64,000 nt of DNA from Nocardia nova SH22a. GTDB lineage: Bacteria; Actinomycetota; Actinomycetes; Mycobacteriales; Mycobacteriaceae. A program made the position numbers and the translations under genes. Below are positions 1 through 64,000 of this stretch, in pieces. The stretch lies in the NCBI RefSeq assembly GCF_000523235.1, contig NZ_CP006850.1, positions 7,688,001 through 7,752,000 on the forward strand. The letters are read 5' to 3'. The notes under the pieces were generated by a model that was not told the DNA's origin, did no database searches, and was given only the letters and a program-made list of their open reading frames with translations. How positions within the stretch are numbered: position 1 is the first letter of the stretch; every line of letters begins with the position of its first letter.

Positions 1-257
1 GGGAACTGCTGTGCAAGCCGGTGCGGCTCACCGAGATCGCCCCGGGCGCGGTCGAGACCGAATTCTCCCTGGTCCGCTTCGAGGGCGACGCCGAACGCGC
101 CGCCAAGGTCTACGAGGGGATCGACCCGCTGCTGGCCACCGACATCGCCGAAATCATCGGCTTCGTCGCGAGCCGCCCCCCGCACGTCAACCTCGACACC
201 ATCGTGGTCAAGCCCCGCGACCAGGCGGACGCGGGCCGTTTCGCCCGCCGCAGCTGA
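1..257 (+). CDS. SDR family oxidoreductase, C-terminal fragment
   Basis: This is the 3' end of a gene that begins before the window; the frame is already open at base 3 and ends in TGA at 255-257. The visible 85 or so residues match the C-terminal part of YdfG-like short-chain dehydrogenases: a PG(A/L)VETEFSLVRF segment that follows the cofactor-binding core, then a VYEGIDPL stretch and an ASRPPHVN segment. The Rossmann fold and the catalytic Ser-Tyr-Lys are outside the window, so the substrate cannot be judged. It converges on the L,D-transpeptidase gene, as Rv0484c does beside lprQ in M. tuberculosis (recalled synteny). Confidence 0.85.
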   Translation, partial: ELLCKPVRLTEIAPGAVETEFSLVRFEGDAERAAKVYEGIDPLLATDIAEIIGFVASRPPHVNLDTIVVKPRDQADAGRFARRS

Positions 258-278
258 CCCACTACGCCGCCGGACGGC

Positions 279-1538
279 CTAACTTCCACCACCGGCCGGT
301 GCGGGTGTCACCGGAGTCGCCGAAACCACCGGGGCGGGTTCGCCCTTGATCGCCGACAGGGTTTTCCAGGTGTCCCAGTCGATGGTCCAGTCGTAGAGGT
401 CGCCGTCGGCGGCCGACAGGGCGATCGAGGTGCCGGTCACCTCGACCGGGTCGCCGTACAGCGCGGTCGGGAAATAGGCCTGGGCGTCGCTGGTGCTCAG
501 GTTGATGCAGCCGTTGGTGACGTTGGTATTTCCCTGTGCGCCGGCCGATTCCGGGTTCGCGTGGATGAATTCGCCGTTGTTGGAGATGCGGACGGCCCAG
601 CGCTCACGGACATTGGTGTAGAACGGCGGATTCGACATCATGAAGTCCTCGTACTTCTCGGTCACCACGTGGATGCCCGAGCGGGTCACATTGCGGGACT
701 CGTTGCCCTCGCCGTAACTGCACGCGAAATCGAACACGGTCGAACCGTCGCGAACCACCTGGACGCGATGGCTGGGGGCATAGCCCTTGACGATCTGGCT
801 GCGGCCGATGGTGAACTGCGAGGACAGATCGGAATTGCCGTAGTCCCCGGCGCCCAGCTCGAGGCCGTACAGCTTGGCGCTGAAGTTCACCGCGGTGCCG
901 GGCGCCCAGTACTCACGCGGGCGCCAGTGGGCGCGGGAACCGCCGTTCTCGTCCGGCAGCCAGCCCCAGCCGCCCTCGGTCGCGGGCGTGGTGGTGACGG
1001 TGAGCGCCTTCTCCACGGCCTCTTTGTTCTCGACATGCTTCTTGAACTGCAGGATGATCGGCGCCGCGATGCCGACCTCCTGGCCGTCGCCGATGTTCAC
1101 CGTGGCCGAGACCACGTGCTCGGGCGCCAAGGTGGTGATCTTGCCGTCGATCTGGACGGGTTTGCCGTCGGTACCGGTCGCGGTGCCCGACCAGGTGTAC
1201 TCGACGCCGTAACCGAGCGGCTCGTCGATCTTGTAACTGGTTCCGTCCGGCGACAGGGTGCCCTTGACCTGCTTCCCCTCGGGATTGGTCAGCGCCACCT
1301 GGCCGATCCGGCCGGAGGCCACCCGCACCGATACCGGCGCGACCGGGCTGACGTCCTTGGTTCCACCGGCCGGTTCGAAGGTCACCTTCGCCACCGGGCC
1401 CTTTTCCTTGGCTTCGCCCGAACCGCCGCTGCCACCGCTCGAACATCCGGCCACCACCGCGGCGACCGCGAGCTGGCCGGCTCCGAGCAGCACGGCACGA
1501 CGGCCGGTACGTCCGGAAAGTCCGGGAATTCGAGACAT
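279..1538 (-). CDS. L,D-transpeptidase lipoprotein, LprQ/LdtMt5-like
   Basis: Predicted 419-residue lipoprotein that forms 3-3 cross-links in peptidoglycan outside the membrane. The N-terminus has a basic stretch, a hydrophobic segment and a lipobox VVAGC with the lipidated Cys at about 32. Ig-like domains follow (about 50-250), then a YkuD catalytic domain with an IHAN segment and the NGCINLS active-site loop (catalytic Cys about 344). The usual SHGC motif reads TNGC here. A Pro/Ala/Ser tail ends the protein. The start at 1538 was chosen because GGAAG lies just upstream; an in-frame start at 1574 would add 12 residues before the signal. Its position beside murB and an SDR gene matches lprQ in mycobacteria. 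Confidence 0.9.
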
Positions 1539-1608
1539 GCTCACTTCCGCGAATCTACCGCCAGCCTCCGACACGTCCGCCCGATCGAACAGTGGCGCCC
1601 GCCACGTC

Positions 1609-2715
1609 TCAGAGGTGCAGCCCCACCGTCACCGGTTCGGGTTCCAGCCGGATTCCGAAGCGCCGGTCCACTCCGTCCCGGACGGTGCGGGCCAGCTCGA
1701 CCAGATCCGCCGCGGTCGCCGAACCCCTGTTGGTCAGGGCCAGCGTATGTTTCGTGGACAACCGGACCGGGTACTCCGGACCGGGAAATCCCTTGGCGAA
1801 CCCCGCGTGCTCGATCAACCAGCCCGCGGAGAACTTGACGCCGTCCTCCGCCGGATAAGTCGGGACAGTGATATCCCCCACATCGGCCCGGATCGCCGCC
1901 AGCACTCGCGGCGCCCGATCGTGGCCGACGACCGGATTGGTGAAGAACGACCCCGCGCTCCAGGTGTCGTGATCGGCGGCGTCCAGCACCATGCCCTTCC
2001 CGGCGCGCAGGCGCAGGACCGCCTCGCGGACCGCGGCCGCCGGACGGGTCTCCCCCTCGGCGGCGTCGAATCCGCGCGCCAGCTCGCCGTAGCGCAGCGG
2101 GGCGCTGACGCCGTCCGGATTCACCGCGAACTCGACATCCAGCACCACCGCGCGATCGGAATGTTTGAGAACCGACGTGCGATAGCCGAATCCCAGCTCT
2201 TCCGGTGCGGCCCAGCGGATCTCACCGCTGGTGCGGTCCAGCAGCCGCACCCGGCGCAGCAGTTGCGCGACCTCGACGCCGTAGGCGCCGACATTCTGCA
2301 CCGGCGTCGCACCGGCCGACCCTGGGATCCCGGACAGGCATTCGAGTCCGCCCAGTCCGGCCGCGACCGCGGCGGCGACCACACCGTCCCAGTCGGCCCC
2401 CGCCTCGGCGCGCACCCGGTCGCTCCCGAGTTCCACCGCGGAGGTGGCGATCCGCACGACCACACCCTCGAAGCCGCGATCGGCGATGAGCAGATTGGAT
2501 CCGCCCGCGATCAGCAGCACCGGAACATCCGCGGCGTCGAGCGTGCGGACGGTGGCGACCAGCGCCTCGGTGGTGGCGCATTCGGCGACCGTCGCCGGAC
2601 CGCCGACCCGCAGGGTGGTCAGCTCCGCCAACGGCACGGATTCGCGCACCCGCGCACCGGTCGCGCTCAGCAACTCACGCACGTCGTCGAATGCCACCAC
2701 TCGGGAAGTCTGCAC
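1609..2715 (-). CDS. murB: UDP-N-acetylenolpyruvoylglucosamine reductase MurB
   Basis: Cytoplasmic FAD enzyme of peptidoglycan precursor synthesis that reduces UDP-GlcNAc-enolpyruvate to UDP-MurNAc with NADPH. The sequence shows the FAD-binding LTTLRVGGP and [10 protein letters not shown] segments, the [14 protein letters not shown] loop, and a [11 protein letters not shown] segment holding the catalytic Ser of type I MurB. A GTG start at 2715 gives 368 residues, close to the mycobacterial enzyme. A more upstream start at 2751 would overlap the divergent DUF2505 gene, and no clear ribosome site decides the matter. With the neighbouring L,D-transpeptidase it forms a cell-wall gene pair. Confidence 0.95.
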
Positions 2716-2741
2716 ATCGAAAGACGGTAGCGTGTCACACC

Positions 2742-3227
2742 ATGGCAACACCCCTGGCGTACACAGCTCACTACGCGCACCCGGCCGACGCGGTGCGCGC
2801 TGCGCTCGCCGACGAGCAGTACTGGAAGGCGCGCATCGACGAGGTCGGCGGGCCCGGCGCCCGGCTCGTCTCCTTCGCCGCCGACGGTGACCGGCTGCGC
2901 GCGGAGATGGTGCAGACCATTCCCGCCTCCGAACTGCCCGCCGCGATCACCTCGGTGCGCCCGGGCGATCTGATCATTCCGCGCACCGAGACCTACGAGG
3001 GACTGTCGGGCGTCTTCGAGGCCCACGTCCAGGATGCCCCCGCGAAGGTCCGCGGCACCGTGACCATGACCGGCGACGCCACGAGTTCACAGGCCGTCGT
3101 CGACGGTTCGGTGGAGGTCTCGGTTCCCTTGTTCGGCAGGAAGATCGAGGCCGTGGTGGCCGAGAAGCTGCTCGAGCTGCTGGCCGCGGAGACCGAATTC
3201 ACCAACGAATGGATCGCCAAGCACTGA
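2742..3227 (+). CDS. DUF2505 family protein (first copy)
   Basis: A 161-residue soluble protein of the DUF2505 family, which is related to the START/SRPBCC hydrophobic-cavity fold. No signal peptide or membrane segment is visible. Family-like features are the N-terminal strand ([16 protein letters not shown]), a [14 protein letters not shown] helix-turn and a C-terminal helix ending [14 protein letters not shown]. The ATG at 2742 was preferred because the frame is divergent from murB and family similarity begins directly after it. It heads a three-gene run (27-bp and 13-bp gaps). Function is unknown; Rv0481c occupies the equivalent place in M. tuberculosis (recalled). Confidence 0.85.
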
Positions 3228-3254
3228 TCCGGCGCCCGGGTACTCTACTGGCCC

Positions 3255-3770
3255 ATGGCCCGCCGACTCGACTACTCAGCTCGCTATCCGCTGCACACCA
3301 CGAAAGAGGTGTACAACGCGCTGTCCAGCCGCGAATACTGGGACGCGCGGATGGAGGAGATGCGCAAGCACTCCCCGAACGAGGTGGTCAGCCTGGAGGC
3401 GGGCGGCAACGGCATCGAACTCGAGGTCCGGCACATCCTGCCGCGCGACATGCTGCCCGAGATCGCGCAGACGGTGATGCGCAAGGATCTGGTGATCACC
3501 CGCAAGGAGAGCTACGGGCCGTACGGCCCCGAGGTCGAGGGTGAATTCAGCGCCTCGGTTCCGGCCGGGCCCGGCACCCTCACCGGAACCATCCGGTTGT
3601 TCGCCACCGATACCGGCTGCACACTGCGGACCTCGCCGGTGGCGAAGGTGTTCATCCCGATGCTCGGTCCCAAACTCGAGCAGATGATGCTGGTCAACCT
3701 CGTCGACCTGTTCCGCGCCGAGGCGGAATTCACCCAGCAGTGGCTGGACGAGCAGCATCCGGCGGCCTGA
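3255..3770 (+). CDS. DUF2505 family protein (second copy)
   Basis: A 171-residue paralogue of the gene just upstream, with the same layout: YSARYPLHTTKEVYNAL, EYWDARMEEM and a C-terminal AEAEFTQQWLDEQ helix. The two copies are clearly diverged and are probably an old tandem duplication. It lacks signals for export. Its likely role is binding a hydrophobic ligand, by analogy with the SRPBCC-type fold; this is inference only. It lies 27 bp after the first copy and 13 bp before a methyltransferase-like gene, so the three are probably cotranscribed. Confidence 0.85.
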   Translation: MARRLDYSARYPLHTTKEVYNALSSREYWDARMEEMRKHSPNEVVSLEAGGNGIELEVRHILPRDMLPEIAQTVMRKDLVITRKESYGPYGPEVEGEFSASVPAGPGTLTGTIRLFATDTGCTLRTSPVAKVFIPMLGPKLEQMMLVNLVDLFRAEAEFTQQWLDEQHPAA

Positions 3771-3783
3771 GCCCGTATCGATC

Positions 3784-4608
3784 GTGAACGCCGAGCCGCC
3801 CGGTTCCGATGAACGCGCCGGAAAACCGCTCGGCGCCCGGAAACCGCTCGGGACCATCACCAGGGGCACGACCGGAATCAACCGGCTGCGCCGCAGCGAC
3901 CGCTGGCTGACCCACGAGCCCGTGGTGATCGAACGGCTGCGCGCCGCCGCCGATCCGCTGATCGTGGATCTCGGCTACGGCGCGAGCCCGGTGACCACCC
4001 TCGAACTCGCCGCCCGGCTGCGACGGGTACGCGCCGACGTCCGGGTGGTCGGACTGGAGATCGATCCGGAGCGGGTGGTGCCCGATCGCGACGGGGTGCG
4101 GTTCGCCCGCGGCGGCTTCGAACTCGCGGGCCTGCGACCGGTACTGGTGCGGGCCTTCAACGTGTTGCGCCAATACGACGAGGACCAGGTCGCGTCGGCC
4201 TGGGCGACGATCCTCGCCGGGCTCGCACCCGATGGCTTGTTACTCGAGGGCACCTGTGACGAACTCGGCCGCCGATGCGCCTGGATTCTGCTCGATCGCG
4301 ACGGCCCGATCTCGCTGACGCTGGCCTGGGACCCGTTCACCGTAGGCAAACCCTCCGATATCGCCGAACGATTGCCGAAGGCGTTGATCCACCGCAATAT
4401 TCGCGGCGAACGGATCCACACCCTGCTCACCGCCGCCGATCGCGCCTGGGCCCATGCCGCGCCGATGGCGGTGTACGGACCGCGGATGCGCTGGCGCACG
4501 GCGGCGGAACTGTTGCGGGAGCAGGGATTTCCGGTACGCGCACCGCGACGGCGGCTGCGCGATTGTGTGCTGACCGTCCCGTGGGACTGCGTGCGCCCCG
4601 CGGCGTGA
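3784..4608 (+). CDS. SAM-dependent methyltransferase-like protein
   Basis: A 274-residue predicted cytoplasmic protein with a GTG start. The segment LIVDLGYGASPVTTLELAARL (about 59-79) resembles motif I of class I SAM methyltransferases, and VVGLEIDPERV resembles the acidic motif that holds the ribose. The DGLLLEGTCDELGRRCAWILL segment would be the central strand region. The C-terminal part has no motif that I can assign, and the substrate is unknown. The gene ends exactly where the convergent AbiEi-like gene ends, with no spacer. Confidence 0.7.
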   Translation: MNAEPPGSDERAGKPLGARKPLGTITRGTTGINRLRRSDRWLTHEPVVIERLRAAADPLIVDLGYGASPVTTLELAARLRRVRADVRVVGLEIDPERVVPDRDGVRFARGGFELAGLRPVLVRAFNVLRQYDEDQVASAWATILAGLAPDGLLLEGTCDELGRRCAWILLDRDGPISLTLAWDPFTVGKPSDIAERLPKALIHRNIRGERIHTLLTAADRAWAHAAPMAVYGPRMRWRTAAELLREQGFPVRAPRRRLRDCVLTVPWDCVRPAA

Positions 4609-5232
4609 TCACACCGAGGCGAGCGCGCGCCGCACCCGGGCCGCGGCATGCGGTGGCAGATGCCTGCTCGCCGAACCGATTTCGGCCGGAATGCAGCGGT
4701 CGATCGCGACCGCGTCGGCGACCACCTCGTCCAGCGCACCCTGCCCGATCCCGGTCTCGGCGAGATCCAGAACCGTCCGGACCGGCGTGGTCACCAGAAA
4801 GGCACCGGCCGATTCCACATCCGCACCCGGCAGCTCACGGCGCAGCACCACCAGCCGCGGCGCGCCGGGCGGACGGCCGGTGCGTGCCGACAGATGCAGG
4901 AACCTGGGGCGCAGCCGCCCCAGACCGTGCAGTTCCGCGGCGCTGTGATGGGAGAACGCGGCCGCGCCGTCGAACCACGCCGACCACATCGCATACTCGT
5001 CGAGCGGGCCGTCGGGCCAGTCGGCCAGGCGCAGGATGCCCAGACCCGCGCGGATCACCGATCCGTCGGCGAGCGCACCGCGCACCCGGTGTTCGCATTT
5101 GGCCCGCAGCACCACGCGCGTCGTGAAATACCCGGCGTGCCGCTCGGCCAATTGCCGTAGCACCCACCAGCCTTGCTCGGAATTCCCGGACGATCGCGCC
5201 TCCCCGGGACCCCCTGCGCCGTGCGCGGACAT
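4609..5232 (-). CDS. AbiEi-like (type IV antitoxin-family) protein, orphan
   Basis: A 207-residue protein resembling the actinobacterial AbiEi_4 group. It has an N-terminal winged-helix-like part (LRQLAERHAGYFTTRVVL), then VIRAGLGILRLADWP, a FSHHSAAELHGLG segment typical of the family, and a VTTPVRTVLDLAETG stretch. In complete type IV systems AbiEi represses and neutralises a nucleotidyltransferase toxin AbiEii, but no nucleotidyltransferase gene is next to it. Such solo genes are common in actinobacteria and their role is unclear. The ATG at 5232 was chosen; a longer frame reaches 5295 but adds unlikely sequence. Confidence 0.7.
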   Translation of the reverse strand: MSAHGAGGPGEARSSGNSEQGWWVLRQLAERHAGYFTTRVVLRAKCEHRVRGALADGSVIRAGLGILRLADWPDGPLDEYAMWSAWFDGAAAFSHHSAAELHGLGRLRPRFLHLSARTGRPPGAPRLVVLRRELPGADVESAGAFLVTTPVRTVLDLAETGIGQGALDEVVADAVAIDRCIPAEIGSASRHLPPHAAARVRRALASV

Positions 5233-5347
5233 GGACCCAGAGTACGCCCGGCGGGTGTGCCGTATGTCACAATCGGGGCCGCCTCTGCACGACAAGCCTC
5301 AACGGCTCCACAGAGCGGGCTCAGAAAGCTCGGGAAGAATCGGTGCC

Positions 5348-6121
5348 ATGAGTTCGAATCCAGCCGATACCGCGGCCGCCCCCACGCCCGCGCCCGCGGA
5401 TGCGCCTCGTCGCCATCGCGGACGAAAGATCGCGCTCATCGTCGGACTCGTCGTCCTGCTGGCATTGGTCGGCACGGCGGCGGGCGCCGAAACCTATATG
5501 CGGCACAAGAGCAAACAGTGCATCGCATCGCAGATGGAGAAGGAGCTCGGCTCCAAGGTCGACGTCGGCTTCGGTCCGAAACCATTGCTCCTCACCGCGG
5601 TGGACCACAAGGTCCAGTACATCACCGTGGACAGTGACGACACGAAATTCGGCCCCGCCGTGGACATGAAGGTCCATGCCCGGGTCAACGACGTCAAGAT
5701 GATCGACGGTGGTCGCGGCGGCTCGACCATCGGCAGCAGTTCCGCCGACGCGACCTGGAGCAACGACGGCATCGCGCAGACCCTCACCGGTCTGGTGTCC
5801 GGTGTGGAATCCGATCCCGCGAGCGGCACCCTCGATGTGAAGGTGCTCGGCGGGCTGGCCGATCTGAAGGTGCAACCGCACATCGTGAACGGCAAGATCG
5901 AGGTCACCACCCAGTCGGCCTCGCTGCTCGGTCTCGGGCTGCCCACGGATCTGGTCGACAACATCGTGCAGTCGATGACCCAGAGCCTGCAGACCTATCC
6001 GATGGGAATGCAGCCGACCTCGGTGAAGGTCACCGACAATGGCATCTCGGTGTCGCTGCGCGGCGGCCCGGCCACCCTGCAGGCCGGCAACGGCCCAGAC
6101 AGCCAAGACATCCGCTGCTGA
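5348..6121 (+). CDS. DUF2993 (LmeA-like) membrane-anchored protein
   Basis: A 257-residue protein with a short disordered Pro/Ala N-terminus, basic residues (RRHRGRK), one membrane segment at about 30-50 and an exported DUF2993 domain. In mycobacteria the DUF2993 protein LmeA binds phospholipids in the periplasm and supports lipomannan maturation; this gene matches the position of another DUF2993 member, Rv0479c (recalled). Visible features are ELGSKVDVGFGPKPLLL near the domain start, a TWSNDGIAQTL segment and the long GLGLPTDLVDNIVQ stretch. The exact ligand is not predictable. It converges on deoC with a 5-bp gap. Confidence 0.8.
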   Translation: MSSNPADTAAAPTPAPADAPRRHRGRKIALIVGLVVLLALVGTAAGAETYMRHKSKQCIASQMEKELGSKVDVGFGPKPLLLTAVDHKVQYITVDSDDTKFGPAVDMKVHARVNDVKMIDGGRGGSTIGSSSADATWSNDGIAQTLTGLVSGVESDPASGTLDVKVLGGLADLKVQPHIVNGKIEVTTQSASLLGLGLPTDLVDNIVQSMTQSLQTYPMGMQPTSVKVTDNGISVSLRGGPATLQAGNGPDSQDIRC

Positions 6122-6126
6122 TCCGC

Positions 6127-6795
6127 TCAGGCGGGAAATCCGGCCAGCACCTCGGCCGAACGCGAGAGTCCCAGCCGGGTGGCACCGGCGGCGATCAGTT
6201 CGGCCGCGGCCCCCGCGGTCCGGATACCACCGCTGGCCTTGATGCCGAGCCTGCCACCGACGGTGTCGGCCATCAGCCGTACCGCCCGCACGTCGGCGCC
6301 GCCCGCGGGGTGGAATCCGGTGGAGGTCTTCACGAAATCGGCCCCGGCTCGTTCGGCGGCCCGGCACACCTCGACGATCGCCGCATCGGGCAGCGCCGCC
6401 GATTCCATGATCACCTTGAGCACCGCGTGATCCTCGACGGCCTCACGGACGGTGACGATATCGGCCAGCACCGCGTTGTAGTCACCGGCCAGAGCCGCAC
6501 CGATGTCGATGACCATGTCGACCTCGGCAGCCCCCTGCTCCACCGCGAGCCGAGCCTCGGCGCCCTTCACCAGCGAATGGTGTTTTCCGGACGGAAAACC
6601 CGCCACCGTGGCCACCACCAGGTCCGGAGCGGTCACCGGCAGCGCCGAGGGCGACAGGCAGACCGCGTACACCCCGAGCTCGCGAGCGGTCGCGACGGTC
6701 GCCGCGACATCGTCCGGGGTGGCGTCGGGGGCGAGCAGCGTGTGATCGATCATCGACGCGACCTGGGCACGGGACAGCGATGCGGGAGCGGCCAT
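6127..6795 (-). CDS. deoC: Deoxyribose-phosphate aldolase
   Basis: A 222-residue class I aldolase that splits 2-deoxyribose-5-phosphate into glyceraldehyde-3-phosphate and acetaldehyde in deoxynucleoside salvage. DeoC hallmarks are [11 protein letters not shown] near the N-terminus, the VDMVIDIGA segment, LKVIMESA (catalytic Lys in LKVI), [14 protein letters not shown] (Schiff-base Lys in VKTSTG) and IKASGGIRT. The ATG at 6795 fits the usual family start; six more codons are open upstream. The gene is divergent from purU with a 35-bp gap. Rv0478 (deoC) occupies the same place in M. tuberculosis. Confidence 0.96.
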
Positions 6796-6830
6796 GGGCA
6801 CACAGTCTGGCACCTGCGAGGATCGTCGCC

Positions 6831-7718
6831 ATGAGTGGTATCGAGTCAGCCGGCGATCGTCGGTTCGTGCTGAGCCTGGGCTGTCCCGACCGGCCGGGCA
6901 TCATCGCGCGCATCACCTCGTTCATCGCCGACCTCGGCGGCTCGATCATGGAGGCCGGCTACCACTCCGACACCGACTCCGGCTGGTTCTTCACCCGCCA
7001 GGCGGTCGCGGCCTCGACCGTGCCTTACGACGTCGAGGAACTGCGCGAGCGATTCACCGTGCTCGCCGCCGAGCTGGGATCGCAGACCGAATGGAAGCTG
7101 CTCGATTCCGGGCAGCGGCAACGCGCGGTACTGCTGGTGAGCCGGGACGGGCACTGCCTGCACGATCTGCTCGGCCGCGCGGCCAGCGGCGAACTGCCCG
7201 CCACCATCGAGGCGGTGATCGGCAACCATCCCGATCTCGGGGAGATGACGCGCGCGCACGGGATCACCTTCCATCACGTCCCGTTCCCCACCGATCCGGC
7301 CGAACGCGGCCCGGCCTTCGAGCAGGTCCGCCGGCTGACCGACGCCTACGATCCGCACGCGGTGGTCCTGGCCCGGTTCATGCAGGTACTCCCCGCGACA
7401 CTGTGTGAGCACTGGGCCGGGCGGGCGATCAATATCCACCACAGCTTCCTGCCCTCGTTCGTGGGCGCGCGGCCCTATCACCAGGCGTACGCACGCGGCG
7501 TGAAGCTGATCGGCGCGACCTGCCACTACGTGACCGCGGATCTGGACGCCGGGCCGATCATCGAACAGGACGTGACCCGTATCGATCACTCCGACACCGC
7601 GCGCGACATGGTCCGCCAGGGCCGCGATATCGAGCGGGTGGTGCTGGCGCGCGGACTGCGCTGGCATCTCGAGGGCCGGGTGCTGGTGCACGGCCGCCGC
7701 ACGGTGGTGTTCTCCTAG
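6831..7718 (+). CDS. purU: Formyltetrahydrofolate deformylase
   Basis: A 295-residue cytoplasmic enzyme that hydrolyses 10-formyl-THF to THF and formate, balancing one-carbon pools and supplying formate for purine synthesis. An N-terminal ACT domain is visible ([17 protein letters not shown], about 14-30), followed by a formyltransferase-like domain with [10 protein letters not shown] and [17 protein letters not shown]. These hold the Asn, His and Asp of the catalytic triad. Length is normal for PurU. It converges on the hydrolase gene with a 2-bp gap. I do not recall it from the mycobacterial version of this block. Confidence 0.96.
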
Positions 7719-7720
7719 CC

Positions 7721-8737
7721 TCAGCCCGCGGCAGCGCGGCGGCCGTGCCGTGCGACGTCGACGAGACGGCGGAGTTCGGCATTGAATTCCGCACTGGCCT
7801 CGATATTCGCCAGATGTCCGGTGGCCTGCACCGAATAGTGCTCCAGATTCCCGGCCGCCGCGAGTTCGTCGGCGATCTTGCGGGACATGCTCTCCGGCAG
7901 CAGATTGTCGTACGCACCGGCGATCACGACGGTGGGGACGGCCAGGCTTGCCGCGGCGCCGTGGATCTCGAGTTCGATCAGCGCGAGTGCGAACCTGGCC
8001 CGCACCAGCGGTCGGCACGACCGCACGATGGACAACGCGAAATCGACCTGGTCGGCGGTGGCGTGCCGATTCATGATGCGCGCCTTGATGATTTCTCGTG
8101 CGGGCGAGCCGGGTGGGAACGGAACCGGCTGCCCGAACAGCGCCCGCCCGAGCCAGGTGGGCGCGGGCACGATGTCGTTGAACAGGGGCAGTACCCGGGT
8201 CTCGGCGGCGATGTCACCGGCCGTGGTGGTGAGCAGCATCGCCGCACTCGCACGGCGGGCCACCTGCTCGGGATGGAATTTCGCCCAGGACTGGATGGTG
8301 ATGCCGCCCATGCTGTGCCCGACCAGGACCGCTCGGCGTCCGGCGGGCAGGACCGCGTCCAGCACATCGGACAGATCGTCGGCCAGCTGCTCGGCCTCGA
8401 AGCGGCGCGATCCCAGTGTGCTGGCGCCGTGCCCGCGCAGATCGAAGGCGATGACGCGATGGTCACTCGCGAAGGCATTGATCTGCGGATTCCAGTATTC
8501 GAGGCAGCAGGACCAGCCGTGGACGAAGACGATGACATCCCCGTCGGCCGGTCCGTAACTGTGCACCCGCAGCTTGGCCCCGTCCGCGGTGGTGACGGTG
8601 CTGACCTCGGGATCGGGCGCGGCGTTCAGTTCGGCCGTGCGATACCTGCGCGAACGCAGCTTCGCACGGAAACCAGCGGTCAGCGCGCCTGGGCCGGTCC
8701 GCAGATCGGCGAGGTTCTCGGGCAGGTTCCCCAGCAT
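7721..8737 (-). CDS. Alpha/beta hydrolase (tandem copy 1)
   Basis: A 338-residue alpha/beta hydrolase with no signal peptide. Landmarks are the oxyanion HGWSCCLEYWNPQ region, the nucleophile elbow GHSMGG (Ser about 143), a DLRGHG loop and a C-terminal catalytic His in ATGHLANIEA. The substrate is unknown; an epoxide hydrolase or an ester or lactone hydrolase are options. The start at 8737 is supported by AAAGGAG five bases upstream. It is a close paralogue of the next gene, including its ribosome-site sequence, and both are preceded by a GCTTGC/GCAAGC palindrome. Confidence 0.88.
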   Translation of the reverse strand: MLGNLPENLADLRTGPGALTAGFRAKLRSRRYRTAELNAAPDPEVSTVTTADGAKLRVHSYGPADGDVIVFVHGWSCCLEYWNPQINAFASDHRVIAFDLRGHGASTLGSRRFEAEQLADDLSDVLDAVLPAGRRAVLVGHSMGGITIQSWAKFHPEQVARRASAAMLLTTTAGDIAAETRVLPLFNDIVPAPTWLGRALFGQPVPFPPGSPAREIIKARIMNRHATADQVDFALSIVRSCRPLVRARFALALIELEIHGAAASLAVPTVVIAGAYDNLLPESMSRKIADELAAAGNLEHYSVQATGHLANIEASAEFNAELRRLVDVARHGRRAAAG

Positions 8738-8771
8738 GAGCACTCCTTTGTGTCCAACCGCAGACTACCCC

Positions 8772-8800
8772 GCTAGCAAGGGTGCTTGCTAGTGCAAGCA
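8772..8800. promoter_or_regulatory. Overlapping palindromes, predicted operator (site A)
   Basis: Two overlapping inverted repeats lie about 55 bp before the start of hydrolase copy 1: CTAGCAAG-GGTG-CTTGCTAG (8773-8792) and TGCTTGC-TAGT-GCAAGCA (8783-8800). Both have perfect arms. The GGTGCTTGC element recurs at site B and, inverted, at site C. I infer a regulator-binding site. Confidence 0.6.
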
Positions 8801-8898
8801 GTGGGATTTTTCGTTCCCGCACCCGTTCCACTACCGCGTATATCGCCGGGCAATCACCCAGCGCTACTGCGTAATTCGATCGACCCCGATCCGGGAGG

Positions 8899-9936
8899 TC
8901 AGGCGCTGGCCTCGCCCACCGCATAGGGCTCGTAGGCGCCGTACGTCTCGGCCAGCACCTCGGCGAGTTCGTCGTTGAACTCGGCGGCGGCCTCGACATT
9001 GCCCAGATGTCCGGTGGGCAGCGTGACGACCTTGCGCAGCGTGCCCACCGAACGCAACGATTCGGCGATCCGCTCGGAATGCACCGGCGGGGTCATGTCG
9101 TCGGCCGATCCGGCGATCACAGTGGTCGGGACCGTGAGCCGCTCGGGACAGACCTGCAACGCGAGATCGGCCAGCAGGAATCCGAACCGCGACCGCACCG
9201 ACGCGGGACACGACCGCACGATGTCCAGTGCGAAGTCGACGACCTCACCGGTCGAGGCGAGACTCATGATCTGCCGCCGGAAGATCCATTTCACCGGTTC
9301 GATCGGCGGAAACACCATCGGCATACCGAGTCCGAGCCGCCCGACGGCGAAAGGCAGCGCCACCGAGCCGCGATTACATCCCGGCACCACCGTGGTCTCC
9401 GCGATGAGGTCTCCGGCGGCGGTGTTGACCAGGACGACGGCATGCGCCCGGCGGGCAACCTGTTCCGGATGCCGCCCGGCCCACGCCTGCACGGTCATCC
9501 CGCCCAGACTGTGCCCCACGAGGACCGCCCGCTGTCCGGGCCGCAGCGTCGCGTCCAGCACCGCGGCGAAATCGTCGGCCAGCAGATCGGTGGTCAGCGG
9601 ACTGGAACCGGCCTCACTGCCGCCGTGGCCGCGCTGGTCGTAGGCGACCACGCGGAAATCACCGGCGAAGGCGTTGATCTGCGGATTCCAGTACTCGATA
9701 CAACAGGTCCAGCCGTGCGCGAGCACGATCACGTCGCCGTCGGCGGGGCCGTAGCTGTGCACCCGCAACCGGGCGCCGTCGGCGGCGGTCACCGTGCCGA
9801 CCTCGCACGGCACCCGGGGCGGGTTCAACGCGGGCAGGCCGTAGGTCCGGGTGCGCAGCGCGGCGCGATGGGCGGCCAGCAGTCCGCGAATTCCGTCCGC
9901 GAACGCCGCCACCATGCTGGGCAACGATGCCTGCAT
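8899..9936 (-). CDS. Alpha/beta hydrolase (tandem copy 2)
   Basis: A 345-residue paralogue of the neighbouring hydrolase. The two share an almost unbroken stretch around LRVHSYGPADGDVIV and EYWNPQINAFA. The nucleophile elbow reads GHSLGG, the C-terminal His lies in LPTGHLGNVEA, and an acidic residue in the GSADDMTPP segment could complete the triad. No signal peptide is seen. The ATG at 9936 follows AAAGGAG. The gene has its own palindrome upstream, so each copy seems to carry a promoter rather than forming one operon. Substrate unknown. Confidence 0.88.
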   Translation of the reverse strand: MQASLPSMVAAFADGIRGLLAAHRAALRTRTYGLPALNPPRVPCEVGTVTAADGARLRVHSYGPADGDVIVLAHGWTCCIEYWNPQINAFAGDFRVVAYDQRGHGGSEAGSSPLTTDLLADDFAAVLDATLRPGQRAVLVGHSLGGMTVQAWAGRHPEQVARRAHAVVLVNTAAGDLIAETTVVPGCNRGSVALPFAVGRLGLGMPMVFPPIEPVKWIFRRQIMSLASTGEVVDFALDIVRSCPASVRSRFGFLLADLALQVCPERLTVPTTVIAGSADDMTPPVHSERIAESLRSVGTLRKVVTLPTGHLGNVEAAAEFNDELAEVLAETYGAYEPYAVGEASA

Positions 9937-9987
9937 CAGAACACTCCTTTGTGTGTTACTGATCGATACAGTAACCCGAAGGAGTGG

Positions 9988-10005
9988 GTGCTTGCCAGTG
10001 CAAGC
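9988..10005. promoter_or_regulatory. Palindrome upstream of hydrolase copy 2 (site B)
   Basis: GCTTGC-CAGT-GCAAGC (9990-10005), preceded by GGT, has perfect 6-bp arms and the same 4-bp centre pattern (NAGT) as site A. It lies about 60 bp before the start at 9936. The match in sequence, spacing and position to site A supports shared control. Confidence 0.6.
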
Positions 10006-10020
10006 GCGCGGTGAGTCCCG

Positions 10021-10317
10021 CTACCAGCGCGGACCCCGCTGGATTTCGTCCACCTTGGGCCGCACGTCGGCCAGATAGATGCCCGTCGCGATCACCGCCG
10101 CGATACCGAGCAATCCCACCGGCGTCCGGGCCAGCAGGAGGAACAACAGCGCCACCGCGAGGATGGACACCCAGATCGGCTTGGTGAGCTTGTCGACCGC
10201 GGTGAAGGCGTCGGAGCGCTGGCGGATGGCATGTACCAGCGCGAAGATGGTCATGGCCATCGCGGCGAGCCAGAGCAGCCACAGGATTGCACTAGTCAGC
10301 TGATACACAGCACCCAT
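10021..10317 (-). CDS. DUF2516 small membrane protein
   Basis: A 98-residue protein with two or three hydrophobic helices: ILWLLWLAAMAMTIFALVHAI, then IWVSILAVALLFLLLA and LLGIAAVIATGIYLA. A conserved polar loop reads RSDAFTAVDKLTKPIW, a feature of DUF2516 proteins next to hbhA in mycobacteria (Rv0476, recalled). It ends in a short basic cytoplasmic tail. The start is uncertain: ATG at 10317 is favoured, but in-frame starts at 10344 and 10350 fall inside the strong hairpin just upstream. Function unknown. Confidence 0.8.
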   Translation of the reverse strand: MGAVYQLTSAILWLLWLAAMAMTIFALVHAIRQRSDAFTAVDKLTKPIWVSILAVALLFLLLARTPVGLLGIAAVIATGIYLADVRPKVDEIQRGPRW

Positions 10318-10324
10318 GATAAGA

Positions 10325-10361
10325 GCAACGCCCGCATGCGGCATGCGCATGCGGGCGTTGC
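10325..10361 (-). terminator. Strong hairpin between hbhA and the DUF2516 gene
   Basis: A perfect 15-bp stem (arms 10325-10339 and 10347-10361, GCAACGCCCGCATGC and its complement) with a 7-base loop. On the minus strand it follows hbhA by about 70 bp. The next bases read TCTTATC rather than a T-run, so termination would be imperfect. It ends only 7 bases before the favoured DUF2516 start. Confidence 0.7.
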
Positions 10362-10431
10362 GGTGTCCGGTGCACCCGGTTCCGCGAACGGATCCGGATT
10401 ACCCCTCGGCCGGTTCTCTACTGCGGCCGGG

Positions 10432-11118
10432 TCACTTCTTGGCCGGAGTGGTCTTCTTCGCGGCGGCCGTCTTGACCGGCGCCTTCTTGGCGGGAGCCTT
10501 CTTCGCCGGCGCCTTCTTGGCCGCAGGGGTGGACTCCTCCGCGACCGGTTCCGGGGTGGCCTCGGTGGTGACCGCGACGACCTCGGCATCGACGACCGGG
10601 GCAACCTCCTCGGCGGCTTCGGCGGTCTTGCCCAGCAGGCCGCGGGCCTGGTCGGAGACCTTGTTCAGCACGTCCTCGGCGCGGGTGACGACATCGCTGT
10701 AGATGCCCTCGACCTTGTCGAAGCGCTCGTCGAAGCCCGGGTTGGTCCGCAGCCGATCGACGGTCTCCTCACCGCGCACGGCCAGATCCGAGTACAGATC
10801 CACCAGCTGGCGGTAGTACTGGTCGACCAGCTTGCGCAGTTCGTCGGAGGTGAAGCGCTCGCGCAGTTCGGCGAGATCGTCCGGCAGCTCGGACGGCAGG
10901 CCGGTGAGGCGGCCGCGCAGCGTCTCGATCTGATCCTGGACATCGGCGGGCAGATTCGACAGCCGCTCGCGTGCCTCTTCGACACGGGTGTTCACATCGA
11001 CGGTGGCGGCGCGGTCGCGGACGCGGTCGACGATGTCGTTGACCGCCGCGTAGAGCGCGTCACCGGCTCCGACGGTCGCGTAGATCGGCTTGGTGACAGT
11101 GACGTTGGGCTGGGTCAT
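10432..11118 (-). CDS. hbhA: Heparin-binding hemagglutinin-like protein
   Basis: A 228-residue surface or membrane-associated adhesin-like protein. The first 160 or so residues are predicted long helices and coiled coil (AVNDIVDRVRDRAATVD to VLNKVSDQARGLL). A Glu/Val/Ala linker follows, then a basic tail of KKAPAKKAP repeats from about 197 to the end. In M. tuberculosis the Lys-rich tail binds heparan sulfate and is methylated; the tail here has the same composition. AGGAGA lies 10 bases before the ATG. The start overlaps the stop of the XRE gene by 4 bp, so the two are translationally coupled. Confidence 0.92.
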   Translation of the reverse strand: MTQPNVTVTKPIYATVGAGDALYAAVNDIVDRVRDRAATVDVNTRVEEARERLSNLPADVQDQIETLRGRLTGLPSELPDDLAELRERFTSDELRKLVDQYYRQLVDLYSDLAVRGEETVDRLRTNPGFDERFDKVEGIYSDVVTRAEDVLNKVSDQARGLLGKTAEAAEEVAPVVDAEVVAVTTEATPEPVAEESTPAAKKAPAKKAPAKKAPVKTAAAKKTTPAKK

Positions 11119-11774
11119 GGTTGTTCGTTCTCCTGGCGTGGCGGAACCTCTTGTTGCGGAACCCCTTTGTCCCTGAAGCTCGAGACTCCCGGTCCGTCGG
11201 ACTCCAGCTGGCTGGACTCGCGCTCATCGGATCCCGTGGGTGCCTCGGGCTCGGAAACGCTGCCCCTCTGCGGAGCACCGCCCCTGTTCCCCCCGGGAAC
11301 GCCCCCCTCGGATTCCCCCTGAACGGATTCCGAGACGTTCCCTCCGATATCGCTCCCCGCGTTCTCACGACGGAACGATTCGTAGATCTCCAGGAGCATC
11401 TGCTTCTGCCGCTCCGAAATTCCGGTATCGGCCAGCAGTGCGTCCCGGACCGGGCTCGACGCCCTCTGTTCGAGGAAGCCGGCTCGGACGTACAAGACCT
11501 CCGAGGAGACCCGCAGACCCTTGGCGATCTGCGTCAACACCTCGGCGGACGGATTGCGCAATCCACGCTCGATCTGACTCAGGTACGGATTGCTCACCCC
11601 CGCCAGCTGCGCGAGCTGACGCAGCGAGACCTGAGCGGCCTCGCGCTGCGCCCGGATGAAGCCTCCGATGTCGTGCGCCGCGTTGGCTACGCGACCCACC
11701 CGGTCTCCGGGAAGCCCAGACGTCTCTGGGTTTACCGCGGCACTCCGGTCGGAAACCTCTGGTTCCTGTGCCAT
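11115..11774 (-). CDS. XRE-family transcriptional regulator upstream of hbhA
   Basis: A 219-residue regulator. The helix-turn-helix lies at about 40-90 (VSLRQLAQLAGVSNPYLSQIERG, then SAEVLTQIAKGL). A helical segment follows (ISERQKQMLLEIYESF), and the last 90 or so residues are low-complexity Gly/Ser/Glu/Pro and probably disordered. It matches Rv0474 by position and domain. The ATG at 11774 is 10 bases from GGAAGG; a GTG at 11786 is possible. It overlaps hbhA by 4 bp and is probably autoregulated, because a palindrome covers the -35 of its own promoter. Confidence 0.9.
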   Translation of the reverse strand: MAQEPEVSDRSAAVNPETSGLPGDRVGRVANAAHDIGGFIRAQREAAQVSLRQLAQLAGVSNPYLSQIERGLRNPSAEVLTQIAKGLRVSSEVLYVRAGFLEQRASSPVRDALLADTGISERQKQMLLEIYESFRRENAGSDIGGNVSESVQGESEGGVPGGNRGGAPQRGSVSEPEAPTGSDERESSQLESDGPGVSSFRDKGVPQQEVPPRQENEQP

Positions 11775-11807
11775 CACACTGCTCACCTTCCGGCGGTTGT
11801 ACGGTCG

Positions 11808-11836
11808 ATTCTAAATGAGGGTGCTAACTCTTGCAA
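11808..11836 (-). promoter_or_regulatory. Predicted sigma-70-type promoter of the XRE-hbhA operon
   Basis: Reading the minus strand, TTGCAA (11836-11831) and TAGAAT (11813-11808) are separated by exactly 17 bases. They lie about 35-60 bp before the ATG at 11774. The -35 hexamer is inside the inverted repeat of site C, which suggests repression by a bound regulator. Confidence 0.55.
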
Positions 11837-11853
11837 GCACCTCTGTTAGCACC
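11820..11853. promoter_or_regulatory. Inverted repeat upstream of the XRE regulator (site C)
   Basis: Perfect 9-bp arms GGTGCTAAC (11820-11828) and GTTAGCACC (11845-11853) flank a 16-bp centre that contains CTTGCAAG and GCAAGCACC, the half-site seen at sites A and B. The centre lies about 60 bp before the start codon, as at the other two sites. Confidence 0.6.
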
Positions 11854-11880
11854 ACGCGGGCAAATATCGGGCACCCGATG

Positions 11881-13266
11881 TCAGAAGCCTGGGAAGAGTA
11901 AATGCGATACGGCGTAAATCGCCAGTCCGGCAAGCGATCCGACCACGGTTCCGTTGATGCGGATGAATTGCAGATCGCGGCCCGCCTGCAATTCGATCTT
12001 GCGACTCGCCTCGTCGGCATCCCACCGGGCAACCGTATCGCTGATCAGCGTCGCGATCTCGGAACCGTAGTTGGCGACGAGATATCTCACACCACGTTCA
12101 ACCCAAGCGTCCACTTGTTTTCTGAGTTCGGGCTCGTCGACCAGACGCTGTCCGAGCTGCTGCACATTCTCGGTGATCTTGCGGCGCAATGTGCTGCCCG
12201 GATCATCGGCCGATTCGAGAATCATCCGTTTCGCGGCACGCCACGTCGCATGGGCCATTCCGGTGATTTCCTCGCGGCCCATGATCTCGGCCTTCACCCG
12301 CTCGGCCTTCGCGATCATGGCCTCGTCGTACTGCAGATCCCGGGCGAAATCCTCGAGAAAACGATTGGCCGCCAGCCGCACCTCGTGATCGGGTTGCGAG
12401 CGAATCTTCCAGGTGAATTCCACCAATTCCCGATAGATCTTCTCCGACAGCAGGATATTGGCGAATTTCGGCGCCCAGGACGGCGAATCCCGCATGACGA
12501 TGCGGTCGAGGGTCTCCTGACTGCCCAGCGCCCATTGATGAGCGCGCTCGGCGAGCAGATCGACCAGCGGCTGCTGACGATTCTCGGCGAGCAGTTCGGT
12601 CAGGACCCGCCCGATCGGCGGACCCCACTGCGGTTCGGCGATCCGCTTGACGATGGTCTGATCGATGACCTGCTCGACGTCGGCGTCCCGTAATGCGCCG
12701 ATCACCGCGCGCAGAATCGTCGACGTCTCCTCCGAAACCCGCGCGGCATGTCCGGGATCGGCCATCCAGGTTCCCAGCCGCAGCGAGATCTGCGCCGATT
12801 CGACCTTCGCCACGACGGTGTCGGGCGACAGGAAATTGGTGCGCACGAAATCGCCGAGGCTGGTGCCCAGCTGATCCTTCTTCTTGCGGATGATCGCCGT
12901 GTGCGGAATCGGCAACCCGAGCGGATGCCGGAACAGCGCGGTCACCGCGAACCAGTCCGCGAGCGCGCCGACCATGCCCGCCTCGGAGGCGGCCCGCACA
13001 TATCCGACCCAGCCGCCGCCGAGCCCGCGCGAGCCGAGCCAGGCACAGATCAGATAGACGACCGTGGCCGCCAGCAGGAAGCCGGTCGCCACGATTTTCA
13101 TCTTGCGTAGATCGCGTCGTTTGCCGGATTCGTCCATCAGCTCGGCGAACGACGACGCGGTGGCGTCCCGGGCCGGCGGGCGTGTGGGATTGCCCACTTC
13201 CGGCCCCGATTCGAGGTTCGCCGCCGCATCCGCCACGACGGGGGTGCGGCCGCCAGATTGCTCCAT
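11881..13266 (-). CDS. DUF445 family membrane-associated protein
   Basis: A 461-residue protein of the DUF445 family. The N-terminal 60 or so residues are polar, then come one membrane helix (VATGFLLAATVVYLICAWLG), a Gly-rich turn, and ASEAGMVGALADWFAVTALFRHPLGLPIPHTAII, the signature region of the family. A long helical soluble region follows, and a C-terminal hydrophobic segment (GTVVGSLAGLAIYAVSHLLF) ends the protein. Function is unknown; it is Rv0473-like by position. An alternative start at 13275 would add three residues. The longer open frame up to 14151 runs antisense through the TetR gene and is not credible. Confidence 0.87.
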   Translation of the reverse strand: MEQSGGRTPVVADAAANLESGPEVGNPTRPPARDATASSFAELMDESGKRRDLRKMKIVATGFLLAATVVYLICAWLGSRGLGGGWVGYVRAASEAGMVGALADWFAVTALFRHPLGLPIPHTAIIRKKKDQLGTSLGDFVRTNFLSPDTVVAKVESAQISLRLGTWMADPGHAARVSEETSTILRAVIGALRDADVEQVIDQTIVKRIAEPQWGPPIGRVLTELLAENRQQPLVDLLAERAHQWALGSQETLDRIVMRDSPSWAPKFANILLSEKIYRELVEFTWKIRSQPDHEVRLAANRFLEDFARDLQYDEAMIAKAERVKAEIMGREEITGMAHATWRAAKRMILESADDPGSTLRRKITENVQQLGQRLVDEPELRKQVDAWVERGVRYLVANYGSEIATLISDTVARWDADEASRKIELQAGRDLQFIRINGTVVGSLAGLAIYAVSHLLFPGF

Positions 13267-13455
13267 GATTCCCATTCTGGTCTGGAATATCGGTTCGGCC
13301 ACCGTGCCCCTGCTCACCGCGGCCCGCCGCCGAACACGCCGCGCGAGCGGCGGCGGGCGGCACGACCGGCTCGGCGAACCCGGGACCATCGCCTGCCGGA
13401 AGGACTTAAGCTGGGGGTGTCCCCAACCCCCCGTTATCCAGGAGTCCCCTCCAGC

Positions 13456-14178
13456 ATGACCACACATCGTGCCGCGAGCGCTGCCGTCGACACCGCTGCG
13501 GTGCGCCCCGGCCGGGTGGACGGTCGCAAGCGGCGCTGGCATCAGCACAAGATCGACCGCAGGGAAGAACTCGTCGACGGCACCCTCGCCGCCATCCGTA
13601 AACGCGGTGGCGATGTCGGGATGGATGAGATCGCGGCGGAGATCGGCGTCTCCAAGACCGTCCTGTACCGGTACTTCTCCGACAAGTCCGATCTGACCCG
13701 CGCCACCATGGAGCGGTTCATCGAGACCACTCTGATGCCGCGCATCTACGAGGCGATCAGCGACGACGCCGACGAATATCAGCTGGTCCGCAACACCCTC
13801 GCCGCCTATGTGCACACCGTGGACGCCGATATCGACGTCTACCGCTTCATCATGGGCAACCCCTCCACCAGCGACAAGTCCAGCCTCGCCGATTTCGAGA
13901 AGCTGTTCGCCGATGTGGTCTCGGTGGTCGTGCAGACGAAGGCATTCGACCGCGGCGTCGACACCGAGGGTGTGCTGCTGTACTCCTACGTGATCGTCGG
14001 CGGTGTGCAGCTGGCCACCGACTGGTGGATCAGCAATCGCTCGATGTCGGCCGACCGCATGCTCGACCATCTGGCCATGATGGTCTGGAGTGCGATCGAG
14101 GGAATGGTCCGCGCCGGTGGTTCGCCGGAGAAGTTCAACGCCGTCCCGCACGAACTTCCCGAGTCCGACCAGGGCTGA
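13456..14178 (+). CDS. TetR-family transcriptional regulator
   Basis: A 240-residue regulator. A basic N-terminus (RKRRWHQHKIDRREELVDG) leads into a TetR helix-turn-helix at about 50-90, with VGMDEIAAEIGVSKTVLYRYFSDKSDL. The all-helical C-terminal ligand domain contains YRFIMGNPSTSDKSSL. AGGAGT lies upstream of the ATG. It is divergent from the DUF445 gene (190-bp gap), the same arrangement as Rv0472c/Rv0473. Its ligand and target genes cannot be told from the sequence, though self-control and control of the DUF445 gene are plausible. Confidence 0.9.
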   Translation: MTTHRAASAAVDTAAVRPGRVDGRKRRWHQHKIDRREELVDGTLAAIRKRGGDVGMDEIAAEIGVSKTVLYRYFSDKSDLTRATMERFIETTLMPRIYEAISDDADEYQLVRNTLAAYVHTVDADIDVYRFIMGNPSTSDKSSLADFEKLFADVVSVVVQTKAFDRGVDTEGVLLYSYVIVGGVQLATDWWISNRSMSADRMLDHLAMMVWSAIEGMVRAGGSPEKFNAVPHELPESDQG

Positions 14179-14329
14179 TCATCCGACCCGGCCGGGGCGG
14201 ATCTACCCGCGAGTAAGCTCTTCGCCCGCGCCCCTGTGCCGCGGGGCGACACTTCGTTACGCTGAGGTCCGGCCGTGCGGGGAGGTCGCCCGCGCCTGCC
14301 GTGTGTGCCGGCACCGACGGAGGTCATCA

Positions 14330-15772
14330 ATGGCGAAAGAGCTGCCTACATCGCGGCTTGCCCGGGGGACGAAATTGGGAGTGGCCGTTGCCGGCAACGT
14401 GCTGCGCTCCCAGAAGACCCGGCGCTCGATGCGTGGCAGATCCGAGGCGGTCCGGGCGCGGATGGCCGAGGAATCGATGATCCGCGCCACCGAGCAGATG
14501 GTCATGGTGCTCGGCACCATGAAGGGCGTCGCGATGAAGCTCGGGCAGATGCTCTCGGTGCTGGATCTGGATCTGGTGCCGCCGGAACATCGCGAGCGTT
14601 TCCAGCGGCGGCTGGCGGTGCTGCGCGACAGCGCGCCGAAGGTCTCCTTCGACACCATGCGCGGCGTCATCGAGAAGGATTTCGGCCGTCCGCTCGAGGA
14701 ACTGTTCGCCGAATTCGAATCCGAGCCGATCGCGGCGGCCTCCATCGGCCAGGTCTATCGGGCGCGATTGCACGACGGACGCCGGGTCGCGGTGAAGGTG
14801 CAGTATCCGGGAATCGACGTCGCGGTGCGGGCCGATCTGAAGAATCTCGCCATGTTCCGGCGGGTGCTGCAGTCGGCGATGCCGTGGGTGACCCCCGCGG
14901 TCCTCGACGAACTGCGCCTGAATCTGGAGAGCGAACTCGACTACGTCGCCGAGGCGAACACCCAGCTGGCGGTCGCGGAATTGTTCGCCGACCATCCGTT
15001 CATCGTCGTTCCGGCGACCATGCCCGAACTGTCCGGCACCCATGTGCTGGTCAGCGAGTACTTCCCGGGACGTGGTTTCGAGGAGATCCGGCAGCTGCCC
15101 GCGGCCGAACGGAATCGGGTCGGCGAGATCATCTACCGCTTCTACGTCGGTTCGCTGTTCACCTTCAACGAATTCTGCGGTGATCCGCATCCGGGCAATC
15201 TGCTGCTCGGGGACGACGGCCGGGTCGCATTCCTCGACTTCGGCCTGTTCAACCGGATGGATCCCGAGCATGTGCGGTTCGAGGCGACCTGTATCCGCGC
15301 GGCGGCGGAGGAACGGGCGGAGGATCTGCGGCAGTTGATGATCGACCACGGCATCATCGACTCGCCGGAGGAGATCACCCCCGAGGACTGCCTCGAATAC
15401 GTTCTCGCCGCCTGCGAATGGGCGCTGATCGATCAGGATCTGACCATCACCCCCGAACTCGCCAGTGGCGCTTTCGTTCTCGCGGTCGATCCGCGCGCGG
15501 GTGAATACGCGGGGATGAAACAACAGAATCTCCCGCCGGAACATCTGTTCTCCCGGCGGGCCGATTTCCTCACCTTCGGGGTACTGGGGCAGTTGGAGGC
15601 CACCGCGAACTGGCATCGGATCGCTCGGGAATGGCTCTACGGTGACGCACCGGTCACCGAACTCGGTAAGGCGCATCACGCCTGGATGGCACGGCGGGGA
15701 CTGCCGGAGAAACCGGCCCGCTCCGCCTCCGCCAAACGGAAGAACACCGGAAAACGTTCCGGTACAAAATAA
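14330..15772 (+). CDS. AarF/UbiB (ABC1) family atypical kinase
   Basis: A 480-residue member of the UbiB/ABC1 atypical kinase family. Diagnostic parts are the KxGQ motif (MKLGQMLSVLD, about 66-76), the Ala-rich nucleotide loop AAASIGQVYRARL, the Lys-bearing VAVKVQYPG, the FCGDPHPGNLLL catalytic loop and VAFLDFGLFNR in place of DFG. Known members support isoprenoid quinone or lipid metabolism through ATPase activity; the substrate here is unknown. The C-terminus ends in a Lys/Ser-rich basic tail. GGAGG lies 7 bases before the ATG. Confidence 0.92.
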   Translation: MAKELPTSRLARGTKLGVAVAGNVLRSQKTRRSMRGRSEAVRARMAEESMIRATEQMVMVLGTMKGVAMKLGQMLSVLDLDLVPPEHRERFQRRLAVLRDSAPKVSFDTMRGVIEKDFGRPLEELFAEFESEPIAAASIGQVYRARLHDGRRVAVKVQYPGIDVAVRADLKNLAMFRRVLQSAMPWVTPAVLDELRLNLESELDYVAEANTQLAVAELFADHPFIVVPATMPELSGTHVLVSEYFPGRGFEEIRQLPAAERNRVGEIIYRFYVGSLFTFNEFCGDPHPGNLLLGDDGRVAFLDFGLFNRMDPEHVRFEATCIRAAAEERAEDLRQLMIDHGIIDSPEEITPEDCLEYVLAACEWALIDQDLTITPELASGAFVLAVDPRAGEYAGMKQQNLPPEHLFSRRADFLTFGVLGQLEATANWHRIAREWLYGDAPVTELGKAHHAWMARRGLPEKPARSASAKRKNTGKRSGTK

Positions 15773-15797
15773 TTCGGTCGCACAGAATGGAACGCAC

Positions 15798-17042
15798 ATG
15801 ACGGACCGGGAATTCGATCTCGTACTGTTCGGCGCGACGGGATTCGTCGGCAGACTCACCGCGCAATATCTGGCAACGGCCGCACCGGACGGCGCCCGGA
15901 TCGCCCTCGCGGGACGCTCGCCGGAACGGCTCACCGCGGTCCGCGACGAACTGGGCGGAGCGGCAGCGATCTGGCCGCTGCTGGTCGCCGACTCCTCCGA
16001 CCAGGCCGCTCTCGACGCGCTCGCGGCCCGCACCAAGGTCGTGGTGACCACGGTCGGCCCGTATCTGCGCTACGGCCTGCCGCTGGCGCAGGCCTGCGCG
16101 AACGCCGGGACCCACTACGCGGACCTCACCGGGGAGCCGCTGTTCATCCGCGAATGCATCGACGGGTTCGGGGAGAAGGCCGCCGAGACCGGCGCCAAGA
16201 TCGTGAATTCCTGTGGCTACGACTCGATTCCGTCGGATCTGAGCGTGTACCGGCTCTACCGCCGCTCGGTCGAGGACAACACCGGCGAGCTCACCGACAC
16301 CACCCTGGTGGCCTGGCTGTCCGGCGGAGTCAGCGGCGGCACCGTCGATTCCGGCCGCGCCATGATGGAGGCCGTCGCCGCCGATCCGGCCAAGGGCGCG
16401 GTGCTGTCGCATCCGTACTCGCTGAGTCCGGACAAGGCGATGGATCCAGATGTGGGCCGCCAGTCCGATCAGGCGCTGTCGCGCGCCTCGGCCGTCGATC
16501 CGAGTCTGGACGGCTGGGTGGCGACCTTCGTGATGGCCGCGCACAACACCAAGATCGTGCGGCGCAGCAACGGACTGCTGGGCTGGGTGTACGGCAAGAA
16601 CTTCCGCTACCGGGAGGTGATGAGCGCCGGATCCTCGGCGACCGCACCGCTGGTCGCTGCCGGTATGGCGGGCGGCATCGTCGCCGGGATGACCGCCGGA
16701 GCCCTGTTGTCGCGGATATCCGCGGGTCGCAAACTGCTGGATCGGATACTGCCGAAACCGGGTACCGGCCCGGACGAGAAGGCCCGCCGCCGCGGCTGGT
16801 TCCGGATGAAGACCTTCGCCGCCACCACCTCGGGCGCGAAATACGTGTGCACCTTCGCGGGCGAGGGCGACCCCGGATATCAGGCCACCTCGGTGATGCT
16901 CGGGCAGGCCGGATTGTGCCTGGCCTTCGACGAATTGCCGGAACTCGCGGGCATTCTCACCCCGGCCGCGGCAATGGGCGATCCGCTCACCGAGCGGTTG
17001 CGCGAGGCGGGGCTGACGATCGAGGTCGAGCGGGCGGGATGA
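15798..17042 (+). CDS. Saccharopine dehydrogenase-like / trans-acting enoyl reductase family protein
   Basis: A 414-residue oxidoreductase-like protein. The N-terminal Rossmann motif LVLFGATGFVGRLTAQYL binds NAD(P), followed by IALAGRSPERL. The middle has TKVVVTTVGPYLRYGLPLAQAC and HYADLTGEPLF, seen in the mycobacterial trans-acting enoyl reductase Rv2953, which acts in phthiocerol lipid synthesis. A hydrophobic segment near 275-305 (LVAAGMAGGIVAGMTAGALL) suggests membrane contact. No polyketide synthase is nearby, so the substrate is open. It starts 25 bp after the AarF-like gene and is probably cotranscribed. Confidence 0.85.
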   Translation: MTDREFDLVLFGATGFVGRLTAQYLATAAPDGARIALAGRSPERLTAVRDELGGAAAIWPLLVADSSDQAALDALAARTKVVVTTVGPYLRYGLPLAQACANAGTHYADLTGEPLFIRECIDGFGEKAAETGAKIVNSCGYDSIPSDLSVYRLYRRSVEDNTGELTDTTLVAWLSGGVSGGTVDSGRAMMEAVAADPAKGAVLSHPYSLSPDKAMDPDVGRQSDQALSRASAVDPSLDGWVATFVMAAHNTKIVRRSNGLLGWVYGKNFRYREVMSAGSSATAPLVAAGMAGGIVAGMTAGALLSRISAGRKLLDRILPKPGTGPDEKARRRGWFRMKTFAATTSGAKYVCTFAGEGDPGYQATSVMLGQAGLCLAFDELPELAGILTPAAAMGDPLTERLREAGLTIEVERAG

Positions 17043-17205
17043 TCCGGGCGAAAGTCCGGTCGTACCAGCGGATTACGCAAGCAGAACACAGGAGATCCGG
17101 TACGGGCGATGTGCGTTTTCACAACGCCTCGCCCCACCCTCGGATCGCCGCCCTCCGGTAGAGTCCGAATCGGGCGAACCCGTCGGGCGGAAGGGGATCA
17201 TCGAC

Positions 17206-17613
17206 GTGCCGATTCCGGACACCGGCCAGCGGGCCGCACGTGAGTTGTACGCCGCGGCAACGAGTTCCGGAGCGGGGCCGGCACCGAGGTTCGAGATCGC
17301 CGAGGACACCGCGCGCAATCTCGCGGCCGCCTGCGACCGGTTGATCGAGGACCTGCGGGCGGCCCGTGACAACGGCGCCCAGCTGACGTCCGTGCGCGGC
17401 TTCGGCGAACTCCCCTCCGGACAGGCGCTGATGCGCGGATTCTCCGCCAAGGGCACCGAATTCCTCGACGCCGTCACCTCGTATCAACAGACCGCGCTGC
17501 TGCTCAAGGCCGCCTATCTGGCCGCGGGCAGGCAGTTCGACGAGGCCGAGGCCGCCAACCGGGCGGCGCTGGCGCTGATCCGGCCCGATGCGGGAGCAGC
17601 CCGTGGCGGATGA
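17206..17613 (+). CDS. Small alpha-helical protein, candidate ESX (type VII) substrate partner
   Basis: A 135-residue, mostly helical protein with a GTG start and AAGGGG nine bases upstream. It has no signal peptide or membrane segment. It resembles small PE/WXG100-type proteins in size and helix content (RFEIAEDTARNLAAACDRLIEDLRAA, then FLDAVTSYQQTALLLKAAYLAAG), but I see no clear WxG turn. The ESX link rests on context: it overlaps the next gene by 11 bp, and that gene overlaps an EspG-family chaperone gene. It may form a heterodimer with its neighbour, as PE does with PPE. Confidence 0.6.
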   Translation: MPIPDTGQRAARELYAAATSSGAGPAPRFEIAEDTARNLAAACDRLIEDLRAARDNGAQLTSVRGFGELPSGQALMRGFSAKGTEFLDAVTSYQQTALLLKAAYLAAGRQFDEAEAANRAALALIRPDAGAARGG

Positions 17614-18178
17614 ACCGGAATTCGATCCGCCCTATGTGGCCGATCGCGAGGTGTACGGGGCGCACAGCCACGATCAGCTCTGGAATCTGGTGCACGAGGC
17701 ATTGGACCCGACCGCGCTCGGCGAGGTGGCGGCGACGTGGCAGTACCAGGCCGATGCGGTCGGCGCGGCCTTCCGCACCTTCGCCGACACCGTGCGCGGC
17801 GAATTCGAACGGTGGTCCGGCCGGGCGCGCGCGGCGGCCGAACCGGTGACCGAGGCGTTCATCGCGCACGGCGGAACCAGCGCCGAGATCTGCGCACTGC
17901 TCCGGCAGATCATGGAGGCCGATGCCGAAGCGGCCCAGACCATCCGGGACGCGCTGCCGGAACCGAGGGGCTACCTTCCGCTGCCGGACCCGGTCGCCGA
18001 GGCGGTGCACGGCGGGGTCCGCCGGATGGCGCACGATATCGCCGCGGCGGCGGCACTGGCCGACGCCCGCGACATCATGACCTTCCGCTACAACTCCACC
18101 CTGGCCGCCTCGGGCGATCGGGTACCGCGCTTCACGCCTGCGCCCCAACCGGATTCGGGTGGGGGTCGCCGGTTGTGA
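17603..18178 (+). CDS. PPE/WXG-like helical protein, candidate ESX substrate
   Basis: A 191-residue, mostly helical protein. A polar N-terminus is followed by HDQLWNLVHEALDPTALGEVAATWQYQADAVGAAF and ADTVRGEFERWSGRARAAAEPV. The spacing and the W-S-G turn (about 80) are reminiscent of WXG100/PPE helical hairpins. GTG at 17603 is chosen because GGGAG lies 6 bases upstream; ATG at 17588 is an alternative. Translation is coupled to both neighbours by overlaps of 11 bp and 4 bp. The tail after about 170 is Pro/Gly-rich. Secretion is inferred only from the adjoining EspG gene. Confidence 0.62.
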   Translation: MADEPEFDPPYVADREVYGAHSHDQLWNLVHEALDPTALGEVAATWQYQADAVGAAFRTFADTVRGEFERWSGRARAAAEPVTEAFIAHGGTSAEICALLRQIMEADAEAAQTIRDALPEPRGYLPLPDPVAEAVHGGVRRMAHDIAAAAALADARDIMTFRYNSTLAASGDRVPRFTPAPQPDSGGGRRL

Positions 18179-18897
18179 AGTGGGTGCTGACCCCCGACGA
18201 GTTCGCCCACGTCTGGGCCACCGAAACCGACCTCGACCGCCGCCCCTATCCGGTGAACATGCTGCCGGAATCCACCGTGCGCACCGAATCCGAATATGCC
18301 GCACTGGGTCTGCGCAATCGCTACGCCCGCAACACCGACCCCGACCTGACCGCCGCGCTGGTGCTGTGCACCCGCCCCGACGCCACCACGATCACCGTGT
18401 CCGGACAGCGGTCGGCCGCCGGTGACGAGGAGCGGATTCTCGCGTTCGCGGCGGTGGTACATCGGCACGCCGCCCTGCTCATCGCCCGCCCGGAATCGGT
18501 CAGCGTGCTGGTGTGTCATGCGCGCGGGCTGGGCGAACGACTGGTCGCGGCGATCGGCCCGGCACCGGCCGGACAGTCCCCGGCGATGCGCGAACCCCAG
18601 CAGGCGGTCCTCGACTCCGGCGCCGACGCCCGGCCCGGCGGTGACATCACCGCACCGCACGATCCGGCAGCCGCCCGGTTCCGGCGGAAGTTGCGCGCAC
18701 CCGTCGATTCGCGCGGATTCATCACGGTCACGATCGCCCCCGACAATCCGATGTCCCCGCCGACCCGGCACCGCACCTGGCTCGATATCACCGGCGACGG
18801 CCGATATCTGCTGACCACGGCCGCCGAATTGGTGCTCACCCCGGTCGACGACGCCGAATTCGCCGCCCAGCTCCTGCGCCTGGCCGGAATCGGCTGA
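18175..18897 (+). CDS. EspG-family ESX secretion-associated chaperone
   Basis: A 240-residue cytoplasmic protein that resembles EspG. It has a WVLTPDEFAHVWATETDLDRRPYPV start, an LTAALVLC region, a VLVCHARGLGERLVAAIGP strand-helix and a C-terminal YLLTTAAELVLTPVDDAEFAAQL. In mycobacteria EspG binds the tip of PE-PPE dimers and delivers them to the ESX machinery. The GTG start overlaps the stop of the preceding gene (GTGA). No ESX core gene (EccB, EccC, EccD, EccE or MycP) is in the window, so it must serve machinery encoded elsewhere. Confidence 0.8.
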   Translation: MKWVLTPDEFAHVWATETDLDRRPYPVNMLPESTVRTESEYAALGLRNRYARNTDPDLTAALVLCTRPDATTITVSGQRSAAGDEERILAFAAVVHRHAALLIARPESVSVLVCHARGLGERLVAAIGPAPAGQSPAMREPQQAVLDSGADARPGGDITAPHDPAAARFRRKLRAPVDSRGFITVTIAPDNPMSPPTRHRTWLDITGDGRYLLTTAAELVLTPVDDAEFAAQLLRLAGIG

Positions 18898-18950
18898 CAC
18901 GAAGCACAATCGGAGGCGGCGGCCGGGCCGGGCGACCATACTCGACGGTT

Positions 18951-19799
18951 ATGGCGAAATCTCCATGGACCGAATCGGCCACCACCGCACTGCGCGCCGA
19001 CGGGGTGCGGCTGGATTCCTACGATCCGGCGGGCACTCCCGGATTCACCGCGGACAAGGCGGTCGGCGAGCAACTGCTGGCCGAACGCGGTCGGGTGCTG
19101 TCCGAACTGCAGGAGATGCTGTTCGCCAACGGCCGTTCCGGCGATCGGCGGAATCTGCTGCTGGTGTTGCAGGGCATGGACACCGCGGGCAAGGGCGGGG
19201 TGGTGCGCCACGTGATCGGCGCGGTCGATCCGCAGGGCGTGCGGCACGCCGCCTTCGGGGTACCGACCGAGGAGGAGCGCGCCCGGCACTTCCTGTGGCG
19301 GATCCGCAAGCGTCTGCCCGGCGGCGGTCAGATCGGTGTCTTCGACCGTTCGCACTACGAGGATGTGCTGGTGGCCCGGGTGCACAATCTGGTCGAACCG
19401 CGGGTGTGGGAGAAGCGCTACGACGAGATCAACGATTTCGAGCGGGAGATCACCGAGGCCGGCACCACCGTCGTCAAGGTCGCGATGTTCGTCTCGCTGG
19501 ACGAACAGAAACGACGGCTGACCCAGCGACTCGAACGCCCCGACAAATACTGGAAGTACGATCCGAGCGATATCGACGACCGGGCGGAATGGCCGCAATA
19601 TCAGCAGGCGTATCAGGATGTCCTGGACCGCACCGATACCGCCTGGGCGCCCTGGTATGTGATCCCCGCCGACCGCAAGTGGTACGCCCGGCTCGCGATC
19701 ACCGAACTGCTCATCGAGGCATTGCGGGGTATGGCACTGGACTGGCCGAAACCGCATTTCGACATCGAGGCCGAAAAGGCGCGGCTCGCGGCGAGCTGA
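18951..19799 (+). CDS. Polyphosphate kinase 2 (PPK2) family protein
   Basis: A 282-residue soluble P-loop kinase of the PPK2 family, which uses polyphosphate to phosphorylate nucleoside mono- or diphosphates. Walker A is GMDTAGKGG at about 75-83 and Walker B is VFDRSHYEDVL near 130. Basic residues in a lid region (RRLTQRLERPDKYWKY) fit polyphosphate binding. The DIDDRAEWPQYQQAYQDVL and PWYVIPADRKWYARLAI segments are typical of the family. Whether AMP or ADP/GDP is preferred cannot be judged. It sits alone, 53 bp after the EspG gene. Confidence 0.92.
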   Translation: MAKSPWTESATTALRADGVRLDSYDPAGTPGFTADKAVGEQLLAERGRVLSELQEMLFANGRSGDRRNLLLVLQGMDTAGKGGVVRHVIGAVDPQGVRHAAFGVPTEEERARHFLWRIRKRLPGGGQIGVFDRSHYEDVLVARVHNLVEPRVWEKRYDEINDFEREITEAGTTVVKVAMFVSLDEQKRRLTQRLERPDKYWKYDPSDIDDRAEWPQYQQAYQDVLDRTDTAWAPWYVIPADRKWYARLAITELLIEALRGMALDWPKPHFDIEAEKARLAAS

Positions 19800-20010
19800 G
19801 CCCTGTGCCCGGTCACCGAATCGGGGAATTCCTGCCGATCTCTCGGCGATCTCTCAGGTTCGGCGGGAATCATATGGCCGAATGCGCCGGAGCGGGCGCC
19901 GTGTGCGAGGCCACTGTGGTCCGGCGGCGCCGCGACGACGTGACGGGGTGCCCGTACCATCGCAGACGGCATCGACGTCGCCCGGCCACACGACATACAG
20001 GAAAGGCGTG

Positions 20011-20799
20011 GTGAACTCCGAGGTGAGCAAGAATCCGCGTGGGAAGAACTCGCTGAACGCGATGCGGGGCGGAGATCGCACCCGCACGATCCTGATCCAG
20101 GTGGGCGTCGCGGTCGTGCTGATCGCGCTGATCGCCGCCATCGGCATCAGCATCGCGGTCAAGCAGTCCCACAAGAACGACGTCAAGGGCCCGATCCCGT
20201 CGGTCGCCGCCCAGCCCGCCGCACCCGACGCGGTCACCGGATCCATCACCGACAAGGGCGAGATCAAGATCGGCAAGCCCGGCGCCAAGGTCGACATCCG
20301 CGTCGTCGCCGACCTGCAGTGCCCGGCCTGCAAGATGTTCGAGGGCGCCAACGGCAAGGCCATCGAGGACGCGGTGAACGCCGGAACCGCCAGCGTGCGC
20401 TACAACATCATCGCGTTCCTGGATCAGTCCTCGGGCGGCACCCGCTACTCCTCACGCGGCGCCAACGCGGCCTACTGCACCGCGACCGCGGATCCGACCA
20501 AGTTCCTGCCCTGGCTGACCAGCATGTACGACCAGCAGCCGCAGGAGGGTGGCAGCGGTCTGCCGGACGACAAACTGGTCCAGATCGCGCAGGCCGCCGG
20601 GTACACCGATCCCGCCGTGGCCGAGTGCATCACCTCGGACAAGTACGACGCCTACGTGCAGAAGACCACCAAGGACGTGCTGAACAGCGGCATCAAGTCC
20701 ACGCCGACGGTCTTCATCAACGACAAGCAGGTCACCAGCTCGCAGGTTCTGATGCAGCCCGACGGCATGCGCGCGGCGATCGAGGCCGCGGCCAAGTGA
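20011..20799 (+). CDS. Membrane-anchored DsbA-like thioredoxin-fold oxidoreductase
   Basis: A 262-residue protein that introduces disulfides into exported proteins. It has a basic cytoplasmic N-terminus, one membrane helix at about 27-50, a short Pro/Ala linker and a DsbA domain with the active-site CPAC (Cys104, Cys107). A cis-Pro loop follows near the C-terminus (KSTPTVFINDKQV). An extra Cys pair (AYCTATAD and VAECITSD) may form a structural disulfide. The GTG at 20011 follows AGGAAAGG; GTG at 20008 is possible. It overlaps the VKOR gene by 4 bp, as Rv2969c/Rv2968c are paired in mycobacteria. Confidence 0.92.
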   Translation: MNSEVSKNPRGKNSLNAMRGGDRTRTILIQVGVAVVLIALIAAIGISIAVKQSHKNDVKGPIPSVAAQPAAPDAVTGSITDKGEIKIGKPGAKVDIRVVADLQCPACKMFEGANGKAIEDAVNAGTASVRYNIIAFLDQSSGGTRYSSRGANAAYCTATADPTKFLPWLTSMYDQQPQEGGSGLPDDKLVQIAQAAGYTDPAVAECITSDKYDAYVQKTTKDVLNSGIKSTPTVFINDKQVTSSQVLMQPDGMRAAIEAAAK

Positions 20800-21362
20800 T
20801 CACGGCACGACCCCGTTCCGCGTGGCTGCTGCTGGCCGGAACCCTGCTGGGCTGGCTGGCATCGGTCACGCTGCTGATCGACGATTTCAAACTGCTGAAG
20901 GATCCGTCCTACAAGCCGTCGTGCAGTATCAACCCGATCCTGTCCTGCGGTTCGGTCATGGCCACCGACCAGGCCTCGGTGTTCGGATTCCCGAATCCGA
21001 CCATCGGTGTGGTGGGGTTCTCCGTCGCGGTGACCATCGCGGTACTCGCTGTCGCGGGCGTCGGCCTGCCGCGCTGGTTCTGGACCGGCCTGTGGGTCGG
21101 CCTGGTCGTGGGTATGGGCTTCATCTTCTGGCTCATCTTCCAGACCCTGTATCGCATCGGCGCACTGTGCCCATACTGCATGGTGGTGTGGGCGTTCACG
21201 CCGGTCTGCCTGGCGGTGGTGACCGACCAACTGTGGGGCGGGGCGCGCGGGTTCCTCGGCATCGTCGTGCAGTGGCGGTGGACGTTCGTCGTCGTGTTCT
21301 ACGCCGTGGTGCTGCTACTGGTGTTCCTGCGCTTCCAGGACTACTGGCTGTCGCTGGTCTGA
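20796..21362 (+). CDS. Vitamin K epoxide reductase (VKOR) family protein
   Basis: A 188-residue integral membrane protein with about five helices. It replaces DsbB in actinobacteria by reoxidising DsbA and passing electrons to quinone. The loop cysteines Cys43 and Cys51 (PSCSINPILSCG) and the membrane-embedded CPYC (Cys125, Cys128) are all present, as is the FGFPNPTIG segment that contacts the quinone in VKOR. The GTG start overlaps the DsbA stop (GTGA), so expression is coupled. Length is normal for bacterial VKOR. Confidence 0.95.
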   Translation: MITARPRSAWLLLAGTLLGWLASVTLLIDDFKLLKDPSYKPSCSINPILSCGSVMATDQASVFGFPNPTIGVVGFSVAVTIAVLAVAGVGLPRWFWTGLWVGLVVGMGFIFWLIFQTLYRIGALCPYCMVVWAFTPVCLAVVTDQLWGGARGFLGIVVQWRWTFVVVFYAVVLLLVFLRFQDYWLSLV

Positions 21363-21383
21363 CCGGTCCGGCGGGCCCGCGAC

Positions 21384-22499
21384 TCAGTTCGGCGGGCCCG
21401 CGGACAAGGTCACCTCGAGGCTGCGGCGGGTGCCGTCCGGTTCGATCAGATCCAGATTGACGACATCGTCGGGGCGGCGCACATTCAGCGCGGCCTTCAG
21501 CGTCTGCGCCGAGGTGACCTGCCGCCCGTCGACCGAGACGATCACCTCACCCGCGTTCACCCCGGCGGCGAAGGCGGGCATTCCGTACACCGCCACATCG
21601 ACGCGAGCGCCGCTGGGCTGGGCATCCGAGGTGAGCACCCCCAGGGTCGCGGTCGGGCCGATGTGCACGGTGTCGGTCGGAATTCCCGTCCGGATCTGCC
21701 GCACCACATTCAGCGCCCGATCGATCGGCACGGCGTATCCGCTGGCATGCCCCTCGGAACGAGCCACCTCACCGGAGGCCGCGGTCACCACGCCGATCAC
21801 CGCACCCGTCCGGTCCACCAGCGCCCCGCCGGACTGTCCGGAGGCGACCGGTGCGGCCACCTCGATCATGCCGATCAGCGCCTTGCGCGACAGGTCCGCG
21901 GTGTCGCGCGCGACGATCGAGGCATCCAGCGCGGTCACCGCGCCCGGCGTCGCGGTCGGGGAACCGGTACCGCCCGCATTGCCGATGGCCAGGATCTGAT
22001 CCCCGATCTGCACGCCCGCCGAACTCCCGATCCGGGCCACCGGCAATGCGCCCGCACCGGTCAGCGACAGCAGCGCGATGTCCTCGTCGGAGTCGTAGCC
22101 GAGCACGGTGGCCGGATAGTGCGAGCCGTTGCCGAGATCGCCGACGCTGATCTTCTCGGCCCCCTTCACCACGTGGTGACTGGTGAGGATTTCACCGTCG
22201 GCGCTGAGCACGATGCCCGATCCCGCCGCCCCCATTCCGCTGGGCCGGATGGAGACGTTGATGTTCACCAGTTCCGGTTCCACCGCTGCGGCCACCGCGG
22301 CCGCGTCCAGCGGCGCCAACGGCGGCCCGAACAGGGTCGACGAGGTGTATCCGGAGGGAACCGCCCAGCGCGGCAGATCACCCCGATAGCCCAGGAATAC
22401 CGCCCCGACCAGGGACATGATCAGGACGAAGACGATAGCGGAGGGCCACCCGCCACGAGCCGGGCGGGAATTTCGCGCCGAATATCGCCGGTCGTCCAT
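21384..22499 (-). CDS. HtrA-like serine protease with PDZ domain, membrane-anchored
   Basis: A 371-residue protease or chaperone of the S1C family acting outside the membrane. A basic cytoplasmic N-terminus is followed by one membrane helix (SAIVFVLIMSLVGAVFLGY, about 22-40). The trypsin-like domain has the His in LTSHHVVKG, the Asp in YDSDEDIALLSL and the Ser in ASGQSGGALVD. A PDZ domain occupies about the last 90 residues (ASGARVDVAVYGMPAFAAGVNAGEVIVSVDG). The ATG at 22499 has GGGAG in front and is preferred to longer starts. It converges on the DsbA-VKOR pair. Confidence 0.92.
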   Translation of the reverse strand: MDDRRYSARNSRPARGGWPSAIVFVLIMSLVGAVFLGYRGDLPRWAVPSGYTSSTLFGPPLAPLDAAAVAAAVEPELVNINVSIRPSGMGAAGSGIVLSADGEILTSHHVVKGAEKISVGDLGNGSHYPATVLGYDSDEDIALLSLTGAGALPVARIGSSAGVQIGDQILAIGNAGGTGSPTATPGAVTALDASIVARDTADLSRKALIGMIEVAAPVASGQSGGALVDRTGAVIGVVTAASGEVARSEGHASGYAVPIDRALNVVRQIRTGIPTDTVHIGPTATLGVLTSDAQPSGARVDVAVYGMPAFAAGVNAGEVIVSVDGRQVTSAQTLKAALNVRRPDDVVNLDLIEPDGTRRSLEVTLSAGPPN

Positions 22500-22578
22500 C
22501 GCCACTCCCGATTGTGCATGCCCGGAGGGCGGGCGGAGTTGTGCTTTCATGTGTACCAAATCCGCGCGGCGCGCGGAG

Positions 22579-23367
22579 TCAGTCCTGCAAGGCCGCCACC
22601 CCGAACATGGCCGCCGTCCCGGCGATCGTGCAGAACAGCACCGCGCGTGACGGTTTACCCGAATGCGCCTCCGGCAGAATGTCACTCGTCGCCAGATACA
22701 GCAGGAATCCCGCGAAATACCCGAGATACAGGCCCGCGACGTGCGCGGGCACCCGGATCACCGTGCCGATGATCGCGCCCACGACCGGCGCCAGCGCGTC
22801 GAGGCCCAGCAGGGTCAGCGCCCGCCGCCGGGCATTGCCGTACAGCGTGGGGATGGTGAAGGCGTTGAATCCGTCGGCGAAGTCGTGCGAGATCACCGCG
22901 ATCGCGACCGAGATGCCGAGTGCGGAACCGGCCTGGAATCCCACGCCGATACTGAGCCCGTCCAGCAGGCTGTGGAAGATCAGGCCCCCGGTGGCGACGA
23001 GGCCGACCGCCTGGAAATCGTGGGTGTGGCGGCCGAATTCCTGTTCGTGACCGATGTGGATGGCCATCTCACGTTCGATGATGTGAATCGTGAAGAAGCC
23101 GATGACCGCCGCCACCAGCACACCCGGCACACCCGCGACGACCTGATCGGATTCGGCGAGCGCGTCCGGAATCAGATCGAAGGCGACGACGCCGAGCATG
23201 ATGCCCGCGGCCAGCCCCAGGATCAGGCGGGTGCGCTCCCCCATCCGCGAGGCCACCAGCCCGCCCACCAGCGTCGAGCACATCGACACCAACGCCAGCA
23301 GGATCGCCACCGGATCAGCATCCGATATCGGTGAGGGGGCGCCGAGCACATCCGGTCGGCGAGTCAC
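22579..23367 (-). CDS. ZIP-family divalent metal transporter
   Basis: A 262-residue membrane protein with about eight helices, related to bacterial ZIP and ZupT transporters that import Zn2+ or other divalent metals. The metal-site helices are visible: [16 protein letters not shown] (TM4 type, H-x3-DG) and [14 protein letters not shown] (TM5 type). A His-rich cytoplasmic loop ([15 protein letters not shown], about 107-121) precedes TM4. The GTG start at 23367 is weakly supported by ribosome-site sequence. No Zur-like operator was recognised. It is divergent from the zinc-dependent alcohol dehydrogenase (88-bp gap). Confidence 0.9.
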
Positions 23368-23455
23368 ACCGTCGGCTGTGCCCTACACCTCCGGTCGCGT
23401 CGGTCCAGGCGGATGCGGTTTGCGCACGCATTCATGCGGGGGTAGGCATGGACGC

Positions 23456-24508
23456 ATGACCACAGCTGCCGCGTACTCCGTATCCGCGCCCGACGCCGGT
23501 TTCGCCAAGACCACGATCGAACGACGCGAGCTCGGCCCGCACGACGTGCTGATCGACATCAAGTACGCCGGTATCTGCCACTCCGACATCCACACCGCGC
23601 GCAACGAGTGGCACGGCACCAAGTACCCGTGCGTCCCCGGGCACGAGATCGCCGGACTGGTCGCCGCGGTCGGTTCGGCGGTCACCACCCACAAGGTCGG
23701 CGACCGCGTGGGTGTGGGCTGCATGGTGGACTCCTGCGGCGAGTGCGAGCCCTGTCTGGCCGGGGAGCAGCAGTACTGCGTCCGCGGCGCCACCATGACC
23801 TACAACGGCGCGGTCGGCGAGGAACTACAGGCGGGCGGTCACACCCTCGGCGGATATTCGACTCGGATCGTGGTGACCGAGGGTTTCGTGGTCGCCATTC
23901 CGGAGGGGATCGGGCTGGATGAAGCTGCACCGTTGCTGTGCGCGGGAATCACCCTGTTCTCACCGCTGCGGCATTGGAATGCGGGCCCCGGCAAACAGGT
24001 GGCGATCGTCGGCATGGGTGGGCTCGGCCACGTCGGGGTGAAGATCGCCGCGGCGATGGGCGCCGAGGTGACGGTGCTGAGCCATTCGCTGAGCAAACAG
24101 GACGACGGCCGCCGTTTCGGCGCGCACCACTATTACGCCACCGACGATCGCCAGGTCTTCCGGGAGCTGCGCAATAGATTCGACCTGATCATCAACACCG
24201 TGTCCGCGGATCTGCCGATCGACACCTATATGCGGTTGCTGAAACTCGACGGCACCATGGTGATCCTCGGCCTGCCGGACAACCCGCTGGCGGTGCGGCC
24301 GTTCACCCTGACCGGCAACCGCCGTTCGCTGGCCGGTTCCAATATCGGCGGTATCCCGCAAACCCAGGAAATGCTCAATTTCTGCGCCGAGCACGGAATC
24401 GGCGCCGAAATCGAGGTCATCTCCGCCGACCGGATCGACGAGGCCTACGAGCGCGTCGTCGCCAGCGATGTGCGGTACCGCTTCGTCATCGACGCGGCGA
24501 CCATGTGA
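23456..24508 (+). CDS. Zinc-dependent NAD(P) alcohol dehydrogenase, AdhC/CAD-like
   Basis: A 350-residue medium-chain dehydrogenase close to AdhC and cinnamyl-alcohol-type enzymes that reduce aldehydes. Catalytic zinc ligands are in GICHSDIH and PGHEIAG. The structural zinc cysteines are in [16 protein letters not shown]. The nucleotide-binding [13 protein letters not shown] is present. The [21 protein letters not shown] stretch after it would set NADPH versus NADH preference; NADPH is usual in this subgroup. The ATG at 23456 fits the family N-terminus. It converges on the secreted propeller gene (20-bp gap). Confidence 0.92.
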
Positions 24509-24528
24509 ATCCCGTCCGGTGCCCGAAA

Positions 24529-25479
24529 TTACCCCGATGCCAAGTGAATTCGGAGCACACCGCCGGAGACGGTGCTCACCAGCAGACTCCGATCGTCCTC
24601 CGGAACCCTGGCGACCGACGTGACCGGAACTCCGAGATCGGCCACGGTGCAGACCCCCGCGCGGCCTGAGGGATCGACACGTACCACCCGGCCGACGGTC
24701 GTGGCGTCGTAGAGCATGCCGTCGGCGCCGACGGTGAGATCGTCGGGGAGTGCGGTGACCGGCGCGCCGCCGACCGTCACATCGGCGACGGTCGTCCGGT
24801 CCTGCGGCCGGTCGATCGGGATGCGGACGATGCGCCCAGTGAGGCTCTGATACTCCGTCACGTAGATCGAATCACCTTGCACGACAATGCCGTTCGCTCC
24901 GGCGACGACGGCGTGCCGGGACCAGTCGGCATCGATCGAGCCGTCCGTCCGAACCCGCACCACACCGTGTGCGGTATCGGCCACATAGAGATCGCCCGCC
25001 GAATCGAAGGCCGCGCCGTTGGCCATGCCGAGACCGGAGACGAACCGTTGCGGCACCGGATGTTCGGCGCGCGGATCGAAGCGGACCACCCCGCTGCCGT
25101 GCGCACCGGGCAGCAGGCCCGCCGAGGAATCGCCGTACACCACATACAGCTCACCGTCGGGTCCGAGGCGAATGGCGCCGGGCGCGTCCACCGCCACCTC
25201 GGCGGTGACCCGGCCCGCGGAGTCGTAGCGCTGCACCACATTTCGGAAGACCCGCGACACCCACAGGTTGCCGTCCGCGTCGTGACCGAGGTTCTCCGCG
25301 AAATCCAGCGGTGTGGAACCGGGCGGCACCGGCTCCACCCGGGCGGCGATGCAGCCGGGCACCTGCGCCGCGGCAGTGCCGGGCAGCACCACCGAGGCCG
25401 TCGCGCAGATCGCGAGCGCGACGGCCGACACCCCGGAGGTCACCATCGACCTCCGCGCCGATCGTGACCTCCGCTGCAC
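24529..25479 (-). CDS. Secreted SMP-30/gluconolactonase-like beta-propeller
   Basis: A 316-residue exported protein. An Arg-rich N-terminus and a hydrophobic stretch (VSAVALAICATASVVLPGTAAA) form a signal peptide, cleaved near residue 38. The mature part has repeats typical of six-bladed propellers such as SMP-30/NHL proteins: DADGNLWVSRV, GPDGELYVVYG, DSAGDLYVADTAHGVVRV and GADGMLYDATTVGRVVRV. No catalytic role can be assigned; it could bind a ligand or hydrolyse a lactone. The GTG at 25479 is only 4 bp after the small-protein gene upstream; ATG at 25446, right after GGAGG, is an alternative. Confidence 0.82.
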   Translation of the reverse strand: MQRRSRSARRSMVTSGVSAVALAICATASVVLPGTAAAQVPGCIAARVEPVPPGSTPLDFAENLGHDADGNLWVSRVFRNVVQRYDSAGRVTAEVAVDAPGAIRLGPDGELYVVYGDSSAGLLPGAHGSGVVRFDPRAEHPVPQRFVSGLGMANGAAFDSAGDLYVADTAHGVVRVRTDGSIDADWSRHAVVAGANGIVVQGDSIYVTEYQSLTGRIVRIPIDRPQDRTTVADVTVGGAPVTALPDDLTVGADGMLYDATTVGRVVRVDPSGRAGVCTVADLGVPVTSVARVPEDDRSLLVSTVSGGVLRIHLASG

Positions 25480-25483
25480 CGGA

Positions 25484-25681
25484 CTACTTCCCGCCCTGCT
25501 CGTGCAGTGCCTTCTTGGCGGCCTGCTGCGCGGCGTCGACCTGCTTCTCGAACTTGCCGCCGGTCTGCTTGTCGACCATGTCGCCCACCTTGTCGATCAT
25601 CGGGTCGAGTTTGTCGGCGTTCTTGGCCGCCATATCGGCCGCCTTGCCGGCGACATCCTTGAACTGGTCGAACATTCCCAT
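25484..25681 (-). CDS. MT0933-like small antitoxin-family protein
   Basis: A 65-residue, charged, Lys/Asp/Ala-rich helical protein. Its pattern (MGMFDQFKDVAGKAADMA, then LDPMIDKVGDMVDKQTGGKF and AAQQAAKKALHEQ) matches the small MT0933/Rv0909 antitoxin-type family. In M. tuberculosis Rv0909 pairs with the SRPBCC-fold toxin Rv0910, but no such partner adjoins this copy; the downstream gene encodes an exported propeller. The family may have wider roles, so the antitoxin label is weak. A strong AGGAG lies 7 bases before the ATG. Confidence 0.72.
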   Translation of the reverse strand: MGMFDQFKDVAGKAADMAAKNADKLDPMIDKVGDMVDKQTGGKFEKQVDAAQQAAKKALHEQGGK

Positions 25682-25851
25682 GGGTGGCTCCTGCTCTGGA
25701 AAAGGTACTTGTAGGCTAACGCACCCGAACCCGGCGAATCCCCGGCAACGGCTGTGAATTTCACCCTGCCGCGCGTCTCACCACGAATGCGCATCGCCCG
25801 GGTGGCGGACCACCCGGGCGATGCGGATCACTCAGCGAACGCTGTCGCGCT

Positions 25852-28173
25852 TCATTCGGCCGATGTAGCCCGGCGCCGGACGCGGCGGGCGGCGGCGACC
25901 ATATTGCGCAGCGACGGATCGAGCTGCCAGTAGTGCCGCGTCTTCAGCCCGCCGTCGGGATTGGCCCACAGACGCTGCGGGGTGACGGCTTCGGCTGCGG
26001 CGGTGAGCAATTCGTCGATCTCGTCGATATCCGGAATGCGCGCCGAACGGCTCTCGTACACACCGGGCCCCACGCCGTGGCTCAGGCCGTGCCCCTCCTC
26101 GACGTCCTCGGCCAGCGCGTTGAGCACCCATTCCAGCGAGCGGGTGGCCACGATGGCGGTGACATCGGCGTCGAGTTCCTCGATGGCACGGACGATTTCG
26201 GCACGACCCGAATAGGCGATGTGGGTGTGGATCTGGGTGTCCGCCCGCACCCCGGAGGTCGCGAGCCGGAACGCGTTGACCGCCCAGCGCAGATATTCGG
26301 TGCGCCCGTCCGGCCGCAGCGGCAGCAGTTCCCGCACGGCGGGCTCGTCGACCTGGATGATCGCGACACCCGCCTTCTCCAGATCGGTCAGTTCGTCGCG
26401 GATCGCCAGCGCCACCTGATCGGCCGTCTCGTACAGCGGCTGATCCTGCCGCACGAACGAGCGCGCGACCATCGTGACCGGCCCGGTCACAATGCCTTTC
26501 ACCGGTTTGTCGGTGAGCGACTGCGCGTAGGTGATCCACTCGACCGACATCGGCTTCGGCCGGGACACGTCACCGTAGATGATCGGCGGCCGCACACACC
26601 GCGACCCGTAGACCTGCACCCAGCCGAAATGCGTTGTGGCGAAGCCGTCCAGCAGTTCGGCGAAGTACTGGATCATGTCGTTGCGCTCGTGCTCGCCGTG
26701 CACGAACACATCCAGTCCGATGTCCTCCTGCAGCCGGATGGTGGCTTCGATCTCGGCCTCGATGCGCTTGCGGTACTCCTCGTAGGACAACCTGCCCTCG
26801 CCGAGTTCGTAGCGGGCCTGGCGCACCGCCTCGGTCTGCGGGAAGGAACCGAGCGTGGTCGCCGGAACCAGCGGCAGATTCAGTCGTTCGCGCTGGGCCT
26901 CGGCACGCACCGCATAGGGTTCGCGCTCGCGCATCTGCGGCGTCACGGCGTAGACCCGCTGCCGGACGGCGTGCTTCTGCTTGAAGTGCACGGCGGTGGG
27001 ACGTTTGGCCCACTTCGCCGCGATGTCGCCGCCGCCCTGCTGCGCCTCGGTGAGCGCCTTGGCCAGCGAAACCACTTCGAGCACTTTCTGTTTCGCGAAG
27101 GCGAGCCGGTCGGCGACATTGCCGTCGATGTCGTATTCGACGAGCAGGTCGTAGGGAACGTGCAGCAGTGTCGTACCGGTCGAGACCACCATGTCCGGGC
27201 ACACCTGCGACAGCGCGGCGAGGTAGTCGAGGGTCACCTGCCGATCGGCCCGCCAGACATTGGTGCCGCTGATGACGCCCGCGTACAGCCGCTTGCGCTT
27301 GATTCCCGGAATCGCGGCCAGTTCCTCGGGCCGGATGCGGTAGCTGGCGAGGTCCAGGCCGATCGCCTCGACCGGAGTGCGGGCCAGAATCCGCACGGCC
27401 TCACCGAAATCGCCGTACTGACCGGTGACGAGAATGCGCGGGCGCAGCGCCGCGGTCGACAAGCGCTGATAGGCGCGTTCGAATGCGGCCAATTCCTCCG
27501 GCGTGCGCTCACTGGTGAAACAGGGCTCGTCGAACTGCACACAGGTCGAGCCGCGCTTGGCGAGGATTTCGAGCAATTGCTCGTAGACCGGCAGCAGTTT
27601 GTCGAGCAGCGTGAGGGTGTCGAATTCGGTTTCACCCGGAACCTGCCCGGCCTTCGACAGCAACAGCAGCGACAGCGGACCGAGCACCACCGGCCGCAAT
27701 TCGATCCCGCGCTCGATCGCCCGATCGAATTCCTCGAGCAACGCCTCGGGATGCAGCGAGAATTCGGTCTCGGCATCGAGTTCGGGCTGCCGGTAGTGGT
27801 AATTGGTGCCGAAGAAGCGAACCAGCTCGAGCGGCGGCAGATCCGGCCGCCCGCGCGCCATCAGGAAATAGAAGTCGAGCGGATGCAGCTCCTCGCGATA
27901 CGGCTCGAACCGCTTCGGCACGGCACCGAACAGCAGGGCGTTGTCGAGAATGTGGTCGTAGAAGGAGAAGGTGTTACCGGGTACCTGGGTCAGTCCGGTC
28001 GCCGCCAGCTCGGAGAACTGGGTGTCCTGGATTTCGCGCCCGACCGCGAGCAGCTCGTCGCGCGAGATCGAGCCGTGCCAATAGGACTCCAGCGCGCGCT
28101 TGAGTTCCCGATGCGGACCGATCCGCGGGTAACCCAAGATGCTCGATCCGAAACCGTCTGTGACGTTGACCAT
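25852..28173 (-). CDS. metE: Cobalamin-independent methionine synthase
   Basis: A 773-residue cytoplasmic enzyme that transfers methyl from 5-methyl-THF-polyglutamate to homocysteine. The sequence starts at ILGYPRIGPHRELKRALESYW, the N-terminal barrel. The C-terminal barrel has FVHGEHERNDMIQYFAE, GSRCVRPPIIYGDVSRP, IIQVDEPAVRE and THIAYS, which supply the zinc ligands (His, Cys, Glu, Cys) and homocysteine contacts. Length is normal for MetE. GGGAG lies upstream of the ATG. I found no cobalamin-riboswitch box in the 512 bases before it, unlike mycobacterial metE as I recall it. The frame open on the opposite strand is a codon-bias shadow. Confidence 0.97.
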   Translation of the reverse strand: MVNVTDGFGSSILGYPRIGPHRELKRALESYWHGSISRDELLAVGREIQDTQFSELAATGLTQVPGNTFSFYDHILDNALLFGAVPKRFEPYREELHPLDFYFLMARGRPDLPPLELVRFFGTNYHYRQPELDAETEFSLHPEALLEEFDRAIERGIELRPVVLGPLSLLLLSKAGQVPGETEFDTLTLLDKLLPVYEQLLEILAKRGSTCVQFDEPCFTSERTPEELAAFERAYQRLSTAALRPRILVTGQYGDFGEAVRILARTPVEAIGLDLASYRIRPEELAAIPGIKRKRLYAGVISGTNVWRADRQVTLDYLAALSQVCPDMVVSTGTTLLHVPYDLLVEYDIDGNVADRLAFAKQKVLEVVSLAKALTEAQQGGGDIAAKWAKRPTAVHFKQKHAVRQRVYAVTPQMREREPYAVRAEAQRERLNLPLVPATTLGSFPQTEAVRQARYELGEGRLSYEEYRKRIEAEIEATIRLQEDIGLDVFVHGEHERNDMIQYFAELLDGFATTHFGWVQVYGSRCVRPPIIYGDVSRPKPMSVEWITYAQSLTDKPVKGIVTGPVTMVARSFVRQDQPLYETADQVALAIRDELTDLEKAGVAIIQVDEPAVRELLPLRPDGRTEYLRWAVNAFRLATSGVRADTQIHTHIAYSGRAEIVRAIEELDADVTAIVATRSLEWVLNALAEDVEEGHGLSHGVGPGVYESRSARIPDIDEIDELLTAAAEAVTPQRLWANPDGGLKTRHYWQLDPSLRNMVAAARRVRRRATSAE

Positions 28174-28685
28174 GAGCGGGACTCCCTTTCGAGCTGCGGT
28201 CGAGGACCTGTTTGCAGCTTATGCCCGGTAACGGTGAATACCCCCGGATAGGTGGTGGGTACTGCGTGGGTGGAATGAAGTTGTATCTGTGTGAGGGGGG
28301 TGTACTGCCCAAAAAGGTACTAGCTGTGTTTTTGGCCTCCGCTTCGCTCCGGCGGCGGCCCCTGAGTCTCGCCGTTGGGGTACCGCTGCTTGCTCCTTCG
28401 TCGCCTACGCAGCGGCACCCCAACGGCGAGACGGCCGCCAACCCACCCAGTGGGACTACCTCGCAAACGCTTGTGGCGTGCCGTCCCGACTCGGGTGCGT
28501 GAAGTCGCCTGTTCGGGGCGTGACCGACACGGAAGAGCGCCTGGGGCCGGGAGACATTCGCGAGCGCTCACATACCAAGCCCTGCAGCGCCACCCGCACC
28601 ACCGCAGGCGGAGTGAGCACTCAGCCCCCGCCCGCACCTCGCCGCACCCGGAGCTTCCGCCCCGACCACCCGCCTCGCCTACCTA
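28174..28685. other. 512-bp intergenic region between fadB2 and metE
   Basis: This stretch holds the metE promoter region and a long near-perfect hairpin repeat (annotated separately). Nearer metE it has a run of G-rich sequence (GAGGGGGGTGTACTG, about 28294) without clear structure. Open frames here are short and unsupported. I looked for conserved boxes of cobalamin and SAM riboswitches and saw none. Confidence 0.6.
28366..28432. repeat. 24-bp-arm inverted repeat (long hairpin)
   Basis: Arms 28366-28389 and 28409-28432 are complementary at 23 of 24 positions (GTCTCGCCGTTGGGGT at the left outer end; the single mismatch is at 28382), with a 19-base loop. The flanks add GGCGGC/GGCCGCC partial pairing. 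There is no T-run on either side. It could be a fadB2 terminator, an mRNA-stability element or a dispersed genomic repeat. Confidence 0.7.
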
Positions 28686-29561
28686 TCAGCGATTGTTGTA
28701 CTGATAGAACCCAGCGCCGGTCTTCTTACCCAGCAACCCCGCCTCGACCATCCGCATCAACAACGGCGGCGCCGAGTACAACGGCTCCTTGAACTCCGTG
28801 TACATCGAGTCCGCGATGGACTTCACCGTGTCCAGACCGACGAGATCGGTGAGCGCCAGCGGCCCCATCGGGTGAGCGCAACCGAGCACCATCGCCTTGT
28901 CGACGTCTTCCTTTGTCGCAAAGCCGGATTCGACCATCCGAATGGCCGACAGCAGATACGGCACGAGCAGAGCGTTGACGACGAAGCCGGAGCGGTCGGC
29001 GGAGCGCACGACCTGCTTGCCCAGCACCTCACCGGCGAACGCTTCCGCACGCGCGGAGACGGCTTCGCTGGTCTTGAGGGTGGTGACCAGTTCGACCAGC
29101 GGCAGCACCGGCACCGGGTTGAAGAAGTGCATGCCCACGACCCGCTCGGGGTTGTTGGTGGCCACGGCGATCTTCATGATCGGGATGGAGGAGGTGTTGG
29201 AGGCGAGCACCGCGTCCGGGTCGGTCACGACCTTGTCGAGCTCGCTGAAGATCGCGGTCTTGACGTCCTCGTTCTCGACGACGGCCTCGACGACCAGCTG
29301 CCGGTCGGCGAAGTCGCCCAGGTCGGAGGTGAACCGCAGCCGCCAGGCGGTCTGCTCGCGCTCACGCTCGGTGATCTTGCCGCTGCTCACACCGCGATCG
29401 AGCGACCGCAGGATGCGGGCGCGACCGGCGGCGGCCAGTTCCCGGGTCTGTTCGAACACGAGCACATCGACATGCGCCCGGGCACAGACCTCGGCGATTC
29501 CGGCGCCCATCTGTCCGGCGCCGATGATCCCGACGCGCTGAATCTTTTCGGAGATGCTCAC
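28686..29561 (-). CDS. fadB2: 3-hydroxybutyryl-CoA dehydrogenase FadB2
   Basis: A 291-residue NAD(P)-dependent dehydrogenase interconverting 3-hydroxyacyl-CoA and acetoacetyl-CoA in fatty-acid and ketone-body metabolism. It has the Rossmann motif VGIIGAGQMGAGIAEVCAR, the catalytic-site NTSSIPI and GMHFFNPVPVLPLVELV (catalytic His), RSGFVVNALLVPYLLSAIRM, and the C-terminal PMGPLALTDLVGLD helices. The GTG at 29561 gives a start like that of mycobacterial FadB2 and has GGAGC 6 bases upstream; the open frame extends to 29681 but adds unlikely sequence. It is followed by metE, and icl lies upstream, as fadB2-icl are linked in M. tuberculosis. Confidence 0.95.
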   Translation of the reverse strand: MSISEKIQRVGIIGAGQMGAGIAEVCARAHVDVLVFEQTRELAAAGRARILRSLDRGVSSGKITEREREQTAWRLRFTSDLGDFADRQLVVEAVVENEDVKTAIFSELDKVVTDPDAVLASNTSSIPIMKIAVATNNPERVVGMHFFNPVPVLPLVELVTTLKTSEAVSARAEAFAGEVLGKQVVRSADRSGFVVNALLVPYLLSAIRMVESGFATKEDVDKAMVLGCAHPMGPLALTDLVGLDTVKSIADSMYTEFKEPLYSAPPLLMRMVEAGLLGKKTGAGFYQYNNR

Positions 29562-29795
29562 GTCCCGCTCCAATCCGCCTCCCCGCGACTTTTGCGGGCG
29601 GCTGAGTGCCTTCTCCAGTCGTGCATCCGTTATCGCGTTGGGTGCCGAACCAGTTCTGGTCGTACCCCAGAAGTTACCCATGTTCTCGCGAAATCAGTTG
29701 TCACGTTGGCAAATGTCTGTTGGTACTTGGGTAGGTGGTCAACGGTGAGTGTTGGTGCCTGGTCGACGACTGGTGTTCGAGTCGGTACCTGTAGG

Positions 29796-29836
29796 GAAAA
29801 AGCCCTCCCCGCCGGGGCTGTTCGACGGGAAGGGCT
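29796..29836 (-). terminator. Rho-independent terminator of icl
   Basis: On the minus strand, arms AGCCCTTCCCG (29836-29826) and CGGGGAGGGCT (29811-29801) pair with one mismatch around a 14-base loop. They are followed immediately by TTTTT (29800-29796). It lies about 110 bp past the icl stop. This is the clearest intrinsic terminator in the window. Confidence 0.85.
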
Positions 29837-29876
29837 CAGGGCTCTCGTTGCAGGAGTGCCCACGTCAGGTGGTGGG

Positions 29877-29908
29877 GAACCGGCGGCGACAGCTGTCGCC
29901 GCCGGTTC
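29877..29908. repeat. Perfect 32-bp palindrome downstream of icl
   Basis: GAACCGGCGGCGACAG (29877-29892) is followed directly by its exact complement (29893-29908), with no spacer. It lies 36 bp after the icl stop and before the T-run terminator. In RNA it would form a very stable hairpin, acting as a first terminator or a 3'-end stabiliser. Confidence 0.7.
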
Positions 29909-29944
29909 ACGTCACCGCCGCCCGCTGGGGGCGACTGGGTCAAC

Positions 29945-31237
29945 TCAGTGGAACTGGCCCTCTTCGGTGGAGCCCTTCAGGGCCGCGGTGGAGGTGTTCG
30001 GGTCCACGGTGGTGGCGATGGTGTCGAAGTAACCGGCACCGACCTCACGCTGGTGCTTCACGGCGGTGAAGCCACGCTCGGCGGCGGCCTTGAACTCGCG
30101 CTCCTGCAGGTCGACGAAGGCGGTCATGCCCTCGCGGGCGTAGCCGTAGGCCAGGTCGAAGGCCGCGTAGTTGAGCGAGTGGAAGCCGGCCAGGGTGATG
30201 AACTGGAACTTGAAGCCCATCGCGGCCAGCTCACGCTGGAACTTCGCGATGGTGGCGTCGTCCAGGTGCGCCTTCCAGTTGAAGGACGGCGAGCAGTTGT
30301 AGGCCAGCAGCTGGTCGGGGAACTCCGACTTGACGCCCTCGGCGAACTTCCGCGCGACCTCGAGGTCCGGGATACCGGTCTCCATCCAGATCAGGTCGGA
30401 GTAGGGGGCGTAGGCCTTGGCACGCGCGATGGACGGCTCGATGCCGTTCTTGACGTGGTAGAAGCCCTCGGAGGTGCGCTCACCGGTGATGAACGGACGG
30501 TCGCGCTCGTCGACGTCCGAGGTGATCAGGGTGGCGGCCTCGGCGTCGGTGCGGGCGATGACGACGGTCGGGGTGTCGGCGACGTCAGCGGCCAGACGGG
30601 CGGAGGTCAGGGTGCGGATGTGCTGCTGGGTGGGGATCAGCACCTTGCCACCGAGGTGGCCGCACTTCTTCTCCGACGCCAGCTGGTCCTCCCAGTGGGT
30701 ACCGGCGGCACCCGCGGCGATCATGGCCTTCTGCAGCTCGTAGACGTTCAGGGCGCCACCGAAACCGGCCTCACCGTCGGCGACGATCGGCACGACCCAG
30801 TTGTCGACCGAGGTGTCACCCTCGACCTTGGCGATCTCGTCGGCGCGCAGCAGCGCGTTGTTGATGCGGCGCACGACCGACGGCACCGAGTTGGCCGGGT
30901 ACAGCGACTGGTCGGGGTAGGTGTGGCCGGAGAGGTTGGCGTCACCGGCGACCTGCCACCCGGACAGGTAGATGGCACGCAGACCCGCACGCACGGCCTG
31001 GACGGCCTGGTTACCGGTCAGGGCGCCGAGCGAGTGGATGTAGTCACCCTCGGTGTTGACGCCCTCCCACAGCAGCTCGGCACCGCGGCGCGCGAGAGTG
31101 TGCTCCTCGACGACATTGCCCTGCAGCTTCACGACCTGGTCGGCCGTGTACTCGCGGGTGATGCCCTTCCAGCGGGGGTTGGTGTCCCAGTCCTTCTGGA
31201 TCTCCGCAGCGGTCTTCGGGGTGCCGGTCTTCGACAT
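29945..31237 (-). CDS. aceA: Isocitrate lyase
   Basis: A 430-residue cytoplasmic enzyme that cleaves isocitrate to glyoxylate and succinate in the glyoxylate shunt and methylcitrate cycle, needed for growth on acetate, fatty acids and propionate. The active-site KKCGHLGGK loop (Cys about 192) is intact. Other hallmarks are [27 protein letters not shown] and the C-terminal lid [16 protein letters not shown]. Length matches the short ICL1 type. GTGGAG precedes the ATG at 31237; the frame upstream to 31393 is not needed. The promoter region carries TTTGC/GCAAA motifs resembling RamB sites. Confidence 0.97.
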
Positions 31238-31340
31238 CTGATGACTCCACTTCTTCGTTCGGTCGGGCCCCATGCTCGGACTTGCGCGCTCACGACTCCT
31301 GGCTTGGCGAGCCGGGCGATGTCCGAACTCTGCTGGAGCG

Positions 31341-31357
31341 GCAATTTGCAGGGTTGC
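31341..31357. promoter_or_regulatory. RamB-like motif proximal to icl
   Basis: GCAATTTGCAGGGTTGC contains the TTTGCA...TTGC pattern described for RamB sites in icl/aceA promoters of Corynebacterium and Mycobacterium. It lies about 105 bp before the icl start. It is imperfect, so confidence is moderate. Confidence 0.45.
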
Positions 31358-31450
31358 TATGCCCATCGGGTGTACTTCCACACGATGGCACAACTAAAAA
31401 TTGCCGTCTACCTGTTACAAGTGTGAATCTCCGCTAGCTTTGCGGGAGGG

Positions 31451-31473
31451 TTTGCTAAGTCTGCAAAATTTGC
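31451..31473. promoter_or_regulatory. RamB-like motif cluster distal to icl
   Basis: TTTGC (31451), TGCAAA (31462) and TTTGC (31469) occur within 23 bp. Read on the minus strand, three GCAAA-type half-sites are present, the core that RamB recognises. The cluster lies about 215-235 bp before the icl start, and a ramB gene is present at 55408. Confidence 0.55.
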
Positions 31474-31786
31474 CTGTTAATTGCGCGGGATTCTTCTACT
31501 GGCGAGTAGGTCTGACATGGGGTTTTACGTAACGCCCGTACTGTTTCAGTGAGCCCTACCACTGCTCTGTTTCCGGAGCACGCACCGGCGAGTGTGACGA
31601 CCTTCACAACTCGAGGCGGCCGCCCTCGGTGTGGGCCCGGCCACTAGGCCGACACGAGGGCATGTCCGCGACGACCGCGACGGCACCTCCGTACGATTCG
31701 GCTCATCGCGGCCACTCGATCACCGGCCGTCACACCGTTCGCCGTGCCCTCGCGCGCTGCCCGCGAGATCGGCCCCGGAAAGGAAC

Positions 31787-32932
31787 ATGATGCGCACACT
31801 CTGGACCGCGGCCGCGGGCGTGGCCTGCGCCCTCGCACTGACCACGTCGGCCGGGGTACTCGCGCCGACTGCGAGCGCCGACCCCGCGACCGTGCAATCG
31901 GCGGCGCCGCTGTCGTCGGCGGCGACCCTGCCGGGTTCGGTCGGATCGCAGCGGATCCTGTACTCGACCACGACGGTCGGAGACCAGCCGACGGTCGCCA
32001 GCGCCGCGGTCTACTTCCCGCCCGGCCCGGCCCCGGCCGGTGGCTGGCCGGTGGTCGCCTGGGCACACGGCACGGTCGGGCTGGGTGACGACTGCGCCTA
32101 CAGCGTCACCGGCCCCGCCGATGTGGATCGCGACTGGGCCTATCTCGGCACCTGGCTGAAACAGGGATATGCCATCGTGGCCGCCGATTACGCCGGACTC
32201 GGCTCCCCCGGCGAACATCCCTATCTGGACGGTGTCGTCGAGGCCCACAATGTGGTCGACGCCGTGCACGCGGCGGTCGGGCACTATTCGCAGCTGTCCC
32301 GCAAGTGGGTCGTGGTCGGCCAGTCGCAAGGTGGCGGCGCCGCGGTGTCCACCGCGCGATACGCGACCGAATTCGGTGGCCCGGATCTGGACTACCGGGG
32401 CGCGGTCGCCACCGGCGTGCCCGCGTACATCGAGGACGTCCTGATGCCGATCGGCCCGGGAATGCCGCCGGTGAAACTCAGCCCGCACACCACCGCCTAT
32501 GTGCTCTACATTCTCGACGGCCTGCGCACCGCGCATCCGGAGATCGATATCGAGTCGTACCTGAACGACTCCGGACGTTATTGGCTCAACCGCGCGCAGA
32601 ACGAATGCCTGCTGCCGCTCGGTGACGATCTGGACACGGCGAATGTGGTGATCGGCAATTTGTTCACCCGGCCGTTGTCCCAGGTTCCCGATCTGCACGG
32701 TTTGCTGGCGGGCTACCTCGGATTGCCCGAATCGGGTTTCGACAAGCCGCTTTTCATGGGCCAGGGCCTGCGTGACACCGATGTGATCACACCGGAGACC
32801 ATGCGTTACGCCGGTGTGCTGACCGCCAACCGGCAGCCTTTGACATTCAAGGTCTACCCCACCGATCACAGCGGTACCGTCAACGCCTCACTCCCGGACA
32901 CGTTGCCGTTCGTTCGCGGTCTCTTCTCCTGA
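31787..32932 (+). CDS. Secreted lipase (secretory lipase/LIP family)
   Basis: A 381-residue exported hydrolase. The signal peptide runs to about residue 31 (ALALTTSAGVLAPTASA, cleaved before DP). The alpha/beta-hydrolase core shows WPVVAWAHGTVG (oxyanion), the nucleophile elbow VVGQSQGGG (Ser about 180), a late GQGLRDTDVITPETM (Asp) and YPTDHSGTVNASL (His). This order matches the Candida-type LIP lipase family, common as many copies in mycolate bacteria for triglyceride or ester breakdown. Ribosome site AAAGGAAC precedes the ATG; a second ATG follows at once. It is divergent from icl. Confidence 0.87.
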   Translation: MMRTLWTAAAGVACALALTTSAGVLAPTASADPATVQSAAPLSSAATLPGSVGSQRILYSTTTVGDQPTVASAAVYFPPGPAPAGGWPVVAWAHGTVGLGDDCAYSVTGPADVDRDWAYLGTWLKQGYAIVAADYAGLGSPGEHPYLDGVVEAHNVVDAVHAAVGHYSQLSRKWVVVGQSQGGGAAVSTARYATEFGGPDLDYRGAVATGVPAYIEDVLMPIGPGMPPVKLSPHTTAYVLYILDGLRTAHPEIDIESYLNDSGRYWLNRAQNECLLPLGDDLDTANVVIGNLFTRPLSQVPDLHGLLAGYLGLPESGFDKPLFMGQGLRDTDVITPETMRYAGVLTANRQPLTFKVYPTDHSGTVNASLPDTLPFVRGLFS

Positions 32933-33132
32933 GCGAATTCCCGGCCTGTTATTCGATCGTGCTATCTCACAATCGAATACGGGCCGGGATCGGTGCCGAT
33001 CGTCGAAGTTTTCGCTCCGGCACGACGAAGGGCCGTTCAGCGGTTATCGTGGCCCTCACGTGTGACGATTCTGGCGACGGGACGTGACGTCCGACGGCCC
33101 GCCCACTCGCGCACGCTGATCGGGAGCATGTG

Positions 33133-34131
33133 ATGCGTGACATCGTCGAAGATCTGATGCAGGTCTGGCACAGCGGGCGTACGGGCGCCCTGGCAACTCT
33201 GGTCCGCGCCTTCGGAGACTCCCCCTTGCCCGTGGGCTCGGCGATGCTCATCGATCCCGACGGCGGTGTGCACGGTTCGGTGTCCGACGGCTGTTACGAA
33301 GCCGCGGTCTACGACGCCGCGGTCGATGCCGCGCGGACCGGGCGGCGTGAACTCCAACGCTTCGATCCCACCTCGGGATTCGATGTGGGCGCGGACTGCG
33401 GCACCATCGACGTGTTCGTGGAACCGTTCTCCCGCAACCACTTTCCGGAATTCGCGGAGGTCGCCTCGGAGATCGCGCGGCATCGGCCGGTGACGGTGTT
33501 CACGGTGGTGTGGCACAGCGATCCCGAGGTGATCGGCCAGCATCTGGTGACCGACCGGCGGCACAACACCGAACTGGTGTCACTGCCGGAATCGGATGTC
33601 TTCGTCTGCTCGCACACCGCACCGCCGCGATTGATCATCTTCGGCGCCAACAGTTTCGCCGCGGCGCTGACCATCCAGGGGCGGCTGCTCGGGTATCGGG
33701 TGACCATCTGCGATCCGCGCGAGGCCTTCGCCGCGTCGGCGTCGTTTCCCGGCGCCGAGGTCGTGGTGGACTGGCCGCACCGCTACCTCAACACGCAGGC
33801 CGGGGCGGGGGCCATCGACGCCGACACCGCGATCGTCGCCGCGACCCAGGATCCGAAATTCGAGATCCCCCTGCTGACGGTGGCACTGCGACTGCCCGCA
33901 CTGGGGTATCTGGGCGCACTGGGCTCCCATTCGGCCAACCGCCACCGCATGGAGGCGCTGCAGGCCGGAGGCTTCGACGCCGGGACACTGGCTCGCCTGC
34001 ACGCACCGGCCGGATTCGACATCGGCGCCCGCACGCCGACGGAGAACGCGGTGGCGATCGCCGCCGAGCTGCTCGCGGTTCGCTCCGAGAGCACACAGCG
34101 CTACACCCAGCCCGCCGCCGCGGTGTCGTAG
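33133..34131 (+). CDS. XdhC/CoxI family protein
   Basis: A 332-residue cytoplasmic protein. The N-terminal XdhC_CoxI domain shows TGALATLVRAFGDSPLPVGSAMLIDPDGGVHGSVSDGCYEAAV. The C-terminal Rossmann-type domain starts at PPRLIIFGANSFAAALTIQGRLLGYRVTICDPR and contains YLGALGSHSANRHRMEAL. XdhC proteins bind molybdenum cofactor, help to sulfurate it and insert it into xanthine or CO dehydrogenase-type enzymes. No molybdenum hydroxylase gene adjoins it, so its client is encoded elsewhere. GGGAG lies 6 bases before the ATG at 33133. Confidence 0.9.
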   Translation: MRDIVEDLMQVWHSGRTGALATLVRAFGDSPLPVGSAMLIDPDGGVHGSVSDGCYEAAVYDAAVDAARTGRRELQRFDPTSGFDVGADCGTIDVFVEPFSRNHFPEFAEVASEIARHRPVTVFTVVWHSDPEVIGQHLVTDRRHNTELVSLPESDVFVCSHTAPPRLIIFGANSFAAALTIQGRLLGYRVTICDPREAFAASASFPGAEVVVDWPHRYLNTQAGAGAIDADTAIVAATQDPKFEIPLLTVALRLPALGYLGALGSHSANRHRMEALQAGGFDAGTLARLHAPAGFDIGARTPTENAVAIAAELLAVRSESTQRYTQPAAAVS

Positions 34132-34138
34132 GAGCGGC

Positions 34139-34696
34139 TCACGGCTCGAACCAGTCGCGGGCCGAACGCGGCAGCAGCAATCCGATCACCACAATCGACA
34201 CCGCGGGCCCGAGCCAGCCCGGCGGGCGGCCCAGGATGATCGAGGGCACGGTCCAGAGCCCGTTGAGGATCGCCAGCAGCACCGCGGTCGCCCGGATCCG
34301 GTCGCCCTCGGCCCCGAAGGTCAGCGCGACCAGCCCCAGCAACCAGCTCGCCACGAACGAAGCCCCGGTGACCAGCGCCGCATGGAATCCCGACAGCCAC
34401 CACGCCGAGACCGCACAACCGAGCCCTATCGCCGCGAGCCCTACCGCCAGCACCTGCGCCGCCCGCACCGTGAACGGCATCCGATACGTGTGATCGGCGT
34501 CCGGAGCGGCGTCCGCGTCGGAGGTGGCATCGGATCCGGATTCGACGTCGCCGTCCGACGAGGTTTCGGGCTCGGCCAACGGCTCCTCGAACGGCATCCG
34601 GTAGGACCGGTAGTCGTCCGGAGCGGTCGCGTCGTCGGAGGCGGGATCGGGCCCGGATTCGGCCTCCGCGTCGGGCGGGGATTCGCGATCGGACAT
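34139..34696 (-). CDS. Hypothetical membrane protein with acidic N-terminal region
   Basis: A 185-residue protein I do not recognise. The first 75 residues are Asp/Glu/Ser/Pro-rich and contain two copies of a motif ending YRMPF (about 32-36 and 71-75) separated by acidic sequence, suggesting an internal duplication. Four hydrophobic helices follow (AAQVLAVGLAAIGLGCAVSAWWL, AALVTGASFVASWLLGLVAL, AVLLAILNGLWTVPSII, WLGPAVSIVVIGLLL), and a short basic tail ends it. GGAAGG lies upstream of the ATG. It converges on the XdhC gene with a 7-bp gap. Confidence 0.7.
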   Translation of the reverse strand: MSDRESPPDAEAESGPDPASDDATAPDDYRSYRMPFEEPLAEPETSSDGDVESGSDATSDADAAPDADHTYRMPFTVRAAQVLAVGLAAIGLGCAVSAWWLSGFHAALVTGASFVASWLLGLVALTFGAEGDRIRATAVLLAILNGLWTVPSIILGRPPGWLGPAVSIVVIGLLLPRSARDWFEP

Positions 34697-34824
34697 CAGC
34701 TCACCTTCCGGAGACCGGAGCGCCGATGACCATCCGCGGCGCGGACGACAACGAGAAGCGTGCGTCCGAAATGTACCGCGTCAGGCGGCCGGTGCCACCG
34801 CGTTTTCGCGGCGCGCCGGAAAAG

Positions 34825-35784
34825 TCAGGACCGACCGGCCTGTTCTGCGGTCTGCTCCCGCGGAAGTTTCTCGATCACCACGTCCGGGACCAGGCGCCGC
34901 CGCAGCGTCGGGTCGATCTCCCCGGCGACCGCCATCACCACGGCGGCGGACGCGGTCGCCACCGCGTCGGTGAGGATTTCCGGCCAATCCGGCTCGCCGG
35001 TACCGGCCAGGGCGGCGATCACCGCGGCGGCCGCGGCGTCATCGGCTCCGGCGGGATTGCCCACCGGCGGTTCCGGCAGCGACGCCGACCAGGCGCCCTC
35101 GGGGTCGACCGCGACGATCCCCTCGGCGCCGCGCGTCACCAGCACCGCACCCGCGCCCCCGTCGACCAGCACCCGGGCCACATCGGCCACCTCACCGGTC
35201 GTTTCCGGCCGCGATCCCGCCAGGCATTCGAGTTCCGGCAGGCCGAGCATCAGCACGATGCCGGGCACCCGCGCCACCGCCGTCAACGCCGGGCCCGCCA
35301 CATCGCAGACCACCGGAACGCCCGCGTCCAGTGCGATCCTCGCCAGGTCCGCGGGCACCGAATCACGGACCCCGCCCGGTAACGGACCCGAGATCACCAG
35401 CCCGCTGGTTTCGCCGATCAGCCCGCCGACCCGAACCAGCAGCTGATCCACCGCGTCGAGGGTGGTGACGCTCGGTCCGGGTTCCCACAGCGAGGTCGCG
35501 CTGCCGTCGTGGCATTCACTGATCACCACGGTGCGCCGCACCCACGGCAGCGCGTGCACGAAGTCCACCGGCAGCTCCCGCTCGGCGATCGCGGAGAACG
35601 AATGGTCGGCGAAACCCGTTGCCCGGGAATACTTCCCGATCTGATTGAGCACCCTGGCCACATTGATGCCCGCGCCACCGGCCCGCTGCTCCACCGCGGT
35701 GACGCGGTGTGCCCGGCCGGGTTCGAGATTCTGGACGCGATAGGTCATATCGTAGGCCGGGTTGAGCGTCACGGTGAGGATCAC
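34825..35784 (-). CDS. PfkB-family sugar-phosphate kinase (1-phosphofructokinase/LacC type)
   Basis: A 319-residue ribokinase-fold kinase of the 1-phosphofructokinase/tagatose-6-phosphate kinase group. It starts with ILTVTLNPAYDMTYRV and has the substrate motif AGGAGINVARVLNQIG. The C-terminal ATP/anion-hole motif reads GNPAGADDAAAAAVIAAL; the usual GAGDS is changed to GADD but keeps the Asp. The GTG start overlaps the NagA stop (GTGA), so it is the third gene of a coupled ROK-NagA-PfkB operon. This context points to phosphorylation of an amino-sugar-derived hexose phosphate, possibly tagatose-6-phosphate. Confidence 0.88.
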   Translation of the reverse strand: MILTVTLNPAYDMTYRVQNLEPGRAHRVTAVEQRAGGAGINVARVLNQIGKYSRATGFADHSFSAIAERELPVDFVHALPWVRRTVVISECHDGSATSLWEPGPSVTTLDAVDQLLVRVGGLIGETSGLVISGPLPGGVRDSVPADLARIALDAGVPVVCDVAGPALTAVARVPGIVLMLGLPELECLAGSRPETTGEVADVARVLVDGGAGAVLVTRGAEGIVAVDPEGAWSASLPEPPVGNPAGADDAAAAAVIAALAGTGEPDWPEILTDAVATASAAVVMAVAGEIDPTLRRRLVPDVVIEKLPREQTAEQAGRS

Positions 35785-36935
35785 CTCACCCACTGTCCAT
35801 GCCGCAGCACGCCGCGCAACTCGAGATCGGAATTCACCACGACGGCATCGGCGCGCATTCCCGGCCGGAGGTCGCCGATATCGGTCGCGCCGAGCACCGC
35901 GGCCGGGGTGGCGGTGGCCGCCCGGACGGCGTCGACGAGTCCGACGCCGCAGTCGAATACCGCCCACCGCAGGCATCGCAGCAGGGTGGCCGTCCCACCG
36001 GCGAGCGCACCGCTGGGCACCCGGGCGACGCCCCCGGCGACCCGTACGATCTGCGGTCCCAGCCGATACTCCCCGTCCGGCAACCCGGCCGCCTGCATGG
36101 CATCGGTGATCAGCGCGACGCGATGTCGCGCCGCCGCGAAAACCATGGCGCCGAACCCGGATTCGATATGCACCCCGTCACCGATCAGCTCGACCGTGAT
36201 GTCACCGGCGGCCGCACCGGCCAGCGCCGCCGCCATCGGTCCGGGATCGCGATGATGCAGCGGCGGCAGGCAATTGGCCAGGTGGGTGACCAGTCCCGCG
36301 GTTCCGGTGGGCGCCAGCGCGTCCCGGAACCGCTCGTATCCCGCGTCGCTGTGACCGAGCGCCACGACCACGCCCGATTCGGCGAGCCGTTGTGCGACAG
36401 CGGTGAATCCGGGCCGTTCCGGAGCCAGTGTCATGATCCGCAACTGTCCGTCCGCGGCCGCCAGCAATCGGTCCGTCAACGCGGGGTCGGGGTCGATCAG
36501 ATAGCGCGGATCCTGTGCACCACAACGCTTCTCGGACAGAAATGGACCCTCGATGTGGATTCCCGCGAGCTCACCGGTGGCGACCACCTCCCGCAGTGCG
36601 GCGGTCTGCGCGACCATGGCGTCCGGGTCGGCGGTCACGATACTGCCCAGCAGCGTGGTGGTCCCGTGCCGATGATGCTCCCGCGCGGCCGCCCGGATCC
36701 GGTCGGGATCGGTGTCGTCGAATCGGTAGCCGAATCCGCCGTGATTGTGGATATCGATCAGGCCGGGCAGCACGGTTCCGCGATGCGGTGGCGGTGCGGC
36801 GCCCGAGCGCGGCCGCCACTGCGCGAACGGGCGTACCGCCCGGATGCGATCACCGGCGACCTCGATCACCGCGTCGTCGATGATCTCCGTCGAGGTCACC
36901 ACCCGGCCGCGCAGTTCGAACTCCCCGGCCGTCAT
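35781..36935 (-). CDS. nagA: N-acetylglucosamine-6-phosphate deacetylase
   Basis: A 384-residue metal-dependent amidohydrolase that removes acetate from GlcNAc-6-phosphate (or GalNAc-6-P in AgaA-type enzymes). Family motifs are VLPGLIDIHNHGGFGYRF (metal HxH), GIHIEGPFLS (Glu), ALGHSDAGYE (His), HLANCLPPLHHRDPG and LITDAMQAAGLPDGEY (catalytic Asp). Its ATG overlaps the ROK kinase stop by 4 bp and its stop overlaps the PfkB start by 4 bp, so the three genes are translated as one unit. No nagB deaminase follows. Confidence 0.94.
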   Translation of the reverse strand: MTAGEFELRGRVVTSTEIIDDAVIEVAGDRIRAVRPFAQWRPRSGAAPPPHRGTVLPGLIDIHNHGGFGYRFDDTDPDRIRAAAREHHRHGTTTLLGSIVTADPDAMVAQTAALREVVATGELAGIHIEGPFLSEKRCGAQDPRYLIDPDPALTDRLLAAADGQLRIMTLAPERPGFTAVAQRLAESGVVVALGHSDAGYERFRDALAPTGTAGLVTHLANCLPPLHHRDPGPMAAALAGAAAGDITVELIGDGVHIESGFGAMVFAAARHRVALITDAMQAAGLPDGEYRLGPQIVRVAGGVARVPSGALAGGTATLLRCLRWAVFDCGVGLVDAVRAATATPAAVLGATDIGDLRPGMRADAVVVNSDLELRGVLRHGQWVR

Positions 36936-37846
36936 TCGATCGCCCCCGACCGTGCGAAACCGGCCGCGCCCACCAATCCCGCACGCGCACCGAATTTCCC
37001 GGGAACCACCCGTGGCACCGGCACCACCCGCAGCAGTTCGGTGAGCCGATCACGCAACCCGTCGGCCAGGACGGCACCCGCTCCCGCGAGACCACCGGCG
37101 AGCACGATCAATTCGGGGCAACTCGCGTGCACGATGCCGGTCAATCCTTCGGCGAGAGCGGAGACGGCGTCATCGACCACCTCCCGCGCATCCGGATCAT
37201 CCGGAAGTGCCGCGAAAACGGCTGCGGCTCCCGCTACTTCCCGCCCCGTCCGTTCGGCATAGGCGCGCGCGATCGACGGTCCCGATGCCACCGTTTCCAC
37301 ACACCCGGTATTGCCGCACGGGCAGGGCAGCCCGTCTCGCGGGCGCACCGGAATGTGACCGTATTCCCCGGCCTGACCGCTGCCGCCGCGCACCAGCCGC
37401 CCCGCCACCGACAGTGTGCCGCTGATCCCGGTACCGAGCATCAGCACCACCACATCGTCACAGCCCCGCCCGGCCCCGTAGCGCCATTCGGCCCAGCCCG
37501 CGACCACGCCATCGTGTTCGATCAGCACCGGAAAACCCCAGCGCTCGTCGAAGCGATTGCCCAGCTTCACATCTCGCCATCCGATATTGCCGCTGAACAC
37601 CGCCACCGAACGCTCGGCGTCGACGATTCCGGGCATGACGATCGCGCCGCGCCGCATCGGCCGGGGCACTTGGGCGAGTAATCGGTCGCCCAATTCGGCC
37701 ACCGCGTCGAAAGCCTGTGCGCCGCGCGGAGTCGGCACCGTTGCGGCCGCGAGCACCCGCCCGTCCGCGTCCGCGATCTCGGCCTTGATCGTGGTCCCGC
37801 CGATATCGATGGCGAGAACCGGATCCGCGACCGCGTCGACGGTCAT
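36932..37846 (-). CDS. ROK-family sugar kinase (probable N-acetylhexosamine or glucose kinase)
   Basis: A 304-residue ROK kinase that phosphorylates a hexose at C6. It has the phosphate motif LAIDIGGTTIKAEI, the sugar-binding VLIEHDGVVAGWAEWRYGAG with the catalytic Asp in EHD, LGTGISGTL, and GEYGHIPV with the ROK zinc cluster CPCGNTGCVE. There is no helix-turn-helix, so it is an enzyme rather than a repressor. The context with nagA suggests GlcNAc as substrate, but glucokinases look alike. It is the first gene of the three-gene operon, divergent from the ABC importer across 643 bp. Confidence 0.9.
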   Translation of the reverse strand: MTVDAVADPVLAIDIGGTTIKAEIADADGRVLAAATVPTPRGAQAFDAVAELGDRLLAQVPRPMRRGAIVMPGIVDAERSVAVFSGNIGWRDVKLGNRFDERWGFPVLIEHDGVVAGWAEWRYGAGRGCDDVVVLMLGTGISGTLSVAGRLVRGGSGQAGEYGHIPVRPRDGLPCPCGNTGCVETVASGPSIARAYAERTGREVAGAAAVFAALPDDPDAREVVDDAVSALAEGLTGIVHASCPELIVLAGGLAGAGAVLADGLRDRLTELLRVVPVPRVVPGKFGARAGLVGAAGFARSGAIE

Positions 37847-38086
37847 CGTCCGAGCCCGGAAGATCGCCCGAGCACGATTCGCCGCCGGTGCCCCGACGCC
37901 GGAACGCTCGCGGTCACCGCGCCCCACCGGTTGCCGACCGGCAACGTATCGGCGCAGCACCGCACCGGTACCCGACCGTTCGGCACGCCCTGCACAGGCG
38001 TCGGCACGCACGCACGTTCACACGATCATTATCGCGCTCCCCGATGCCATCGCCCGCCCCGCACCCACCGTGGTCCTTGCCCGGCT

Positions 38087-38122
38087 CCGGTTCTGCCCTT
38101 GGTCCCGGTTCTGCCCTTGGTC
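38087..38122. repeat. 18-bp tandem duplication
   Basis: The 18-bp unit CCGGTTCTGCCCTTGGTC occurs twice head to tail (38087-38104 and 38105-38122) and continues as a partial third copy. It shares CTTGG-type words with the hexamer array 130 bp further on, so the whole stretch may have grown by slippage. Confidence 0.8.
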
Positions 38123-38248
38123 CCGGTCCTGGCTTCGGCCCGGCCTTGGCCCAGGTCCAGCTTCGGCTACCGCTTCGGCCCCGACTCTGACCCGGCCCAG
38201 GCCCAGGCCCGGTTTCTGCTACCGCTCTGGTCCCGGTCCCGGCTTCGG

Positions 38249-38356
38249 CTTGGGCTTGGGCTTGGGCTTGGGCTTGGGCTTGGGCTTGGGCTTGGGCTTG
38301 GGCTTGGGCTTGGGCTTGGGCTTGGGCTTGGGCTTGGGCTTGGGCTTGGGCTTGGG
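38249..38356. repeat. (CTTGGG)18 hexanucleotide microsatellite
   Basis: Eighteen perfect CTTGGG copies (108 bp) run from 38249 to 38356, bordered by CTTCGG on the left and AGGACGG on the right. They end 133 bp before the binding-protein start. Such an array is prone to length change and could alter promoter spacing. It is strand-asymmetric, G/T-rich on the plus strand. Confidence 0.95.
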
Positions 38357-38489
38357 AGGACGGTCGACTCCGCACACGCGATGCCCTGCAGCGTTGCCCG
38401 GTAAGAGCGCGTCCCACCGCATCTCCGATTAGGGTCGGTCCGTCCGCGTCGGCGCCCCGCGTCGGGAGTACAGATCGAGAGGTTTGGTC

Positions 38490-39734
38490 GTGATCGGTGC
38501 ACCTCGCCGCGTCTTCGGCGTCCTCGCGCTGCTGATCACGGTGACGCTGGCCGTGGCCGCTTGCGGATTCCGCGGCCGCAGCAGTGACGATTCGAATCCG
38601 AACGCGCTGTCACTGCTCGTGCCCGCCTACAGCGAGAACACCCGAGCGGAATGGAATGCGATCATCGCCGGATTTCGCGAGCGGAATCCCGCGATCACGG
38701 TGGATCTGCAGGTCGAATCCTGGGACGCGATCAACGATGTGGTGCGCACCGACCTGCAATCGATCACCACGACGCCGGACATCCTGAATATCGACGCCTA
38801 CGCCGCATTCGCCGCCGACGATCTGCTGTACCCGGCCCGCGATATCGTCGGCCCACAGGTACTGAGCGATCTCACACCGTCGTTCGCCCGCAATGCCTCG
38901 ATCAACGGAACACAGTGGGCATTACCGCTTTTCGCCTCCACCCGCACCCTGTTCTACAACACCGACCTGTTCGCTCGCGCCGGTGTCGCGGCCCCGCCGA
39001 AGACCTGGTCCGAATTATCCGACGCCGCCCGCCGCATCCAGGCACTCGGCGGCGGAATCTCCGGTTACGGCCTGCCGCTGGGCAGTGAGGAATCGCAGGG
39101 CGAGACGTCGATCTGGACCTTCGGCGCGGGCGGCAGCTGGTCGGACGGGCACACCATCACGGTCGACACACCTGCCAACCTCGAAGGAGTCCGGGCCATG
39201 CGCGATCTCGCCGCCTCCGGTGTCACGCAGCCGAATCCGGGTTCCACCGATCGCAAGGATGTGATCAATGCCTTCGTCCAGGGCCGGATCGGCATGATCG
39301 AGGGGCTGCCGCCGGTGCTGGAGACGATCACGAAACAGAATCCCGCACTGCGGTTCTCGACCGCACCCTCACCCACCCGAAGCGGTGCGCCCGTCACGCT
39401 CGGCGTCGCGGATCATCTGATGGCATTCCGCAAACACGGAAACAAACAGAACGCGATCCGGCAGTTCCTCGACTATTTCTATTCTCCCGCAGTGTATTCG
39501 GGATTCGTCGGCGCGGAACATTTCATCCCGATCACCACCAGTGGCGCCCGTGCGCTGAGCGACGATCCGGTGACGCGCGCATTCGCCGCCACCCTGCCGG
39601 TCGCGCGGTTCTATCCGTCCGGCGACCCCGGCTGGGCGGCGGTGCAGGGCGCGATCCGCCAGCAGATCGGCACGGTGACCCAGGGGGCCGATCCCGGTCA
39701 GGTCTTGGATCGAATAGCGCGGGCGGCACGATGA
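38490..39734 (+). CDS. Sugar ABC transporter substrate-binding lipoprotein
   Basis: A 414-residue extracellular binding protein of the family-1 carbohydrate type. The signal has a lipobox AVAAC with Cys at about 25. The mature part shows ALSLLVPAYSENTRAEWNAIIAGF, DILNIDAYAAFAADDLL, a hinge region WALPLFASTRTLFYNTDLFARAGV and PKTWSELSDAARRI. The GTG at 38490 has GAGAGG seven bases upstream. Its stop overlaps the first permease start by 4 bp. Neighbouring nagA and ROK genes suggest an N-acetylated amino sugar or chitobiose ligand (inference). Confidence 0.9.
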   Translation: MIGAPRRVFGVLALLITVTLAVAACGFRGRSSDDSNPNALSLLVPAYSENTRAEWNAIIAGFRERNPAITVDLQVESWDAINDVVRTDLQSITTTPDILNIDAYAAFAADDLLYPARDIVGPQVLSDLTPSFARNASINGTQWALPLFASTRTLFYNTDLFARAGVAAPPKTWSELSDAARRIQALGGGISGYGLPLGSEESQGETSIWTFGAGGSWSDGHTITVDTPANLEGVRAMRDLAASGVTQPNPGSTDRKDVINAFVQGRIGMIEGLPPVLETITKQNPALRFSTAPSPTRSGAPVTLGVADHLMAFRKHGNKQNAIRQFLDYFYSPAVYSGFVGAEHFIPITTSGARALSDDPVTRAFAATLPVARFYPSGDPGWAAVQGAIRQQIGTVTQGADPGQVLDRIARAAR

Positions 39735-40606
39735 AAACTCGCACCATACTCCGCGCACTGCCCTGGATCGGCCCGGTTCTGATCCTGATCGCCGCCGTGG
39801 TCGCCTTTCCCGCCGGTTACATGATCTGGACCAGCACCCGTGATCTCAGCCCCTACGGCAGCGATCGCGGCTCCGCCGGACTGGGCAATTTCCGCCGCCT
39901 CTTCGATATTTCCGAACTCGGTTCGATCGCCGTGCACACCGTGGTCTGGGTGGTCGCGGTGGTGGTGATCACACTGGCGTTGTCGGCGGCGCTGGCGCAA
40001 TTTCTCGCCAAGGATTTTCCGGGGCGGACACTGGTCCGGCTGGCGGTGCTCGTGCCCTGGGCGGCGTCGGTGGTGATGACCACGACGGTGTTCGCGTATC
40101 TGCTGGATCCGGATGTCGGCCTGATCAATCGCTTCCTGGTCGATATCGGCGTGCTGGACCGGGGTTTCGGATTCACCGAACGCCCGCTGCCCGCATTTCT
40201 GGTGGCGATCGGAGTGGCGGTATTCGTATCGATCCCGTTCACCACCTACACGATTCTCGCGGGGCTGCAGACGATTCCGGCGGAAGTGGCGGAGGCGGGC
40301 CGGATCGACGGCGCCTCGGCGTGGCAGCGATATCGTCATCTGATTCTGCCGCAGTTGCGCCCGGCGATCGCGGTGGCGACGGTCATCAACATCATCAACG
40401 TCTTCAATTCGCTGCCGATTCTGCAGATCCTCACCGGCAGTATCGCCGGATTCGGCGCGGACACCACAACCACATTGACCTACAAGCTCATCCGGCAGAA
40501 TCAGCAACTCGACACCGCCGCCGCGCTGAGTGTGCTGAACTTCGCCCTGATCGCCGTCGTAATCGGTGTCTATCTCACGCTGATCCGCCCGCGGGACGAA
40601 TCATGA
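39731..40606 (+). CDS. Sugar ABC transporter permease (MalF type)
   Basis: A 291-residue inner-membrane permease with six predicted helices. The ATPase-contact EAA loop reads EVAEAGRIDGASAWQRYRHLILPQLRPA, near 190-217, matching EAAxxDGAxxxxxFxxIxLP. It starts inside the stop of the binding protein gene (ATGA) and its stop overlaps the second permease start, so all three are coupled. No ATP-binding subunit is encoded in the window; a shared MsiK-type ATPase elsewhere is likely. Confidence 0.92.
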   Translation: MKTRTILRALPWIGPVLILIAAVVAFPAGYMIWTSTRDLSPYGSDRGSAGLGNFRRLFDISELGSIAVHTVVWVVAVVVITLALSAALAQFLAKDFPGRTLVRLAVLVPWAASVVMTTTVFAYLLDPDVGLINRFLVDIGVLDRGFGFTERPLPAFLVAIGVAVFVSIPFTTYTILAGLQTIPAEVAEAGRIDGASAWQRYRHLILPQLRPAIAVATVINIINVFNSLPILQILTGSIAGFGADTTTTLTYKLIRQNQQLDTAAALSVLNFALIAVVIGVYLTLIRPRDES

Positions 40607-41430
40607 CCGGGCGGCGCCGCTGGGATCTGACGGCGGCGGGAATCGTCGTCGCGCTGTTGTTCCTCGTCCCGTATCTGACGATGCTGCTGGGATCGCTGAA
40701 GCCGCGATCGGAGATCTCCCGAATTCCGCCGTCCTATCTTCCGCACGACTGGCGGCCCGGCAACTACGTCGATGTGTGGCATACGCCCGAAACCCCGTTG
40801 CCGTTCAATATCGTGAGCACACTGGCGATTTCGATCCTCGCGACACTGCTGATCCTCGCCGTCGCGGTTCCGGCCGCGTATCACACCGCGCGCCACCGAT
40901 TTCCGGGTCGCGCGGCATTCCTCATCCTGGTCCTGATCACGCAGATGGTGCAGCCCGCGGTGCTGGTGACCGGATTGATGCGTCAGTTCCTCGCCCTGGG
41001 CGCCAACGACACCTGGTTCGCCATGATCCTGGTGAACGCGGCCTTCAATCTGTCCTTCGCGGTCTGGATTCTGCACAGTTTCTTCGCCTCGATCCCCCGC
41101 GAAATCGAGGAGGCCGCCCAATTGGACGGCCTGAGCCGACTCCAGATCCTGCTCCGCGTAGATCTTCCGCTCATCTGGCCCGGCCTGATCACCGCCACGA
41201 TCTTCGCCTTCGTCTCGGCCTGGAACGAATACGCCGCCAGTCTCGTCATTCTCACCACGCCCGAGAACCAGCCGCTGTCGGTCGCACTGACGAAATTCAC
41301 CGGCCAATACGACACCGCCTGGCAGTACGTTTTCGCGGTATCGATACTGGGCATCGTGCCGGTGGTGGCGCTGTTCGCACTGATCGAAAAACGCCTGGTA
41401 GCCGGGCTCACCGCCGGGGGCGTGAAATAG
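40603..41430 (+). CDS. Sugar ABC transporter permease (MalG type)
   Basis: A 275-residue permease with about six helices. After the first helix it has the usual LGSLKPRSEI and PPSYLPHDWRPGNYVDVW periplasmic segment. The EAA loop is EIEEAAQLDGLSRLQILLRVDLPLIWP (about 166-192). The ending LFALIEKRLVAGLTAGGVK is typical of CUT1 permeases (usually ...GLTxGAVKG). It forms the channel with the upstream MalF-type subunit. It converges on the MFS gene with an 18-bp gap. Confidence 0.92.
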   Translation: MTGRRRWDLTAAGIVVALLFLVPYLTMLLGSLKPRSEISRIPPSYLPHDWRPGNYVDVWHTPETPLPFNIVSTLAISILATLLILAVAVPAAYHTARHRFPGRAAFLILVLITQMVQPAVLVTGLMRQFLALGANDTWFAMILVNAAFNLSFAVWILHSFFASIPREIEEAAQLDGLSRLQILLRVDLPLIWPGLITATIFAFVSAWNEYAASLVILTTPENQPLSVALTKFTGQYDTAWQYVFAVSILGIVPVVALFALIEKRLVAGLTAGGVK

Positions 41431-41448
41431 CGACACTCGGCCGGAGAT

Positions 41449-42642
41449 TCAGCGCACCGGCCGGGCCGTGGCCGCGGTGATGAACGCGGCGACGATCGCC
41501 GCCGCCGCGGCCAGCAATGCCGTTGTGGCCCAACCGAACCAGCCGACCGCGGCGGCGCCGAACGCGGTGCCGAGGCTGCCGCCGACGAAGTACACGATCA
41601 TGTAGGCGCTGTTGAAACGTGCCGGGGCAGCGGGATCTATCGCGAGGACGGTGCTCTGGTTGGCCACCTGGGCCGCGAACAGCCCGGCGTCGAAGAGGCC
41701 GAGGCACAGCAGTGTGATCACGGTATTCGACAGGGACACAGCGAGAATCACCGTACTGAGGACGGCCAGCGCCAGCCCGATCAGGATCACCCGCCGCGCG
41801 CCGATGCGATCGGTCGCGGTACCGGCGATCCGGGTGGCGACCACACCGAGCAGTCCCGCGAAAGCATACAGGCCGATCCGCTCGGGCGAGAAGGAGAACG
41901 GCGGCTCGGACAGAGCGACCGCGAGTCCCGCCCAGATCGCGCAGAAGGCGAAGAACCAGAGCACGCCCCGGCCCGCCGCGAGCCGCAGGACCGGATATCG
42001 CGCATACAGTGCGGGCATCCGGCGCAGGGTCGACAGATAGCTCGCGGTGGCCGTTCCCGGCGCCGCCGGGAGGGCGAAGCGAGCGGCGACGCCCATGACC
42101 ACACACGCCGCGGCGAAGACGAGCGACATCGCCTGCCAGCCCATCGCGCCTGCCAGCCACCCACCCACGATGCGCCCGGCCAGGATTCCGGCCGAGATTC
42201 CGGAGGTGACGATGCCGAGGACGGTCGCCCGGCGGCGCGGCGGCGCGAATCTGCCTGCCACCGAACTCAATTGGGCGCCGATCGATGATCCCGCCCCGAT
42301 CAGCCCGACCACCGCGCCGAGCGACCACGCCGAATCGGCCACCGCGCAGACGGCCAAAGCGACCGCCAGCACACCGAACTGGACCGACACCACCGTCCGC
42401 GGCCGGAACCGGTCCACCAGCGGCACGAGTGCCGCCAGCCCGATCACGTACCCGACCGGCCCGCAGGCCAGCGCCGCTCCGACCGCGGCGGTCGAGACGC
42501 GCAGCGCACCGGCGACCTCGCCGATGGCCGGTTGCAACAGATAAATACTCGAGGTTCCCAGCGCCGCGGCGAAAGCCATGAACCACACCACCGGGGTCCT
42601 GAGCACCGTGACCGGAGATTCCGTAACGACATCGAGTTTCAT
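41449..42642 (-). CDS. MFS transporter
   Basis: A 397-residue membrane protein with twelve predicted helices. The loop between helices 2 and 3 reads ALVPLVDRFRPRTVV, the degenerate MFS motif A (usually GxLaDrxGrr). The second half repeats it as ATRIAGTATDRIGARRVI. Arg/Pro-rich loop RFAPPRRRATVLGIV precedes helix 5. The overall type resembles drug or metabolite exporters, but the substrate is unknown. The start at 42642 follows GGAGAT; a start at 42696 or 42702 lacks a ribosome site. It lies 144 bp from a divergent methyltransferase gene. Confidence 0.88.
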   Translation of the reverse strand: MKLDVVTESPVTVLRTPVVWFMAFAAALGTSSIYLLQPAIGEVAGALRVSTAAVGAALACGPVGYVIGLAALVPLVDRFRPRTVVSVQFGVLAVALAVCAVADSAWSLGAVVGLIGAGSSIGAQLSSVAGRFAPPRRRATVLGIVTSGISAGILAGRIVGGWLAGAMGWQAMSLVFAAACVVMGVAARFALPAAPGTATASYLSTLRRMPALYARYPVLRLAAGRGVLWFFAFCAIWAGLAVALSEPPFSFSPERIGLYAFAGLLGVVATRIAGTATDRIGARRVILIGLALAVLSTVILAVSLSNTVITLLCLGLFDAGLFAAQVANQSTVLAIDPAAPARFNSAYMIVYFVGGSLGTAFGAAAVGWFGWATTALLAAAAAIVAAFITAATARPVR

Positions 42643-42786
42643 ATCTCCGACGCTAGAAATCCCCCGCCGCACCTTCCGGCGGAAAACAGACGACATAGTC
42701 ACGGCCCGCGAAGTGAGGGCGAGAGCAGCATCACCCTGTGGACGAGTTCACAGCACTCGCGTCCCGAGGGTGGGTAGGTTCAGGGC

Positions 42787-43626
42787 ATGGAGAACGGCGG
42801 ACCCAGCCGGACGGCACTCGCGACCGCGCGCGCCCGGGCATATCACCAGGTCGCGGATCGGCAACTGATTCTCACCGATCCGCTCGCAGCACGCATCCTC
42901 GATACCGGCATCGAGGAGGACACGGAGTTGTCGGGCACGACCACCCGGCCGCGGCGTCTGTTCTTCGCCGCTCGGTCCCGGTTCGCCGAGGACCGGGTGG
43001 CCGTCGCGGCCGCCGCGGGGGTGCGGCAGGTCGTGATCCTCGGCGCGGGCCTGGACACCTTCGCCTACCGCAACCCGTTTCCGGACCTGCGCGTCTTCGA
43101 GGTCGACCATCCCGCGACCCAGGCATGGAAACGCGAACGCCTGGACGCGGCCGGAATCGATCGGCCGGAGACCGTGACCTTCGTCCCGGTGGACTTCGAA
43201 ACCCAGGACCTGGCAAAGGAATTGGCGGCGGCCGGATTCATCCGGACCGAGCCGGCGGTTTTCGTGTGGCTCGGCGTCGTCTTCTACCTGACCCCGGAGG
43301 CCGCGCGCACCACCCTCGAATACATCGCCGCCCAGGCCGCACCCGTCGACGTCGTCTTCGACTACCTGCAACCCGCCGACAACGATGCCGACCGCGCCCG
43401 CCTGCGCGAACGCTCGGCCCGTCTGGCCGCCACCGTCGGCGAACCGTTCTTCAGCTACTTCACCCCCGCCGACATCGCCGGCCGGCTCCGCGCCCTCGGT
43501 TTCACCGAAATCGAGGACCACGCGGGCACCGACCTGGTCGCCGGGTATCTCGACGACCCCGGGGAGTTCGCGGGTGAGCCACCACAGCCCTTGCGCGCCA
43601 TCCGAATCCTGCGTGCGAGCCGCTGA
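42787..43626 (+). CDS. Class I SAM-dependent methyltransferase (leucine carboxyl methyltransferase-like)
   Basis: A 279-residue soluble enzyme of the LCM/TIGR00027 type, which has many copies in Mycobacterium and Nocardia. It shows DPLAARIL near the start, RSRFAEDRVAVAAAAGVRQVVILGAGLDTFAYR (SAM motif I, about 60-92) and LRVFEVDHPATQAWKRERL, where the Asp holds the ribose. AVFVWLGVVFYLTPEAARTTLEYIA is the conserved late motif (usually WEGVTMYL). Substrates of this family are mostly unknown. It ends one base before the convergent hypothetical gene. Confidence 0.92.
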   Translation: MENGGPSRTALATARARAYHQVADRQLILTDPLAARILDTGIEEDTELSGTTTRPRRLFFAARSRFAEDRVAVAAAAGVRQVVILGAGLDTFAYRNPFPDLRVFEVDHPATQAWKRERLDAAGIDRPETVTFVPVDFETQDLAKELAAAGFIRTEPAVFVWLGVVFYLTPEAARTTLEYIAAQAAPVDVVFDYLQPADNDADRARLRERSARLAATVGEPFFSYFTPADIAGRLRALGFTEIEDHAGTDLVAGYLDDPGEFAGEPPQPLRAIRILRASR

Positions 43627-44073
43627 CTACGCGCCGGACCCCACCGCCTCCTCGTGGTGGCCGACGAACTGCCGATAGAACTCGTTCTCCGGATCTTCCA
43701 GCGAGATCGGGTGCAGGCCGACAACGACCTTGCGGTCGACGACCGAGGAAAACCCGTCCCGATTCAGACCGAGATCCTCCACCACCGCTTCGGAGAGATC
43801 GTCCAGTTCCTCGTCGGTCACGTACACGGTGAGGCGGCACTCGACCGGAACCCTTTCGCGGGCAAAGGTTTCCCCCCACACGCGCTGCGCGAACTCGTCG
43901 AGCGGGGTGACCGGACCGAACGAGGTGAAACACGGGATGCTGTCGCGAATGCGCCGAGCACTCGCCTCGAGCAACTGCGCGACCGGATGGATACCTTCGG
44001 TGTGTAACGCCGTCGCCTCGGGCGGTCCGAGCTCCACCGAGAGCTCCCACACTTGCCGTTCGTCATTGTCCAC
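43627..44073 (-). CDS. Hypothetical protein
   Basis: A 148-residue acidic soluble protein that I do not recognise. It has no signal or membrane segment. The sequence looks like a compact alpha/beta domain: QVWELSVELGPPEATALHTEGIHPVAQLLEASARRIRD, then ECRLTVYVTDEELDDLSEAVVEDLGL, and DRKVVVGLHPISLEDPENEFYRQFVG. The codon use is that of a real gene. It is divergent from the membrane propeller gene at 44182 (108-bp gap) and converges with the methyltransferase without a spacer. Confidence 0.65.
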   Translation of the reverse strand: MDNDERQVWELSVELGPPEATALHTEGIHPVAQLLEASARRIRDSIPCFTSFGPVTPLDEFAQRVWGETFARERVPVECRLTVYVTDEELDDLSEAVVEDLGLNRDGFSSVVDRKVVVGLHPISLEDPENEFYRQFVGHHEEAVGSGA

Positions 44074-44181
44074 TCGTGCATTTCCCGTCTGCCGTCGCCG
44101 GCCTCTGCCCGCCTACCGGTGAGCAGCCTGTGCGAGATAGCCTGGCAGCTCTCGGCGTATTCGGGACTTGGGGAGGTTACT

Positions 44182-46065
44182 GTGGGGGTCGATCCCGGCG
44201 ACGAACATACTGCACCGCGTACGGAGTCGGCCACCGATACGAGGCAATTCGGCTGGGGCGCCCGCATTTTCGCAGTTCTCGGCGCCTTCGGATGCGGGCT
44301 GGTGCTCGGCGCGACCGCACTGGCGGCCTACAGCGTGTGGGGTGCGTCCCGGCTGACGACCGACGATCGGTTGCGCGGCCACGACCTGTTCGGCTCGTTC
44401 GACCACCTCGACCCATCCGGAATCCCCGGCCACTTCGGGCTCACCGCGCTGATCGCGGGCCCGTTCGTGCTGATGGTCGCCGTGATCGCCGTGCTGCGGG
44501 TACGGCGGCGATGGTCGGGATATGCGGAGTGGTGGCCGCTGGTGCTGATGTCGATGATCGGCGGCCTGCTGGTGGCTCCGATCATGGCGGCCGCGGATCA
44601 TCTGCCCGGCGTATGGCGGCAGGTGCGCGTCGACCACCCACTGTTCGAACAACTGCCCACCGGTGTCGTTGCAGCCGGATCGGTGGTGCTGGCAACGGTA
44701 TTCATGATTCCCGTCGTATTCCGCCCCGGACTGCTGCGCGCGGTGCCGTGGCGTGGCCTCGGGATCGTGACGGTCGCCGGAGCGCTGGTCGCCACCGCGG
44801 CGGCAGCGGCGTCGGTAGTCGCGGGCGACGACAACCGCCATGTCGACCGCGGCACCGCCGCCGCGACGGCCGCGCCACCGGTCCCCGATCGGGCGGGATC
44901 ACAGCGCTACCAGCTCCAGGTTCCCTCCATGCGTGACCGCGGCGGTTGGTACGACAGCGATATCGTCGCCACCGGAACAGGTTTCGTGGTGGGCTCGACA
45001 GACGGGATCACCGCCTACGACGGCGTGACCGGTACACAGCGGTGGCACTACCTGCGCACCCACAATCGCGACGGGCGCGGCGGACTGCGGATGGGATACC
45101 GTCCCGGCTCGCTGCGGTCACTGGACGGCGGCAGCGTGGTCCTCGCGAACTGGGAACACCTGGGATGGCTCGCCTTCGACGCGATCACCGGCCGAACCCT
45201 CTGGCAGAACTCCGAATTCGCCGTGGACGGGGCCGAGGAGTCGGCCGCGTTCGCCGATTCCGGCGCACCGCTTGTGTTCCGCACGTCCCCGGGTTATCTG
45301 CTGCTGACCGACCGCGACACCCTAACCCGCTACGACGCACACACGGGTAAGCGCCTGTGGACCAGTCACTTGGAATGCCCCGACCGGCGGACAGCGGTGG
45401 CGATCACCGACCGCGCCCTCTACCGCATGGCCGAATGCAGCCAGGGGGCCGAGGACGTACTCACCGCGACAGCGCTCGATCCCGGCACCGGAACAGTCCT
45501 CGCGACCCGTGAACTCCGCCGCACCGAAACAAACGAATCCGCCGGTAGATACACCGAAGACCGCATCGAGCTGTACGCGAATACCGCTGTTCTGTACTGG
45601 CTTTCGGCCCCCAGGACCTACGATCAGCTGATCGTTCCCGCACCGGAGCAACTCACCACCGCAACCCGCAACACCGGCGAGTACCCGACCCCGATGGCCG
45701 CCGATCCCTCGAGCGGTCAGGTGCTGAGCCTGAGCGAGAGGCGCGGCACTCAACCCGACCACTTCCCGATCACCGACGCCATCACGAATGTCACCTCCTA
45801 CGAACTGCCCGGCGTGCACCCGTACCGACAGTACAAACCCGCCGACACAGCGTTCCTGTCCCAACAGATGATCCAAGTCGGCCAAGACAATCCGTCCGGA
45901 GTCGTCCTGCGGACATGGGATCGCGCCGACGGCCACCCCGAACCTCCCACACCGATCACCTCCGAATGCACCAGAGGCACCCTCAGCCTGATAACCGCTC
46001 CCGGCGCGGTGCTGGCAGTCTGCACCGGGAAGAATTCAGCAAAGGTCTTCGGATATCACCCCTGA
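44182..46065 (+). CDS. Membrane protein with extracytoplasmic PQQ-like beta-propeller
   Basis: A 627-residue protein. The N-terminal 230 residues contain about five hydrophobic helices (such as IFAVLGAFGCGLVLGATALAAYSVWG and LIAGPFVLMVAVIAVLRV). The rest is a predicted propeller with WD/PQQ-type repeats: VGSTDGITAYDGVTGTQRWHYL, LGWLAFDAITGRTLWQNSEF, LTRYDAHTGKRLWTSHLEC and ATALDPGTGTVLATREL. Family members may sense or scaffold at the cell surface; no enzyme motif is seen. Cysteine pairs in the propeller suit an oxidising location. The GTG start has a strong GGGGAGG five bases upstream. Confidence 0.78.
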   Translation: MGVDPGDEHTAPRTESATDTRQFGWGARIFAVLGAFGCGLVLGATALAAYSVWGASRLTTDDRLRGHDLFGSFDHLDPSGIPGHFGLTALIAGPFVLMVAVIAVLRVRRRWSGYAEWWPLVLMSMIGGLLVAPIMAAADHLPGVWRQVRVDHPLFEQLPTGVVAAGSVVLATVFMIPVVFRPGLLRAVPWRGLGIVTVAGALVATAAAAASVVAGDDNRHVDRGTAAATAAPPVPDRAGSQRYQLQVPSMRDRGGWYDSDIVATGTGFVVGSTDGITAYDGVTGTQRWHYLRTHNRDGRGGLRMGYRPGSLRSLDGGSVVLANWEHLGWLAFDAITGRTLWQNSEFAVDGAEESAAFADSGAPLVFRTSPGYLLLTDRDTLTRYDAHTGKRLWTSHLECPDRRTAVAITDRALYRMAECSQGAEDVLTATALDPGTGTVLATRELRRTETNESAGRYTEDRIELYANTAVLYWLSAPRTYDQLIVPAPEQLTTATRNTGEYPTPMAADPSSGQVLSLSERRGTQPDHFPITDAITNVTSYELPGVHPYRQYKPADTAFLSQQMIQVGQDNPSGVVLRTWDRADGHPEPPTPITSECTRGTLSLITAPGAVLAVCTGKNSAKVFGYHP

Positions 46066-46117
46066 TCACCGGCCATCGCGACAAGGATGCGCGCCGCACC
46101 TACGCCAGGCCGAGCCT

Positions 46118-46762
46118 TCAGATACCGCCGCCACCACCGCCATCACTCCCTCCACCTCCGCCGCAGCCACCGCCCCCACCACAGCCACCACCTCCGCCGC
46201 AGCCACCGCTGTCGCCGGTGAAAATTCCGGCGGACCAGATGTCGGTTCCGCCACCTCCTCCCCCGCTGCCGGAGCGTCGCCGGGTGGTGGAACGAGGTCG
46301 TTCGGGTTGGACGACGCCGAGGTCTCTCCTGATCTGGGTACGGGAGACGCTGAGAAGCCTGGCAATTCGCCCGATGCTGCGATCGCGCGCATACAGCTCC
46401 CGCACCACCGCGACCATCTTCCGCCGCGCAAGTTCCGGCTCTATCAATCGCAACTGCCCCGGGGTTTCGAGCACCTCGGCGTCGGCAACGTCGAGGAACT
46501 CGAGTCGTTCCGGAGACAGCTCGTATTCGACTCGAATTCGATCCTGTTCCTTCAACGACTGCAACGACCGAGGCCGCAACCTCCGCAGCAGCGGCAACCG
46601 GGGCATCGGGTGCAGTTGTTCCCACTCCTTCGCGCGCCGGGTGCGAGCCCGCGCCAGAGCCGCGGCGATACTTGTTCCGCGGTCGCGCAGGTCGGTATAG
46701 CGTTGGAGCAGTTCGTCGTTCGTGCAGTGCGACAGGTCGATGTCGTCGGAGTCGGCCCCCAT
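46118..46762 (-). CDS. Helix-turn-helix protein with glycine-cysteine repeat tail
   Basis: A 214-residue protein I cannot assign to a family. The N-terminus is helical and charged (CTNDELLQRYTDLRDRGTSIAAALARARTRRAKEWEQL), the middle is basic, and ELYARDRSIGRIARLLSVSRTQIRRDLGV (about 122-150) looks like a DNA-binding helix-turn-helix. The last 35 or so residues consist of Gly runs with Cys every sixth residue (GGCGGGGGC repeats), encoded by 18-bp-type Pro/Gly-codon repeats on the DNA. No export signal is present. There is no clear ribosome site before the ATG. Regulation or metal binding are possible but unproven. Confidence 0.6.
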   Translation of the reverse strand: MGADSDDIDLSHCTNDELLQRYTDLRDRGTSIAAALARARTRRAKEWEQLHPMPRLPLLRRLRPRSLQSLKEQDRIRVEYELSPERLEFLDVADAEVLETPGQLRLIEPELARRKMVAVVRELYARDRSIGRIARLLSVSRTQIRRDLGVVQPERPRSTTRRRSGSGGGGGGTDIWSAGIFTGDSGGCGGGGGCGGGGGCGGGGGSDGGGGGGI

Positions 46763-46865
46763 GAGTCAATTGTGCCCGCCGGAGGACAAGCCTCGGTCAC
46801 GATTCGAGTGACGCCGGTGCGACCCGGAACCGGCTCCGCAATGCCCCCGATTGAGCACCCGTCAG

Positions 46866-47489
46866 TCATCGTCCCTTGCGCTCGGCCGCGTCCAGGGCGG
46901 GTTCGAGCGGAGCCAGGGCGGTGCGGAGCCGGTCGGGCAGTGACCCCGACGCGACGATGAGGCCGGAGCCCCCGACGGCCGGTTGCAGCCACTCCTCGAG
47001 CGCGATACGGACAGCGGCGGCAACCGACGCCGCGAGCACGCGGGCGGTGAGCCCCGCGCTGTCGCCGATCCGGGTGGCGATCGCATCGCCGAGGGCGGGA
47101 GCGATCGCGTCCGCGCCGGAGAGGAACGCCGAACGCAGCGACGGATGCGTCGTGATCAGCAGCAAGGCGTCGCGATGCCGCTCGCCCGGGTCGGTGTACT
47201 GCGCCACGATCGCGTCGGTAATCACCTGGGCGAGGCGAATCCCCTTCGGCCGCGCCGTGATCGCGGCCGTGACGCGACTGTCCCGGTCGGCCGTGACGGC
47301 GGCGACGATCGCATGCTCGCGGCTGGAGAAGTAGTTGTTGTAGGTCCGCGGCGAGACACCGGCCGCCTCCGCGATGTCTTCGACCCGGACATTGTCCGGC
47401 CCATGTTCCAGGGCCAGCCGCAACGCCGCCTCCCGCAGCGCCACTCGCGTGGCCGCCTTCTTGCGCTCCCGCAAACCTCTCGCCGTCAC
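46866..47489 (-). CDS. TetR-family transcriptional regulator
   Basis: A 207-residue regulator. The N-terminal GLRERKKAATRVALREAALRLALEHG leads to the helix-turn-helix VRVEDIAEAAGVSPRTYNNYFSSREHAI (about 34-61), a pattern typical of TetR repressors with a YNYF turn. The ligand domain is helical. The GTG at 47489 was chosen because the frame upstream, up to an ATG at 47537, runs through a strong palindrome that is more likely the operator. It is divergent from the TIM-barrel gene at 47589, its probable target. Confidence 0.88.
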   Translation of the reverse strand: MTARGLRERKKAATRVALREAALRLALEHGPDNVRVEDIAEAAGVSPRTYNNYFSSREHAIVAAVTADRDSRVTAAITARPKGIRLAQVITDAIVAQYTDPGERHRDALLLITTHPSLRSAFLSGADAIAPALGDAIATRIGDSAGLTARVLAASVAAAVRIALEEWLQPAVGGSGLIVASGSLPDRLRTALAPLEPALDAAERKGR

Positions 47490-47505
47490 CCACTCATCAT
47501 GCCAT

Positions 47506-47539
47506 ACATGCGCGCGCGCAAAATTGCGTGCACGCATGT
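47506..47539. promoter_or_regulatory. Palindromic operator between TetR gene and TIM-barrel gene
   Basis: Arms ACATGCGCGCGCGCAA (47506-47521) and TTGCGTGCACGCATGT (47524-47539) are inverted repeats matching at 14 of 16 positions around a 2-bp centre. The site lies 17 bp before the TetR GTG and 50 bp before the divergent ATG, a classical place for autoregulation and control of the neighbour. Confidence 0.7.
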
Positions 47540-47588
47540 TGTGTGATTAGCCTGGTAACCGACCAGCTCGACCGAAAGGAGCGCACAT

Positions 47589-48617
47589 ATGCGAGGCAGA
47601 GGAATGACCTACGACACCGGCTTCGTCCGCAACGGCGGCACATCGTGGGAGACGTTCGATCCGGCGGTGGTCGAACGGGAGTTGCGGATCATCCGAGACG
47701 ATCTGCATTGCACGGCTGTTCAGATCACCGGCGGCGATGCCGACCGGCTGGAGGTCACCGCCCGGCACGCCGCGAAACTGGGCCTGGAGGTCTGGTTCTC
47801 GCCCTATCCATTGGAGCTGACAACCGCGGAGATTCTGGAGCTGTTCGCGGATTGCGCGCAGCGCGCCGAGCGGATCAGGCACACCGGCGCCGAGGTCGTC
47901 TTCGTGACCGGCGTCGAACTCACACTGATGAACCGGGGGTTTCTGCTGGGCGAGACCAGCATGGATCGTGTGGGCGCTCTGTTCGCGGATCCCGAAACCC
48001 GCGACGACCGGATAGCCGAGGTGAGCGCACGACTCGACGAATTCCTCCGCGAGGCCGTTGCCGTGGTCCGGCGGCATTTCCACGGCAAGCTCACCTACTG
48101 CGCCATCCCCTTCGAGCGGATCGACTGGACGCCTTTCGATTTCGTCTCCGTGGAACTCATCCGCTCCGCCGAGGTCGCCGACCGGTTCGATGAAGGCGTG
48201 CGGACACTGGTCGCGCAGGGAAAGCCGTTGGCGATCACCGGATTCGGCGCCGCTACCTGGCACGGGGCTGCGGATGTGGCGCCGCGCAGCATGGAGATCG
48301 TCGAATACGACTCCGCCGGCGCGCCGATCCGCCTGAACGGCAACCATGTTCGCGACGAGGCCGAACAAGCCGCATATCTCATCGAGCTGCTGGAGATCTT
48401 CGACAGCGCGGGCGTGGATTCGGCCTTCGTCTTCCTGTTCGCACTGCGCAACTACCCCCACCGGCCCGGCGGCGACCCGCGCGACGACCTCGACCTCGCA
48501 AGCTTCGGCATCGTCAAGGTCCTCGAGGACCGCCGCGGAACCACCTATCCGGACATGCCGTGGGAGCCCAAGGCCGCCTTCGGATCGGTCGCGAAGTTCT
48601 ACGCCGGAAGTTACTGA
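47589..48617 (+). CDS. TIM-barrel-like protein of the type often labelled abortive infection protein
   Basis: A 342-residue soluble protein. Parts resemble glycoside-hydrolase-like TIM barrels: RGMTYDTGFVRNGGTSWETFDP, IIRDDLHCTAVQITGGDADRLEVTA, LEVWFSPYPLELTT, GAEVVFVTGVELTLMNRGFL, LTYCAIPFERIDWTPFDFVSVE and KPLAITGFGAATWHGAAD. Related Streptomyces proteins, as I recall, are annotated as abortive infection proteins with little experimental support. Glu residues in VTGVEL and FERID could be catalytic. AAGGAG lies nine bases before the ATG. Its promoter shares the palindrome with the TetR gene. Confidence 0.72.
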   Translation: MRGRGMTYDTGFVRNGGTSWETFDPAVVERELRIIRDDLHCTAVQITGGDADRLEVTARHAAKLGLEVWFSPYPLELTTAEILELFADCAQRAERIRHTGAEVVFVTGVELTLMNRGFLLGETSMDRVGALFADPETRDDRIAEVSARLDEFLREAVAVVRRHFHGKLTYCAIPFERIDWTPFDFVSVELIRSAEVADRFDEGVRTLVAQGKPLAITGFGAATWHGAADVAPRSMEIVEYDSAGAPIRLNGNHVRDEAEQAAYLIELLEIFDSAGVDSAFVFLFALRNYPHRPGGDPRDDLDLASFGIVKVLEDRRGTTYPDMPWEPKAAFGSVAKFYAGSY

Positions 48618-48671
48618 ATACGTTGCGCCACTAATTGTTCCATGCGACGGTCCCTCGAGCTCGAAGCGGAT

Positions 48672-49331
48672 CTACCGCCCGGCGCCGAATATCCCGGCCT
48701 GCGCGGCCAGCACGGCCATCTCCGCCGCCTGGTCCGGATCGGATTCGGTGCGCAGCAGCACCACCTGGTGGTACACCGGACCGGTTGCCGCGACGAGCAG
48801 TGCGCGCGCATCGGTGTCGGCCGGGATCTCCCCGCGTGAGATCGCGCGTTCGACGACGATCTCGCATTGCGTGTAGCGGTCTTCCCACAGCTGCCGCAGC
48901 GCTCGCGCGGCGTCCTCCGAGCGGAACGACACCGCGATCAGCGCCATCGCGATCGAGGCTTCTTCGGTGAAGGAGTCCCGGATCTCGCGGTTCAGTTCCG
49001 CGAGATCACCGCACAGCGAACCGGTGTCGAGGGGATGCCAGTCCAGATCGCGCGCGGCGGCGAACACGTCGGCGATCAACCCGCCCACATCGCGCCAGCG
49101 CCGGTAGACGGTGGTGCGGTGCACGCCCGCGCGGGCGGCCACGGTGTCGATCGTCAGTGCGTCGTAACCGTTTTCGGTGAGTTCGGCATGCACGGCGGCC
49201 AGGACCTGATCGCGAATGCGCGCGGTTCGTCCACCGGGCCGCGGGCGCGGACCGTCGATCACGGACGAACCCTCCGGGCGCGAGGCGGGGCGGGACGGCG
49301 AACCGTCCGGTGCAGAACTCATGGTGTCCAT
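48672..49331 (-). CDS. TetR-family regulator beside the ABC-F/Vat/glycosyltransferase genes
   Basis: A 219-residue regulator with a disordered Ser/Pro/Arg N-terminus (about 35 residues), then RTARIRDQVLAAVHAELTENGYDALTIDTVAARAGVHRTTVYRRWRDVGGLI, a TetR helix-turn-helix at about 40-90. The helical C-terminal domain has a YTQCEIVVERAISRGEIPADTDARALL segment typical of the TetR_C subgroup. An alternative ATG is at 49322. It is divergent from the ABC-F gene (142 bp between starts) and is the obvious candidate controller of that cluster; the inducer is unknown. Confidence 0.88.
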   Translation of the reverse strand: MDTMSSAPDGSPSRPASRPEGSSVIDGPRPRPGGRTARIRDQVLAAVHAELTENGYDALTIDTVAARAGVHRTTVYRRWRDVGGLIADVFAAARDLDWHPLDTGSLCGDLAELNREIRDSFTEEASIAMALIAVSFRSEDAARALRQLWEDRYTQCEIVVERAISRGEIPADTDARALLVAATGPVYHQVVLLRTESDPDQAAEMAVLAAQAGIFGAGR

Positions 49332-49400
49332 TCACTTGCTCGCCGGGAATCGATGTGCAATCATCTTAACGCAACATCCGTCGCACTAGTGAGGTCGCCA

Positions 49401-49473
49401 ATGCTCATTCGAAGCGTTCCCCAGGCCCTGCGGTCACCCCTGACCGCGTCCTCGAATGCTTCGGAGGTTGTTC
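49401..49473 (+). promoter_or_regulatory. Structured leader of the ABC-F gene, with possible leader ORF
   Basis: Just before the ABC-F start is a nested hairpin. The inner stem is GCGGTCA-CCCC-TGACCGC (49430-49447) with perfect 7-bp arms. Outer arms CATTCGA (49406-49412) and TCGAATG (49452-49458) enclose it, and GGAGG follows at 49463. An ATG at 49401, with GAGG upstream, opens a 54-codon frame that runs across the ABC-F start to 49565. Many ABC-F genes are controlled by leader attenuation; here that is inference. Confidence 0.45.
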
Positions 49474-51102
49474 GTGCCCACTCAGATCACCGCGCTCGCG
49501 GTCGGCAAATCCTTCAACGGCCGCACGGTTCTCGATGCGGTCACCTGTTCACTCGGCGCGGGTGAGCGCACCGGGATCATCGGGGAGAACGGGTCCGGTA
49601 AGAGCACGCTGCTGCGCCTGTTCGCCGGATGCGAGCAGCCCGATCAGGGCGAGATCGTCGTACACGCCGAGGGCGGAGTCGGCTATCTCGCCCAGGACGA
49701 ACAGCTCCCCGCGCACCTGAGCGTCCAGCAGATCATCGATCGGTCGTTGCACGATCTGCGTCGGATCGAAGCTCGAATGCGCCGTCTGGAAGTCGAGATG
49801 GCCACCGGCGAGGAATCTAATCTCGACGAATATGCCGAACTGGCAACGGTTTTCGAGCTGCGTGGCGGCTACGACGCCGATGCCCGCGTCGAGCGGGCCC
49901 TGCACGGCCTCGGATTGGGCGTGGTCCCGCGCGATCGCGCGGTCGGCGGATTGTCCGGCGGTGAACAGGTCCGCTTGCGCCTGGCCGCCCTGCTGGCCGC
50001 AGCGCCCGAGGTACTGCTGCTCGACGAGCCGACCAATCATCTCGACGACGACGCCCTGACCTGGCTCGAGGACCATCTGCGGACCCGGCGCGGCACCACC
50101 GTCACCGTCTCGCACGACCGCACCTTCCTCGACCGGGTGGCGACCACGCTGCTCGAAGTGGATTCCGATCGCCGATGCGTCGTACGCCACGGCAACGGAT
50201 ACAGCGGCTATCTCGCCGAACGCGAGGCCGCGCGGGAACGCTGGGCCCAGGCGCATCTGCGCTGGCAGGACGAGGCCGACCGGCTGCGCGAAACCATCGC
50301 CACCACGGCACGGCGGGTCGCGCCGGGACGCGCGATGAAGGACAACAACAAGATGGCCTACGACCGGGCCGGTGGCCGCGTGCAGCAGTCACTGGCGGGC
50401 CGGGTCCGCAATGCCGAGGAACGGTTGCGGCGGCTACTCGCCGATCCGGTACCGCCACCGCCGGAACCGTTGCGGTTCAAGGCGGTTCCCGCGGCGGGAC
50501 GTGCGCACGGCGTCGTCCTGGATGCCACCGATATCGCGGTGAACGGCAGACTCGGGCCGACGAGTGTGCGGGTGTCCGCAGGGGAGCGACTGCTGATCAC
50601 CGGTCCGAACGGCGCGGGCAAATCGACGCTGCTGCGGGTGCTGGCCGGTGTGCTGGACCCCGGTCGCGGCACCGTCGACCGGCGCGGCCGGGTCGGCTAT
50701 CTCGCCCAGGAACCGCCGCCCGCGGTCCCCGGGCAGACCTTGCTGTCCGCGTACGCCCACGCCCGGCCGGGCCGCCACGGCGACCACGCCGAGCGGCTGC
50801 TGTCACTGGGCCTGTTCGCACCCGCCCAACTCACGACCCGGGTGGAGAATCTGTCCACCGGACAGCGGCAGCGGCTCGAACTGGCGAAACTGATCAGCGA
50901 ACCGGCCGACCTGCTGCTGCTGGACGAACCCACCAACCACCTCTCCTTTGGACTGGTCGAGGAATTGGAGGCCGCACTGTCCGAGTATCGAGGGGCACTG
51001 GTGGTCGTCAGCCACGACCGCCGCCTGCGCGCTCGCTGGCACGGCGATCGGCTCGATCTTCGTGTACCGGACTCGCCCCGACACTCGATACCGCTCGCTT
51101 GA
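49474..51102 (+). CDS. ABC-F family ATPase, antibiotic-resistance type
   Basis: A 542-residue soluble protein with two ATP-binding domains and no membrane part. Domain 1 has Walker A GENGSGKST (about 37-45), signature LSGGEQVRLRLA and LLLDEPTNHLD. Domain 2 has GPNGAGKST, LSTGQRQRLELA and LLLDEPTNHLS. The linker between them contains NNKMAYDRAGGRVQQSLAGRVRNAEERL, seen in actinobacterial ABC-F proteins such as TlrC/OleB-type resistance factors. Such proteins displace macrolide, lincosamide or streptogramin drugs from the ribosome. GTG at 49474 is preceded by GGAGG at 6 bases. Confidence 0.9.
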   Translation: MPTQITALAVGKSFNGRTVLDAVTCSLGAGERTGIIGENGSGKSTLLRLFAGCEQPDQGEIVVHAEGGVGYLAQDEQLPAHLSVQQIIDRSLHDLRRIEARMRRLEVEMATGEESNLDEYAELATVFELRGGYDADARVERALHGLGLGVVPRDRAVGGLSGGEQVRLRLAALLAAAPEVLLLDEPTNHLDDDALTWLEDHLRTRRGTTVTVSHDRTFLDRVATTLLEVDSDRRCVVRHGNGYSGYLAEREAARERWAQAHLRWQDEADRLRETIATTARRVAPGRAMKDNNKMAYDRAGGRVQQSLAGRVRNAEERLRRLLADPVPPPPEPLRFKAVPAAGRAHGVVLDATDIAVNGRLGPTSVRVSAGERLLITGPNGAGKSTLLRVLAGVLDPGRGTVDRRGRVGYLAQEPPPAVPGQTLLSAYAHARPGRHGDHAERLLSLGLFAPAQLTTRVENLSTGQRQRLELAKLISEPADLLLLDEPTNHLSFGLVEELEAALSEYRGALVVVSHDRRLRARWHGDRLDLRVPDSPRHSIPLA

Positions 51103-51174
51103 CGCTGCCACGCGCCGAAACCCACTGCGGGTCCTCGAGGCTCGTCGAACACCCATCGACAGAACGGATCTGCC

Positions 51175-51831
51175 GTGCCTGAACAACTGCCAGTCACCGA
51201 CCCTTCCACCCTGCATCCGATGCCCGGACAGCCGCGGGTCGTCCTGCTGAAACCCCTGGTCACCTCACCGCTGATCGAGGTCGGCGAGTACTCCTACTAC
51301 GACGACCCGGACGACCCCACCGCCTTCGAGACCCGCAATGTTCTCTACCACTACGGCCCGGAGAAGCTGATCATCGGCAAGTTCTGCGCGCTGGCCACGG
51401 GCGTGCGGTTCATCATGAACGGCGCCAACCACCGCATGGACGGGCCGTCGACCTTCCCGTTCTCCACCATGGGCGGCGCGTGGTCCCGGCATGTCGATCT
51501 GCTCATGGATCTGCCGAATCGCGGTGACACCGTGGTCGGTGACGATGTGTGGATCGGCTACGGCGTCACGGTGCTGCCCGGCGTCCGGATCGGTAACGGT
51601 GCGATCGTCGCCGCCGGTTCCGTGGTGACCTCCGATGTTCCGGACTACGGCATCGTCGGCGGCAATCCGGCCCGGCTCATCCGCACGCGCTACAGCGACC
51701 GCGATATCGCCCGGCTGCTGACGATCCGCTGGTGGGACTGGCCGATCGAGCACATCGACGCGCACGTCCGCACGATCATGGCGGGCACCGTCGACGAACT
51801 CGAAGCAGCGGCGCCCGATCCGGGCGCGTAA
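51175..51831 (+). CDS. Vat-family streptogramin A O-acetyltransferase-like protein
   Basis: A 218-residue left-handed beta-helix acetyltransferase of the xenobiotic (XAT) group. The Vat-type active site is visible: [21 protein letters not shown] with the catalytic His at about 86. FSTMGGAW follows, and the hexapeptide repeats [36 protein letters not shown] lead to [19 protein letters not shown] and the C-terminal [11 protein letters not shown]. Vat enzymes acetylate and inactivate streptogramin A drugs; related XATs accept chloramphenicol. The GTG start has only a weak ribosome site. It lies 72 bp after the ABC-F gene on the same strand. Confidence 0.92.
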
Positions 51832-51871
51832 GACCTTGCAGCCCAACATCATCGATCCCGAGGGAGGCCGT

Positions 51872-53035
51872 GTGCCCCGCCATATCGCCATGATCGGAAT
51901 CCCGATCGTCAGTCACATCCTGCCGAGCCTGGAGGTGATCCGGGAACTGGTCCGGCGCGGTCACCGGATCACCTACGCCAACGACCCGGCCGTACGCGAT
52001 CAGATCACCGCCACCGGCGCCGAATTCGTGCCGTGCACCTCGGCGCTACCGGTCGCCGACAACGCCTGGCCGGACGACCCGATCGCCGCCGCGCGCCTGT
52101 TCCTCGACGATGCGGTCGCGGCCCTGCCACAACTGCGCGCCGCCTACGACCGCGACCCGGCGGATCTCTATCTCTACGATATCGGCGCCTATGCCGGGCG
52201 CGCCCTGGCCGAGCGCCAGGGCCGTCCGGTCGTGCAATTGTCCCCGACCTTCGTGGCCTGGGACGGTTACGAACAGGAGGTGGCGGCCGCGCTGCGACAG
52301 CTTCCGGGCGCCGACGCCTACCGGTCGGCCTTCGCCCACTGGCTGACCGAATGCGGGGCGACCACCACCGAGGTGGACGCCTTCTCCGGGCCACCCGCCC
52401 GCGCGCTGGCGCTGATCCCGCGGGCCATGCAACCGCACGCCGACCGGGTCGACAGCGAGGTGGTGACCTTCGTCGGCCCCTGCACACCGCCGGACGGCCG
52501 ACCGGTTCCGCGCCCCGCGGACGCCGCCGAGAAAATCCTCGTGATCTCCCTCGGCACCGCATACACCCACCGGCCCGAGTTCTATCGCCGCTGCCTGGCC
52601 GCCTTCGGCGACCTGCCCGGCTGGCATATCGTCCTGCAGATCGGAAAGCACACCACCCCAGCCGAACTCGGCCCGATTCCCGCCAATACCGAGGTGCACT
52701 CCTGGATTCCACAGCGAGCCGTCCTGGAACACGCGAACGCCTTCCTCACCCATGCCGGAATGGGCGGCTGCGGTGACGGCCTGCTCACCGGCGTCCCGAT
52801 GATCGCCGTACCCCAGGGCGCCGAACAGTTCATGAATGCCGACCGGCTCGTCGAACTGGGCGTCGCCCGCCGCCTGGACACCGGCGACGCGACCGCGCAC
52901 AGCCTGCGCGCGGCACTGACCGATCTGGTCGGCGACGAAGGGGTCGCCCGGAGAACGCGCGAACTGCGCTCCGAAGCGATCGCCGAGGGCGGCACCTCGC
53001 GCGCTGCCGACCTGATCGAAGCCATGCTCACCTGA
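51872..53035 (+). CDS. MGT-family macrolide-type glycosyltransferase
   Basis: A 387-residue GT1 enzyme of the macrolide glycosyltransferase (Mgt/OleD-like) family. The N-terminal acceptor domain starts IAMIGIPIVSHILPSLEVIRELVRRGHRITYAN. The C-terminal domain shows KILVISLGTAY, VHSWIPQRAVLEHANAFLTHAGMGGCGDGLLTGVPMIAVPQGAEQFMNADRL, the UDP-sugar site. Known relatives glucosylate and inactivate macrolides in Streptomyces. GTG at 51872 follows GGGAGG; a TTG at 51836 is less likely. It is 40 bp after the Vat gene and completes a same-strand run of three. Confidence 0.9.
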   Translation: MPRHIAMIGIPIVSHILPSLEVIRELVRRGHRITYANDPAVRDQITATGAEFVPCTSALPVADNAWPDDPIAAARLFLDDAVAALPQLRAAYDRDPADLYLYDIGAYAGRALAERQGRPVVQLSPTFVAWDGYEQEVAAALRQLPGADAYRSAFAHWLTECGATTTEVDAFSGPPARALALIPRAMQPHADRVDSEVVTFVGPCTPPDGRPVPRPADAAEKILVISLGTAYTHRPEFYRRCLAAFGDLPGWHIVLQIGKHTTPAELGPIPANTEVHSWIPQRAVLEHANAFLTHAGMGGCGDGLLTGVPMIAVPQGAEQFMNADRLVELGVARRLDTGDATAHSLRAALTDLVGDEGVARRTRELRSEAIAEGGTSRAADLIEAMLT

Positions 53036-53065
53036 GCGACACCGACCGAACCTGCACCGCTGACG

Positions 53066-53091
53066 GAATTCGCTGAGAATCAGCGGGATTC
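53066..53091 (+). terminator. Hairpin after the glycosyltransferase gene
   Basis: GAATTCGCTGA (53066-53076), loop GAA, TCAGCGGGATTC (53080-53091) forms a stem with a perfect 6-bp core and partial outer pairing. It lies 30 bp after the stop codon of the last gene of the cluster. There is no long T-run, so its strength is uncertain. Confidence 0.5.
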
Positions 53092-53158
53092 GCCCTTCAG
53101 CCGCCCTTCCCCTGCCAGCGATGCGAATCAGAAACATTTGGCGTGGAGGATGTTCGGT

Positions 53159-53599
53159 GTGGAATCGCTCCCACCGAAACACCTCCTCCTGGAGGCCTGC
53201 CGGGGTCTGGCCATCGACGGTCATCTCGTGCTGAAGTGCGCATGCCGCCTCAGCGAACTGCACGAGCTGAGACTCAATGCCGCACCCGGGTCGACCCTGG
53301 ACATCGATCGCGATCGGGCACAACTGGTTTCCGATATCGACCGCTGGGTCGCGGATGAACTTCCCCGGGCACACGGATCAGCACGCATGCACACCGAAAC
53401 GGTCGGCACGGTGATCGACCGGCTCGCCCAGTTCTCCGCGCTGGCCTATCTGACCCTGACCTGGGAGCCCGAGTGGGTGGTCCGCGATGCCTGGCGGCGG
53501 CTGTCGGATCTGGCGGTGGCCTACGACGATCTGGCCGGAGAGGTGACCGCGGGGCTGTGCCGGCTCCCGGATCTCAGCGGGCACCACGAATACGAGTAG
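53159..53599 (+). CDS. DUF4254 family protein
   Basis: A 146-residue soluble helical protein. The stretch RDRAQLVSDIDRWVADELPRAHGSARMHTETVGTVIDRLAQFSALAYL matches the core I recall for DUF4254 (R-x-x-LV-x-x-IDRWV, then LHTE-x-x-G-x-VIDRL). No function is known. The GTG start at 53159 is placed by TGGAGG nine bases upstream; ATG at 53150 lies too close to it. It follows the glycosyltransferase by 123 bp with a hairpin between, so it is probably transcribed separately. Confidence 0.75.
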   Translation: MESLPPKHLLLEACRGLAIDGHLVLKCACRLSELHELRLNAAPGSTLDIDRDRAQLVSDIDRWVADELPRAHGSARMHTETVGTVIDRLAQFSALAYLTLTWEPEWVVRDAWRRLSDLAVAYDDLAGEVTAGLCRLPDLSGHHEYE

Positions 53600-53763
53600 A
53601 TCTCGCCGAACGGCGGCGTGGCGAGGGACGGCACGCCGCCGCAGGCTAGGGATGGCGGATCAGGGCAGTCGATCCGCGTCGGGGGCGACCCGACTCCCAG
53701 ATACTGCTCCGGCACCCTCGAGATACACCCGGATATTCCTGTGAACCCGCTGGCAAGAGCCGA

Positions 53764-55344
53764 TCAGGCGCCGGACACCATCAGCGCGCGGACCGCATCG
53801 ATGGTGTCGGCCTGGGCTGGCTCCTTGTCCGGCCGGTAGCGCACCACCCGGGCGAATCGCAACGCCACGCCACCGGGATAGCGGGAACTGGTCTGCACCC
53901 CGTCCAGCGCGATCTCCACCACCAGTTCCGGCCACAGGTACACCGTGTGCTCGTCGCGGGAGCGTTCGTGGCGTGGGAATTCCGCTGTCTGCCAGCGCAA
54001 CAGCGCATCGGTGAGCCCCTTGAAGGTCTTACCGACCATGACGGGATCACCACCGGCCGGATCGCGCGCGCCGAGATGCAGGTTCGACAGATATCCGGTG
54101 CGCCTGCCGTACCCCCATTCGGCGCCGAGCACCACCAGATCCAGGGTGTGCGCGGGTTTGATCTTCTGCCATGCCCGGCCCCGCCGCCCCGCCGCATACG
54201 GCGCGGACAGCGATTTGATCATGATGCCCTCGTGCCCGGCCGCGAGCGCACCGTCGAAATATTCGGCGACCGCCTCCGGCTCCGGATCGATCAGCGCCGG
54301 AATACTGTGCTCACCAGCCACTTTCGCCAATGCCTCCCGGCGCTCCCGCAGCGGCGCGTCGAGCAGATCCACACCGTCCAGATGCAGACAGTCGAAGAAA
54401 TACGGGTGCAGCAACAGGTCCCGGGTGGAATCGGCTGCCGGGCGCGGCTCCTCGGCCGCGGGGTCGGCGGCGAAACGACTCATCGTCTCCTGGAACGGAC
54501 GCGGGCGGCCGGAGTCGGTCAGCGCCAGGGTCTCGCCGTCGAGAACGACGCTGTCACAAGGTAATTCCATGACCAGCCGGACCAGCTCCGGCACCCCGGA
54601 GGTGATGTCGCGCAGGGTGCGGGTGAAGATCCGGACCTCGGACCCGTCGCGGTGCACCTGGATCCGCGCACCGTCGAGTTTGGTCTCGACACTCACGTCA
54701 CCGCCGAACTCCTCGAGCACCTCGTCGAGCGCGGCGCCCGGCGAGGCCAGCATCGGCCGGATCGGGCGCCCGACCTCGAGCCGGAAGGCCGCCAGCGCCG
54801 CCGCCCCACCGGTGACGGCCGCCGCGGCGGTCACCGGCAACCGTCCCGACAGCATGAGGGCCCGGCGCACCAGATCCGCGGGCACGTCGGCGGCGACGGC
54901 CACCGCTTCGGCGACGATCGCCGTGAGCGCGCCCTGACGCAGCTCACCGGTCAGCAGCCGGATCAGGAATATGCGCTCGGATTCGGTCGCGCGCGCGAGC
55001 AACCCGGTCAGCAACTCGCGCCGCCGGGCCACCGAGCCGTTGCCCGACACCGCCGCCAACTCCGACAGGGCCGCGTCGACTTCACCGACCGTGAGCGTGG
55101 CCTCGGCCGCCGGTTCGACCTCGAGGGTCGTGACCGTCCGCCAGCCCGTCCCGATCCTGCCCTGCGGGAGTTCCCCCGAAATCCACGCCACGACCTGCGG
55201 CAATTCCTGTGTCTGCGCACGCTCGAGCAACTCGGCCAGACCCGCGATCTTGACTTTGCGCGACGCGGTTGCCCGCACGGTGTCCGACGCCGCGACCACA
55301 TCCGAAAGCAGCACGAACTCGACGGTAGCCGGTGGGTGTGACAT
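53764..55344 (-). CDS. ligB: ATP-dependent DNA ligase LigB
   Basis: A 526-residue ATP-dependent ligase of the mycobacterial LigB type. A helical N-terminal DNA-binding domain (about 1-190) precedes VGRPIRPMLASPGAAL. The nucleotidyl motif I is ETKLDGARIQVHR with the adenylated Lys at 222. Later motifs are DSVVLDGETLAL, YFFDCLHLDGVDLLD, HEGIMIKSLSAPY and WQKIKP; an OB-fold domain ends with FARVVRYRPDKEPAQADTIDAVRAL. It seals nicks, probably in repair, while NAD-dependent LigA does replication. The start at 55344 matches family length; the long frame to 56883 is antisense to ramB. Confidence 0.94.
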   Translation of the reverse strand: MSHPPATVEFVLLSDVVAASDTVRATASRKVKIAGLAELLERAQTQELPQVVAWISGELPQGRIGTGWRTVTTLEVEPAAEATLTVGEVDAALSELAAVSGNGSVARRRELLTGLLARATESERIFLIRLLTGELRQGALTAIVAEAVAVAADVPADLVRRALMLSGRLPVTAAAAVTGGAAALAAFRLEVGRPIRPMLASPGAALDEVLEEFGGDVSVETKLDGARIQVHRDGSEVRIFTRTLRDITSGVPELVRLVMELPCDSVVLDGETLALTDSGRPRPFQETMSRFAADPAAEEPRPAADSTRDLLLHPYFFDCLHLDGVDLLDAPLRERREALAKVAGEHSIPALIDPEPEAVAEYFDGALAAGHEGIMIKSLSAPYAAGRRGRAWQKIKPAHTLDLVVLGAEWGYGRRTGYLSNLHLGARDPAGGDPVMVGKTFKGLTDALLRWQTAEFPRHERSRDEHTVYLWPELVVEIALDGVQTSSRYPGGVALRFARVVRYRPDKEPAQADTIDAVRALMVSGA

Positions 55345-55407
55345 ATCGCTCGAGACCGCTGTTAATTTCCCATTGGCAGGCTTGCGAAGACTCCATACCC
55401 TGGGCAT

Positions 55408-56817
55408 ATGGCCAAGACTTATGTCGGCGCGCGGCTTCGCCAGCTGCGCACCGAACGAGGGCTGAGCCAGATCTCGCTCGCCAAGAAGCTGGAGATCTCG
55501 GCGAGTTACCTCAACCAGATCGAACACGATGTGCGCCCGCTCACCGTACCGGTCCTGCTGCGGATCAGCGAGGTGTTCGGTGTGGACACCGGATTCTTCG
55601 CCTCCCAGGACGACACCCGGCTCATCGCCGAACTGCAGGAAGTGGTGATGGACACCGAGCTGGGCATCGAGGCCGACGCCCAGGAGATCGCCGATATGGT
55701 CTCCGCGCATCCGAGCCTGGCCCGCGCCCTGGTGAACATGCACCGCCGCTACCGCAACACCACCGCGCAGCTGGCCGCCGCCACCGAGGACCGCTTCGCC
55801 GACGGCAGCGGTTCGGGGGCCATCTCCCGCCCGCACGAGGAGGTCCGCGACTTCTTCTATCAGCGGCAGAACTACATTCACGAATTGGATACCGCCGCCG
55901 AGGAATTGGCGACCCGCATGCGCTTCCACGGCGGCGATCTGCGCCGTGAGCTCACCCGGCGGCTCACCACCGGCCACGGCGTGCAGATCGTGGAGCGCAT
56001 CGACCTCGGCGAGGGCGTACTGCACCGCTACGACCCCGAGGAGCGGCGACTGGAGATCGCACCCCACCTCTCCGGTGGTCAGCGCGCGTTCAAACTGGCC
56101 GCCGAACTGGCCTATCTGGAATGCGGCGAGCTGATCGACAAACTCGTCGAGGAGGGGAATTTCGCCTCCGAGGACACCCGGATCCTGGCCAAACTCGGCC
56201 TGGCCAACTATTTCGCCGCCGCGACCGTGCTGCCGTATTCGCATTTCCACGAGGTGGCCGAGGATTTCCGCTACGACATCGAGCGGCTGTCGGCCTTCTT
56301 CGCGCAGAGCTACGAGACGGTCTGCCACCGGCTGTCCACCCTGCAGCGGCCGAAACTGCGCGGCGTGCCGTTCTCGTTCGTGCGGGTGGATCGCGCGGGG
56401 AACATGTCGAAACGTCAGTCCGCCACCGGATTCCACTTCTCCTCCGCCGGCGGCACCTGCCCGCTGTGGAATGTGTACGAGACCTTCGCCTATCCGGGCC
56501 GGATCATGACCCAGATCGCCCAGATGCCCGACGGCCGCAAATATCTGTGGATCGCGCGCACCGTCGAACGGCGCGCGACCCGCTACGGCCAGCCGAGCAA
56601 GACCTTCGCCATCGGCCTGGGTTGCGAACTGCGCCACGCGGGCCGGGTGGTCTACGCCGACGGCCTTGACCTCAACGATCCGCAGGCCACCCCGATCGGC
56701 GCGGGCTGCCGCGTCTGCGAACGAGCCAACTGCCCGCAGCGCGCCTTCCCGCCACTGGGCAAGTCGCTGGATATCAGCGAGCATCGCAGTTCGATTTCGC
56801 CCTACGTCCTGCGCTGA
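55408..56817 (+). CDS. ramB: Acetate-metabolism regulator RamB (XRE/ImmR-type with DUF2083)
   Basis: A 469-residue regulator. The N-terminal XRE helix-turn-helix reads ARLRQLRTERGLSQISLAKKLEISASYLNQIEHDVRPLTVPVLLRISEVF. A central IrrE/peptidase-like helical region has FKLAAELAYLE and FAAATVLPYSHFHEVAEDFRYDIERLSAFF. A C-terminal DUF2083-type domain carries Cys-rich parts (GGTCPLWNV, LGCELRHAG, GCRVCERANCPQRAFPPL). RamB controls isocitrate lyase and other acetate genes in Corynebacterium and Mycobacterium (Rv0465c). It is divergent from ligB with a 63-bp gap. Confidence 0.95.
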   Translation: MAKTYVGARLRQLRTERGLSQISLAKKLEISASYLNQIEHDVRPLTVPVLLRISEVFGVDTGFFASQDDTRLIAELQEVVMDTELGIEADAQEIADMVSAHPSLARALVNMHRRYRNTTAQLAAATEDRFADGSGSGAISRPHEEVRDFFYQRQNYIHELDTAAEELATRMRFHGGDLRRELTRRLTTGHGVQIVERIDLGEGVLHRYDPEERRLEIAPHLSGGQRAFKLAAELAYLECGELIDKLVEEGNFASEDTRILAKLGLANYFAAATVLPYSHFHEVAEDFRYDIERLSAFFAQSYETVCHRLSTLQRPKLRGVPFSFVRVDRAGNMSKRQSATGFHFSSAGGTCPLWNVYETFAYPGRIMTQIAQMPDGRKYLWIARTVERRATRYGQPSKTFAIGLGCELRHAGRVVYADGLDLNDPQATPIGAGCRVCERANCPQRAFPPLGKSLDISEHRSSISPYVLR

Positions 56818-56855
56818 GCGCTGTGCGGACAGACCCCGGTTTGTTAGCGTGAGGC

Positions 56856-57395
56856 ATGGTGTCGACGGAGCCACGGATCGCACCCGGTCGCCTGCGCGAA
56901 CTGGGCCCGGTGAATTGGGTTGTCTGGCAGGTGCTTTCCCGCGCGGCGGGTACCGACGACGCCCACCTGTTCAGCACGCTGGGCCGCACGGGCGGCCTGT
57001 TCCGCGGCTGGCTGCATTTCTCCGGCCGCTTGATGCCCGGCGGCAAGCTCTCCCGCTACGAGACCGAACTGGTCATCCTCCGGGTCGCCCACCTGCGCGA
57101 CTGTGAATACGAGACCGACCACCACATCCGCCTCGGCAAACGCGCGGGCGTCACCAAGGACATCCTGGCCCGGCTGCGCACCGGCCCCGAGGCCGAAGAC
57201 TGGTCGGGCAAAGAGCGCGCGCTGCTCACCGCGGTCGACCAACTGGTCACCACCCGCGATGTGGACGACACCGCCTGGTCGGCACTGGCACAGCACTACG
57301 ACGAGCAACGCCTCATCGAAATCGTCCTGCTGACGAACCAATACGAGGGCCTGGCCAGCACCATCACCACCCTGCGCATCCAAACCGACCACTGA
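56856..57395 (+). CDS. Carboxymuconolactone decarboxylase (AhpD-like) family protein
   Basis: A 179-residue helical protein of the CMD/AhpD fold. The conserved block is KLSRYETELVILRVAHLRDCEYETDHHIRLGKRAGVTKDIL. One Cys is followed by E-x-x-x-HH in place of the paired CxxC-His of AhpD, so it may act as a decarboxylase-like or single-Cys peroxidase-like protein. It lies 38 bp after ramB on the same strand, as Rv0464c adjoins Rv0465c. Reaction unknown. Confidence 0.88.
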   Translation: MVSTEPRIAPGRLRELGPVNWVVWQVLSRAAGTDDAHLFSTLGRTGGLFRGWLHFSGRLMPGGKLSRYETELVILRVAHLRDCEYETDHHIRLGKRAGVTKDILARLRTGPEAEDWSGKERALLTAVDQLVTTRDVDDTAWSALAQHYDEQRLIEIVLLTNQYEGLASTITTLRIQTDH

Positions 57396-57479
57396 CCCGG
57401 CGGTTGCCCCAGGAATCGGAGCCCGGCGCGACCTCGGCGCCGGGCACCCATCGTCGGACGACCGGTCGAGCGAGACCCG

Positions 57480-58334
57480 TCAGCCCGCCAGTGCCTTGCC
57501 CAATACCTCCGCCGCCGAAGTCGACGCCCGGCCGATCAGTCGCTGCAGATCACCGCTGGTCACATCCAGCCATCCCGCGCGCAGTCCGGCATCCGAATCG
57601 GCGAGTACCTGCGCGAAATCGCCGGGGACACCGGCCTTTTCCAAGCCCGCCGCCAACTCGTCCTGCGGCAGATCCAGATACCGGACCTGCTTACCGGAGG
57701 CGGCCGAAATCGCCTGCGCCACATCGGTGAGCGTCAGGTGCTCGTCGCCGCCGAGTTCGTAGACCTGTCCCGCATGACCGTCGGTCGTCAGCACCACGGC
57801 CGCGGCCTCGGCGTAGTCGGCCCGCGCGGCCCCGGCGACCAGCCCGTCACCGGCCGCGCCGTACAGCACGCCCGATTCCAGGGTCGCCTCCACACCGTTC
57901 AGATAGTTCTCCCAGTACCAGCTGTTGCGCAGGATTACATGCGGCACAGCCGATTTCGAAACAACCTCTTCGGTACCGCGATGCTCCTGCGCGAGGATCA
58001 TCGGATTCTGCTCGGCGCGCGGAATACTGGTGTAGGCCAGCAACTCGACCCCGGCCCGCTCCGCGGCGCGAACGACATTCCCGTGCTGTTCGACTCGCTT
58101 GCCGAATTCGTTCCCCGAAACCAGCAGCACCCGATCCACACCCTGCAGCGCACGCTCGAGGGCCTGCGGATCGTCGTAGGACGCCTGCCGGACCTCCGCC
58201 CCGCGCTCGGCCAGATCGCGCACCTTGCCGGGATCCCGGACGATCGCGACCACCGGCCCCGCATTCCTGTTCGACAGCGCCTCCACGGCGAGACGACCCA
58301 ACTGCCCACTGGCCCCGGTAACGGCAACGGTCAT
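57480..58334 (-). CDS. NmrA-like NAD(P)H:quinone oxidoreductase family protein (QorB-like)
   Basis: A 284-residue atypical short-chain dehydrogenase. The N-terminal VAVTGASGQLGRLAVEAL binds NADPH, and VVAIVRDPGKVRDLAERGAEV gives an Arg for the phosphate. The RNSWYWENYLNG segment and YELGGDEHLTLTDVAQAIS are typical of QorB/YtfG. Such proteins reduce quinones or sense redox state. The ATG at 58334 has GGAGG seven bases upstream. It is divergent from an HxlR regulator, as in the E. coli ytfG/ytfH (qorB/qorR) pair. Confidence 0.92.
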   Translation of the reverse strand: MTVAVTGASGQLGRLAVEALSNRNAGPVVAIVRDPGKVRDLAERGAEVRQASYDDPQALERALQGVDRVLLVSGNEFGKRVEQHGNVVRAAERAGVELLAYTSIPRAEQNPMILAQEHRGTEEVVSKSAVPHVILRNSWYWENYLNGVEATLESGVLYGAAGDGLVAGAARADYAEAAAVVLTTDGHAGQVYELGGDEHLTLTDVAQAISAASGKQVRYLDLPQDELAAGLEKAGVPGDFAQVLADSDAGLRAGWLDVTSGDLQRLIGRASTSAAEVLGKALAG

Positions 58335-58369
58335 GGCCCAACCTCCAGATCTCATGTACGGAACATATG

Positions 58370-58390
58370 GCACTAACTATTGGTTAGTGC
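58370..58390. promoter_or_regulatory. Palindromic operator between qorB-like and HxlR genes
   Basis: GCACTAAC (58370-58377) and GTTAGTGC (58383-58390) are perfect 8-bp inverted repeats around TATTG. The site is 36 bp from the qorB-like start and 61 bp from the HxlR start. It is the probable HxlR binding site. Confidence 0.7.
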
Positions 58391-58450
58391 TTGATATTCC
58401 CGCACTACAGACGAGAAAGTCACTACAGGGGAGATCGGTAGCATCGAATC

Positions 58451-58849
58451 ATGACCACTCGGCAACCCGTATCGGCAGATGACACCGATCCGACGCTGGA
58501 AGCCGACGTATTCGCGCAGAATTGCAGGTCCCGCCCGGTCCTGCAGAATGTGGCAAGCCGGTGGGGCGCGCTCGCCCTGGTCGCGCTGTGGGAAGGCCCC
58601 TACCGATTCAGCGCGCTGCGACGCCGGGTCGACGGCATCAGCGAACGCATGCTCTCGCAGACCCTGCAGACCCTCGAACGCGACGGCATGATCCATCGCG
58701 AGGTCCAGCAGACCATCCCGCCGCGCGTCGAATACACCCTGACCGACCTCGGCGCCCGGGTGGCCGACCAGCTGCGCGGGCTCATCGAAATCCTGGAAGC
58801 CAATATCGACACCATCCTGGCCGCCCAGGACACCTACCACCGCGACTGA
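58451..58849 (+). CDS. HxlR-family transcriptional regulator
   Basis: A 132-residue winged-helix regulator. VFAQNCRSRPVLQNVASRWGALALVALWEGPYRFSALRRRVDGISERMLSQTLQTLERDGMIHREV carries the full HxlR signature. The single Cys at about 25 is in the position used for redox or aldehyde sensing by HypR and QorR-type members. It is divergent from the qorB-like gene with a palindrome between them, which suggests repression relieved by electrophiles or oxidants (inference). Confidence 0.93.
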   Translation: MTTRQPVSADDTDPTLEADVFAQNCRSRPVLQNVASRWGALALVALWEGPYRFSALRRRVDGISERMLSQTLQTLERDGMIHREVQQTIPPRVEYTLTDLGARVADQLRGLIEILEANIDTILAAQDTYHRD

Positions 58850-58856
58850 GCGGAAA

Positions 58857-59291
58857 TCACCGACCGCCGACGAATTCCACTGCGGGAACGAATAATTCGT
58901 GTCCGGAGCGGAAGCGCATCCGCACCCCGTCGCCCGACCACCGGACATCGGCGAACTCTGGGGGCTCCACCCCGGTCATGCCGATCCGCACGAAATGCCC
59001 GTAGGACATACTCGGATCGCGGCCGGTGTAGACCTGATACTCGACGTGGCGGCGAAACAGCCAGCTGCGCACCTCGACCACCCCGGCCAGATGCGTCGAG
59101 CCGTCCGAATACACCACATCCGCCGGTTGCGTATCGCGCTGAAGATCGCTGGTACGCCGTAACCCGGTGTCGAGGGCGAGTATCGCCACCGCCACGAGCA
59201 GCGTCACGCAGCAACCCACCGCGAACCCGAGCCGGAAACGCGACAACGGCCCGCCGCCGGACATATTCGCCGACGACGGGCCGTTGGTCAC
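58857..59291 (-). CDS. Hypothetical single-pass membrane protein
   Basis: A 144-residue protein I do not recognise. A short polar N-terminus, one hydrophobic helix (FAVGCCVTLLVAVAILALDTGL, about 22-43) and an extracytoplasmic domain of about 95 residues rich in strands are seen (PADVVYSDGSTHLAGVVEVRSWLFRRHVEYQVYTG, VRIGMTGVEPPEFADV). A GTG start at 59291 and an ATG at 59264 are both possible. It lies 10 bp before lpdC's stop, so both are on the minus strand with this gene downstream of none of the neighbours' starts; M. tuberculosis has a small membrane protein (Rv0463) near lpdC. Confidence 0.6.
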   Translation of the reverse strand: MTNGPSSANMSGGGPLSRFRLGFAVGCCVTLLVAVAILALDTGLRRTSDLQRDTQPADVVYSDGSTHLAGVVEVRSWLFRRHVEYQVYTGRDPSMSYGHFVRIGMTGVEPPEFADVRWSGDGVRMRFRSGHELFVPAVEFVGGR

Positions 59292-59301
59292 GGTGATCCG
59301 A

Positions 59302-60705
59302 TCAGAAGTTGATCATGTGCCCCGCGAGACCGTGGATGGCCTCCTGCAGCGCCTCACTCAACGTCGGGTGGGTGTGCACATTGCGTGCCAGCTCGTTGAC
59401 GGTCAGATCCCACTTCTGGGCCAGCGTCAGCTCCGGCAGCAGCTCCGACACATCCGGGCCGATCAGATGTCCGCCGATCAGCTCGCCATACTTGGCGTCG
59501 GCGACCAGCTTCACGAAACCGGTCGGATCGCCCAGGCCGTGCGCCTTGCCGTTCGCCGTGAACGGGAAGGTCGCCACCTTCACGTCGTAGCCCTCGTCGC
59601 GGGCCTGCTGTTCGGTCAGGCCGAAGCTGGCGACCTGCGGCTGACAGAAGGTCGCCCGCGGCATCATCCGGTAATCGCCCAGCGCCAGGGTCTCCGCACC
59701 GCCGATGGTCTCGGCCGCGACCACGCCCTGCGCCTCGGCCACGTGGGCCAGCTGCAGTTTCGCGGTCACATCGCCGATAGCGTAGATGTGCGGGACATTG
59801 GTGCGCATGTAGTCGTCGATCGCGATGGCGCCGCGCTCGGTCAGCTGCACACCGGTGTTCTCCAGGCCGTAGCCCTGCACGCGGGGTGCGAAGCCGACGG
59901 CCTGCAGCACCTTGTCGACGGTGACGGTCTCGACCGAACCGGACTTGTTGTCCTTGATCGACACGGTGACCTTGGAACCGTTGTCCTCGATGGATTGCAC
60001 CGAGGCACCGGTGGTGATGGTGATACCGAGCTTCTTGTACGCCTTGGTGATCTCCTTGGAGACATCGGCGTCCTCGTTCGGCAGGGCGCGGTCGAGGAAC
60101 TCCACGATCCGCACATCCACGCCGTAGTTCTTCAGGACGTAGCCGAACTCCATGCCGATCGCGCCCGCGCCGACGATCAGGATCGACCCCGGCAGATCGC
60201 GGGTGAGGATCTGCTCCTCGTAGGTCACCACATTCTGTGACAGCGAGGTGCCCGGCAGCAGTTTGGTCTCGGTGCCGGTGGCGATGATGACGTTGTCGAA
60301 GGTGATCGTCTCGGTGCCGCCGCTGCTCAGCGCGACCGAGAGGGTGTTCGCGTCGGTGAAGCTGCCCTTCCCGTCGAACTCGTCGATCTTGTTCTTCTTC
60401 ATCAGGAAGTGGACGCCCTTGACGCGCCCGTCGGCGACCTTACGACTTCGATCGAAGGCAGCACCGAAGTCGAAGCTCGCTTGCCCGGAGATACCGAACG
60501 TCTTCGCTTCCTTGGTGAAGATATGGGCCAGCTCCGCGTTGCGCAGCAGTGCCTTGGACGGAATGCACCCGACGTTCAGGCACACGCCACCCCAGTATTT
60601 CTGCTCGACGATCGCTGTTCGCAGGCCGAGTTGAGCGGCGCGGATCGCGGCGACGTAACCGCCGGGACCAGCGCCGAGAACGACGACATCGTAGTGGGAA
60701 GTCAC
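59302..60705 (-). CDS. lpdC: Dihydrolipoamide dehydrogenase
   Basis: A 467-residue flavoenzyme (E3) that reoxidises dihydrolipoamide in pyruvate, 2-oxoglutarate and branched-chain dehydrogenase complexes; in mycobacteria it also serves the AhpD/AhpC peroxidase chain. The FAD motif [21 protein letters not shown], the redox pair Cys42-Cys47 in [15 protein letters not shown], the NAD motif [37 protein letters not shown] and the active-site [10 protein letters not shown] are all intact. GTG at 60705 gives the family start. The position matches Rv0462. Confidence 0.97.
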
Positions 60706-60818
60706 GGAAGTGAGCCTAATCCTTCGGGCCGAGCGGTGTTTGGCGGGCTGTGCGTCAGGGGGTTGCCGGGAATGTTTATCGCCCGCGGATTCTGTTCTGG
60801 CTCGTGAACGGGTCTGCG

Positions 60819-61838
60819 CTACTTCCAAACTTCCCGCGCTACCCGCGCGAAGTTGCCGCGAAAGATCTTCACGCGTTCGGCCTCGGTGAACCCCTTGCGG
60901 GCCAAGGCGTCATCGAGACTGGGAACACCTGCCATATCGACGCTGTTTCCGGCTCCCTCGCGGTCGATCCCGAGCAGATCCTCCGGCGGAACCCACTGCA
61001 ACGGCCCCCACCGCGTGTAATCCTCGGAGAAATTCTCCGGAGCCGCCGCGATCTCGGCATTGAACTGATCGCCGTCGAAGGAGAAGTCCGAGCCGATTCC
61101 GATGTGTTCCACGCCGACCAGCTCGGCACCGTAGGCGATGTGGTCGGCCATCGCCTCGATACGCGCGGCACGCCCCTCGACACGATTGCGCCCCAGGAAG
61201 ATTCCCACCCCATTGATGCCGATCACCCCGCCGGACGCCGCACAGGCGCGGGCCTGGTCGTCGGTGATGTTGCGCGGGTGCGGCCACAGGGCGGCGAAAT
61301 TGGAGTGGCTGTAGATCATCGGACCGCCGCTGACCTCCGCGATGTCCAGGCCCGTACGCCGGGAACAGTGCGACCCGTCGGCGAAGACACCGACCTCACC
61401 CAAGGTGCGGATCAGATCCCGGCCGTAACCGGTCAGCCCACGATCGTCGGTGTCCAGGCAACCGCCACCGGCGGCATTGGCGTGGTTGTAGGTCGGCAGC
61501 AGCGACCGCACGCCCAGATCGTGGAACCGCGTCACATTGTCCAGATCGCCGTCGAGCGGCCGGGAATCCTCCAGATCGAAGGCCAGCGCGACGGCGGCCT
61601 CCGGCCCCACTGCCGCCACTTCCGTATCCGCGAACGTCCGCACCAGCCGAAACCGTCCGTCGGCCAGCGCATCCCGGCGCAGCAACTCGATCATCGCGAG
61701 CGCATCGGCCATCGAATGCAGCGAATACCCGACATTCACCGACACATACGAACCGGCCGGATATCGGGCCAGCTCGGTGACGTCGGCGGACGGAAGTACC
61801 GGCAGGCAGCAGTGTTGCTCCCAGAGTGCAGGACCCAC
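60819..61838 (-). CDS. M19-family (renal dipeptidase-like) peptidase
   Basis: A 339-residue predicted zinc dipeptidase. Later family ligands are present: [14 protein letters not shown] (bridging Glu), [17 protein letters not shown] (His), [18 protein letters not shown] (His) and [11 protein letters not shown] (Asp). The usual N-terminal HxD zinc motif is not obvious; the region reads [14 protein letters not shown] at 61838 was chosen because AAAGGAGG lies four bases upstream; longer frames reach 62051. It has no signal peptide, so it probably acts in the cytoplasm on D- or L-dipeptides. It is divergent from the prolyl oligopeptidase. Confidence 0.87.
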
Positions 61839-61962
61839 CGAGCCTCCTTTCACGACGAGTGTGAGCAACTGTACGAAGCCGTGGCCACCACCGGGGCGGG
61901 ACACGTCGGCCCGGGGATCGGTCTCCGACCACACATCGGCGCGGTAGGCCAGAATGTGAACC

Positions 61963-64000
61963 ATGAGCGGCGCCGAGCAATCCAACGATCCGTACCTCTG
62001 GCTCGAGGACGTCACCGGCGAACGGGCCCTGTCCTGGGCACGAGCCCACAACGAGGTGGTGGTCGAGCAGTTCGCGACCTCGGACCGGTTCGACGACCTC
62101 GATCAGCGCATCCTCGCCATGCTCGACACCGACACCCGCATCCCGTACCCCACCCGGCGCGGCCCGTGGCTCTACAACTTCTGGCGCGACGCCGAACACC
62201 CCCGGGGCATGTGGCGGCGCACCACCTTCGACGATTACCGCACCGACGATCCGGCCTGGGACGTCCTCATCGATCTAGACGACCTGGCCACCGCCGAGGG
62301 CGAGAACTGGGTGTGGGGCGGCGCCGCGGTACTGCGCCCGTCCCAGCACCTGGCCCTGATCAGCCTGTCCCGCGGCGGCGCCGATGCCAAGGTGATCCGC
62401 GAATTCGACCTGACCACAAGGCAATTCCGTGATCCCGACGGTCCGGAGCGGGGTTTCCACCTGCCGGAGGCCAAATCCCAGCTGCGCTGGATCGATGCCG
62501 ACACCGTCTACGTCGGAACGGATTTCGGCCCGGGATCGCTGACCGACTCCGGCTACCCGCGCGTGGTCAAGCGCTGGCGCCGCGGCACCCCGCTGTCCGA
62601 GGCGCGAACCGTATTCGAGGGTGAGCCCGGCGATGTCATGGTGTCCGCGGGCTACGACCGCACCCCCGGCTACGAGCGACACTGGGTCGCCCGCGCCACC
62701 GACTTCTTCAACGAATCGGTCTACCTGCTCGATCCGGACGACACGCTGCGTCACATCGATGCGCCCAGCGACGCGTCGGAGTCCTGGTACAAGGACTGGT
62801 TGCTGATCCAGCTGAAATCCCCCTGGGAGGTCGCGGGCCACCGGTATCCGGCGGGTGCGCTGCTGGCCATCGACATCGATGAATTCTTCGCCGGGGCAAG
62901 GGATTTCGAGATCGTCTTCGAACCGGACGCGCACACATCCCTGCACGGGTACGGCTGGACCGAGAACCATCTGCTGCTGATCACGCTCGAGGACGTGCAG
63001 ACCAAGCTCTACGTCCTCACCCCGGCGCCGCGCGGAGCCTGGTCCCGGCAACCACTGGCCGACACCCCGCCGATGGCGACCACCTCCGTCATGAATCTCG
63101 ATCCGCTGGAGAGCGGCGACGAATTCATGCTCACCACAAGCGGTTTCACCGCGCCCGCCACCCTGCTGGCCGGTTCCGTCGGGGGTACCGCCACCCCGCT
63201 CAAGCACGAAACCGAGTACTTCGACGCGGCGGGTCTGGACACCGAGCAGTACTTCGCGCGGTCCGACGACGGCACGATGGTGCCCTACTTCGTGATCCGC
63301 CACCGCGATCACCGCGGCACGCCGGGCCCCACCGTGGTCTCCGGTTACGGCGGCTTCGAGGTATCGCGGACGCCCGGCTACAGCGGCGCCTCCGGTATGG
63401 GCTGGCTCGAACGCGGCGGCACGTGGGTCATGGCCAATATCCGCGGCGGCGGGGAATACGGACCGCAATGGCACACCCAGGCGCAGAAGGCCGACCGCCA
63501 CAAGGTCTACGAGGATTTCTCGTCGGTCGCGAAAGACCTTGTCGCCCGCGATATCACGACCGCCGCACAGCTGGGCGCGGTCGGCGGCAGCAACGGCGGC
63601 CTGCTGATGGGCGTGATGCTGACCCGCTATCCGGAACTGTTCGGCGCCATCGTCTGCCAGGTCCCGCTGCTGGACATGAAGCGCTACCACCTGCTCCTGG
63701 CCGGCGCCTCCTGGATGGCCGAATACGGCGACCCCGACAAGCCCGAGGAGTGGGCCTACATCAGCGAATACTCGCCGTATCAGGTGGCGACGGCAGCCGA
63801 CCCGGCCCGCGCCTATCCGCCGATCCTGCTCACCACCTCCACCCGGGACGACCGTGTCCACCCCGGCCACGCCCGCAAGATGGCGGCGCTGCTGGAATCG
63901 CAGGGCCGCACGGTCTGGTACCACGAGAACATCGAAGGCGGACACGGCGGCGCCGCCGACAACAAGCAGATGGCATTCCAGTCGACGCTGATCTACGAGT
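61963..64000 (+). CDS. Prolyl oligopeptidase family (S9) serine peptidase, 3' end missing
   Basis: An open frame of 679 codons that runs off the window. The N-terminus NDPYLWLEDVTGERALSWARAHN is the S9A start, a seven-bladed propeller region follows, and the hydrolase domain carries the nucleophile GGSNGGLLMG, the Asp in TRDDRVHPGHARKM and the His in [25 protein letters not shown] is the conserved oxyanion-side segment. It cleaves short peptides after Pro or related residues, or acts as an esterase, in the cytoplasm. Position and type match Rv0457c. Only the last few residues are missing. Confidence 0.93.
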   Translation, partial: MSGAEQSNDPYLWLEDVTGERALSWARAHNEVVVEQFATSDRFDDLDQRILAMLDTDTRIPYPTRRGPWLYNFWRDAEHPRGMWRRTTFDDYRTDDPAWDVLIDLDDLATAEGENWVWGGAAVLRPSQHLALISLSRGGADAKVIREFDLTTRQFRDPDGPERGFHLPEAKSQLRWIDADTVYVGTDFGPGSLTDSGYPRVVKRWRRGTPLSEARTVFEGEPGDVMVSAGYDRTPGYERHWVARATDFFNESVYLLDPDDTLRHIDAPSDASESWYKDWLLIQLKSPWEVAGHRYPAGALLAIDIDEFFAGARDFEIVFEPDAHTSLHGYGWTENHLLLITLEDVQTKLYVLTPAPRGAWSRQPLADTPPMATTSVMNLDPLESGDEFMLTTSGFTAPATLLAGSVGGTATPLKHETEYFDAAGLDTEQYFARSDDGTMVPYFVIRHRDHRGTPGPTVVSGYGGFEVSRTPGYSGASGMGWLERGGTWVMANIRGGGEYGPQWHTQAQKADRHKVYEDFSSVAKDLVARDITTAAQLGAVGGSNGGLLMGVMLTRYPELFGAIVCQVPLLDMKRYHLLLAGASWMAEYGDPDKPEEWAYISEYSPYQVATAADPARAYPPILLTTSTRDDRVHPGHARKMAALLESQGRTVWYHENIEGGHGGAADNKQMAFQSTLIYE

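Follow-up and report, generated by a model that had tools for sequence, protein, structure and literature searches.

A recurrent ABC-F, Vat and macrolide-enzyme gene module in Nocardia nova: a candidate inducible resistance operon with a conserved leader before its ABC-F gene

Three genes whose predicted products would counter ribosome-targeting drugs in three different ways stand side by side on one strand of the Nocardia nova SH22a chromosome, next to a divergent TetR-family gene. Do they form a single regulated resistance unit, how might such a unit be controlled, and whose drugs would it answer? The locus lies in a window of 64,000 nucleotides (contig NZ_CP006850.1, positions 7,688,001 to 7,752,000), meaning the whole stretch of DNA that was analysed, and coordinates are counted from its first base. 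The nearest named relatives at this locus are N. aobensis and N. africana. The features are as follows.

48672..49331, minus strand: TetR-family repressor gene (TetR_N + TetR_C_11), divergent (Pfam PF00440, PF16859; solved relative 2id3, 111 bits)
49366..49389, no strand: candidate TetR operator palindrome TTAACGCAAC-ATCC-GTCGCACTAG (consensus scoring across loci)
49391..49394, plus strand: ribosome-binding site (GAGG) of the upstream ORF (read from sequence; kept in the leader alignment)
49401..49565, plus strand: upstream ORF, leader peptide MLIRSVPQALRS..., overlapping the ABC-F start out of frame
49408..49465, plus strand: leader hairpin (outer stem 49408-49419/49454-49465; inner stem 49431-49435/49442-49446)
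49474..51102, plus strand: ABC-F ribosome-protection-like protein, nearest the TlrC/CarA/OleB/SrmB type (NF000171, NF000355)
51175..51831, plus strand: Vat-type streptogramin A O-acetyltransferase with His 86 (NF000311; VatD 1khr, 205 bits)
51872..53035, plus strand: macrolide glycosyltransferase MGT of the Mgt/OleD type (NF033129, TIGR01426; OleD 7xx4/2iyf, 407/396 bits)

The four reading frames lie where a first-pass annotation had placed them, with TetR divergent and ABC-F, Vat and MGT following on one strand; its gaps of 72 and 40 bp also hold, because Vat starts at GTG 51175 and MGT at GTG 51872, the latter with GGGAGG upstream. As read from the sequence, the ABC-F start is most likely GTG 49474 (GGAGG at 49463) rather than ATG 49456.

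Protein families encoded at the locus

The gene-family names given earlier agree with NCBIfam, Pfam and solved-structure matches, with scores that fall below the strict allele cut-offs. The ABC-F protein scores 653 bits on the producer-type model NF000171, against 277 bits for EttA; since this is below the curated cut-off of 800 bits while the wider model NF000355 is passed (390 against 380 bits), the protein is filed as ribosome-protection-like and nearest the ARE4 type, not as a proven ARE4, a placement made by NCBIfam scores and not by a tree with LmrC, VarM and TlrC. Both of its nucleotide sites are complete, with motifs at residues 37, 160, 181, 377, 460 and 481, and Pfam matches ABC_tran twice along the protein, with no hit to a membrane family.

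The second protein has the hexapeptide fold (Pfam Hexapep) and scores 261 bits on the Vat model NF000311, below the equivalog cut-off of 300, the first non-Vat family being CatB at 160. His 86, which had been pointed out as the catalytic residue, is present and aligns with the histidine in the same loop of solved VatD (1khr), which we take to be catalytic. The glycosyltransferase scores 468 bits on NF033129 against 266 for OleI, below the cut-off of 700 for macrolide-inactivating Mgt, and exceeds the cut-off of TIGR01426 (356 against 260 bits). Its His 15 and Asp 103, numbered from 51872, align with the His and Asp of OleD that are presumably the catalytic pair. An EttA-like ABC-F, a non-Vat acetyltransferase and a tailoring glycosyltransferase as closest relatives had been named as the outcome that would speak against resistance; the NCBIfam scores favour the resistance families.

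Recurrence, exchange and probable mobility of the module

Among 60 close Vat loci in the genus, found in 58 of 118 Nocardia genomes, ABC-F, Vat and MGT are adjacent in 13, the window included, while 18 hold ABC-F with Vat and seven hold Vat with MGT. Rows with 46-62% identity were left out of this count, as were short fragments in G072, G078:C52, G091 and G115; its 13 triples include three with a truncated MGT match (G047, G087, G089) and one with a split ABC-F match (G081). The operon-like order proposed earlier is thus found again in related genomes, and since it recurs in 13 of the 60 loci the grouping is not due to chance. The literature matches listed contain no description of this exact grouping as an operon, in line with the first-pass annotation. 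The order TetR, ABC-F, Vat is also found in Saccharopolyspora, Streptomyces and Goodfellowiella. Among the plasmid matches listed, genes with a listed product were named only as ABC-F family or CatB-related proteins.

The place after Vat, defined as the 1,500 bp downstream on the same strand, varies. At 117 actinomycete Vat loci (after removal of five known duplicates, with further duplicates between genomes possible), it holds MGT in 30, an EreB-like esterase in 19, both in none and neither in 68. Several of the MGT copies are fragments (such as L046, L059, L121, L135 and L147), as are the esterase copies at L039, L066, L146 and L180, and the esterase-like gene at L072 is only 47% identical. 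The esterase of the sister species (NF000209, about 300 bits; PF05139) resembles EreB-type erythromycin esterases, scores below the EreB allele cut-off of 750 and has a putative activity only; no such gene is present in the window itself. No further recurrent gene occupies this slot among 67 loci with neither enzyme, where one locus (L104) has an APH-like ORF after Vat at 44 bits (cut-off 205) and another (L122) an ORF with no NCBIfam family match. Relatives carry some disrupted copies of ABC-F and of the third enzyme. These frequencies are not a census, because loci were picked by Vat similarity or leader hits.

That sister species have an esterase in place of MGT was not noted in the first-pass annotation. 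The three module proteins are 77-84% identical to those of four other genomes (G030, G031, G051 and G090), with MGT at 76-79%, and a recent transfer of MGT into the window, which was considered, is unsupported, the divergence not being unequal among the module proteins. The sisters are without MGT and several carry the esterase at that place; seven sister intervals hold no MGT remnant (the best protein match has E 0.02, and matches at the DNA level are confined to the DUF4254 edge). A replacement between MGT and esterase, in either direction, is possible.

The impression that the segment was acquired into an interrupted core stands. All 11 other Nocardia in which both flanks occur together (0.8-5 kb apart; three further Nocardia, L210-L212, whose flanks are not together, are uncounted) are without the module. 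Outside the window's clade, counting full-length rows only, identity to the window in Vat (n=46, rho -0.19) or ABC-F (n=33, rho 0.13) does not track that in the core protein RamB. Given the absence of the module from this site in 11 of 11 and a divergence that does not follow the core protein, it seems to move. Vertical inheritance, with the odd distribution produced by loss alone, would fit the module's single, shared site throughout the clade (10 genomes, the window included), but appears very unlikely in view of these correlations, of surroundings that differ between species, and of genome G109, whose RamB, at 84%, is less like that of the window than are its ABC-F (87%) and its Vat (86%). 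We infer from sequence comparison that the module has been gained, lost and re-sited both as a unit and in parts.

The candidate operator and the ABC-F leader

Two elements in the region between TetR and ABC-F were not part of the first-pass annotation, namely a palindrome that may be the TetR operator and a leader in front of ABC-F. The 24-base operator consensus, taken from an alignment of the leader region, was scored in 76 TetR-divergent loci, with at least one pair of duplicates among them (L129 and L179); 74 match it at no fewer than 17 positions and the remaining two at 16. For all 25 loci from other genera with a listed control, the match is better than in all 200 shuffles, which keep base composition only (shuffle means 10.7-12.0, highest 17). 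The palindrome is kept where ABC-F is missing, whichever gene comes first.

The leader is specific to ABC-F. In the genus survey it precedes every one of the 43 ABC-F orthologues with 72% identity or more, 42 by coordinate and the remaining one (G087) split over contigs; with five weak hits (E 8e-4 to 9e-3) dropped, three others of the 46 strong hits precede ABC-F relics. A weak hit in G457 (E 9e-4) was left uncounted, the surrounding 3,047 bases holding no match to a module protein or a window neighbour. Where Vat comes first the leader is missing, the whole of it having been lost together with ABC-F.

Within the leader, the upstream ORF has a start codon and a ribosome-binding site and is thus predicted to be translatable. 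The start codon is at the same place, with no stop before ABC-F, in 35 of 35 aligned leaders; as register served to pick the upstream start from several candidates in this set, it is there partly by construction. The out-of-frame register is likewise kept in 16 of 16 further overlapping upstream ORFs, whose start was taken from the model hit. The hairpin has its 5' arm at codons 3 to 7 of this ORF, and the 3' arm of the outer stem extends into the ribosome-binding site of ABC-F (GGAGG, 49463-49467), of which only the first three bases are in the stem. The folding z-score is -2.88 (2 of 200 shuffles as good), RNAalifold gives 17 pairs, five of them with changes on both sides, and 98.0% of cells are paired, a value that none of 500 shuffles attains. 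No Rfam family matches in 46800-53700, the consensus scan found no promoter, and in 49250-53300 it gave zero terminator-like sites, the feature sought as the mark of an lmrC-type transcription attenuator.

The hairpin might be an element of translation initiation or stability only and no drug sensor, with TetR alone controlling the operon, and it would suit this reading that the peptide is not clearly under selection, upstream-ORF codons outside the stem showing by eye no clear excess of silent changes. We nevertheless judge it unlikely, given that the start codon, the ribosome-binding site, the register and the stop-free ORF are all conserved, that the 5' arm lies inside the ORF, that the leader disappears as a whole with ABC-F, and that ABC-F genes elsewhere use such sensors.

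Possible function and comparison with known systems

From the genes and their recurrence, the palindrome, the upstream ORF and the hairpin, we infer the functional steps that follow, and we regard the locus as probably an inducible operon for resistance to ribosome-targeting streptogramins and macrolides from neighbouring microbes. To judge by the conserved sequence, TetR would sit on the palindrome just upstream of the leader and silence the entire operon until released by a drug or a related ligand. ABC-F would be under a second lock, its ribosome-binding site being partly buried in the conserved hairpin: a drug-bound ribosome stalled early in the upstream ORF would cover the 5' arm, free the site and allow ABC-F to be made, while a drug-free ribosome would continue across the ABC-F start and block it. 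By family, ABC-F would clear the macrolide/streptogramin B site, Vat would acetylate streptogramin A, and the last enzyme would destroy macrolides, by glycosylation here and by ester hydrolysis in the sister species. Together, ABC-F and Vat may cover both components of the streptogramin mixture, which in nature has two parts.

A bolder reading, which we put forward tentatively and with some doubt, is that the leader is a drug-sensing RNA of a new class, stacked under the TetR gate, whose ORF, overlapping out of frame, would hold the ABC-F lock as well as open it. ABC-F would then be made only if TetR senses a drug and the ribosome has bound it as well, the drug-destroying enzymes would need the first signal alone, and the third slot would be a cassette site for interchangeable macrolide-destroying chemistries. 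If true, such a two-signal scheme would explain how the set could be present in N. nova complex strains that nevertheless test clarithromycin-susceptible.

The possible roles proposed earlier included intrinsic resistance and self-protection, and neither is borne out for this locus. In the available part of one survey, 22 of 23 N. nova complex isolates are clarithromycin-susceptible (PMC8373947), which speaks against intrinsic macrolide resistance; therefore, as far as that source goes, the operon would be silent in the test, or not induced by clarithromycin, or aimed at other drugs. By contrast, another study reports high clarithromycin resistance across all species, with two N. nova and one N. 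aobensis among its 148 (PMC12488653). Self-protection of a streptogramin or macrolide producer, which the best ABC-F match, a model of producers' self-resistance proteins (TlrC/CarA/OleB/SrmB), would favour, is highly improbable: a scan of 20 further window proteins shows no polyketide or peptide synthase, and the surroundings vary by species, unlike those of a cluster-bound self-resistance gene.

Could the resistance names mislead, the three enzymes instead tailoring or detoxifying other metabolites? Every score is under the strict allele cut-offs, OleD-like enzymes are promiscuous, and the susceptibility recorded in the first of the two surveys, as far as available, points the same way; the repeated assembly under one operator of three unrelated families directed at the same drug group, or four with the esterase, makes this quite unlikely all the same. 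The inducible resistance operon remains our preferred reading. It suggests that in soil actinomycetes, opportunistic Nocardia among them, genes for resistance to streptogramins and macrolides are put together and exchanged as a single regulated unit. Such a unit occurs here in a species complex that looks macrolide-susceptible in one survey, going by its available part, and the leader signature (model R1) can be used for finding such operons. With its many natural variants, the leader also offers a system for asking how the drug range of an ABC-F sensor depends on the sequence of its leader peptide, which PMC10201436 names as worth following up.

Three groups of known systems can be compared with the Nocardia module. 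Gram-positive plasmids carry the clusters vga(A)-vat(A)-vgb(A), vat(B)-vga(B) and vga(D)-vat(G). These share with it an ABC-F gene beside Vat, and so the pairing of target protection with streptogramin A acetylation, whereas the Nocardia module has another ABC-F branch, an actinomycete chromosomal location, a TetR operator and a macrolide-enzyme gene in third place. The sets of macrolide producers (OleB with OleD and OleI; TlrC; SrmB with a macrolide glycosyltransferase), as described in the available part of PMC6804068, likewise direct an ABC-F protein and a glycosyltransferase against the same drug; the Nocardia module differs from them in the added Vat, in its single operon with a divergent TetR, and in the absence of a synthase from the window proteins scanned.

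Ribosome-mediated attenuation is established for other ABC-F genes, according to the accessible parts of three reports (PMC8546547, PMC10201436, PMC12421871). In lmrC, are5sc and tiaA of Streptomyces, and in cplR, vmlR, vgaA and msrD, an upstream ORF and an RNA structure likewise control a resistance ABC-F gene. The Nocardia peptide, M[LF][IF]RSV[HRPS][PQ][AV]LR, is unlike those quoted there (MVGDDDISG, MLV, MRS, MR[I/M], MIN, MK[L/Q] and MAGN). Compared with these attenuators, as far as they are described there, the Nocardia leader has no terminator that the scan could find, its ORF overlaps the ABC-F start out of frame, and its hairpin itself reaches the ribosome-binding site.

Gene families and distribution of the module

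The window (positions 7,688,001–7,752,000) belongs to a single-contig genome of 8,348,532 bp. The first-pass annotation described a cluster in which a divergent TetR gene adjoins three same-strand genes for an ABC-F protein, a Vat acetyltransferase and a macrolide glycosyltransferase (MGT); all four are present as stated, and this observation is sound. The accompanying acquired-resistance reading is partly right. The individual parts of the module are ordinary, its regulation and the exchange of its third gene are more interesting than was claimed, and its clinical meaning is less certain. With NCBIfam models, ABC-F scores 653 bits for TlrC/CarA/OleB/SrmB (cut-off 800), clears the general ribosome-protection model (390 bits, cut-off 380) and reaches only 277 bits for EttA. 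The acetyltransferase reaches 261 bits against the Vat model, whose cut-off is 300, and 160 bits against CatB; the glycosyltransferase scores 468 bits with the Mgt model (cut-off 700) and clears TIGR01426 (356 bits, cut-off 260). A PDB sequence search matched Vat to VatD (205 bits) and MGT to OleD (407 bits). Both ATP sites of ABC-F, His 86 of Vat, and the His and Asp of MGT that align with OleD are present.

In a genus survey of 118 genomes evenly drawn from a larger group, relatives of Vat occur in 83 genomes (E up to 1e-20), of MGT in 30 (E up to 1e-40) and of ABC-F in 63 (E up to 1e-80). Sixty loci of the close Vat group, from 58 genomes, were typed: in 13, the window counted, ABC-F, Vat and MGT are direct neighbours, while 18 have ABC-F and Vat, seven have Vat and MGT, and 22 have Vat without either. 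A genome scan confirmed 569 stretches, of which the 80 best were kept. Among these 80, Nocardia aobensis and N. africana are the closest named relatives at the locus, which places the window in or near the N. nova complex; the complete four-gene set is found only in N. colli, and TetR-ABC-F-Vat is found in Saccharopolyspora hirsuta, S. kobensis and S. indica, in Streptomyces poonensis, S. albidoflavus, S. flaveus and S. noursei, and in Goodfellowiella. Relatives also occur on plasmid records, mostly from Streptomyces: 35 records for ABC-F at E values up to 1e-100, and 30 for Vat at E values up to 1e-60.

Probable acquisition of the module and exchange of its third gene

The region around RamB was compared in 14 other Nocardia outside the window's clade. 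DUF4254-LigB/RamB, as one flank, and a conserved sugar-transport-like operon, as the other, lie together in 11 of these (loci L194–L203 and L208), and the module is absent from all 11; in the remaining three (L210–L212) the flanks are not together. The clade itself consists of 10 genomes, namely that of the window and nine with RamB at least 96% identical, all of which have Vat at the window's site, with or without the remaining module. Outside the clade, with full-length rows only, similarity to the window showed no significant correlation with similarity of the core protein RamB for either Vat (n=46, Spearman -0.19, p 0.21) or ABC-F (n=33, Spearman 0.13, p 0.47). One genome, G109, is 87% identical to the window in ABC-F, 86% in Vat and 84% in RamB. 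ABC-F is reduced to a relic at L071, L073, L129 and L174, and the MGT matches of genomes G047, G087 and G089 are truncated. These observations fit a history in which the module would have moved between species and then decayed.

The place after Vat, the third slot, is occupied by either of two chemistries. In sister species it holds, instead of MGT, a full-length, stop-free gene for an EreB-like erythromycin esterase (L068 from N. aobensis, L069 from N. africana, and also L070 and L042) or esterase fragments (L039, L066). All six proteins scanned match NF000209 at about 300 bits, and all four scanned with Pfam match PF05139. Across 117 Vat loci, MGT is present in 30, the esterase in 19, both in none and neither in 68 (one of them at a contig end). 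The esterase also directly follows ABC-F without Vat (L189–L191), and at L174 it comes after an ABC-F relic.

Several loci carry further peculiarities. At L174 (G098:C5:72000-82000), a second leader copy precedes the ABC-F relic and the stop-free esterase gene, with TetR, Vat and MGT matches absent. In the Vat-DUF4254 interval of L039 (genome G079; about 8,475–11,040 of the oriented locus), two ORFs on the minus strand come after the disrupted esterase fragment; by eye one resembles a sigma factor and the other a YCII-type protein, as if they had been inserted in the third slot. At L104 (Streptomyces diastatochromogenes), an ORF resembling an APH-like kinase (6645–7577; 44 bits, under the cut-off) starts about 25 bp past the Vat match and is possibly another drug-modifying third-slot gene.

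The candidate operator and the ABC-F leader

Candidate regulatory features upstream of ABC-F in the window
49366–49389: palindrome, consensus TTAATGCAAC-N4-GTCGCACTAG, in the intergenic stretch that separates TetR from the first gene
ATG at 49401: upstream ORF of the leader, ribosome-binding site present, encoding MLIRSVPQALRS

Of 76 TetR-divergent loci scored, 74 agree with the 24-position palindrome at no fewer than 17 positions and the remaining two at 16, and in the 25 loci from other genera with printed controls the real match exceeded all 200 composition shuffles. It is retained with either ABC-F or Vat as first gene. At L074, Vat starts directly past the operator, almost at the expected position of the leader ATG, and it looks as if leader and ABC-F were lost together.

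The leader, located between the palindrome and ABC-F, occurs only with ABC-F. Its hairpin folds at -45.4 kcal/mol over 118 nt (z -2.88), a value that 2 of 200 shuffles reached, and the outer 3' arm extends into the ABC-F ribosome-binding site. RNAalifold without a supplied structure returned 17 pairs, five changed on both sides. Of the cells, 98.0% are paired where shuffles give 95.8%, and none of the 500 shuffles reached the real value; pairing falls to 29–48% when the partner is slid. Kinship among the sequences may inflate such counts. The most telling covariation is at one pair where G-C becomes A-U in two other genera, and at another that shows a C-G/U-G/U-A series.

The upstream ORF encodes a peptide of consensus M[LF][IF]RSV[HRPS][PQ][AV]LR. 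All 35 aligned leaders have a start codon at a constant position with respect to the stem, and none has a stop ahead of ABC-F. In all 16 further overlapping leaders, one with a TTG start, the spacing to the ABC-F start is a multiple of 3, plus 1, so the ORF overlaps that start out of frame. Two distant homologues have a three-codon ORF (MLL) at a different spacing, and the register is lost in the Microbispora relic. The former, L185 and L186, come from two genomes of one genus and encode ABC-F homologues 50–52% identical; their MLL-stop ORF is reminiscent of the short ORFs that precede other ABC-F genes.

The leader has no Rfam match. Its covariance model gave 46 strong matches (E < 1e-12) in the 118 genus genomes. 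They account for every one of the 43 orthologues of ABC-F that are 72% or more identical (42 matched by coordinate, with G087 at a contig end); the other three are ABC-F relics (G099, G052 and G098:C5). In a class survey of 394 genomes, evenly drawn from a larger group under stricter filters, the leader occurs in 14 genomes and 6 of 137 genera. Of the 12 matches beyond Nocardia, 11 were examined and precede ABC-F in ten cases (two only 50–52% identical, one in two pieces) and an ABC-F relic in one; the twelfth, in G457, is weak, with no module protein nearby.

Proposed mechanism, drug range and known attenuators

The candidate operator is retained irrespective of which gene comes first, and the leader is tied to ABC-F. 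Both patterns would be explained if TetR were a drug-released repressor of the entire operon and if the leader sensed stalled ribosomes for ABC-F alone. Without drug, translation across the overlap would hold ABC-F initiation low. Given the size of the ribosome footprint, a ribosome stalled anywhere from codon 1 to about codon 10 would mask the 5' arm (codons 3–7).

The ABC-F type, grouped as ARE4 in PMC6723617 and PMC10201436, suggests protection against macrolides and streptogramin B. Vat would cover streptogramin A; as streptogramins A and B work together (PMC6804068), ABC-F and Vat would be a natural pair.

Clinical data complicate a simple resistance reading. PMC8373947 gives clarithromycin susceptibility (MIC90 0.25) for 22 of the 23 isolates of the N. 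nova complex, and the other groups shown were 67–100% resistant. PMC12488653 reports susceptibility in just 7 of 148 Nocardia isolates and high resistance in all species, in a pooled set of which two isolates are N. nova and one is N. aobensis; the terms ABC-F, vat, mgt, macrolide and erm are absent from its main text. Either clarithromycin fails to trigger the proposed gate, or the operon targets other drugs, or the species differ among themselves. No polyketide or peptide synthase was found among 20 further window proteins scanned. At 46118–46762 on the minus strand, the window also encodes a protein whose body looks helix-turn-helix-like by eye and whose long tail is of low complexity and rich in glycine.

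A literature search, with supplements and most subscription papers outside its scope, returned neither an operon nor a leader already described as such. ABC-F genes under attenuation are known from Firmicutes and, in Streptomyces, from lmrC, tiaA and are5sc; as described in PMC8546547, PMC12421871 and PMC10201436, those attenuators have different leader peptides and typically premature terminators.
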